Made by a program: the position numbers and the translations under genes. The notes under the pieces were generated by a model. That model saw only the letters and a program-made list of their open reading frames with translations, was not told the origin of the DNA and did not search any database. Below, piece by piece: positions 1-32,734 of a stretch of DNA of 32,734 nucleotides (within the stretch, counting starts at the first letter, position 1; each line of letters begins with the position of its first letter). Origin of the DNA: an uncultured Alphaproteobacteria bacterium (GTDB lineage Bacteria > Pseudomonadota > Alphaproteobacteria > Bin95); assembly GCA_937891825.1 (NCBI GenBank), contig CALAHN010000044.1, positions 1 to 32,734 on the forward strand. Direction: 5' to 3'.

Positions 1-981
1 TTAGGGAATGAAGATCGTCGAGCCGGTGGTCTTGCGGCCTTCCAGGTCCCGGTGGGCCTGGGGCGCTTCCTTCAAGGGATAGGTCTGGTTGATCTCGATC
101 TTTATCGCGCCGCTCGTAACCATCTTGAAGAGCGCGCGGGCGGACTTCTCAAGCTCGTCGCGCGTCGACGTGTAGGTCACGAGCGAGGGCCGCGTGACAT
201 AGAGCGAGCCGCGGCTCGCGAGTTCGCCGAGGCTGAACGCATCGATCGGGCCGGAAGCATTGCCGAAGCTGACCATCAGGCCGCGCGCCTTCAGGCTGTT
301 CAGCGACTGGGTCCAGGTATCCTTGCCGACAGCGTCAAACACGACCGGCACGCCTTCGCCTTTGGTCAGCTTGCGCACCCGATCGGCGATGTTCTGGGTC
401 TTCTTGTAGTCGATGACGTGCTCATAGCCGTGCTCTTTCGCGAGCTTCACCTTCTTCGGTCCGCCGGCCGTGCCGATGCCGTGCGCGCCGATCGCAGCCA
501 GCCACTGGCCCGCGATCAGGCCGACGCCGCCAGCGGCCGCCTGGAACAGCACCCATTCGTCCGGCTTGACCTTGTAGGTGCGGTTGAACAGATACTCGAC
601 CGTCATGCCCTTCAGCATCATCGCCGCCGCCTGATCGTCTTCAATGCCCTTGGGCAGCTTGATCAGGACATGCGCCGGCATCACCCGGGCTTCGGCATAA
701 GCGCCGAGCGGGCCGCTGCCGTAGGCGACGCGGTCGCCCTTGCGGACATGGGTAACATTCTTGCCGACAGCTTCGACGACGCCTGCAGCTTCAAGGCCGA
801 GACCGCTTGGGAATTCCAGCGGGTAAAGGCCAGAACGGTGATAAGTATCGATATAATTGAGGCCGACGGCCGTGTGACGCACCAGCGCTTCATTCGGGCC
901 CGGATCCGGCAGGTCCAGGATCCGCCATTTCATGACGGTCGGCGGTCCTGCCTTCTCGAAAACGAAACCGTGCACCTTCAT
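1..981 (-). CDS. Zinc-free quinone oxidoreductase (NADPH:quinone reductase, MDR superfamily)
   Basis: A 326-residue protein of the medium-chain dehydrogenase/reductase superfamily, quinone oxidoreductase branch, expected to reduce quinones or enone-type carbonyls with NADPH in the cytosol. The N-terminal GroES-like half carries GLNYIDTYHRSGLYP, typical of the branch. The Rossmann half carries AAAGGVGLIAGQ (AxxGxxG nucleotide-binding loop). The cysteine clusters that bind catalytic and structural zinc in alcohol dehydrogenases are absent. The frame is open further upstream, but the ATG at 979-981 starts the conserved MKVHGFVFEKAG and has an AGGGGGAT ribosome-binding site just before it. The gene is complete, with TAA at 1-3. 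It is divergent from the selenoprotein operon and shares a 188-base regulatory region with it. Family assignment is firm; the substrate is unknown. Confidence 0.92.
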   Translation of the reverse strand: MKVHGFVFEKAGPPTVMKWRILDLPDPGPNEALVRHTAVGLNYIDTYHRSGLYPLEFPSGLGLEAAGVVEAVGKNVTHVRKGDRVAYGSGPLGAYAEARVMPAHVLIKLPKGIEDDQAAAMMLKGMTVEYLFNRTYKVKPDEWVLFQAAAGGVGLIAGQWLAAIGAHGIGTAGGPKKVKLAKEHGYEHVIDYKKTQNIADRVRKLTKGEGVPVVFDAVGKDTWTQSLNSLKARGLMVSFGNASGPIDAFSLGELASRGSLYVTRPSLVTYTSTRDELEKSARALFKMVTSGAIKIEINQTYPLKEAPQAHRDLEGRKTTGSTIFIP

Positions 982-1034
982 TGCGCATCCCCCTAGCGGA
1001 TCATGGCCAAATCTTGCACGATCTGGCTGATTAA

Positions 1035-1064
1035 GCGACACTTTGCGCGCCGTCGAGTTACAAT
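1035..1064 (+). promoter_or_regulatory. Candidate sigma70-type promoter of the selenoprotein operon
   Basis: GCGACA (1035-1040) and TACAAT (1059-1064) match the -35 and -10 consensus at 4/6 and 5/6 positions with an 18-base spacer. Transcription would start near 1071, leaving a leader of about 100 bases before the TTG at 1170. Called by eye only. Confidence 0.4.
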
Positions 1065-1086
1065 ATGACGCAAAAGCACTTTGCGC
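1039..1086. promoter_or_regulatory. Direct repeat CACTTTGCGC x2, possible operator
   Basis: The ten-base sequence CACTTTGCGC occurs at 1039-1048 and again, identical, at 1077-1086, a 38-base period. The second copy is also one arm of an inverted repeat (CGCAAA, five-base loop, TTTGCG). The repeats sit between the divergent quinone oxidoreductase and selenoprotein genes and bracket the proposed -10 element, where a regulator would act. No regulator gene is adjacent. Confidence 0.35.
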
Positions 1087-1169
1087 AATGAATACGGCTG
1101 CCCGTTCCGTGCAATGGCGGTATGTGTGAAACGCAACCCAGCCCAACGATTTTTACAGGGGAGTTCACT

Positions 1170-2396
1170 TTGGCGAGATTGTCCGACATGCCCGAGACGC
1201 TGCAGAAGCACATGCGCGCGCTGCCGTTGCCTGCCTATGACGCGACGCCTTTCGTTCAGGGGCGGCCGCTCGCGGAGCGTCGGGTCGCGCTTGTATCGAC
1301 GGCCGGACTCGCCATGCGGGGCGAAGCGCCCTTCGGCATGGGCGCGGCCGACTACCGTGTGATTCCAGGCGACGCCGGGCCGGGCGATATCGTGATGAGC
1401 CACATCTCGGTCAACTACGACCGGACGGGCTATCAACGCGATTGGAACGTCGTGCTGCCGCTCGATCGGCTCCGCGAGATGGCGCGGGACGGCGCGATCG
1501 GCTCGGTCGCGGCGCATCACTACAGTTTCATGGGCGCGACCGACCCGGCGGCGATGGCGCCGGCGGCGGCCGAGATCGCGCGGCATATGATGGCGGACGG
1601 CGTCGACGCCGTCCTACTGCTGCCAGTCTGACCGAACTGTACGCGCGCCGTGTGCGCGCTTGCCCATAGTTTCGAGCAAGCCGGAATTCCGACAGTCGCG
1701 ATCGCGCTCGTCCGGGAGCATGCCGCGGCGATGCAGCCGCCGCGCGCGCTTTGGGTGCCGTTCGAACTTGGCCGCCCGGTCGGGGCGCCGGAGGATGCCG
1801 GGTTCCAGCGCCGGGTCGTGACGGCCGCCCTGGGCTTGCTCGATGCGGCTTTCGGCCCGGTTCTGACCGACTATCCGGAAGACGCGCCGCCCGACGGCGG
1901 CGACGGCGCCATGGACGAAGGTTGGACCTGCCCAGTCAGTTTCGCGGCGCCCGAGGCCAATGCGCCGGATACGTTCGCCGCCAAAGTTTCGGCGGAAGCG
2001 GCGCAGTTGAAGCCCTGGCATGAGGCCTGGAAGCGCCGCAAGGGCGCATCCGGCATCGGCGCGGCCGGCGCGGAGGTCGAGGCGCTCGCGGCATTCATCG
2101 GCGCCCTGGCGGACGGCGGCGACCCGCCGTCGCCGGTCCCTGGGGCCGATATGGCGCAATCCCTGAAGCTCGCGGTCAATGACCTGATGACCTACTATCA
2201 GGAGGGGGCGAACGCCCAGCCGGGCGCGACCGGCGGCTCCAAGGCGATCAACGACTGGTTCTGGGGGCAGACGGTTTTGGGCAAGGCGCTGCTGCGCATT
2301 CGCGTACAAGCCAGCCAAAGCGACGACCCGAAGCTGGCCGCGGTCGCCGGCCGTCTGGTTCTGCCGCATGTCGCCGCGGCTTATGCTGGCGAATGA
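1170..2396 (+). CDS. Selenoprotein, GrdB/PrdB-type glycine/sarcosine/betaine/D-proline reductase family (in-frame TGA read as Sec)
   Basis: Read through TGA 1629-1631, this is one 408-residue protein. Before the TGA the frame shows VALVSTAGLAMRG, the VIPGD / VMSHIS / YDRTG segments, PLDRLREMARDGAIG and HHYSFMG, which I recognise from the GrdB/PrdB reductase family. After it the same frame continues at once with PNCTRAVCALAHSFEQAGIP. The result is a U154-x-x-C157 redox motif (further Cys at 162) where the family carries its selenocysteine. The start is TTG 1170 because ACAGGGGAG (1156-1163) lies six bases upstream; ATG 1122 has no such site. Without recoding the locus would be miscalled as a 153-residue protein plus a separate gene from GTG 1650. 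Clostridial relatives reductively cleave amino acids or betaine; the alphaproteobacterial members have no role I can name. First gene of an operon with an SDR, a Zn-ADH and a MaoC hydratase. Confidence 0.85.
1629..1659 (+). promoter_or_regulatory. Sec codon TGA and candidate bacterial SECIS hairpin
   Basis: TGA at 1629-1631 is followed by a hairpin: GCGCGC (1643-1648), loop CGTGT (1649-1653), GCGCGC (1654-1659), with weaker pairing possible below (GTA/TTG-type pairs around a C/T mismatch). The apical loop begins 17 bases after the TGA and has G as its second base. That fits the general bacterial SECIS description, in which the loop lies about 16-37 bases from the UGA and has a G among its first two bases. 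The hairpin lies inside the coding sequence, as bacterial SECIS elements must for SelB to reach the stalled ribosome. The GC repeats could also pair in other registers. Confidence 0.65.
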
Positions 2397-2424
2397 CGTT
2401 AATGGGAACGGGGGACTGAAGGCG

Positions 2425-3204
2425 ATGACAGGACGGATCGCGGTGATCACGGGCGGGGGCAGCGGCATCGGCCGGGCGACCGCCCTGGCGCTCGGCGGGC
2501 AGGGCGACCATGTGATCGCGGCCGACATGAATGCGGCGGGCGCGGCCGAGACCGTCCGCCTTGTCACGGCCGCTGGCGGCGCCGCGTCGGCGCTCACGGT
2601 CGATGTCGCGGATGAGGCCTCGGTCACGGCCATGGCGGCGGCGGCCGAGGCGATCGGGCCGGTCGCCGTGCTGGTGAACTGCGCCGGCATTCTCCAGAAC
2701 GCCTCCCGGGTCGAGGACATGGACCTGGCCGAGCATGACCGGGTGTGGGCGGTCAATTATCGCGGCACCTACTTGTGTTGCCGGGCGCTTGGTCCCGTCA
2801 TGGCGGGGCGGGGCGCCGGGGCCATCGTCAATATCGGCTCGATCGCCGGCTTCGAGATGTTTCCGCTGCCGGCCTACGGCCCATCGAAGGCCGCAATCCA
2901 TCAATTGACGAAAGTGCTTGCGGGCGACCTCGGCGCGCGGGGCGTGCGCGTCAATGCGGTCGCGCCCGGCTTCGTCCTGACCGAGGCCTTGCGGGCCAGG
3001 GTCGCGGCGGGGGAGCGGGATACGTCCGTCATGGAAAGCCAGAACGCGATCCCGCAGATCGTGACGCCGGAGGATATCGCCAACGCGATCCAGTTCCTCT
3101 GCAGCGATGGCGCGCGGGCGGTGACCGGCGTTACCCTGCCGGTCGACAACGGCTGGCTTGCAGGCCTTGCCTACAACACCTATGCCGGCAACAAGAAAAA
3201 CTGA
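2425..3204 (+). CDS. Short-chain dehydrogenase/reductase (SDR)
   Basis: A 259-residue classical SDR. The cofactor loop TGGGSGIG is at residues 9-16 and Asp34 closes the second beta strand, which favours NAD(H). NCAG is at 85-88, and the catalytic residues are Ser139 (NIGS), Tyr151 and Lys155 (YGPSK). The C-terminus shows the usual VTGVTLPVDNGW ending. The ATG at 2425 starts the MTGRIAVITGGG motif directly; an upstream in-frame ATG would overlap the selenoprotein gene and adds no family sequence. It lies 28 bases after the selenoprotein gene and 17 before the alcohol dehydrogenase, so co-transcription is likely. The substrate is unknown; the context suggests oxidoreduction of a hydroxy or keto intermediate. 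Confidence 0.93.
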   Translation: MTGRIAVITGGGSGIGRATALALGGQGDHVIAADMNAAGAAETVRLVTAAGGAASALTVDVADEASVTAMAAAAEAIGPVAVLVNCAGILQNASRVEDMDLAEHDRVWAVNYRGTYLCCRALGPVMAGRGAGAIVNIGSIAGFEMFPLPAYGPSKAAIHQLTKVLAGDLGARGVRVNAVAPGFVLTEALRARVAAGERDTSVMESQNAIPQIVTPEDIANAIQFLCSDGARAVTGVTLPVDNGWLAGLAYNTYAGNKKN

Positions 3205-3221
3205 ACGACCTGAGAGACGCC

Positions 3222-4319
3222 ATGCCAAAGACGATCAAAGCCGCGATCCTGCGCGAGACCGGCAAGCCGCTAACTGTCGAAGCCATCGAGATCGACGAAC
3301 CCGGCCCCCGCGAAGTCCGCATCCGCACTCGAGCATGCGGCGTCTGCCATTCCGATCTGCACATGGCGGACGGCAAATATCCCTGGAAATACCCGACCGT
3401 GCTTGGCCATGAAGCCGCCGGCATCGTCGATGCGGTCGGCGAGCAGGTGACCTATGTAAAGCCGGGGGACACGGTCATCACCTGCCTCTCCGCCTTTTGC
3501 GGCGAGTGCGAATATTGCCTGTCCGGCAAGATGTCGCTTTGCGAGAACCCCATGTTGATGCGGGCGCCCGGCCAGCCGACGCGCTTGCGCCAGGGCGGGG
3601 CCGAAATCCATCAGTTCGCCCATCTCTCGGCCTTCGCCGAAATGATGCTGGTGCATGAGCATGCGCTCGTGAAGGTCCGGCCCGATGTCCCGATGGATCG
3701 GGCCGCGTTGATCGGCTGCGGCGTCACGACAGGCGTCGGCGCGGTGCAGAATACGGCGCGGATCGAGGCGGGCTCGACGGTCGCGGTCATTGGCTGCGGC
3801 GGCGTCGGCCTTTCCGCGATCAACGGCGCGGCGATCGCGGGCGCGAGCCGCGTCATCGCCATCGATCTTTCCGCGACGAAGCTCAATCTGGCGAAACAAT
3901 TCGGCGCGACCGACGTCGTCAACCCGGCCGATGGCGATAGCGTCAAGCAGGTCCGCAATCTGGTCGGCGGCGGCGGCGTTCACTATGCCTTCGAAGCCAT
4001 CGGCCTGAAGCAAACGGCGGAGGACGCTTTCCGCATGATCCGTCCCGGCGGCACGGCGACGATCATCGGCATGATCCCGGTCGGCACCAAGATCGAGTTG
4101 CATGGGCCGGAGTTCTTGCGCGAGAAGAAGATTCAAGGCTCGACTATGGGCTCGAATCGCTTCCGCACCGACATGCCGCGCTACATCGATTTCTACATGC
4201 AGGGCCGGCTCAAGCTCGACGAGCTCGTTTCTGCGCATATCGGCCTCGGCGATATCAATGAAGCCTTCGAGGAAATGAAGAAGGGCGAGATCGCCCGTTC
4301 GGTCATCATGTTCGATTAA
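3222..4319 (+). CDS. Zinc-dependent alcohol dehydrogenase (class III-like MDR)
   Basis: A 365-residue medium-chain alcohol dehydrogenase. Catalytic zinc ligands are visible as Cys42 (ACGVCHSD), the GHE at 62-64 and the Cys of LIGCGVTTG. The structural zinc site is the full set Cys93, Cys96, Cys99 and Cys107. The NAD-binding loop is GCGGVGLSA. The layout resembles class III (glutathione-dependent formaldehyde dehydrogenase-like) and mycobacterial-type ADHs used on aldehydes or bulky alcohols. ATG 3222 lies 17 bases after the SDR stop and starts MPKTIKAAIL, the conserved first strand. Third gene of the selenoprotein operon. The enzyme class is secure; the substrate cannot be read from sequence. 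Confidence 0.95.
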   Translation: MPKTIKAAILRETGKPLTVEAIEIDEPGPREVRIRTRACGVCHSDLHMADGKYPWKYPTVLGHEAAGIVDAVGEQVTYVKPGDTVITCLSAFCGECEYCLSGKMSLCENPMLMRAPGQPTRLRQGGAEIHQFAHLSAFAEMMLVHEHALVKVRPDVPMDRAALIGCGVTTGVGAVQNTARIEAGSTVAVIGCGGVGLSAINGAAIAGASRVIAIDLSATKLNLAKQFGATDVVNPADGDSVKQVRNLVGGGGVHYAFEAIGLKQTAEDAFRMIRPGGTATIIGMIPVGTKIELHGPEFLREKKIQGSTMGSNRFRTDMPRYIDFYMQGRLKLDELVSAHIGLGDINEAFEEMKKGEIARSVIMFD

Positions 4320-4353
4320 TCCGCCAGGAAGGCGCACACACGGAGCTTGCCGC

Positions 4354-4806
4354 ATGCGCAAAATTGCGAACCCTGCCGCCTTCAAGGACCTTGTCGGCCA
4401 GGAGCTTGGCGTCAGCGATTGGGCCGACATCACCCAGGAACGCATCAACACATTCGCCGAAGCGACGGGCGATTTTCAGTGGATCCATATTGATGCCGCG
4501 CGGGCGGCCGCGGCGCTGCCGACAAAATCGACGATCGCCCACGGGTTTCTGACCCTGTCCATGGCGGCCGGACTGCCAGTGTTCGAGGTCGAGAGCCTGT
4601 CGAACGCGATCAACTACGGCTGCAATAAAGTGCGCTTCACCAATATGGTTCCGGTCGGCTCGCGGGTGCGCCTGCGTCAGACATTGAAAGAGGCCGAGGA
4701 CGTAAAGGGCGGCGGCATTCGGACGATCGTCGAAAGCACAGTGGAAATCGAAGGCGCGGAGCGTCCGGCAATGGTCGCCGAACAGATTGTAATCTACTAC
4801 GCTTAA
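4354..4806 (+). CDS. MaoC-like (R)-specific enoyl-CoA hydratase/dehydratase
   Basis: A 150-residue single hot-dog domain of the MaoC family. The hydratase-2 signature is present: FAEATGDFQWIH (Asp40, His45 as the catalytic pair) followed by TIAHGFLTLS (His63-Gly64). Members hydrate trans-2-enoyl-CoA to (R)-3-hydroxyacyl-CoA, or the reverse. The length matches stand-alone members. It starts at ATG 4354, 34 bases after the ADH stop, and is the last gene of the selenoprotein operon, with 179 bases before the next gene. Its presence suggests that the operon handles a CoA-bound intermediate. Confidence 0.92.
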   Translation: MRKIANPAAFKDLVGQELGVSDWADITQERINTFAEATGDFQWIHIDAARAAAALPTKSTIAHGFLTLSMAAGLPVFEVESLSNAINYGCNKVRFTNMVPVGSRVRLRQTLKEAEDVKGGGIRTIVESTVEIEGAERPAMVAEQIVIYYA

Positions 4807-4985
4807 ATCAACCTGTTCTTATACTGCCGGAAAGGGACCAGCTTGCTTTTGCCTGCCTCCTTGATTTGAGCGGCGACGGCCGGTTCGTAACACTGTGTTC
4901 ACCACTTCCTGCGATAAAAGGACCTGAAGCGTCATATGTGCGGGGGCGCCAGGACGGCGGCCCGCTATCGAGGGTGAAGCGGCTT

Positions 4986-6047
4986 ATGAGCTACAGGCAG
5001 TCGAGCGACAAGGCAGCTATGATCGCGGATCAAGCGCTGAAGCAGATGCAGCAGCTGATCATCCCCCCATATCCCGACAATTTCGAGATATGGTATGCAT
5101 TCCACGCCGGTCTCGATGCTGAATTATCGAAGAGCCTTACCGATTTACTTGAAAGCGTCGATTACTTCGACCCAAGCGCCTATCAATCGATCAAGCAGGC
5201 GTTTCTCGGCGAGGAAACGTCGCAATTGCTGCGGTCGGCGAGCGATAATGTCGAAGCCCTGATCGCCAGCGCCCTGACGACGATCGGCAGCGCCGCGGAT
5301 AGCGCCAAGGACTATGGTGATGCCCTGGAAGACTTTACCGGCAATGTCGCCAGCGCCGAACCCGACGAAGTGCGGGCGCTGATCGCCCAGGTTCTGCAGG
5401 AAACGCAGGCGGTGATGGCGCGCAACAGGCAGCTTGAAGCCGAATTGAACGAAGCCGGCGAGCGGATGGAGACCCTGCGGGACAGTCTCGACGACGCCCG
5501 GCGCGCGAGCGAGACCGACGGTCTGACGAGCTTGCCGAACCGCCGCGCCTTCGATCTTGGCCTGGACGCGGAAATCGATCGCGCCCGCGAAGACGGCACC
5601 TCCCTGACGTTGCTGGTCACGGATGTCGATCACTTCAAGAAATTCAATGACACATTCGGCCACCGCGTCGGCGACGAAGTCCTGAAGCTGGTGGGCCGCG
5701 TGCTGAAATCGCTCCTCAAGGGCCGGGATACGCCGGCCCGCTATGGCGGCGAGGAATTCTGCGTGATCCTGCCGACGACCGATGTTCAAGGCGGCTTTGC
5801 GGTCGCGGAACACATCCGCAAGGCGATCAGCGCTAAGGCGTTGAAAAGCGCGCGCACCGGCCAGAGCTATGGCCAGATCACCCTGTCGATCGGTTGCGCC
5901 GAATTACGGAGCGACGACAATGCCGGCTCGTTGATTGAACGCGCCGACGCCGCATTGTATGTGGCCAAGCAAACCGGCCGGAACCGGACCTGCACGGAAT
6001 CCGATATCGCGGCGGCGGCTGACGGCGCGGACCGCGCCGCCTCCTGA
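4986..6047 (+). CDS. GGDEF-domain diguanylate cyclase
   Basis: A 353-residue cytosolic protein with no membrane segment. Residues 1-140 form an all-helical N-terminal region (contains IIPPYPDNFEIWYAFHAG), likely a dimerisation or input domain. Residues about 140-175 form a heptad-like coiled coil (RQLEAELNEAGERMETL). The GGDEF domain begins near Asp178 (DGLTSLPNRRAFD) and has the active-site GGEEF at 254-258, so it should make cyclic di-GMP. The inhibitory I-site expects RxxD five residues before GGEEF; here the tetrapeptide is KGRD, so product inhibition may be weak. I chose ATG 4986; the frame is open back to 4866 but that stretch looks non-coding. It is convergent with the crotonase genes across a strong terminator. 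Confidence 0.92.
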   Translation: MSYRQSSDKAAMIADQALKQMQQLIIPPYPDNFEIWYAFHAGLDAELSKSLTDLLESVDYFDPSAYQSIKQAFLGEETSQLLRSASDNVEALIASALTTIGSAADSAKDYGDALEDFTGNVASAEPDEVRALIAQVLQETQAVMARNRQLEAELNEAGERMETLRDSLDDARRASETDGLTSLPNRRAFDLGLDAEIDRAREDGTSLTLLVTDVDHFKKFNDTFGHRVGDEVLKLVGRVLKSLLKGRDTPARYGGEEFCVILPTTDVQGGFAVAEHIRKAISAKALKSARTGQSYGQITLSIGCAELRSDDNAGSLIERADAALYVAKQTGRNRTCTESDIAAAADGADRAAS

Positions 6048-6093
6048 TCCGGCGGGCGGCCTGTCCGTTCAGATCGATTGACGGATGCGAATA

Positions 6094-6131
6094 CGAAAGC
6101 TGGCGCGCTCGGGCGAGCGCGCCAGCTTTCG
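6094..6131. terminator. Bidirectional hairpin terminator
   Basis: A perfect 17-base-pair stem (6094-6110 with 6115-6131) and a GGGC loop lie between the convergent GGDEF gene (stop 6047) and the crotonase gene (stop 6151). There is no long T run on either side; the plus side has only GCTTTCTGG. It probably stops transcripts from both directions. Confidence 0.75.
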
Positions 6132-6150
6132 GCTTTCTGGCAAAGGGCGT

Positions 6151-6939
6151 TCAGGAGCCCGTGTAATTGCCCGTGCGCTTTTCGCGCCAGGCGGTGATCG
6201 CCTCGACGTGATCCTCCGACATGCGCGCCAGGGTCATGTGCGAGGAGACCATGTCCAAGCTCGAGCGGAGGTCCATGGTCTGGTTCTGATAGACCAGCCG
6301 CTTGATCAGCCGGACTGAAATCGGCGCGCCGGCTGCAATCTTCGACGCGGTCTCCAGCGTCTTTTCCATCAACTGATCGTCCGGATACACGTCCATCACC
6401 AGCCCGATCGCTTTGGCTTCCTCGGCGTCGACGAATTTCGACGTCCACAGCAATTCCAGCGCTTTCTGCACGCCGACGATGCGCGGCAGGAACCAGCAAG
6501 CGCCATTGCCCGGGACCAGGCCCATGCGCACATAGGTTTCCGCGAACCGCGCGCTCGCCCCCGCATAGCGAATGTCAGCGTGCAGCGCCATGTCCATGCC
6601 GGCCCCGACCGCAACGCCGTTGACGGCCGCGAGCACCGGCTTGTCGAGTTGCTGCACCGCCTGGGATATCTTCTGAATACGGTCCCAAAGGCCCGATTTT
6701 ACGGCGGTGACGGTCGTCGGCGCGCCGCCCATGCCGCCTGTGTCGCCGCCGGAGCAGAAACCGCGGCCGGCGCCGGTGACGACGACGCAGCGCACGTCAT
6801 CGCGTTCGCCACATTCCGCCAGACGGGCCAGATAGGCGTCCAGCATTTCATTCGAAAAGGCGTTCAGTTTTTCGGGATTGTTGAAGGTGATGACCGCGAC
6901 ATTGTCGGGGCGGACATTGAACAGCAGTTTATCGGTCAA
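6151..6939 (-). CDS. Enoyl-CoA hydratase/isomerase family protein (crotonase, PaaG-like)
   Basis: A 262-residue crotonase. The CoA/oxyanion segments are FCSGGDTGGMGG and NGVAVGAGMDMAL. Aligned by eye with mitochondrial enoyl-CoA hydratase, the first catalytic Glu position (Glu144) is Asp in GMDMAL and the second (Glu164) is Tyr in FAETYVRMG. A lone Asp at the first position is the pattern of isomerase-type members such as PaaG rather than true hydratases. LVPGNGACWFLPRIVG is also typical of that group. The start is TTG 6937-6939 (protein MTDKLLFNV), preceded by GGAAGGA eight bases upstream; the ATG at 6972 would lie inside the upstream gene. It lies 17 bases downstream of the next crotonase gene and is co-transcribed with it. 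Confidence 0.9.
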   Translation of the reverse strand: MTDKLLFNVRPDNVAVITFNNPEKLNAFSNEMLDAYLARLAECGERDDVRCVVVTGAGRGFCSGGDTGGMGGAPTTVTAVKSGLWDRIQKISQAVQQLDKPVLAAVNGVAVGAGMDMALHADIRYAGASARFAETYVRMGLVPGNGACWFLPRIVGVQKALELLWTSKFVDAEEAKAIGLVMDVYPDDQLMEKTLETASKIAAGAPISVRLIKRLVYQNQTMDLRSSLDMVSSHMTLARMSEDHVEAITAWREKRTGNYTGS

Positions 6940-6956
6940 GAGGCAGGTCCTTCCAA

Positions 6957-7739
6957 TTAGACGCCCGACCATTCGGGCGCGCGTTTTTCGTTGAATGCGG
7001 CGATGCCTTCCTGGGCGTCCTCGGACGTACCCATCAGGCCGCCATTACTTTCGGCCAGGACCAGGGCCTGATGCATGGTCATGTCCTGCATGGCCCGGTA
7101 GACGTAAAGTCCGCGCCGGATGGCGGCGGGAGAGCTTTTCAGAATCCGGTCCGTCAGCCAGTCCACCTTGGCGTCGAGTTCGGCCGAGGGCACGACATGG
7201 TTCAGCAGCCCGCAGGCTAGGCCCTCGGCGGCCGTGATCGGCTCGCCCGTCACCATCAATTCCAGCAATTTTCGCTTGGGGATGACGCGCATCAGGTGGG
7301 TCATGATCATCATCGGCCAGACGCCGATCCGGGTTTCGGGCGCGCCGAGCTTCGCGTGCTCGACCGCGACCGCCATGTCGCACATGGCGACCAGGCCTAG
7401 GCCGCCAGCGACCGCGTGGCCGTTGACCCGCGCGATCAGCGGCAGCGGGCACCGCTCCACCAGGCGGAACAGGTCGCCGAGCTTCGCGGCGGGATCGGTA
7501 TGATCGATCTGGAACGGGCGGTCGTCGCCGGTGCGTTTCAGGTCGGCGCCGGCGCAGAAGGCGCGGTCGCCCTTGCCCGTCAGCACGATGACGCGAACAT
7601 CGGGAACCGCCGCCATCGCCTGGCGGATGCCGTCCATGAGGCCATCGATGACCGCGTCGTTGATGGCGTTCCGACGGTCTTCGCGATTGATGGTCAGGCG
7701 CATGACGGCGCCGTCGCGTTCGATCAACAGTTCGCTCAT
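6957..7739 (-). CDS. Enoyl-CoA hydratase family protein (crotonase)
   Basis: A crotonase of about 261 residues. The oxyanion-hole segments are FCAGADLKRTG and NGHAVAGGLGLVAMCD; the second catalytic Glu is kept in GAPETRIG, while the first is replaced by Gly. Members with this pattern include hydratases and hydrolases of branched or unsaturated acyl-CoA esters. The C-terminus carries SEDAQEGIAAFNEKRAPEW, standard for the family. Two starts are possible, ATG 7739 (MSELLIERDG, chosen because family similarity starts here) and ATG 7751 four codons earlier. First gene of a two-gene operon with the PaaG-like crotonase; divergent from the YceI-GGT gene. Substrate unknown. Confidence 0.9.
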   Translation of the reverse strand: MSELLIERDGAVMRLTINREDRRNAINDAVIDGLMDGIRQAMAAVPDVRVIVLTGKGDRAFCAGADLKRTGDDRPFQIDHTDPAAKLGDLFRLVERCPLPLIARVNGHAVAGGLGLVAMCDMAVAVEHAKLGAPETRIGVWPMMIMTHLMRVIPKRKLLELMVTGEPITAAEGLACGLLNHVVPSAELDAKVDWLTDRILKSSPAAIRRGLYVYRAMQDMTMHQALVLAESNGGLMGTSEDAQEGIAAFNEKRAPEWSGV

Positions 7740-7834
7740 ACGGTTTTCCATTCCCTTGGGAATTGACCTTCGGCGAAGGCGTACAGGCGTGTATGCTGCC
7801 TTGAATTCGAGAAGGCCGCAAAGGGGGCGTCGTC

Positions 7835-10099
7835 ATGATGCGATTTCTCATCGCCGCAGTCTGTCTTGCTGGCTGGGGCTTCGGGGCGGCGGCAGAGCCG
7901 GCCACATGGGCGGTCGACCATGGCAAGAGCCGCCTCGGCTTCGTCACCTACTGGCAGAATGCGCCCGTCAAGGGTGCCTTCAAGGAATGGCGCGCCGACA
8001 TCCGCTTCGATCCGGACGATCTGGCCGCCAGCCGCGCGCTGGTGACGATCGCGACCGGCAGCGCCGACACCGCCTACGCCGACCGGGATCAGGAGATCAA
8101 GAAGAAGGACTGGTTCGCCATCGACGTCTTCCCCGAGGCGACCTTCCAGGCGGAGGCCTTCCGGCACACTGGCGGCGATGCTTATGTGGCCGACGGCAAG
8201 CTCTCGATCAAAGGGGTGGAAGCGCCGCTCATGCTGCCGTTCACGCTGACGATCGCGGGCGACCGGGCGGTCATGACCGCCTCGGTCCCGGTATCGCGGC
8301 TGACCTTCGGCGTCGGCGACGGCCAGTGGCGGAACACGGATTTCATCAAGGCTGACGTCACGGTCGAGATCAAGCTCGAGGCAGAGCGCGCGCCGAAGGC
8401 GGCGAGCGCTCCGGCGCCTGAAGCCGCGCCGCCGGAGCCTGAGAACGCCAGCGCCCGCGCGAAGACCCGGCCCGCCGCGACCGGCCAGTTGCATATGGCG
8501 GCGACCGCCAACAATCACGCGACGGAAGCGGCCTATCTCATGCTGCGCGCTGGCGGTTCGGCGGCGGACGCGGCGATTGCAGCGCAACTGGTCCTGAACG
8601 TCGTCGAGCCGCAGTCCTCGGGCATCGGCGGCGGCGCGTTGTTGTTGTACTGGGATCAGTCGAGCCGGAAGCTGACCGCGCTCGACGGCCGGGAGACCGC
8701 GCCCGCCGCAGCCGGCCCAGACTATTTCCTGAAGCCGGACGGCAAGCCCATGAAATTCTGGGACGCGGTCATCGGCGGACGCGCGGTCGGCGCGCCGGGA
8801 ACGCTGGCATTACTGGCTGAAATGCATCGCCGGCACGGCAAGCTGGAATGGCGCGCGCTCTTCCAGCCGGCGATCCGGCTGGCGGACATTGGCTTCGCGA
8901 TCTCGCCACGGCTCGCGGAAGCGATTGCCGACGCGCAGGCCGACGGCCTGGACCGCTTCCCCGCGGCGCGCGCCTATTTCTTCGAAGCATCGGGCGCGCC
9001 GAAGCCGCAGGGCACGCGCCTCCGCAACCCCGCCTTCGCCGCGACGCTGCGCCAGATCGCCGATGGCGGCGCCGATGTTTTCTACAAGGGCGCGATCGCC
9101 GATGCGATCGTCGCCGCCGTCCAGACGCCGACGAACCCCGGGCTGCTGGCGAAGTCCGATCTTGCCGGTTACGCGGTGGTCGAGCGCTCGCCGGTTTGCG
9201 GGCCGTATCGGGAATATGTCGTCTGCGGGTTTCCGCCGCCGACGTCAGGCGGCATCGGCGTTCTGCAGACCTTGCAGATGTTGGCGCGCTTCGACCTGGC
9301 CCGCCTGGGGCGCGGGCCGGAAAGCGCGCACCTTTTCGCCGAGGCCCTGAAGCGCGCCTACGCCGACCGGGACCGCTATCTCGCCGATCCCGATTTTATT
9401 TCCGTGCCGACCGCGGGATTGCTGAATGCCAACTATCTTGCTGGACGCGCGAAAACAATCGATCCAGGGAAGGCGGCGTCGGATGTGGAGGCGGGCGAGC
9501 CGCCCGGCGCCAGTTTACGTCTCGCTCCGCCCGTATTGCCCCACGAGAAGGGGACAAGCCACGTCGTCGTCCGCGACCGTTGGGGCAGCGCCCTTTCCTT
9601 GACCACGACCATCGAAACCGGTTTCGGCAGTCGGGTGATGGCTGGCGGGTTCCTGTTGAACAACGAGCTGACCGACTTCTCGCGCGCGCCAACGGTCGAC
9701 GGCGTCGAGGTCGCGAACCGGGTCGAGGGGGGCAAGCGCCCGCGCTCGACGATGGCCCCGACAATCCTGTTTCAGAACGAGCAGCCGGCGCTGTTGATCG
9801 GCTCGCCGGGCGGCTCCAGGATCATCGGCTATGTGGCGGGCGCGATCGTCAATATCGTGGATTTCGGCATGCCGCTCGCTGATGCGCTGGCGGCCGGGCA
9901 TGTCTCCAACCGGAAAGGGCCGACCGACCTTGAGACAGGCACGGACGCGGCGGATTTGGCAGGCCCGCTGGCGGCGCTTGGCCACACGGTGCGGGCGCAG
10001 GACCTGACGAGCGGCCTCGCCGCCATCCGGATTTCGGCGGACGGCGGGCTGCTCGGCGCCGCCGACCCGCGCCGCGAGGGCTTTGCGCTCGGCGAGTGA
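7835..10099 (+). CDS. Exported YceI domain fused to gamma-glutamyltransferase
   Basis: A 754-residue fusion. Residues 1-20 are a signal peptide ending AAA-E. Residues 22-184 are a YceI lipocalin-like domain (starts ATWAVDHGKSRLGF, includes LSIKGVEAPLMLPFTL), a family that binds polyprenoid or other amphiphilic ligands. Residues 185-216 are an Ala/Pro-rich linker. From residue 217 comes a complete gamma-glutamyltransferase: LRAGGSAADAAIAAQ, EPQSSGIGGGALLLYW, the autocatalytic Thr574 (GTSHVVV) and GSPGGSRI at 656-663. Cleavage before Thr574 would leave a small subunit of 181 residues, close to the normal length. GGT hydrolyses or transfers gamma-glutamyl groups of glutathione, here in the periplasm. 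The frame is unbroken. AGGGGGCG precedes ATG 7835. Cleavage would leave YceI attached to the large subunit. Confidence 0.9.
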   Translation: MMRFLIAAVCLAGWGFGAAAEPATWAVDHGKSRLGFVTYWQNAPVKGAFKEWRADIRFDPDDLAASRALVTIATGSADTAYADRDQEIKKKDWFAIDVFPEATFQAEAFRHTGGDAYVADGKLSIKGVEAPLMLPFTLTIAGDRAVMTASVPVSRLTFGVGDGQWRNTDFIKADVTVEIKLEAERAPKAASAPAPEAAPPEPENASARAKTRPAATGQLHMAATANNHATEAAYLMLRAGGSAADAAIAAQLVLNVVEPQSSGIGGGALLLYWDQSSRKLTALDGRETAPAAAGPDYFLKPDGKPMKFWDAVIGGRAVGAPGTLALLAEMHRRHGKLEWRALFQPAIRLADIGFAISPRLAEAIADAQADGLDRFPAARAYFFEASGAPKPQGTRLRNPAFAATLRQIADGGADVFYKGAIADAIVAAVQTPTNPGLLAKSDLAGYAVVERSPVCGPYREYVVCGFPPPTSGGIGVLQTLQMLARFDLARLGRGPESAHLFAEALKRAYADRDRYLADPDFISVPTAGLLNANYLAGRAKTIDPGKAASDVEAGEPPGASLRLAPPVLPHEKGTSHVVVRDRWGSALSLTTTIETGFGSRVMAGGFLLNNELTDFSRAPTVDGVEVANRVEGGKRPRSTMAPTILFQNEQPALLIGSPGGSRIIGYVAGAIVNIVDFGMPLADALAAGHVSNRKGPTDLETGTDAADLAGPLAALGHTVRAQDLTSGLAAIRISADGGLLGAADPRREGFALGE

Positions 10100-10114
10100 C
10101 GCAGGCGGACCCGC

Positions 10115-11167
10115 TTAGCCCGACTTCGCGGCCAGCCGGGCGGCTTTCTGCATCAAGCTTGGCAAACCGTGCGCCGCTGGGTCGCCCAGGCGTTCGAAGT
10201 AACAGCCATCGGGCGCAGGCTTGCCGTTCGCTTCGCCGAGCTTCAGCGTGAGCTCCAGGCGGAAGTGGGTGAAGACATGGCCGACCGTGGCCCCAGCGTC
10301 CCGCCAGATCGGCGCTGCCTGGCGGACGGCTTCCGGCGCGTCGTCGTCGGACCAGCCGAAGGACGGCAATTCGACCATGCCGCCAAGCAGGCCTTTGGGC
10401 GCCCGGCGGCGCAGCAACACGGCGCCGTCCGGCCGCGTCGCCCAGTAGACCGTGCCCTGACGCAGGGGCTTTTCCGGCTTCGGCGCTTTCAGCGGCAGGT
10501 CGGCCGCGACGCCTGCGGCCAGGGCGGCGCAGAAATGGGCGAGCGGGCAGACCAGGCAACGGGGCCGGCGCGGCAGGCAGACGGTCGCGCCAAGATCCAT
10601 CATCGCCTGGGCAAAGTCGCCGGGCCGGTCTTCCGGGGTCATGCTGACGGAGGCGGCTTTGATCGCCGGCTTGGCTTGCGGCAGCGGCGTTTCGATCCGG
10701 AAGACACGGGCCGTCACGCGCTCAATATTGCCGTCGACGGGCGTGGCGATGCGGTTGAACGCGATCGCCGCAATCGCCGCCGATGTATAGGCGCCGACAC
10801 CCGGCAGCGCCGCCAGGGCTGCTTCGTCGGCCGGGAAGGCGCCGTCATGGCGCTCCGTGACGGTCCGGGCGCATTTCAGGAGATTGCGCGCGCGGGCGTA
10901 GTAACCGAGGCCCGCCCATTCCGCCATCACTGCGTCGTCCGGTGCAGCCGCCAGATCGCGGACGGTCGGCCAACGCGCGAGGAAGCGCTGGAAGCGCGGA
11001 CCGACCGCGGCGACAGTGGTTTGCTGGAGCATGACCTCGCTCAACCAGACGCGGTAGGGATCGGCGATCTCGCCTGGCTTGGCGCGCCAGGGCAGGTCCC
11101 GGCGGGCGCGGTCGTACCACGCGAGCAGGGCGTCGGCGATTTCGGATGGCGCTTGCGTGGATGGCAT
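10115..11167 (-). CDS. mutY: A/G-specific adenine DNA glycosylase MutY
   Basis: A 350-residue base-excision repair enzyme that removes adenine mispaired with 8-oxoguanine. Glu44 in WLSEVMLQQT and Asp145 in VDGN are the catalytic pair. PGVGAYTSAA is the helix-hairpin-helix hairpin. Cys197, Cys204, Cys207 and Cys213 form the C-x6-C-x2-C-x5-C iron-sulfur site. The remainder is the C-terminal Nudix-like domain that recognises 8-oxoG. ATG 11167 starts a normal-length N-terminus; an alternative ATG at 11191 overlaps the start codon of the divergent DUF721 gene. It is convergent with the YceI-GGT gene. Confidence 0.97.
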   Translation of the reverse strand: MPSTQAPSEIADALLAWYDRARRDLPWRAKPGEIADPYRVWLSEVMLQQTTVAAVGPRFQRFLARWPTVRDLAAAPDDAVMAEWAGLGYYARARNLLKCARTVTERHDGAFPADEAALAALPGVGAYTSAAIAAIAFNRIATPVDGNIERVTARVFRIETPLPQAKPAIKAASVSMTPEDRPGDFAQAMMDLGATVCLPRRPRCLVCPLAHFCAALAAGVAADLPLKAPKPEKPLRQGTVYWATRPDGAVLLRRRAPKGLLGGMVELPSFGWSDDDAPEAVRQAAPIWRDAGATVGHVFTHFRLELTLKLGEANGKPAPDGCYFERLGDPAAHGLPSLMQKAARLAAKSG

Positions 11168-11189
11168 GTCTGCCTGGATACTGGCGGGC

Positions 11190-11699
11190 ATGAGCGATGA
11201 GGACAAGCGCAAACCGAAGTTCCGGCCCCAGCCCATCGCGCGGATGCTCGACGCCTATCTGAGCGGCCATCCGGGCGCTCGCAAGGCGCGGGGGCTGGCG
11301 GCGCTGCGTCGCGACTGGGCGGATATCGTCGGCCCGGATTTCAAGGACATCGCCTGGCCCGAGCGCATCGACCCGCCCCGCGGCCGCAGACCGGCGGAGC
11401 TGTGCGTCCGGGCGACCGCGGGCACGGCGGTGCTGTTGCAGCACGATGGGCCGAGGCTGGTCGCCAGGGTGAACGATTATCTGGGCGCGGCCGCGATCGG
11501 CGGCATCAGGATCGTGCCGGGCGCGCCGCCAAGGCCGGCAGCGCGGCCGGACCGCGCGCCGCCGCCGCTCGCCGAGGATGACCCGCGCGCCCTGGCGCTT
11601 GCCGCCAGGGCCGAGCGCATCGGCTCGGACCCATTGGCGGCGGCATTGGTGCGCCTTGGCCGCGCGGTCGCCGGCGCGCGGGAGACGCCGGACCGGTGA
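11190..11699 (+). CDS. DUF721 (DciA-like) family protein
   Basis: A 169-residue protein with the DUF721/DciA core: RRDWADIVGPDFKDIAWPERI followed by LCVRATAGTAVLLQHDGPRL, then a Pro/Arg-rich stretch and a short helical tail. In other bacteria DciA helps load the replicative helicase DnaB; alphaproteobacterial DUF721 proteins carry the same core, but their role is less established. Starts at ATG 11190, divergent from mutY. The mutY-DUF721 divergent pair is a common alphaproteobacterial arrangement. The usual next gene (a DsbA-like thioredoxin) is not here. Confidence 0.85.
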   Translation: MSDEDKRKPKFRPQPIARMLDAYLSGHPGARKARGLAALRRDWADIVGPDFKDIAWPERIDPPRGRRPAELCVRATAGTAVLLQHDGPRLVARVNDYLGAAAIGGIRIVPGAPPRPAARPDRAPPPLAEDDPRALALAARAERIGSDPLAAALVRLGRAVAGARETPDR

Positions 11700-11716
11700 G
11701 GCGGCGGGTCTTGGCG

Positions 11717-12271
11717 TCAGTTCTTGAGTTCGGCCTCGATCGCCGCCTGGATGCGGCGCGACGACGGCCCGGTCGCAGTTGAGAACCAGTCGATCAGCCG
11801 GCCGTCTTTCGCGACCAGATATTTGTGGAAATTCCAACGCGGCTTCGCGGTCGATCCAAGTTCCTCGGCGGCCCAGGCATAGAACGGGTGGGCGGTCGGG
11901 CCGGAGACGCTGGTTTTTTCCGTCAGCGGAAAATCGATGGCGAAGTTCGTTGTACAAAAGCTCTTGATCTCATCGGCGCTCTCCAGTTCCTGGCCGCCGA
12001 AATCCCCTGACGGCACGCCGAGCACCACAAGGCCCTCTGCCCGATACCGGTCCCAAAGGCTTTGCAGACCTTCATACTGCGGGGTGAAACCGCAGAGCGA
12101 GGCTGTGTTCACGACCAGAACCGCTTTCCCCTGATACTGGCGGAGCGGCAGGGGCTCGCCTTCGATGGAGGTGAACGTGAAGTCGTGGGCGGTCGGGCCG
12201 CCGGCGGCTTGGGCAGCGACGGGGGCTGCCAGCATCAGCAGCAGCAAGGCGGCGATGCGCCGGGACATCAT
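11717..12271 (-). CDS. Exported glutathione peroxidase (Cys type)
   Basis: A 184-residue thioredoxin-fold peroxidase with a signal peptide (residues 1-22, hydrophobic core then AQAA), so it should act in the periplasm. The peroxidatic residue is Cys60 (NTASLCGFTPQY) rather than selenocysteine. Trp146-Asn147 (WNFHKYLV) supply two further members of the catalytic tetrad. The usual Gln of FPCNQFGxQE is replaced: the segment reads VPSGDFGGQE with Asp90 at that position, a variant I believe recurs in alphaproteobacteria. It reduces hydroperoxides with thioredoxin-like or thiol donors. It lies 49 bases downstream of the KDPG aldolase gene on the same strand and may be co-transcribed. Confidence 0.93.
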   Translation of the reverse strand: MMSRRIAALLLLMLAAPVAAQAAGGPTAHDFTFTSIEGEPLPLRQYQGKAVLVVNTASLCGFTPQYEGLQSLWDRYRAEGLVVLGVPSGDFGGQELESADEIKSFCTTNFAIDFPLTEKTSVSGPTAHPFYAWAAEELGSTAKPRWNFHKYLVAKDGRLIDWFSTATGPSSRRIQAAIEAELKN

Positions 12272-12320
12272 GCAATCTCCTTCAGGCCGGGATCGCCTGG
12301 AGATTGGCGCGCATTATCCG

Positions 12321-12947
12321 TCAGGCAAGCCGAGCGGCTTCAGCCGCCAGCGTTTCGATGCGCCGCCAGTCCCGCGCGCGGATCGCCGCCGCCGGCGCCA
12401 GCCACGAGCCGCCGACCGCGAAGACATTGTCGAGCGCCAGATATGCCGCCGCATTGTCAGCGCCGACGCCGCCGGTCGGGCAGAAGGCGAGATCGGGCAA
12501 GGGGCCGCCGAGGCCTTTCAGGCCGGCAATGCCGCCGGCGGCGTCGGCCGGAAAGAATTTCATCCGGCGGAAGCCGACCTCCCTGAGCGCCATGGCTTCG
12601 CTCGCCGTGGCGACGCCCGGCAGGAACGGCAACTGCGAGGCGATGCCGCAATTGATCAGTGACTGCGTCGCGCCGGGACTGACGAGAAACTGCGCGCCGG
12701 CGGCGGCGGCCTGCGCCATGTCTTCCGGACTGAGCAACGTTCCGGCGCCGACAAACATATCCGGCACGTCGGTCGCGATGGCTTTGATCGCGGCGAGCGC
12801 CGCCGTTGAGCGCAACGTCACCTCGATCACGCGAATTCCGCCCGCCAGCAAGGCCCGCGCCAGCGGGGCGGCGTCGGCGGCGTCTTCGATCACGACGACG
12901 GGGATTGCAGGCGGCGCGCCATCGGGCAAGGCGAGTGCGATAGGCAT
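12321..12947 (-). CDS. eda: 2-dehydro-3-deoxy-6-phosphogluconate (KDPG) aldolase
   Basis: A 208-residue class I aldolase that splits KDPG into pyruvate and glyceraldehyde 3-phosphate. Active-site residues are all visible: Glu42 and Arg46 (VIEVTLRS), Thr70 (VGAGTLLS) and the Schiff-base Lys130 (RRMKFFPA). PTGGVGADNAAAYLAL is the C-terminal phosphate-binding loop. ATG 12947 is the first start giving the family N-terminus (IPVVVIEDAADAAPLARAL). It is divergent from the KDG kinase gene, which makes its substrate; together they complete conversion of 2-keto-3-deoxygluconate to central metabolites. Confidence 0.95.
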   Translation of the reverse strand: MPIALALPDGAPPAIPVVVIEDAADAAPLARALLAGGIRVIEVTLRSTAALAAIKAIATDVPDMFVGAGTLLSPEDMAQAAAAGAQFLVSPGATQSLINCGIASQLPFLPGVATASEAMALREVGFRRMKFFPADAAGGIAGLKGLGGPLPDLAFCPTGGVGADNAAAYLALDNVFAVGGSWLAPAAAIRARDWRRIETLAAEAARLA

Positions 12948-13042
12948 GGGCTCAAAATCCGTTACAAGTTGACGACCGCGCGTTTCGGATTTCAGAGTGC
13001 GAGGTCCGATTCCGGGGGACAGTAAACAGAAGGATAACGCCA

Positions 13043-13954
13043 TTGCGCTTGGCTTGCATCGGCGAATGCATGATTGAGTTGTCGGATGCCGAAGCCGGAC
13101 TAACGCGGAGCTTTGGCGGCGACACTTTAAATACAGCCATATATGCGGCTCGCACTGGTCGGTTGCAGGGATTGTCAGTCGATTACGTCACGGCGCTCGG
13201 CGACGATCCCTATTCTGCCGCAATGCTGGCGGCATGGGCCGATGAAGGCGTCGGAACCGAAACAGTGCGCCGGATGCCCGGCCGGATGCCCGGCCTCTAC
13301 ATGATCCGGACGGCCGGGGAGGGCGAGCGCAGCTTTTACTATTGGCGGAGCGCCGCCGCGGCGAAGGAGATGTTCGACGGCGCCGACGGCGCCAAGCTGG
13401 CGGCGCGGCTGCGGGACTATGATTGGATCTACTTCAGCGGCATTACGCTTGGCGTGCTGACGCTCGACGGCGCGCTCGTGCTCTTCGAGGCGCTGCGGCA
13501 GGCCAGCGCGGCTGGCGCGCGCATCGTTTACGACAGCAATTATCGTCCGCGCCTCTGGGAAGATGCGGAGGCCGCCAAAGCCGCGAACGAAGTCGCCCTG
13601 GGCTGGGCCGATATCGTGTTGCCGAGCTTCGATGACGAGCGGGCGCTCTATGGCGACCGGACGCCAGCCGCGACGGCGGCGCGCATCGCCCGGCGCGGGC
13701 CTGAGGAGATCGTGGTCAAGGATGGATCGGGCGACGTGCTGGTGCTGGCCGATGCGGCGACGTCGATATTGAAGGGCAATCCGCACCCGCGGCCCGTCGA
13801 TACGACGGCTGCGGGCGATTCTTTCAATGCGGCCTATATTGCGGCGCGGGCGGCAGGGCAGTCGCCCATGGACGCAGCCCGCGCCGGGGCCAATCTCGCC
13901 TATCGGGTCATCGGCGTGCGCGGGGCGATCATGCCAGACGAGGGGAATGCTTGA
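13043..13954 (+). CDS. kdgK: 2-keto-3-deoxygluconate kinase (PfkB family)
   Basis: A 303-residue ribokinase-family sugar kinase. The N-terminal MRLACIGECMIELSD and FGGDTLNTAIYAAR, and the middle RSFYYWRSAAAA, are characteristic of KDG kinases. The ATP/anion-hole motif is DTTAAGDSFNA (253-263) with catalytic Asp259. It phosphorylates KDG to KDPG with ATP. The start codon is TTG 13043, with AAGGA ten bases upstream. A 95-base region separates it from the divergent KDPG aldolase, and a shared regulator is likely. Its TGA stop overlaps an ATG (TGATG) that opens a short reading frame leading into the helicase gene. Confidence 0.95.
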   Translation: MRLACIGECMIELSDAEAGLTRSFGGDTLNTAIYAARTGRLQGLSVDYVTALGDDPYSAAMLAAWADEGVGTETVRRMPGRMPGLYMIRTAGEGERSFYYWRSAAAAKEMFDGADGAKLAARLRDYDWIYFSGITLGVLTLDGALVLFEALRQASAAGARIVYDSNYRPRLWEDAEAAKAANEVALGWADIVLPSFDDERALYGDRTPAATAARIARRGPEEIVVKDGSGDVLVLADAATSILKGNPHPRPVDTTAAGDSFNAAYIAARAAGQSPMDAARAGANLAYRVIGVRGAIMPDEGNA

Positions 13955-13991
13955 TGAACATATGGACCGATCCAGCCTGCCATGAGGGCAT

Positions 13992-16790
13992 TTGGATCGC
14001 CAGCCGGACGGCAATTCGGGATCGATGGGTCGAGGCCCATTCAGCTTCGTGAGGCCGCCCGCGCTTGTCGTCGGCCACAAGGCGGCGGTCTTCTTTTCCG
14101 GCGACGGCGAATTGCAGAAGACCTCGCTGAAGGCGGCGGCCGCCCGTGTCGCGGCGGAGGCGCCGATCGTCGTGCATATGCCAAGCGTCGCGCGCCGGCT
14201 TGGCATGGGGCCGTTCCGCGCCTTCGACCTGCTGTCGCTGTTCGCCTTTGTCCGGCCCGCGCAGTTCTGCGTGCCGACGCCGGCTGGGATGGCGAAGGCG
14301 TTGGGCCTGCCCGCGACCCATGACCTTGCCGATGCGGCCGCAGCCTTGCCGGAAGCGGCGCGGCTGTTGCTGGCGGAACTGGCGGCCGGCAAGGCGGATG
14401 CCGATGTCGCCGATCTGGCCGGCGTTCTGGCGGAAGCAGCCTGGCCTTGGGCGCCGGCCGCGATCGCCGCCGTCGGGCGAACCGGGGCGTCGACTGCGAC
14501 CGTTACCGGCCGGGGCTTCGAGGTCTGGCGGCGCTTGCCGATCTGGCGGGAAGAAGCGCCGGAAGGCGAGCCGGGATCGGTTCCCGTCGAGGAACAGGCG
14601 ACGCGGCAGCGCCTGTCGGACATGCTGGGCCGCGACGCGGAAGCTCGGCCGCAACAAGCCGACTATGCCAGCGCCTGCGCCACGGCGTTTCAGCCGCGCG
14701 CGGCGGATGGCGCGCCCGATGTCGTACTGGCGGAAGCTGGCACGGGCGTCGGCAAGACCCTGGGCTATCTGGCGCCAGCCAGCGTTTGGGCGGAGAAGAA
14801 CGAGGCGCCGGTCTGGATTGCGACCTATACCCGGAACTTGCAGCGGCAGATCGACGATGAACTCAATCGGCTCTATCCGGTCGCGGCCGACAAGGCGGCG
14901 CGGGTCGTGGTGCGGAAGGGGCGGGAAAACTATCTCTGCCTGTTGAATTTCGAGGAAGCGACGCGCGCGGCCCGGCGCCGGCCGGAAGACGCCATCGGCC
15001 TGGCGCTGATGGCGCGCTGGGCGTCCGCCACCCGCGACGGCGACCTGATTGGCGGCGATATGCCGGGCTGGATGGTCGATCTCGCCGGACCGGGCAACGC
15101 CTATGGCCTGGCGGACCGGCGCGGCGAATGCGTCTATGCTGCCTGCGCCCACTATCAGAAATGCTTCATCGAACGCAGCGTCCGCCGGGCGCGCCGGGCG
15201 CATATCGTCGTCGCCAATCATGCGCTGGTGATGGCCCAGGCGGCGCTTGGCGGGCTGGACGACGGCCATACCCCGACTCGCTATGTTTTCGATGAAGGCC
15301 ACCATGTGTTCGACGCTGCCGACAGCGCCTTTTCCGCGGCGCTGACGGGGCTGGAAGCGCGCGAGTTTCGGCGCTGGCTGATCGGCGCCGAGCGCGGAAC
15401 CGGCCGCGCCCGCGGCTTGAAAGCCAGGGTCGAGGAAATTCTGCCCGCCGATCCGCCAAAGGCCGCGGAAGAGGCTGAAGAAGCCCTCCTAAGCATCCTG
15501 AATGGGGCGACAGCGCTGCCGGGCGACGCCTGGCTGCAGCGCGTGGCGGAGGGCGGGGCCGCCGGCGCCGCCGAAGCTTTCCTCGCCGGATGCTGCGGTC
15601 AGGTGCTGGCCCGCGCCGAGGACCGGGATACGCCCTTCAGCCTGGAGGCGGACGCGCGGCCCGCCCTGCCGGATCTGCTGAAGGCGGCGACGCAATTAGA
15701 GCGGGCCTTCCGCCAGATGATTCAGCCGATGCAGCGGCTCCGCGTCCTGATCCTGGCGCGCCTCGATGCGGAGGCGGATATCCTCGAAACCCAGACCCGC
15801 CAGCGCATCGAAGGCATCGCGCGGACGCTGCTCCGCCGGGGGACGCAGCTTTCCGCCTGGGCCGATATGCTGACGAGCTTGCACGAAGCTGCGCTCCCCG
15901 ATTTCGTCGACTGGCTTGAGGTCGACAAGACCGAAGGCCGCTTGCGGGATGTCGGCATGCGCCGCCATTGGGTCGATCCTTCGAAGCCCTTCGCCCATGC
16001 GGTGCTCGAGAGCGCGCACGGCGCTGTCGTGACCTCGGCGACCCTGACCGACCGGGGCGAGGATGTGGAGGCCAACTGGCTCGCGGCCGAAACGAGGGTC
16101 GGCACGGTGCATCTGGCCCGGCCGGCGCTGCGCGCCAAAGTCGCGAGCCCCTATGACTATGCCAAGCAAACCCGTGTTTTCGTCGTGACCGATGTCAACC
16201 GCAACCGGCCGGAAGATGTGGCGGCGGCCTATCGGGCCTTGTTCCTGGCGTCGGGCGGCGGCGGCCTAGGCCTGTTCACCGCGATCAGCCGGCTCCGGGA
16301 CGTCCACAGCCGGATCGCGGGCGCATTGGAGGAAGCTGGCCTCCCGCTCTATGCCCAGCATATCGACCGAATGGCCCTCGCCGATCTGGTTGAGATCTTC
16401 CGCTCCGAGGAGAACGCCTGCCTGCTCGGCACCGACGCGGCCCGGGACGGCGTCGATGTGCCGGGGCGGTCGCTGCGGCTGATCGTCTTCGACCGCGCGC
16501 CCTGGCCCCGGCCGGATATCCTGCACAAGGCGCGCCGCGCCCATTTTGGCGCTCGGGTTTACGATGACCGGATCGTGCGTCTCCGCCTCGCCCAGGCCTT
16601 CGGGCGCCTGGTGCGGCGGGCAGACGACCACGGCGTCTTTGTGATATTGGATGCGCGAACGCCGAGCCGTCTGCTGGCGGGCTTGCCGGAGGGCGCGACG
16701 CCCGTCCGCCTCGGCCTCAAGGACGCGGTTCAGGGCGTTCGGGAGTTTCTGGAAGGAGTGCGCGCGCCATGCGCCGATACCGATTTTTAA
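13992..16790 (+). CDS. ATP-dependent iron-sulfur DNA helicase (XPD/DinG-like)
   Basis: Up to 932 residues; superfamily 2 helicase of the XPD/DinG group. Counting from 13992: Walker A AGTGVGKT (249-256), DEGH box at 434-437, and four cysteines between them at 316, 380, 385 and 391 in the position of the 4Fe-4S domain of XPD and DinG. C-terminal motifs LLGTDAARDGVDVPG and AFGRLVRRADD supply helicase motifs V and VI. Residues about 20-110 look like a degenerate exonuclease-type domain. The start is unresolved: TTG 13992 (GAGGG only three bases upstream), ATG 14025, or GTG 14049, where similarity seems to begin and which overlaps the stop of a 32-codon frame by GTGA. Probable role in repair or resolving blocked forks. 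Confidence 0.93.
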   Translation: MDRQPDGNSGSMGRGPFSFVRPPALVVGHKAAVFFSGDGELQKTSLKAAAARVAAEAPIVVHMPSVARRLGMGPFRAFDLLSLFAFVRPAQFCVPTPAGMAKALGLPATHDLADAAAALPEAARLLLAELAAGKADADVADLAGVLAEAAWPWAPAAIAAVGRTGASTATVTGRGFEVWRRLPIWREEAPEGEPGSVPVEEQATRQRLSDMLGRDAEARPQQADYASACATAFQPRAADGAPDVVLAEAGTGVGKTLGYLAPASVWAEKNEAPVWIATYTRNLQRQIDDELNRLYPVAADKAARVVVRKGRENYLCLLNFEEATRAARRRPEDAIGLALMARWASATRDGDLIGGDMPGWMVDLAGPGNAYGLADRRGECVYAACAHYQKCFIERSVRRARRAHIVVANHALVMAQAALGGLDDGHTPTRYVFDEGHHVFDAADSAFSAALTGLEAREFRRWLIGAERGTGRARGLKARVEEILPADPPKAAEEAEEALLSILNGATALPGDAWLQRVAEGGAAGAAEAFLAGCCGQVLARAEDRDTPFSLEADARPALPDLLKAATQLERAFRQMIQPMQRLRVLILARLDAEADILETQTRQRIEGIARTLLRRGTQLSAWADMLTSLHEAALPDFVDWLEVDKTEGRLRDVGMRRHWVDPSKPFAHAVLESAHGAVVTSATLTDRGEDVEANWLAAETRVGTVHLARPALRAKVASPYDYAKQTRVFVVTDVNRNRPEDVAAAYRALFLASGGGGLGLFTAISRLRDVHSRIAGALEEAGLPLYAQHIDRMALADLVEIFRSEENACLLGTDAARDGVDVPGRSLRLIVFDRAPWPRPDILHKARRAHFGARVYDDRIVRLRLAQAFGRLVRRADDHGVFVILDARTPSRLLAGLPEGATPVRLGLKDAVQGVREFLEGVRAPCADTDF

Positions 16791-16942
16791 CTGGACCCGA
16801 CGACCGTAGCTTCTGCGACCGGGTCACCGAAGCGTTGAACGATGGCTGGGAGCTTTACGGCAGTCCGCAACTGACCTTCGATCCGATCAAGGGCCGGGTG
16901 ATCTGCGGACAGGCGATCACGCGCGAAGGAGCGGCGGAATAG
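16769..16942 (+). CDS. DUF1737 domain-containing small protein
   Basis: A 57-residue protein, MRRYRFLTGPDD followed by FCDRVTEALNDGWELYG and a C-terminal GRVICGQAITRE. I recognise this as the DUF1737 family: short, conserved, of unknown function, with the pattern of an N-terminal strand, a helix containing WELxG, and a strand. ATG 16769 has GGAAGGAG (16751-16758) ten bases upstream, inside the helicase gene, and the two genes overlap by 22 bases, so it is probably translated from the helicase message. It ends three bases before the stop of the convergent Nudix gene. Confidence 0.85.
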   Translation: MRRYRFLTGPDDRSFCDRVTEALNDGWELYGSPQLTFDPIKGRVICGQAITREGAAE

Positions 16943-16945
16943 CGT

Positions 16946-17815
16946 TCAGCAAAGCGCGCTCTGGCTTCGATGCAGCCCCGCCACGATGGCTGCATAGTCG
17001 GGGCATGTATCGGGGTCGAGGACGCCGTGGCGGATCATGAAATCCAGTACGACCAGATTGACGTTGAACTTGTAGGTATCGGTCGTGCGGATGGCTTCGG
17101 CGATGTCTTCCAGCGCCAGCAGCTCGAACCGCTCCATCTCGCCGTCGGTATTGCGGGGCGTGAAATCGGCGGGCGTTTCAAGATCGTAGCAGAACAGCAT
17201 GTCCGGCTTCAGGCCGACCTGGCCCGCCATGACATAGGCGATGGCGCCGACGGGCCGCGCCTGGGCCGCCAGGGCGGGCGGGACGTCGGCTTCCTCGGCG
17301 GCTTCTTTCGCCAGGTTCGCCATCAGGCCAAGGCCGAGTGGTTGCCCGCCGGCGACCATGTTGTCCCGCTTGCCGGGCTCGACAGCCTTGTCCCCGGCGC
17401 GGACGCCGATCCACATGGCGATGCCGCCATCGGGCCGTCGCCGCCAGCCGTTCACATGCACGCCGTAGGCGCGGCAGCCGAAAGCCTCGACCGCGCCCCG
17501 GTCGATCGCGGCCAGGGGCGGCCGGCCCCAGGCGTTGGTGACGCCGTAACGCTCCGTCCGGAGGCCGCGGATGACGCCAGCTTCGACCAGCGCGGCCGCG
17601 CCTGCCGTCAGCGCGGCGCTGCGGCCATCGAAGCTGGCATGCCGAGCCGCCACTCTGACGCCTGCGCCTGCCGCCTCAAACTCGCTGTGTATCCCCAGCA
17701 GCACGTCCCGGACCGCCGGGCGGATCCAGCCGACCTGCTCGGCCCCGATCGTGAACGGCAGGAACCGGCCGAGATCGTGAGCATTGCAGCGCTGGATATG
17801 CGCCAGATAGCTCAC
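16946..17815 (-). CDS. Nudix hydrolase with DUF4743 N-terminal domain
   Basis: A 289-residue protein. Residues 1-115 match the DUF4743 region found before Nudix domains in plant/fungal/bacterial thiamine-pyrophosphokinase-related proteins (FLPFTIGAEQVGWIRP). Residues about 116-260 are a Nudix fold with the box at 157-178 (GGQPLGLGLMANLAKEAAEE): the metal-binding KE-x2-EE core is present, but Gly replaces the first Glu, as is usual in this subfamily. Eukaryotic relatives hydrolyse oxidised thiamine diphosphates; the substrate here is unproven. It starts with GTG at 17815, overlapping the stop of the ACT-like gene by GTGA, so its translation is coupled to that gene. Confidence 0.88.
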   Translation of the reverse strand: MSYLAHIQRCNAHDLGRFLPFTIGAEQVGWIRPAVRDVLLGIHSEFEAAGAGVRVAARHASFDGRSAALTAGAAALVEAGVIRGLRTERYGVTNAWGRPPLAAIDRGAVEAFGCRAYGVHVNGWRRRPDGGIAMWIGVRAGDKAVEPGKRDNMVAGGQPLGLGLMANLAKEAAEEADVPPALAAQARPVGAIAYVMAGQVGLKPDMLFCYDLETPADFTPRNTDGEMERFELLALEDIAEAIRTTDTYKFNVNLVVLDFMIRHGVLDPDTCPDYAAIVAGLHRSQSALC

Positions 17816-18108
17816 GCAGCGCGGCCGTCGTCCGACGCCAGACGCGACTTGGCGCTGGTCAGCACCGCTTCCACAACCGGCATGCGGCGCATGACGTCAG
17901 CGAAATAGTCGGCGCGCTCCGCGGAAAGCCCGGCCATCTGGATATCGATCACAAGCCGGTCGGCTTCGACCGTGCTGGTCCAGCGCGTCGGCGTCAGGCT
18001 TTCCTTGGCGAAAAGCTGCATTACCCGGGACATGGCGCCCGGATCGACATCGGCATAGACGGAGAAACACGCGACCCGGGAGTCGGCGGTAAAATTCAAT
18101 ACGGACAT
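17812..18108 (-). CDS. Small ACT-like domain protein
   Basis: A 98-residue protein starting MSVLNFTADSRVACFSVYADVDPGAMSR... with a central TRWTSTVEADRLVIDIQM. The predicted beta-alpha-beta-beta-alpha-beta order and the DPGAMSRVMQLFAKE helix (compare PGVLARVLELFAR in ACT domains) suggest an amino-acid-binding regulatory fold. The frame is open for another 62 codons upstream, but that part reads like non-coding DNA and ATG 18108 fits the domain. First gene of a two-gene unit with the Nudix hydrolase, divergent from the ABHD18-like gene. The family call is by pattern only. Confidence 0.75.
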   Translation of the reverse strand: MSVLNFTADSRVACFSVYADVDPGAMSRVMQLFAKESLTPTRWTSTVEADRLVIDIQMAGLSAERADYFADVMRRMPVVEAVLTSAKSRLASDDGRAA

Positions 18109-18311
18109 GGAATGTGTACCCTTGAGACGATCTATGGACGTGCGAACGGCGAAACCCCGGCGCTCAATGAGCTGCCGGGTTCGTAATTCGCAAGCTGATC
18201 GACATGGCGTACATAATGGAAAAATACGCCTGTTTCGGCGGCGCGTCAACGAATTTTGCGGGCTCGCGCGAATCGCTGGCGCGCCAGGGCGCAATCGGGC
18301 ATAGGGGACGG

Positions 18312-19652
18312 ATGAGCGTTTCCCTGTTTGGCCATGTCGTGCGTTTCGGCTTCGATCGCGTCGGCGTGGTTGTCGACCCCCTCCTGATCCGAATGTTGCG
18401 GCGGCATCATTTTCCCGCCGCCCGTCTGCTTGCGGCGGCTGAGGCCAGCTATGGCGACGCCGATCTGTTCCGGTCAGGGTTGCCGCCGGCCCAGGCGCGC
18501 CGCTTCGATCGGCTGCTCGGCCGAAAGGCCTATCAGGCGGCGCGCGATGCTTGCGTCGCGTCCGAAGCCGCGACGGAAGCGTGGCGGGACATCATGGTCA
18601 GCGGCGTCGCGGGCGATCCGGCGCAGGCGGAAATGGAGCGACGGCGCGCCGCAACCAGGCGCCTCGCGACAGCCACAGCGTTGCTGACGGCGCTTGGCCG
18701 CCGCGATCTGCCGCTGGTGCAATGGGGCATGCAGCCCCCGGCCGAGCACTGGCCGCCGGGGGCCGCCGATTTCAGCGCGCCCGACGATTTCATGACTGTC
18801 GACGCCGGGCCGGTCTACCGGGAGGGCGTCCTTTACCGACAGTGGCTTTATGCGCCAGCGGAGACTGGCCTGCTCGGCGACCGTGCCTGGGCGCGCGCCA
18901 GTTGGCCGGCCGAAGGCCCGGTGATCGGCGCGTGCGTCGTCGGTTCCGGCGTCGGCGTCGAGTGGGATATCTATGTGCGCCCACGGTCGGACTACGATTT
19001 TTCGGCCACATTCGCGGGGCATGGGATCGCGGCGATCGAACTTGTCTCGCCAGGTCATGGCTTGCGCCGTGCGGTCGGACGGTACGGCGGCGAGAGCTTC
19101 TTTGAGGGCGCGCCGGTTTCTGTCGGCGCATTGCTCGCGGCCCAGGTGCGGGAGAGCGCCCGCTGGATCGCCTGGGCGCGACGCCGCTTCGAGCGCCCGG
19201 TCGGCATTTTCGGGGTTTCGATGTCAAGCTTCGCGGCGCAGCTCGCGCTTACCCATGCCATATCCTGGCCGGCGACGGCGCGGCCCGACGCCGGCTTTCT
19301 CCTCGCCCATTCCGGCGACTTGCCCGGCGTCGTCAGCGGCCCGCTCGCTCGTGCGCTTGGCATCCCGGCAGCCTTCGAGGCGCACGGCTGGGACGATGCG
19401 GCTCTTGCGCCGTGGCGTTCGGCGTTGGGGCCAGGACGCGCCGCCGCTGTGCCGGGCGCGCGCATCCTCTCCGTCATCGGCCGCCATGACGCCGTGACGC
19501 CCTACAGGGATGGTCTGGCGATCGCCGAATTGTGGGGGCTGCCGCCGGAGAACTGCTTCCGCTGGCCCCATGGTCATTTCGGACTGCCGATGCGGCTCGG
19601 ACTCGACGATCGGCCATTCGCGCGCTTTGCAAAGGTGTTGGCGGGCGCATGA
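18312..19652 (+). CDS. ABHD18-like alpha/beta hydrolase
   Basis: A 446-residue protein. The nucleophile elbow is FGVSMSSFAAQLAL with Ser303, a later IGRHDAVTPY supplies the Asp and WPHGHFGLP the His of a catalytic triad. The ABHD18 hallmark segment around SPAxW..PxGG-type text is loosely present (IELVSPGHGLRRA). ABHD18 homologues occur in animals and many proteobacteria, and acyl-ester hydrolysis is the expected chemistry. ATG 18312 has GGGGA six bases upstream; the frame is open to 18204, but that part looks non-coding. The stop overlaps an ATG (ATGA at 19649-19652) that could couple the next gene. Confidence 0.85.
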   Translation: MSVSLFGHVVRFGFDRVGVVVDPLLIRMLRRHHFPAARLLAAAEASYGDADLFRSGLPPAQARRFDRLLGRKAYQAARDACVASEAATEAWRDIMVSGVAGDPAQAEMERRRAATRRLATATALLTALGRRDLPLVQWGMQPPAEHWPPGAADFSAPDDFMTVDAGPVYREGVLYRQWLYAPAETGLLGDRAWARASWPAEGPVIGACVVGSGVGVEWDIYVRPRSDYDFSATFAGHGIAAIELVSPGHGLRRAVGRYGGESFFEGAPVSVGALLAAQVRESARWIAWARRRFERPVGIFGVSMSSFAAQLALTHAISWPATARPDAGFLLAHSGDLPGVVSGPLARALGIPAAFEAHGWDDAALAPWRSALGPGRAAAVPGARILSVIGRHDAVTPYRDGLAIAELWGLPPENCFRWPHGHFGLPMRLGLDDRPFARFAKVLAGA

Positions 19653-19747
19653 ATTCGCCTGGCGACAACAGGGCGTTAACCTCAATGCTATATCAAATTA
19701 ATGCAGAAGAGCATTCGAGCCTCAGTTTATGGTTTCGGGAGACCTCC

Positions 19748-20611
19748 ATGGCATTGGGGAAGGCGGCGACGGTTCCGCGACCATTCGGAACCGGGACAGG
19801 GAAAAAGGCGACAGGCGGCGGCGTCCTTTCATCGACGCGCTGGCCGCAGGCCAGAATAGAACTCGCCCAGTCGGTTTGGGGCGAGAACCAGCTTTGCCCG
19901 GAAACGGCGGCGCTGATGCGTTCGTGGACGACGGTGCTTGGGCTCGATCCGGCCATGAACGTCATTGAGATCGGCGCCGGGCTCGGCGGGCTGTCGCGCT
20001 ACATGCATCTGCAAAGCGGCGTGTATACGCTTGGCTTCGAGTCCGATCCGGCGCTGCGCGAAGCGGCGGAAACGTCCGCGTCGCAATGGGGCCTCCGCCG
20101 CAAGACGCGCTTTGCATCCTTCGACGCCCAGAATCCGGAATTCAAGGGCGTGCGCCCTGGAACGATCGACCGGGCGCTGCTGCATTCGACGCTGCCGAAA
20201 GTCCGCAATCCCCTGAAACTGGTCGCGGAACTGGCGGGCATCATGCGGAATGGCGGCCAGATCCTGATCGGCGAAGTCTTCCTGAAGTCCGGCGCGATCA
20301 ACGACCCGCTACTGTCCGCCTGGCAGGACGCCCAGACCCATCGCGGCGTGATGGCCACGGTCGACGATTTCGAGGCCGAATTGGAGAATCAGGGCTTCGA
20401 GGTCCACGTCAACGCCGATATGACGCCGGAATATTGCAGTGCGATCAGCCAGGCCTGGACAACCTATCTGGCGAAGATTTTCGGCAAGGAGACGTCGGTC
20501 AAATCCCTGAGCGCCGCGCTTGCGGAAAGCGAATGCTGGATGCTGACCCGGCGCGCCATGAAGAACAATGTGATCGAGTTTCGCCGGATTACAGCGACGC
20601 TGCGCCAGTAG
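19748..20611 (+). CDS. SAM-dependent methyltransferase
   Basis: About 287 residues with a class I Rossmann methyltransferase domain: motif I VIEIGAGLGGLSRYM, acidic end of strand 2 in LGFESDP, strand 4 region IDRALLHSTLPKVRNP, then GIMRNGGQILIGEVFL (strand 5). No substrate-specific signature was recognised. Two starts are credible. ATG 19748 has GGGAG seven bases upstream and was chosen. ATG 19649 overlaps the stop of the ABHD18-like gene (ATGA) and would add 33 residues read from a more AT-rich stretch. It follows the hydrolase on the same strand. Confidence 0.85.
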   Translation: MALGKAATVPRPFGTGTGKKATGGGVLSSTRWPQARIELAQSVWGENQLCPETAALMRSWTTVLGLDPAMNVIEIGAGLGGLSRYMHLQSGVYTLGFESDPALREAAETSASQWGLRRKTRFASFDAQNPEFKGVRPGTIDRALLHSTLPKVRNPLKLVAELAGIMRNGGQILIGEVFLKSGAINDPLLSAWQDAQTHRGVMATVDDFEAELENQGFEVHVNADMTPEYCSAISQAWTTYLAKIFGKETSVKSLSAALAESECWMLTRRAMKNNVIEFRRITATLRQ

Positions 20612-20659
20612 GGCGAGCTTGCCTGTCGGCGTTTCCATGAGCGCGCCCTGCTCCGGAGT

Positions 20660-21025
20660 TCAGGCGTCGTCCTTGCGTCGGGGTTCGCGTTCCGTCGGAT
20701 GCACCAGCGTGTCTTCCCGGTCGGCGATCCGGTTTTGAATGTTGCGGATGTGGTCGAAGTCATAGGACCGCTGGCGCAGCTCGTCCGCCCGGTCCGCGAC
20801 CCAATCTTCCTTGATGTCGTGGGCGCTGGCGAAGAAGAAATGGATCGCGAGGCCGACGGACCAGGCTGCGAATGGCCAGAAGATCGGCAAGCGCGCGCCG
20901 AACCCCCAATTCACCGCAAGGCCCAGTATGAGCGCGCCGGCGAAGGCCGCGACATGGCGCCGGAAGCCGAACGCGCCGGGCAGCAGCGTCGGCTCGGCAG
21001 GCTCCGGTCGCGGCGCGGGCGTCAT
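20660..21025 (-). CDS. 2TM domain-containing membrane protein
   Basis: A 121-residue protein with two hydrophobic segments (about residues 22-42 and 48-66) separated by a short turn, and the pattern FRRHVAAFAGAL - NWGF - FWPFAAWSVGLAIHFFF that defines the 2TM domain. This domain occurs alone or as a sensor part of histidine kinases. A charged helical tail follows (KEDWVADRADELRQRSYDF). ATG 21025 overlaps the stop of the upstream membrane gene by four bases (ATGA), so the two are translated together. Function unknown. Confidence 0.8.
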   Translation of the reverse strand: MTPAPRPEPAEPTLLPGAFGFRRHVAAFAGALILGLAVNWGFGARLPIFWPFAAWSVGLAIHFFFASAHDIKEDWVADRADELRQRSYDFDHIRNIQNRIADREDTLVHPTEREPRRKDDA

Positions 21026-21501
21026 TTGAACAGCGTGCGCCGCGGCGGCGGAGCGACGCCGGCCGGCATGCTTTCATAGGCGCGCGCGATGCTGATAATT
21101 CTCGGCGCGTACAGCGTCAGCATGAGCACGATGCCGCTGGCGATAAGGCTGTCGACGCGAAGCCGCGCGCCATCGAACCCGTAGAAGACGACATAGGCCA
21201 GGCAGGCGAGCGGCGACGCCGCCAGATAGATCGCCGGGATCAAGAGCTTCGTGTAATTGAACACGATCGCCGACGCCGTCACGCTGAAGGCATAGAGGCC
21301 AAGCGGCGGCGACCGTCCGAACATGGATTTATCGGTCAGGGCGCCGAGCGCGACGACGCTGAACAGCACGCCCATGAAGATAGAGAACGCCAGCACCTCG
21401 AAATCCGCCTGGACCCGGGTCAACCTGGAGACAGGCGTGAAATAGGGCGTCCGTTCGGTATCCCAAACGTAGCGCTTGAACATCGTCTCCCAGTCCATCA
21501 C
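21022..21501 (-). CDS. Hypothetical polytopic membrane protein
   Basis: A 159-residue protein I do not recognise. A soluble N-terminal stretch of about 30 residues (WETMFKRYVWDTERTPYF) is followed by roughly four hydrophobic segments: FEVLAFSIFMGVLFSVVALG, a segment around LYAFSVTASAIVF, one around LAASPLACLAYVVFYG, and LIASGIVLMLTLY. The C-terminus is short and basic. It is coupled to the 2TM protein by an ATGA overlap. The start is one of two adjacent ATGs. Confidence 0.75.
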   Translation of the reverse strand: MMDWETMFKRYVWDTERTPYFTPVSRLTRVQADFEVLAFSIFMGVLFSVVALGALTDKSMFGRSPPLGLYAFSVTASAIVFNYTKLLIPAIYLAASPLACLAYVVFYGFDGARLRVDSLIASGIVLMLTLYAPRIISIARAYESMPAGVAPPPRRTLFK

Positions 21502-21530
21502 GGCGGCGGCGCTCCCCTTTGGAACTGGAA

Positions 21531-21562
21531 CGGACCCAAGGTCATTCCTGAACTTGGGTCCG
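21531..21562. repeat. Palindromic hairpin, possible dispersed repeat or terminator
   Basis: A perfect ten-base stem, CGGACCCAAG (21531-21540) with CTTGGGTCCG (21553-21562), and a 12-base loop GTCATTCCTGAA. It lies beyond the 3' end of the TRAP operon and upstream of the membrane-protein pair, both on the minus strand. No T run follows. Its form, with a GTCATTCC-type core, resembles short palindromic repeats scattered in alphaproteobacterial genomes, though copy number cannot be judged from one window. Confidence 0.5.
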
Positions 21563-21692
21563 TCGAATGATTGGTCAATCGCTTGACGGTCGCGGTAGGC
21601 AATCAGGACATGGCGCGTTCGGGCCAGGCGCCGGATTCGGACTGCCGCTCGTGTTGTCCGAACCCTGGCGGCCCGCCAAGACCCGGGTCGAT

Positions 21693-22505
21693 CTAGGCGT
21701 CGCCATTGTCCAGCCCCTGGCGTTGGCGTTCCCGCACGCGCAGTTCAAGCTGATCCGGGGTCTCGTCCAGATCGAGCCGCTGCTTGCCCTCGATCGTCGC
21801 GCCTTCTTCTTCCGGCCATTCCAGGGTCGAAAGCGGGAAGCGCCAGTTCTGCGGCAGGAACAGCACGGCATACATCTCAAGCCAGACCGTGATGCCGGCG
21901 ACGATGATCATGAGGAAGCCAAACGCCATGATCAACTTGATCACCCAGCGATGGCTCATCCCGACCAGCGAGGCGGAGACTTCGCCGCATTCGTACCAGG
22001 CGCATGCGGCATCCCGGTTCGCCGCCCAGGAATCGAGGGCGTAGCCGAAGGCGTAGTAGGTGATCACGACCGCAAACGGGATCATGAAGATGTTGAGGCC
22101 GATGAACTCGATCCAGGCCTTGCGCCGGAACTTCAAGGTTTCCCGCACGAGGTCGACGCGCACCTGCGTATTCCAGATGTAGCCGAACGCCAGCACCATC
22201 GTGAACAGGATCGTGTGGGAATGCCATTCAAGTTCCTGGAGGAGCGTCGAGCCGAAATAGGGGCTGATATTCTCAACCAGCCAAAGCTGGATGACGCCCG
22301 TCTTTCGGATCAGGAGGTCGAACGCCGTGATCAGGATCAGGGGCATGGCGAACCACGACCCGCCGCGTCCGACCAGATCGATGAATGCCCGAAGCCGCTT
22401 CGCGACGCGCAGACAGGTCGGAAGCTGCGTATCGGTCAGATGGACAATGTTGGCGGCGTTGGGATCGACAGCGCCATCCGCCATTGCTGATGCAGAGTGA
22501 TTCAT
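21693..22505 (-). CDS. dctQ: TRAP transporter small permease (DctQ family)
   Basis: A 270-residue membrane protein with four hydrophobic segments and the DctQ hallmark EWHSHTILFTMVLAFGYIWN followed by RVDLV. It associates with the large permease in a Na+-driven uptake system. It is longer than most DctQ proteins, with a hydrophilic N-terminus of about 40 residues and a charged C-terminal tail of about 45 residues. ATG 22505 has GGGAGAG seven bases upstream. It is transcribed after dctM with 19 bases between them. Size and sequence suit the mannitol/chloroaromatic/2-oxoacid TRAP subgroup. Confidence 0.93.
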   Translation of the reverse strand: MNHSASAMADGAVDPNAANIVHLTDTQLPTCLRVAKRLRAFIDLVGRGGSWFAMPLILITAFDLLIRKTGVIQLWLVENISPYFGSTLLQELEWHSHTILFTMVLAFGYIWNTQVRVDLVRETLKFRRKAWIEFIGLNIFMIPFAVVITYYAFGYALDSWAANRDAACAWYECGEVSASLVGMSHRWVIKLIMAFGFLMIIVAGITVWLEMYAVLFLPQNWRFPLSTLEWPEEEGATIEGKQRLDLDETPDQLELRVRERQRQGLDNGDA

Positions 22506-22524
22506 TGTGTTCTCTCCCGCCCGA

Positions 22525-24021
22525 TCAGTAGTCGTAAACCGATTTCATCAGCCACAGCGAGATATTCGGCTGCCACATGACAAGCAGAAGGCCGAAAAGC
22601 TGGATCATGACGAAGGGGATGATCCCCTTGTAAATCGATTGGATTTTCACTTCTTTCGGCGCGATGCCCTTCATGTAGAAGAGCGCGAAACCGAATGGCG
22701 GGGTGAGGAACGAGGTTTGCAGATTGATCGCCATCAGGATCAGGAACCAGATCGTCACGTCCTTCGGGTCGACGTGGCCGCCGAAATCAAGGCCAGCGAC
22801 CAGCGGCGCGAAGACGGGCAGGACGATCAGGGTGATCTCGATCCAGTCGAGGAAGAAGCCCAGGACGAACGTGATGCCCATGAGCAGGAAGAGCAACTCC
22901 CAGGACCCCAGGCCTGCGGACTGGATCATGTGCTCGACGATATCGTCGCCGCCGAGGGAGCGGTAGACATAGGCAAAGCAGGTTGCGCTGATGATGATGA
23001 AGAAGATCATCGAAATGGTGCGCGCCGCCGTGTGGCAGACGCCCTGCAGCAGATCGAAGGTCAGGCGGCCGTTGAAGATTGCGAGCAGCAAGGTGCCGAA
23101 GGCCCCGACAGCGCCTGCCTCGCTCGGCGTCGCGACGCCAAACAGGATCGAGCCCTTGATCATGCCGATCAGCAGGACCGGCGGCAGGAAGCTTTTGAAA
23201 ATCATCTTCGGATATTCGCGAGCCGGCACGGCAAGCAAGGCCGGGTCCAGCGGCGGCGCGGCCGAGGGGCGGAGCGCGGAATATGTGGCGACAAACACCA
23301 GATAGAGGGCGGCGAGCATCAGGCCCGGCAGAATCGCGGCCATGAACATGTTGCCGACCGAAACGGCCATCAGGTCGGCCATGATGATCAGCATGATGCT
23401 GGGCGGAATAAGAATGCCGAGCGTTCCGGAAGCAGCGATGCAGCCCGTCGCCAGCGCATGGCTGTAGCCTTGCCGGATCATCGTTGGAAGCGCGAGCGCA
23501 GTCATCATCGTGACCGAGGCGCCGATGATGCCGGTCATGGCGGCGAGCACGGTGCCCATCACGACGACGGCGAGGGCGAGGGAGCCCGGAACTTTCTTCA
23601 ACAGCACCTGGACGCAGTAGAGCAGGTCGTTCGCAACGCCGCTCCGCTCCATCATGATGCCCATGAAGACAAAGGCCGGGACCGATACCAGCACCAGGTT
23701 CTCGGCGCCGCCGAACCAGATCCGCGGCATGAAATTGAAAAACTCGACCAGGGAGAAAATCCCGAAGAAGTAGCCGATCAATCCGTAGAGAAATGCCAGC
23801 CCGCCAAGAATGAACGCCACGGGAAACCCGGAAAACAGCAGCATGGCGAGCGAGGCGAACATCACGATCGGCAGATAATCGTGCAACAGATATAGCAGGT
23901 CTTCCTGCTCATCCGGCGAGAGCCCGAGAACATAGACATACGCCATGCCGACGATGGCGAGCGCGACAAGAACGATAGCTAACCCGGTATTACGGCGAAT
24001 GCCGGCGGTGAGCGCTTCCAT
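22525..24021 (-). CDS. dctM: TRAP transporter large permease (DctM family)
   Basis: A 498-residue protein with at least twelve hydrophobic segments. DctM signatures visible include AMLLFSGFPVAFILGG, VPAFVFMGIMMERSG, AASGTLGILIPPSIMLII and FGVATPSEAGAVGAFG. It forms the transport channel using an ion gradient. Some 60 residues longer than typical DctM, as in the 2-oxoacid/chloroaromatic subgroup. ATG 24021 is preceded by AAGGGAAGG. It lies 139 bases after dctP; a stable hairpin occupies that gap. Confidence 0.95.
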   Translation of the reverse strand: MEALTAGIRRNTGLAIVLVALAIVGMAYVYVLGLSPDEQEDLLYLLHDYLPIVMFASLAMLLFSGFPVAFILGGLAFLYGLIGYFFGIFSLVEFFNFMPRIWFGGAENLVLVSVPAFVFMGIMMERSGVANDLLYCVQVLLKKVPGSLALAVVVMGTVLAAMTGIIGASVTMMTALALPTMIRQGYSHALATGCIAASGTLGILIPPSIMLIIMADLMAVSVGNMFMAAILPGLMLAALYLVFVATYSALRPSAAPPLDPALLAVPAREYPKMIFKSFLPPVLLIGMIKGSILFGVATPSEAGAVGAFGTLLLAIFNGRLTFDLLQGVCHTAARTISMIFFIIISATCFAYVYRSLGGDDIVEHMIQSAGLGSWELLFLLMGITFVLGFFLDWIEITLIVLPVFAPLVAGLDFGGHVDPKDVTIWFLILMAINLQTSFLTPPFGFALFYMKGIAPKEVKIQSIYKGIIPFVMIQLFGLLLVMWQPNISLWLMKSVYDY

Positions 24022-24083
24022 CGATACAATACCTTCCCTTGTTGGCGGCGCTATTTTTTAAGTTTTTTGCGCCTTGGATCGCA

Positions 24084-24122
24084 GAGGAGGCGCCCGGACC
24101 GAACCGGCCAGGGCGCCTCCTC
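24084..24122 (-). promoter_or_regulatory. Intercistronic hairpin between dctP and dctM
   Basis: A 12-base-pair GC-rich stem (24084-24095 with 24111-24122) with a 15-base loop, downstream of the dctP stop. On the minus strand it is followed by mixed then A-rich sequence, not a T run, so it is unlikely to be a full terminator. Such hairpins commonly protect the message of the abundant binding protein and reduce read-through to the permease genes. Confidence 0.7.
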
Positions 24123-24160
24123 GCAGCGGATGCGGCTGATGTGCTCAGCCGCTGGCCGTC

Positions 24161-25222
24161 CTACTGGAGGTAGGTCGACTTGATCGCCTGAGCGGCGCCC
24201 CACTTCGCATATTTCACACGGAAGTCGGCGTAGCTATCGGCGACGCGCTTGAACAGCGGGTCGGTCTTCGCATCTTCTTCAAGGACCTCGTTCCAGGTCT
24301 TTTCAAAGACGCCGAGCGTCTCGTCGTCCCAACGTTTGGTGATCACGCCGTACTTTTCGCCCATTTCAACCATGGCGCCCGGATTGACCGCTTCGGTTTC
24401 GGCATAGGTGTTGTGAATGCTGTCGCCGCAAGCGACTTCCAGCATGGCCTGTTGAGATTCCGACAGGCCCTTCCACTTGTCCATGTTGACGAGCATCTGG
24501 CTGACCGAGGTCTGCTGATGCCAGCCAGGGAAGTAGTTGTACTTCGCGATCTGATAGAAGCCGTACTTGATGTCCATGGCGGGCATCGAGAATTCGGTCG
24601 CGTCGATGACGCCCTTCTCGAGAGCCGGGAAGATGTCGCCGCCGGCCAGGAGCTGGGTGGAGACGCCAAGCTTCTGCATGACGCGCGCGCCAAGACCGAA
24701 GAACCGCATCTTCAGGCCCTTGAGCTGATCGAGGCTGGTGATCTCATTCTTGAACCAGCCCGAAGTTTCCGGCCCGATGGCGAAGCAGTCCATCTGATGG
24801 ATGTTGTTGGAGGCGTAGATTTCCTGCTGGATTTCGTTGCCGCCGCCGTAGATCTTCCAGGCAAAATATTCGCCGTAGCCAGGGCCGAAGGGGACCGAGG
24901 TGAAGAACGCCAGGGCGGGAACCTTGCCGACGTCATAGCCGGCCGTCGTCCAGGCCGCTTCGATCGAGCCTTTCGATGTGGCGTCGAAGCCTTCATTGCC
25001 CGGCACAAGCGCGCCCGGCTCGAAGAATTTTAACTGCATGTCGCCGCCGGAAGCGAGCTTTACCCGCTCCGCATAGCGGACGCCCGAAGTGCCGAGATGC
25101 GGCACGGAACTGCCCCAAGCGCTGTGCAGCTTCCAGCGCACGCGCTCTGCTTGCGCCGTGGTCGCCGCCATGGCGACTGCGGCGACGGCCGATACGAGGC
25201 CGATCTTTGTCGATAGTTTCAT
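24161..25222 (-). CDS. dctP: TRAP transporter solute-binding protein (DctP family, TakP-like)
   Basis: A 353-residue periplasmic binding protein. Residues 1-25 are a signal peptide (LVSAVAAVAMAATTAQA). RWKLHSAWGSSVP, MRFFGLGARVMQKLGV and ALEKGVIDATEFSMPAMD are typical of the subgroup that includes the 2-oxoacid-binding TakP and the chloroaromatic-binding FcbT1. The conserved Arg of MRFFG would hold the ligand carboxylate. The likely ligand is a monocarboxylate or 2-oxoacid. ATG 25222 has AGGGAGGG six bases upstream. First gene of the operon dctP-dctM-dctQ, with a promoter at 25259-25287. Confidence 0.94.
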   Translation of the reverse strand: MKLSTKIGLVSAVAAVAMAATTAQAERVRWKLHSAWGSSVPHLGTSGVRYAERVKLASGGDMQLKFFEPGALVPGNEGFDATSKGSIEAAWTTAGYDVGKVPALAFFTSVPFGPGYGEYFAWKIYGGGNEIQQEIYASNNIHQMDCFAIGPETSGWFKNEITSLDQLKGLKMRFFGLGARVMQKLGVSTQLLAGGDIFPALEKGVIDATEFSMPAMDIKYGFYQIAKYNYFPGWHQQTSVSQMLVNMDKWKGLSESQQAMLEVACGDSIHNTYAETEAVNPGAMVEMGEKYGVITKRWDDETLGVFEKTWNEVLEEDAKTDPLFKRVADSYADFRVKYAKWGAAQAIKSTYLQ

Positions 25223-25258
25223 TTATTGCCCTCCCTGGAGCTTTGGTTAAGAGCGGGC

Positions 25259-25287
25259 ACCATACTGTGACCGAATTTCTGTCACAA
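25259..25287 (-). promoter_or_regulatory. Candidate promoter of the TRAP operon
   Basis: Reading the minus strand, TTGTGA (25287-25282) and TATGGT (25264-25259) are separated by exactly 17 bases, each matching the sigma70 consensus at 4/6 positions. They lie 37-65 bases upstream of the dctP start. Confidence 0.45.
25266..25286. promoter_or_regulatory. Inverted repeat TGTGAC-N9-GTCACA, probable operator
   Basis: A perfect six-base inverted repeat with a nine-base spacer covers the -35 element and spacer of the proposed dctP promoter. That position would let a bound dimer block RNA polymerase. Half-sites of this kind are seen with CRP/FNR- and GntR-type regulators, but no regulator gene is next to it. 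Confidence 0.45.
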
Positions 25288-25426
25288 GGGGAATCAGGGC
25301 GGGCATTTGGAACTCTGGCGCCGTTTGTCCATGGGCATGCGTCAAATTGGCGAGGCGGCGCATTAGCGCATGGCGCGCTCAGGGGCGTGAGGCCATCCTC
25401 TGGCCTTGAGATAGTCATCGAGAAAT

Positions 25427-25457
25427 CCAGCCTTGGGCGTCCCCCGCCCAAGGCTGG
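25427..25457 (-). terminator. Hairpin terminator of the SDR gene
   Basis: A perfect 13-base-pair stem (25427-25439 with 25445-25457) and five-base loop, six bases beyond the stop of the 3-hydroxyacyl-CoA dehydrogenase gene. On the minus strand it is followed by ATTTCT, a weak T run. Confidence 0.7.
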
Positions 25458-25463
25458 CGCGAT

Positions 25464-26231
25464 TTACCGCGGCCCCATGCGAATCGCCCCGTCCAGGCGA
25501 ATCACCTCGCCGTTCAGGTAGTCGTTGCGCACGATTTCCATCGCGAGGGATGCGTACTCTGTGGCGTCGCCCGTCCGTTTTGGGAACGGCACCTGGCTGC
25601 CCAGCAGGTCCAGCGTGTCCTGGGGCAGGCCCATCAACAGCGGCGTCAGCATGATGCCGGGCGCGATCGTGCAGACCCGGACGCCATGGGCCGAGAGATC
25701 GCGGGCGGACTGGATGGTGAGGCCGATGATGCCGCCCTTCGATGCAGTATAGGCGGCCTGGCCGATCTGCCCTTCGTAGCCAGCGACGCTCGCAGTGTTG
25801 ACGATGACGCCCTTCAGGCCGTCGTCGTTGACGGGCTCGAGGCTGCTCATGTCCGCCGCCGCCAGGCGCAGCGTGTTGAACGTGCCGACTAGATTGACCT
25901 CGATGACCTTCCGGAAGTGATCCAGGTCCATCGGCTGGCCCTTGCGGTCGACGATCCGGACGGATCCGCCGATCCCGGCGCAATTGATGCAGACCCGCGC
26001 CGGTCCGTGGGCGTCGCGAGCCTTAGCGATGGCCGCGGCCGCTGAGGCGGCGTCGGATACGTCGCACTCCGCCGCCAGCGCCCCGATCGCGGCCGCCGTC
26101 GCCTCTGCGAGGGCGAAATTCCGGTCGAGCAAGGTCACCTTTGCGCCCGCCTTGACCAAGGCTTCGGCGGTCGCCCGCCCAAGTCCGGAGGCGCCGCCTG
26201 TGACGATCGCCGCTTTGCCGTTTACGTCCAT
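25464..26231 (-). CDS. HSD10-type 3-hydroxyacyl-CoA dehydrogenase (SDR)
   Basis: A 255-residue SDR close to mitochondrial 17-beta-HSD type 10. TGGASGLG is at 11-18, Asp36 indicates NAD, NCAG at 83-86, catalytic Ser148, Tyr161 and Lys165 (YTASK). Segments that mark this subgroup are the insert SVRIVDRKGQPMDLDHF, NTASVAGYEGQIGQAAY and the ending NGEVIRLDGAIRMGPR. It oxidises (S)-3-hydroxyacyl-CoA or 2-methyl-3-hydroxybutyryl-CoA in fatty-acid or isoleucine breakdown. ATG 26231 has AGGAGAA in front. Monocistronic, with its own terminator. Confidence 0.93.
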   Translation of the reverse strand: MDVNGKAAIVTGGASGLGRATAEALVKAGAKVTLLDRNFALAEATAAAIGALAAECDVSDAASAAAAIAKARDAHGPARVCINCAGIGGSVRIVDRKGQPMDLDHFRKVIEVNLVGTFNTLRLAAADMSSLEPVNDDGLKGVIVNTASVAGYEGQIGQAAYTASKGGIIGLTIQSARDLSAHGVRVCTIAPGIMLTPLLMGLPQDTLDLLGSQVPFPKRTGDATEYASLAMEIVRNDYLNGEVIRLDGAIRMGPR

Positions 26232-26413
26232 GTTCTGGTTCTCCTGTGGGTCGGCGGGCGTTTCGGCCGGCCGGGATGCGATGGCCGGGAGAGGTAATAG
26301 GCCCAAAGCCCGATGCGCAAGGCAATTGGCGCTCCCCTTGTGCGTCGCGCGCAAAGGCGCCCGCCGTTTCGCCGCGCTTGCAGGCGCCGCGTGAGATCGG
26401 CAGAGTGCGCGCC

Positions 26414-26590
26414 ATGCCGACGCCAACTGAAAATGAGACCGCAGCAGAGCCGCCTCTGGTCCCGAAATGGGGCCTGATCGGCGGCCTTGCGGTTTTGGTC
26501 GTGACGGCCGTCGCCGCGCCGTTCTACGGCCAGGTCCTAGGCGGCATGATGTGGGCTGGCGAGGTTTTGAAATCGCTGTGCGGCTGGTAG
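26414..26590 (+). CDS. Small single-pass membrane protein
   Basis: A 58-residue frame, MPTPTENETAAEPPLVPKW then one hydrophobic segment (GLIGGLAVLVVTAVAAPFYG) and a short tail. No family recognised. It lies 28 bases before the MFS gene on the same strand and may be the first gene of that unit. The ribosome-binding site is weak, so existence is uncertain. Confidence 0.45.
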   Translation: MPTPTENETAAEPPLVPKWGLIGGLAVLVVTAVAAPFYGQVLGGMMWAGEVLKSLCGW

Positions 26591-26618
26591 CCCTCAGGCA
26601 AGGATTTGGATTGCGACC

Positions 26619-28049
26619 ATGGCGGAAGAATCAGTCGGCGGCTTGACCCCGATCCGGGTCTATCGTGCTGGCGCGGCGCCGGCCGCCTATGGCGAACCGG
26701 CGCGCGCAGCGCCGCCCGCGCAGGCGGCCGCGGCCCGGGCCGCCGCGCCAATCGATCCAGGCCCGACCTATGCGGACTACGAGGACGGCTTGCCCGAACC
26801 GCCGCCGATTCCGCCCGAAACCCGGAAATCCGGCCTGCCGATCGGGGTCATCGTCGTTTGCGGCGCCTTGATCGCGCTGATGTCGATGGGCATTCGCAAC
26901 ATCATTCCCCTTTGGCAGACGCCGATGCTGCAGGACCTTGGCTGGTCGAGCAGCCAGTTTTCGATCGCCCTGGCGACGCAGAACCTGATGTGGGGCCTCT
27001 GCTCGCCGTTTTTCGGGGCGCTCGCCGACAAGTTCGGCTCCTCCCGGGTGCTGATCTTCGGCGCGATGCTGCAGGCGAGCGGCCTTTGGTTGATGTCGCA
27101 AGCGAACGATCCGGCGCTGTTCTTCCTGTCCGCCGGCGTGCTGCTCGGTCTGGCCCAAAGCGCGGCCGGCATGGGCATCGTGCTGGGGGCGGTCGGGCGC
27201 TCCGTGCACCCGCGCCACCGCACGATGGCGTTCGGCCTGATCACGGCGTCCTCCTCGGCCGGCATGATCGTCATGACGCCGATCGGCCGGGCGCTGCTGG
27301 AGACCACAACCTGGTCCGATGCGTTCGTCAGCGTCGCGATCATCGCCCTGCCGATGATCCTGCTGGCGATCTTCGTGCGCAGCAATCAGAACGACGGCGA
27401 TCCGTCGACGGCCGAGATCGCCAAGCTCTCGATCGGCGAAGCGCTGGGCGAGGCCTTCCGGCATCGTGGCTTTACCTTGCTGGTTCTGGGGTTCTTCGTC
27501 TGCGGCTTCCATGTCACGTTCATCGGCGTGCATCTGCCGAAATATCTGAACGATCTGGGCGTCGGCTGGCAGGCCGGCGCCAATGCCTTGATGATCATCG
27601 GGGTCTTCAACGTCGGGGCCTGCCTCGCGGTCGGCTTTGTCGCCTCGGTCGTCAGCAAGCGCGGCGTGCTGGCGATGATCTATCTGCTCCGGGCGGTGGT
27701 CATTCTGGCGTTCATTTCCTTCCCCGTGTCGACGACGAGCGTCTATATCTTCGCGGCCGCCATGGGGGTCCTGTGGCTGTCGACGGTGCCGCCGACCCAG
27801 GGCATCGTCGCCCAGGTCTTCGGCACGCAATACATGACCATGCTGTTCGGCGTCGTGTTCTTCAGCCACCAGATCGGCAGCTTCCTTGGCGTCTATCTCG
27901 GCGCGCAGGCGGTTGACCGGCTCGGCAGCTATGACATGGTCTGGTATGTGGCGATCGTGCTTGGGCTGCTGGCGGCAGTCTGTCATATCGTCATCGACGA
28001 ACGGCCGGTCGCGCGGTTGAAGCAGCCGGCCGCGCCTGAGGCGGCATAA
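26619..28049 (+). CDS. MFS transporter (monocarboxylate/OxlT-like)
   Basis: A 476-residue major facilitator with twelve predicted membrane segments from residue about 75 on. GALADKFGSSRVLIFG is the motif between helices 2 and 3; LGLAQSAAGMGIVLGAVGR and FFSHQIGSFLGVYLG resemble monocarboxylate/oxalate-formate-type members. Residues 1-74 are an unusual hydrophilic Ala/Pro-rich extension. AAGGA lies upstream of ATG 26619. It precedes the two-subunit ThDP decarboxylase by 53 bases, so it may import that enzyme's acid substrate or export its product. Confidence 0.9.
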   Translation: MAEESVGGLTPIRVYRAGAAPAAYGEPARAAPPAQAAAARAAAPIDPGPTYADYEDGLPEPPPIPPETRKSGLPIGVIVVCGALIALMSMGIRNIIPLWQTPMLQDLGWSSSQFSIALATQNLMWGLCSPFFGALADKFGSSRVLIFGAMLQASGLWLMSQANDPALFFLSAGVLLGLAQSAAGMGIVLGAVGRSVHPRHRTMAFGLITASSSAGMIVMTPIGRALLETTTWSDAFVSVAIIALPMILLAIFVRSNQNDGDPSTAEIAKLSIGEALGEAFRHRGFTLLVLGFFVCGFHVTFIGVHLPKYLNDLGVGWQAGANALMIIGVFNVGACLAVGFVASVVSKRGVLAMIYLLRAVVILAFISFPVSTTSVYIFAAAMGVLWLSTVPPTQGIVAQVFGTQYMTMLFGVVFFSHQIGSFLGVYLGAQAVDRLGSYDMVWYVAIVLGLLAAVCHIVIDERPVARLKQPAAPEAA

Positions 28050-28102
28050 GCAACCAACAAGCTGACGCGCAGTGCGAACGGCGCTAGGATGGGAGAGGCC
28101 GT

Positions 28103-28624
28103 ATGGTCGAAGCTGTGAACAGCGACTGGAAAGACCAACTCTACGACAGCATCAAGGCGCTGAAGATCAGGCAGGTCGTCTATGTTCCCGACGCGGGCCA
28201 TGCGAAGCTGATCGACCGGTGTCTCGCGGACCCCGAGATCGACTGTTTCCCGCTGGTGAACGAGTTTGAAGCCGTCGGCATCTGCGTCGGCGCCTGGCTT
28301 GGCGGCAGGCGCGCGTGCGCCTTGATGCAGTCCAGCGGCATCGGCAACGCCATCAACGCGCTCGGGCTTGTGCATTCGACCGGCGCGCCCTTCTTCGCAA
28401 TCGCGACCATGCGCGGCGAGTGGGGCGAATTCAACGGCTGGCAGACCCCGATGGGCCAGGGCATCCCGAAGGCGCTTGAGGCGGTCAACGTCGTGGTCAA
28501 CCGCGCCGAGACCGCCGCCGATGTCATTCCAGTGACGGAGGCGAGCGGCCGCCTGGCGTTCAACTCCTATTTGCCGGTCTTTTCGCTGATTTCCCAGCGC
28601 GCCACCGGCGCCAAAGTCTTTTAA
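28103..28624 (+). CDS. ThDP-dependent decarboxylase, alpha (PYR) subunit, ComD-like
   Basis: A 173-residue ThDP-binding pyrimidine-domain protein like the alpha subunit of sulfopyruvate decarboxylase and phosphonopyruvate decarboxylase. The cofactor-activating Glu is Glu56 in VNEFEAVGICVGAWLGG. ALMQSSGIGNAINAL is the expected following loop. It works as a dimer of dimers with the beta subunit, encoded 11 bases downstream. GGGAGAGG precedes ATG 28103. The pair decarboxylates a 2-oxoacid; sulfopyruvate is possible, but no sulfonate genes are nearby. Confidence 0.88.
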   Translation: MVEAVNSDWKDQLYDSIKALKIRQVVYVPDAGHAKLIDRCLADPEIDCFPLVNEFEAVGICVGAWLGGRRACALMQSSGIGNAINALGLVHSTGAPFFAIATMRGEWGEFNGWQTPMGQGIPKALEAVNVVVNRAETAADVIPVTEASGRLAFNSYLPVFSLISQRATGAKVF

Positions 28625-28635
28625 GGGAGGCCGCC

Positions 28636-29241
28636 ATGACGACAGGATCGCAAAATCGCCTGGAACGCCGCGGCGCCGTCCATCGGCTGCTGCGCGACCG
28701 GGACCCCAATCTGCTGATAGTGGCCGGCCTCGGCTCCGCCATCTGGGATGCGGAGACGGCGGGGGAGACGCCGCTGAACTTCTATCTGCTGGGCGCGATG
28801 GGCAGCGCCACCCCGACCGCCCTTGGCCTCGCGACGGCGCAGCCCGACAAGCGCGTCATCGCATTGGTCGGAGACGCGGAACTGGCGATGGGCCTCTATG
28901 TGCTCGCGACGATCGGCTGGCGGAAGCCGGCCAATCTCTCGGTGATCTGCCTCGACAATGGCCGCTTCGGCGAAACCGGCGGGCAAGTCAGTCATACCGG
29001 CGTCAATCTGGACCTGGCCGGCGTCGCGGCCGCCAGCGGCATTCCGACGGTGCGGCGCGTGAACGACGACGCCGGCATCGATGAATTGCGCGATCTGGCG
29101 ATGGCGGGGCCAGGGCCGGTCTTCGGACTGGTTGAAATCACCGCCGCCATGCCGCCCGTTCAAATGCCGATCCGCAATGGCGTGATCGGCATGGCGCGGT
29201 TCCGCGAGGCGCTTTTGGGGCCTCAGGCGTTGAAGGAATAA
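28636..29241 (+). CDS. ThDP-dependent decarboxylase, beta (PP) subunit, ComE-like
   Basis: A 201-residue ThDP diphosphate-binding subunit. The metal/diphosphate motif begins GDAELAMG at 79-86 and ends with Asn108 (CLDNGRFG), the normal spacing; Ala replaces the usual Gly after GD. FYLLGAMGSATPTALGLA is the standard preceding segment. GGGAGG precedes ATG 28636. Together with the alpha subunit it forms the active sites of a split sulfopyruvate/phosphonopyruvate-type decarboxylase. Its stop is followed at once by a hairpin. Confidence 0.9.
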   Translation: MTTGSQNRLERRGAVHRLLRDRDPNLLIVAGLGSAIWDAETAGETPLNFYLLGAMGSATPTALGLATAQPDKRVIALVGDAELAMGLYVLATIGWRKPANLSVICLDNGRFGETGGQVSHTGVNLDLAGVAAASGIPTVRRVNDDAGIDELRDLAMAGPGPVFGLVEITAAMPPVQMPIRNGVIGMARFREALLGPQALKE

Positions 29242-29245
29242 GGCT

Positions 29246-29269
29246 GGCGGACGGCGGGCGCCGACCGCC
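29246..29269. terminator. Hairpin between convergent genes
   Basis: GGCGG-A-CGGC (29246-29255), loop GGGC, GCCG-A-CCGCC (29260-29269): nine base pairs with one A/A mismatch, filling the gap between the ComE-like gene and the convergent receiver-domain gene. TCATTT follows on the plus strand. Probably a bidirectional terminator. Confidence 0.55.
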
Positions 29270-30250
29270 TCATTTAGCCGCTCGCAGGTCTGGATAGCGC
29301 GCGTCGATCCGGCGGGCGATATCCGTCGGCAGTTTCAGATTGCCGTCCTGACCGAGTTTCGCAGCCAGGCTGACCGCGTCGGCCAACTCCGCGACCAGGC
29401 GGGCGACCTGGCGCGCGTCGGCGCCCGCCATGACCCCATGTGCCGCAAGCGCGGCAAGCCGCCCGACGGCCCGCTTGAATGCGGCGCTCCGTAAGGCCAC
29501 GGCGACTGCTGTCAGGGACTGGGCGCTGTCGCGCAAGGCGCGGAATGCGATGGGCGCTTGCGCTGCGCCCGCCTCAAGCGCGGCGCGGGCGGCGGCGGCT
29601 ACCCGTTTCGCGGCGATTTCCAGGCGCAGACTTGTCAGTCGATCCTTCGCGGCCTTGAAGCCCGTTGGCGAAACGGACTGGATTTCGGCATCGCCCTTGG
29701 ACAGAAACGCCAGCGCGTTCGGCGGATCGAACGCCCGCTGATCCGCGCCCTCGCGCGCCGTGAAGCCGCGCACCGGCCCGACATAATCCTCGGTTGCGAT
29801 AAAGGGCTTCCGGCCGCTGCCCAGGCGGTGGATGCGGCGGGCGACCATGCTCGCCGTATAAGGCTTCGCCAACACATCGTCGGCGCCGGCGGCCAGGGCT
29901 GCATCGATGATCGCGCCTTGCGGATTACGGGTCGTCAGGATGATCGGCAGAAAGGGGTTCTGCCCGATTTCCCCGTAACGGACCCGCCGGACCAGGGCGG
30001 CCGCATCGCCATCGGCCATCGCCAGATCGATCAACGCGATGTCGATGCCGCCTTCATGCAGCGCCTTTTCGACCGCGGCGCAGGTCCGCCGCCAGATGAT
30101 TTCGATCGCCCCTTCGCGCCAGAGGCTTGCCCGCGTCTGGGCCGCATACATGTCATGGGGGTCGCCGATCAGAATAGCGGCGCCGGCCAGAAGTCCGTTA
30201 GGAATATCTGTTCTTGCAGCGTTTTCTATTGGGCGGCGGCTGTTGGGCAT
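29270..30250 (-). CDS. Response-regulator-like protein (receiver domain)
   Basis: A 326-residue protein. Residues about 22-142 form a CheY-like receiver: acidic Asp30 (ILIGDPHD), phosphoacceptor Asp75 (IALIDLAMADGD), Thr106/Thr107 (IILTTRNP) and Lys129 (VLAKPYTASMV). The remaining 180 residues are Ala-rich and helical, with no DNA-binding or enzymatic motif I recognise. No histidine kinase is adjacent, so it is an orphan regulator. ATG 30250 has only a weak ribosome-binding site. Confidence 0.82.
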   Translation of the reverse strand: MPNSRRPIENAARTDIPNGLLAGAAILIGDPHDMYAAQTRASLWREGAIEIIWRRTCAAVEKALHEGGIDIALIDLAMADGDAAALVRRVRYGEIGQNPFLPIILTTRNPQGAIIDAALAAGADDVLAKPYTASMVARRIHRLGSGRKPFIATEDYVGPVRGFTAREGADQRAFDPPNALAFLSKGDAEIQSVSPTGFKAAKDRLTSLRLEIAAKRVAAAARAALEAGAAQAPIAFRALRDSAQSLTAVAVALRSAAFKRAVGRLAALAAHGVMAGADARQVARLVAELADAVSLAAKLGQDGNLKLPTDIARRIDARYPDLRAAK

Positions 30251-30375
30251 GGCGCGAGTCTACGGCCAAAGATTTGCTGAGCGTTTAATGCGAAGGATGA
30301 TTTCCAATATGGCGCGAAGTCCGTTACAAAATCCAGCGCGGCGGTTGGCCGTCAGTGGATCGGAACGGGCGGACG

Positions 30376-31356
30376 ATGGGGCGTAGGCCGACGCAATATA
30401 TCACCGGGCTCGTCGCGCTCGGCGTCCTGATCGCGGCTGGCTGGGTTCTGCGTGAGAAATTGGCGGGGCTGGAGTTCGGCCAGATTCTGGCGCGGCTGGA
30501 AGCGACCTCCTGGCAAAGCATCGGGATTTCGCTGGTCTGCACGGCGGGCGCCTATCTGGTGCTGACAGTCTACGACTCGACGGCCTTCGCCTATATCAAG
30601 CGGCCGATGCGCTTTGCCCGCATCATGTATGTCTCCTTCGTCGCCTATGCCTTCAGCCACAGCATCGGCTTCGGCGCGGTGTCGGGCGGCTCGGTCCGGT
30701 ATCGCTTCTATTCCCGCTGGGGCGTCTCGACCTACGACATCGCGACCGTCATCATATTCGGCGGCATGGCCTATGTGCTGGGCATCGTCGCTGTCGCCGG
30801 CCTGATCATCTTCGTGAACGCCGAAGCGCTGGCCGCGGCGACCGGCATGCCGCTTTGGGCGGCGCATGTCGCTGGCGCGGTCGCGACGATCAGCGGCAGC
30901 TTTTACCTGGTCTGGAGCATCGCCGGCCGGCCGTCGTTCGAATTGAAGGGCCGGCGCTTCCAGCCGCCCTCGATCAAGATCGGCCTGACCCAGGTCGCGA
31001 CCGCCTGCCTGGAGTGGGGCTTCGCCTCCGCCGCGCTGTATTTTCTGCTGCCGGCCGACATCGGCCTCGACTACTGGCATTTCGTCGGCATCTACGTCAT
31101 AGGCTATGTCGCGGGCATGATGAGCCAGGCGCCCGGCGGCATCGGCGTGTTCGAGGCGGCGGTGCTGGTGCTGCTGCCGGAGACGGCGCCGAGGGACGCG
31201 GTGCTGGCCGCGATCCTGGCCTATCGCGCGCTGTATTTCCTGCTGCCGTTCGTCATCGCGCTTGGCATGATGGGCGCATCGGAAGCCAGGGGCGCCGCCC
31301 GCGCTGCCCGGAAAAGCCGCATCCTTCGCATCCGCCGTCAACGGGACCCAACATAG
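30376..31356 (+). CDS. YbhN/UPF0104-type membrane protein (MprF flippase-like domain)
   Basis: A 326-residue integral membrane protein with about eight hydrophobic segments. FSHSIGFGAVSGGSVRYRFY and MMSQAPGGIGVFEAAVLVLL are the two conserved patches of the lysylphosphatidylglycerol synthase transmembrane (YbhN/AglD/MprF) family, thought to move or bind lipids across the membrane. The MprF aminoacyl-transfer domain is absent. ATG 30376 is preferred over GTG 30355. It is followed 39 bases later by the CoA-transferase gene. Confidence 0.88.
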   Translation: MGRRPTQYITGLVALGVLIAAGWVLREKLAGLEFGQILARLEATSWQSIGISLVCTAGAYLVLTVYDSTAFAYIKRPMRFARIMYVSFVAYAFSHSIGFGAVSGGSVRYRFYSRWGVSTYDIATVIIFGGMAYVLGIVAVAGLIIFVNAEALAAATGMPLWAAHVAGAVATISGSFYLVWSIAGRPSFELKGRRFQPPSIKIGLTQVATACLEWGFASAALYFLLPADIGLDYWHFVGIYVIGYVAGMMSQAPGGIGVFEAAVLVLLPETAPRDAVLAAILAYRALYFLLPFVIALGMMGASEARGAARAARKSRILRIRRQRDPT

Positions 31357-31395
31357 TCCGGCGGCCCGACGCTTCTATCTGGGAGAGATCGACGC

Positions 31396-32610
31396 ATGAC
31401 TGACGCAGCAGCGGCCCTGCCCATGGCGGGCGTCCGGGTTCTGGATATCGCGACCTTCATCGCGGCCCCGATGGCGGCCTCGATCCTCGGCGAGTTCGGG
31501 GCGGACGTCATCAAGATCGAGCAGCCGGGCGGCGGCGACCCGTGGCGGCGCTATGGCACCCAGTCGAACCGCGCTGACTCGACCCTCGCCTGGCTGACGG
31601 AAGCTAGGAACAAGCGCTCGATCACCTTGAACCTGCGCGCGCCCGAAGGCGGCGAGCTCTTCAAGCGCCTCGTCGCGGAGGCCGACGTCGTCACCGAGAA
31701 TTTCCGCCCTGGCACGCTGGAGAAATGGGGCCTGGGATACGACGTGCTGTCCGCGATCAACCCGAAGCTCGTGCTGCTGCGCGTCTCGGGCTACGGCCAG
31801 ACCGGCCCCTACAAGGACCGCCCCGGTTTCGCCCGGATCGCCCATGCCTTCGGCGGCCTGACCCATCTGGCCGGCATGCCGGGCGGCCCGCCGGTGACGC
31901 CAGGCTCCACCAGCCTCGGCGACTACATGACCGGCATGTATGGCGCGATCGGCGTGCTGATGGCGCTCCGGGAACGGGAGCGTTCGGGTCTTGGCCAGGT
32001 CGTCGATCTGGCGCTCTACGAATCCGTCTTCCGGGCGCTCGATGAACTGGCGCCGGCTTATGCCGCGACAGGCTATGTGCGCGGCCGGGAAGGCATCGGC
32101 ACTGCGAACGCCTGTCCCCACGGCCATTTCGAATGCGGCGACGGGCGCTGGGTCGCCATCGCCTGCACGTCCGACAAGATGTTCGAGCGTCTGGCGGCCG
32201 CGATGCAGCGCCCTGAACTCGCGACCCCGGAGATTTACGGCCACGTCGCCAAGCGCCTGCAGGAGCGCGGCACGGTCGACGGCCTCGTCTCCGCCTGGAC
32301 CAAGTCGATGGACCGGGACGCGGTCGTCGCGGCCTGTGTGGCGTCCGAGGTGCCCATCGGCGCCGTCAACGCAATCGACGAGATTTTCGCCGACCCGCAT
32401 TTCCAGGCGCGCGGCAATCTGGTGACGGTCGACGACCCCGAAACCGGCCCCGTCACCGTCCCCGCCGTCGCCCCCCGGCTCTCCCGCACGCCAGGCAAGA
32501 TCACCAACCTCGGCCCAGCCCTGGCTTCCGCGAACGGGGATGTCTTTGGCGGCCTGCTCGGCCTGTCGGACGCAGAGGTGCAGGCGCTGCAGGCGAAGGG
32601 CGTGATTTGA
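31396..32610 (+). CDS. CaiB/BaiF family CoA-transferase (class III)
   Basis: A 404-residue class III CoA-transferase, which moves CoA from an acyl-CoA to a carboxylic acid. The nucleophile is Asp176 in STSLGDYMTGMYG. VLDIATFIAAPMAASILGEFGADVIKIE, here split as VLDIATFIAAP and FGADVIKIE, is the N-terminal signature, with ENFRPGTLEKWGLGYD and RVSGYGQTGPYKDRPGF following. Length is standard. GGGAGAG precedes ATG 31396. The substrate pair cannot be named; oxalate, carnitine, succinate and mesaconate enzymes share these motifs. Confidence 0.94.
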   Translation: MTDAAAALPMAGVRVLDIATFIAAPMAASILGEFGADVIKIEQPGGGDPWRRYGTQSNRADSTLAWLTEARNKRSITLNLRAPEGGELFKRLVAEADVVTENFRPGTLEKWGLGYDVLSAINPKLVLLRVSGYGQTGPYKDRPGFARIAHAFGGLTHLAGMPGGPPVTPGSTSLGDYMTGMYGAIGVLMALRERERSGLGQVVDLALYESVFRALDELAPAYAATGYVRGREGIGTANACPHGHFECGDGRWVAIACTSDKMFERLAAAMQRPELATPEIYGHVAKRLQERGTVDGLVSAWTKSMDRDAVVAACVASEVPIGAVNAIDEIFADPHFQARGNLVTVDDPETGPVTVPAVAPRLSRTPGKITNLGPALASANGDVFGGLLGLSDAEVQALQAKGVI

Positions 32611-32734
32611 GACAATCCAACTCGGAAGTGTTTACGCTAGATATAAAGCGCCCGTATTCAGTTGAATCGGATTGTTATGTCTAAGAGCCTGACCGAAAAG
32701 TGTTTGAGCGATATCAGCAGGTTGTGATTCACCG
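32611..32734. other. 3' edge with no supportable gene
   Basis: The last 124 bases are visibly more AT-rich than the rest of the window (TTTACGCTAGATATAAAG at 32632-32649). The only frame of note is a 16-codon one from ATG 32677 to TGA 32727, too short to call. It may be the promoter region of a gene beyond the window. Confidence 0.4.

Follow-up and report, generated by a model that had tools for sequence, protein, structure and literature searches.

The window analyzed here, a stretch of 32,734 nucleotides from an uncultured alphaproteobacterium, carries on its forward strand a gene of 408 codons (positions 1170–2396) that opens with TTG and is interrupted by a single TGA. With that TGA read as selenocysteine (Sec), the encoded protein (1170–2393) comprises 408 residues, or about 42.6 kDa; codon 154 (1629–1631, forward strand) is the sole internal TGA ahead of the terminal one, and it falls within the motif L-P-V-U-P-N-C-T-R-A, at a site where aligned homologues carry Sec or Cys. 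The first-pass annotation of this DNA had described a frame open across a single TGA at U-P-N-C, and the same frame was recovered here. It had also anticipated that the gene would be miscalled as two, as indeed happens under translation table 11, where ORF calling yields separate frames at 1122–1631 and 1650–2396; the gene is thereby an example of a selenoprotein that standard ORF calling splits in two. A purine-rich GGGGAG (1158–1163, forward strand), 6 nt upstream of the TTG, reads as the likely ribosome-binding site. Among relatives, tblastn matches begin at the start residue of the window protein, and the codon found there is ATG at 92 of 109 loci, TTG at 8, GTG at 4 and another codon at the other 5.

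Three genes follow on the same strand. A short-chain dehydrogenase (2425–3204) lies 28 nt downstream and is probably co-transcribed with the selenoprotein gene, although comparison of neighborhoods shows that it is not a conserved partner; beyond it come a zinc-dependent alcohol dehydrogenase-like protein (3222–4319) and a MaoC-like dehydratase (4354–4806), both named from profile matches. Divergently, a zinc-binding dehydrogenase of the quinone-oxidoreductase type occupies positions 1–981 of the reverse strand; its family recurs upstream on the opposite strand at 12 of 109 loci, where the selenoprotein gene is in nearly every case closely related to that of the window. Two further observations concern more distant parts of the window. 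One open frame at 7835–10099 (forward strand) joins a YceI-like domain (residues 25–183) to a full gamma-glutamyltranspeptidase (236–749), a pairing that looks unusual. At 28103–29241 (forward strand) are two adjoining half-size thiamine-diphosphate enzyme subunits, which may resemble those of sulfopyruvate decarboxylase; TRAP transporter genes (22525–25222, reverse strand) lie within a few kb of them.

The selenoprotein divides into two parts. Residues 32–223 (1263–1838, forward strand) correspond to a PrdB/GrdB-like alpha/beta domain, delimited by TIGR04483, PF07355 and an AlphaFold2 model, and residues 233–408 (1866–2393, forward strand) form a C-terminal extension present in all 60 aligned rows. 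The model, built from those 60 rows (mean pLDDT 91.5, pTM 0.91), predicts the alpha/beta domain to about residue 235, a low-confidence stretch at 245–252, and an all-helical domain of about 140 residues at 269–407; modeled by itself, the C-terminal part once more comes out helical (pLDDT 88). Sec154 and Cys157 make up a UxxC pair at a helix start in the predicted alpha/beta domain, the motif running into helix 157–170. Among the residues invariant in both alignments are R63, H78, S80, D84, R85, P97, P152, the Sec position, P155, C157, T158, E169, P191, R192, G201, P203, Q213 and E276; conservation marks out H78, D84 and R85 as candidates for lining a pocket.

Neither sequence nor structure comparisons placed the extension in a known family. 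Pfam gave no match for the C-terminal part of the window protein, and three weak single-member matches among the 60 C-terminal rows (best E 0.012) were judged to be chance. Against PDB sequences, neither the protein nor the 60-row profile returned a match at E up to 1, and Foldseek gave none at E ≤ 0.001 for either the whole model or the C-terminal domain, its list being headed by photocobilin-like B12 proteins at TM 0.24–0.29 and rmsd 14. VIA-align reached at most Z 8.3 for residues 37–243, matched to LacI-type domains over 138 aligned positions at rmsd 3.3, and at most Z 4.3 for the C-terminal domain; such values are common without kinship, and leave room for a relative.

Conservation of the TGA was followed in two sets of relatives. 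A search with the window protein across 385 genomes of the class found relatives in 50 genomes, with up to four candidates scored in each, so that paralogue numbers are lower bounds. Thirty-six matches cover most of the query, and 33 of these contain an internal TGA; they span the codon, bearing out the earlier claim of homology on both sides of it. As read in 33 class genomes, these 36 copies of what we term the long form have TGA at codon 154 in 33 cases and a Cys codon (TGT or TGC) in three (L076, L077 and L080); L069 ends at a contig edge, L084 has a frame break and L073 an additional TAG. A broader contig scan counted 438 relatives, the best 80 of which all have TGA at the site (L121 with an additional in-frame stop) within a U-P-x-C-T motif, in the form UPNCT in 44 of the 80. 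The records of these best 80 are labeled as Alpha-, Beta- and Gammaproteobacteria, Geobacteraceae, Desulfobacterota-type groups and Chloroflexota. In the long-form homologues examined, residue 154 is Sec or Cys and nothing else.

The host is equipped to decode such a codon. In the window genome (163 contigs, 99.97% complete), all four sel genes were found: selA (512 bits), selB (424 bits), a tRNA-Sec above the Rfam threshold with anticodon TCA, which ARAGORN also calls as tRNA-SeC (tca), and selD. The last sits within a 765-residue open frame (L166, G000:C104:19770–20648), bigger than SelD alone; since a related 754-residue frame in L063 starts, by eye, like a dinucleotide-binding protein, a fusion of SelD to an NAD(P)H dehydrogenase is possible there. 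Across the class, selA was found in 56 of the 385 genomes at a threshold of E 1e-60, and its distribution tracks the codon. Among the 50 class genomes with relatives, 35 of the 38 with any TGA form have selA, as against none of the 12 with non-TGA forms only (Fisher p 4e-9); for the long form only, the figures are 29 of 30 TGA genomes versus none of three Cys genomes at the same threshold (Fisher p 7e-4), both p values being overstated because genomes are not independent. Three genomes (G264, with L043/L072; G011; and G314) have a TGA form yet no selA match and no SelB above cut-off, for which misplaced (misbinned) contigs, gaps or decaying genes are possible explanations.

A SECIS-like mRNA stem-loop of 17 nt (1643–1659, forward strand; loop G-U at 1650–1651) starts 11 nt past the TGA. 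When the 45 nt after the TGA were compared in 106 TGA copies, columns 12–17 were found to pair with 23–28 in 92–100% of copies for five counted pairs, the middle pair, 14–26, formed in just 52%, having been left out of the count. Of 103 distinct rows, for example, 78 show C-G and 22 show T-A at column pair 13–27. Over 36 nt in 99 distinct rows, pairing reaches 97.8% of 495 cells, compared with 22–63% in slid registers, and 26 cells are changed on both sides versus a shuffled mean of 4.8. The loop G19-U20 (G19-T20 in DNA) is kept by 105 of the 106 TGA copies, and all three Cys copies lack it. Synonymous choice is constrained too: at codons +4, +5, +6 and +8 one synonym accounts for 0.89–0.97 of copies versus 0.38–0.55 across whole genes, and at codon +7 for 0.66 versus a background of 0.38. 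Because Rfam at gathering scores gave no match within the window and folding energy is just slightly low (mean z about −0.64 over the 106 copies, below −1 in 28%), the case for the element rests on covariation, and the weak folding energy means that it cannot be read confidently from one sequence. Judged by comparison across copies, a SECIS stem-loop directly follows the UGA. We consider it nearly certain, from these sequence comparisons, that the window gene encodes a selenoprotein with Sec decoded at UGA 154.

Profile matches confirm the earlier assignment of the protein to the GrdB/PrdB superfamily and show how far it stands from the named members. PF07355 (GRDB) matches residues 79–150 at 44.7 bits, above its gathering cut-off of 22. 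The best curated model, TIGR04483 (PrdB), matches residues 32–223 at 101.1 bits against an equivalog cut-off of 300; in a Peptoclostridium control record, PrdB scores 305.5 and two GrdB-type proteins 95.1 and 101.5. TIGR01918 reaches 65.2 bits against a cut-off of 65.45, and TIGR01917 59.1 against 602.2. At E ≤ 0.001, every one of the 60 aligned sequences is recognized by the same set of five models, TIGR04483 and TIGR01918 among them. In a tree of 54 rows, a 100/100 branch separates 26 long rows and L200, a member on a very long branch that was initially labeled short and has a long-type motif, from PrdB, GrdB-type proteins and proteobacterial short forms. Motifs follow this division: [UC]-P-x-C-T in the long form, [UC]-P-[VLI]-[CD]-H-Q in the short forms, UGTCH in four of four PrdB rows and UGTCT in two of two GrdB-type rows (L175 and L176, whose GrdB label was assigned from motif and adjoining PF09338 matches). 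The long-form UPxCT branch, as defined here, has both a clade of its own and the C-terminal extension.

Besides the window gene, its genome holds three other TGA members of the superfamily, all of them short forms (L181, L182 and L183, on G000:C48, C152 and C59), which makes four in all. One of them, L181 (G000:C48:11800–13600), is a U-P-L-D paralogue with Asp in place of the resolving Cys. The swap recurs in the sister genome (L184, with Sec) and in a Cys version, C-P-L-D, in L189, and the three sequences form one clade (100/99); Sec without a resolving Cys in L181 and L184 suggests yet another chemistry.

Partner subunits were sought by family. PF09338, the pyruvoyl family of PrdA and GrdE, had no match in any of the 385 class genomes, the window genome included, nor in the tool's 14 control genomes, and gave three matches in a control record that served as positive control. 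PF04723 (GrdA) had no match in the window genome (G000) and its sister (G080) and one in the control record. By way of reference, PrdA adjoins PrdB in three firmicute records. These results agree with the earlier claim that GrdA/GrdE and PrdA are absent, and the long form very probably constitutes a separate, partner-less branch of the superfamily, as far as profiles and tree can tell.

Surrounding genes were compared at 109 loci, 57 of which have 5 kb on both sides, and counts of neighbor families are therefore lower bounds. A universal neighbor was not found, no family occurring at more than 14 of the 109 loci. A mixed dehydrogenase group and selD each occur at 14, selB at 7 and selA at 5, with selA, selB or selD lying within 5 kb at 17 loci. 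The five selA labels agree with the selA genome search, the selD label derives from the AIRS match of one member (L064), and the selB label comes from reading a representative sequence. Nor is the order seen in the window—short-chain dehydrogenase, zinc alcohol dehydrogenase, MaoC-like protein—a conserved set among the 109 loci. A profile scan covered 16 neighbors at 16 loci, and lineage-specific neighbors were set aside: GST, CoA-transferase III, 2-hydroxyacid dehydrogenase, TauD, xanthine-dehydrogenase type, VOC, SMP-30, luciferase-like and hydantoinase proteins, all but the xanthine-dehydrogenase type and the luciferase-like one being noted beside the gene at single loci. A 116-residue protein encoded just upstream in L115, L118 and L151 is AhpD-like by eye, but the one copy tested had no Pfam match. 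At 4 of 109 loci (L112, L135, L152 and L154), two long-form genes form a tandem with a gap of a few to about 12 nt, and such a pair possibly forms a heteromer. Because neighbor genes vary, a pathway cannot be read from context; the mixed surroundings fit a small-molecule enzyme with a general electron donor, and prove nothing.

What might a GrdB/PrdB relative do on its own? Two precedents guide our proposal. The mechanism proposed for PrdB begins with its selenolate attacking a carbon of proline bound by the pyruvoyl group of PrdA, after which PrdB's own cysteine splits the selenoether, according to the available text of PMC3091704. Cleavage of the C–F bond of fluoroacetate, a substrate with which a Schiff base cannot form, has been put forward as the reaction of a GrdB-like protein (PMC10838667, text as available). 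By analogy with both, Sec154 of the window protein would be the nucleophile and Cys157 the resolving thiol. The selenolate would attack an activated small molecule, either at a carbon bearing nitrogen, sulfur or a halogen or at an oxidized chalcogen; the substrate would be reduced, Cys157 would resolve the selenium adduct, leaving a selenenylsulfide, and thioredoxin, glutathione or another general dithiol donor would regenerate the enzyme. The C-terminal helical domain may stand in for the pyruvoyl subunit by covering the substrate pocket or by forming it. Cleavage of a C–N bond is doubtful, since it is hard to see how an amine would be activated in the absence of pyruvoyl, and a function other than amino-acid reduction can reasonably be inferred. 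In essence, the protein would most likely be a selenol/thiol reductase that acts alone on an activated small molecule. Reductive cleavage by such a stand-alone route is plausible by analogy, if a little short of probable; as a whole, a genuine selenoprotein of a distinct GrdB/PrdB branch, working without the usual partner, is our best explanation and one that we hold with moderate confidence. Against it count, among other things, the three TGA genomes that have no selA match and a TIGR01918 score that falls short of the cut-off by just 0.25 bits.

The UxxC pair is no less suited to simple thiol redox or peroxidase chemistry, and such a role is the main rival. Here the protein would be a thiol-dependent peroxidase or a general thiol/selenol oxidoreductase, in which a peroxide or disulfide oxidizes Sec and Cys157 resolves the product. 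Many thiol-redox selenoproteins carry a UxxC motif (PMC1088965, in part), and the reference list of PMC3091704 includes a title reporting peroxidase activity of GrdB, but reductases of the superfamily apply the same motif to small-molecule C–N cleavage (PMC3091704, in part), and the big conserved extension together with invariant H78, D84, R85 and P97 suggests a specific pocket. We therefore regard this alternative as unlikely, albeit one to be taken seriously. Less probable still is a helper in selenium metabolism that carries, delivers or senses selenium. The sel genes close to 17 of the 109 loci would be in keeping with such a role, yet a long form with TGA occurs in just 29 of the 56 selA genomes, an Enterococcus prd locus also has selD near an ordinary proline reductase, and the Cys versions occur in genomes without a selA match, which have no Sec system to serve. 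It is highly improbable that the protein reduces D-proline or glycine like the true reductases, helped by a pyruvoyl partner that went unrecognized: the shared matches of all 60 members to TIGR04483 and TIGR01918 are outweighed by a PrdB score of about a third of the cut-off that control PrdB passes, by the empty PF09338 search, and by the UPxCT motif and separate clade. Finally, a TGA that is a sequencing error—the danger that the first-pass annotation had itself raised—a pseudogene stop or a true terminator is very unlikely indeed, because, notwithstanding the three TGA genomes that lack a selA match, the same TGA recurs in dozens of independent genomes, the stem-loop after it is conserved with covariation, and the Sec machinery is present in the genome.

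The marine 'proline reductase' label, as far as is known, rests on resemblance to the clostridial enzyme. Here a coherent branch occurs without the partner that the proline reductase reaction requires, and with a domain foreign to the clostridial enzyme. Tentatively, and with less confidence than we attach to the individual gene, it may represent a widespread family of stand-alone selenoenzymes in Proteobacteria and Chloroflexota, whose hosts would be without known amino-acid reductases. In such enzymes a selenolate would reductively cleave a carbon–heteroatom bond without a pyruvoyl subunit, and a fused helical domain of unseen fold would bind the substrate; 'proline reductase' would then be the wrong name for a large part of the marine PrdB-like selenoproteins. 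The natural Cys versions L076, L077 and L080 can be expressed without Sec machinery, and their existence makes the substrate question for these selenoproteins directly testable.

Selenoproteins of this general kind are already known, PrdB-like UxxC forms having been in print since 2005. 'Proline reductase' UxxC selenoproteins numbered 42 sequences in the Sargasso Sea in 2005 (PMC1088965) and 235 in the GOS data in 2008 (PMC2398784). 'Proline reductase' selenoproteins were described from Deltaproteobacteria in 2006 (PMC1794560), and a further survey assigns 6.4% of the selenoprotein genes in marine data to 'proline reductase' (PMC9402790), all according to the portions of these papers available. 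The first-pass annotation had presented such reductases as known mainly from Firmicutes, and the surprise this implies is not supported in view of the marine and deltaproteobacterial reports; its reading of a superfamily selenoprotein, in an alphaproteobacterial host and with partners that are not found, stands. In its available text, an inventory of 119 families lists just GrdB (PF07355), D-proline reductase (TIGR04483) and associated PrdC forms in the superfamily (PMC13188914). Neither there nor in the literature searched, mostly without subscription papers, did we find the long-form branch named, with its own clade, UPxCT motif, helical extension and lack of a pyruvoyl partner.

Comparison with known systems places the window protein among several relatives. 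The Sargasso Sea and GOS 'Proline reductase PrdB' proteins are likewise PrdB-like UxxC selenoproteins of marine bacteria, but are treated without division into branches in the available text of both studies (PMC1088965, PMC2398784). PrdB itself (TIGR04483) shares Sec in a UxxC motif, at Sec152 of 242 residues in C. sticklandii (PMC3091704, in part) and at Sec154 in the window protein. PrdB has 241–242 residues and UGTCH, however, compared with 408 residues and UPNCT here, and the window protein scores below the PrdB cut-off, belongs to its own 100/100 clade and comes from a genome without a PrdA-family match. For GrdB, GrdF and GrdH (PF07355, TIGR01917/TIGR01918), the last third of the models matches window residues 79–225, whereas their first ~270 positions are unmatched and the models stop where the extension begins; in addition, matches to the GrdE and GrdA families were not found in the window genome. 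The proteobacterial short form belongs to the same superfamily, has a UPxC-style motif and occurs in the same genomes; two Cys examples carry the name 'Glycine/sarcosine/betaine reductase selenoprotein B family protein' in RefSeq plasmid records. It differs in lying across the 100/100 branch, in having HQ after the motif where the long form has TR, and in open frames mostly of about 280–350 residues, which leave no room for the extension. FarB of Synergistota is a GrdB relative proposed to reduce fluoroacetate and thus to act on a non-amine substrate; it differs in that its operon includes a GrdE-type partner, farE, and its host ferments amino acids (PMC10838667, in part).
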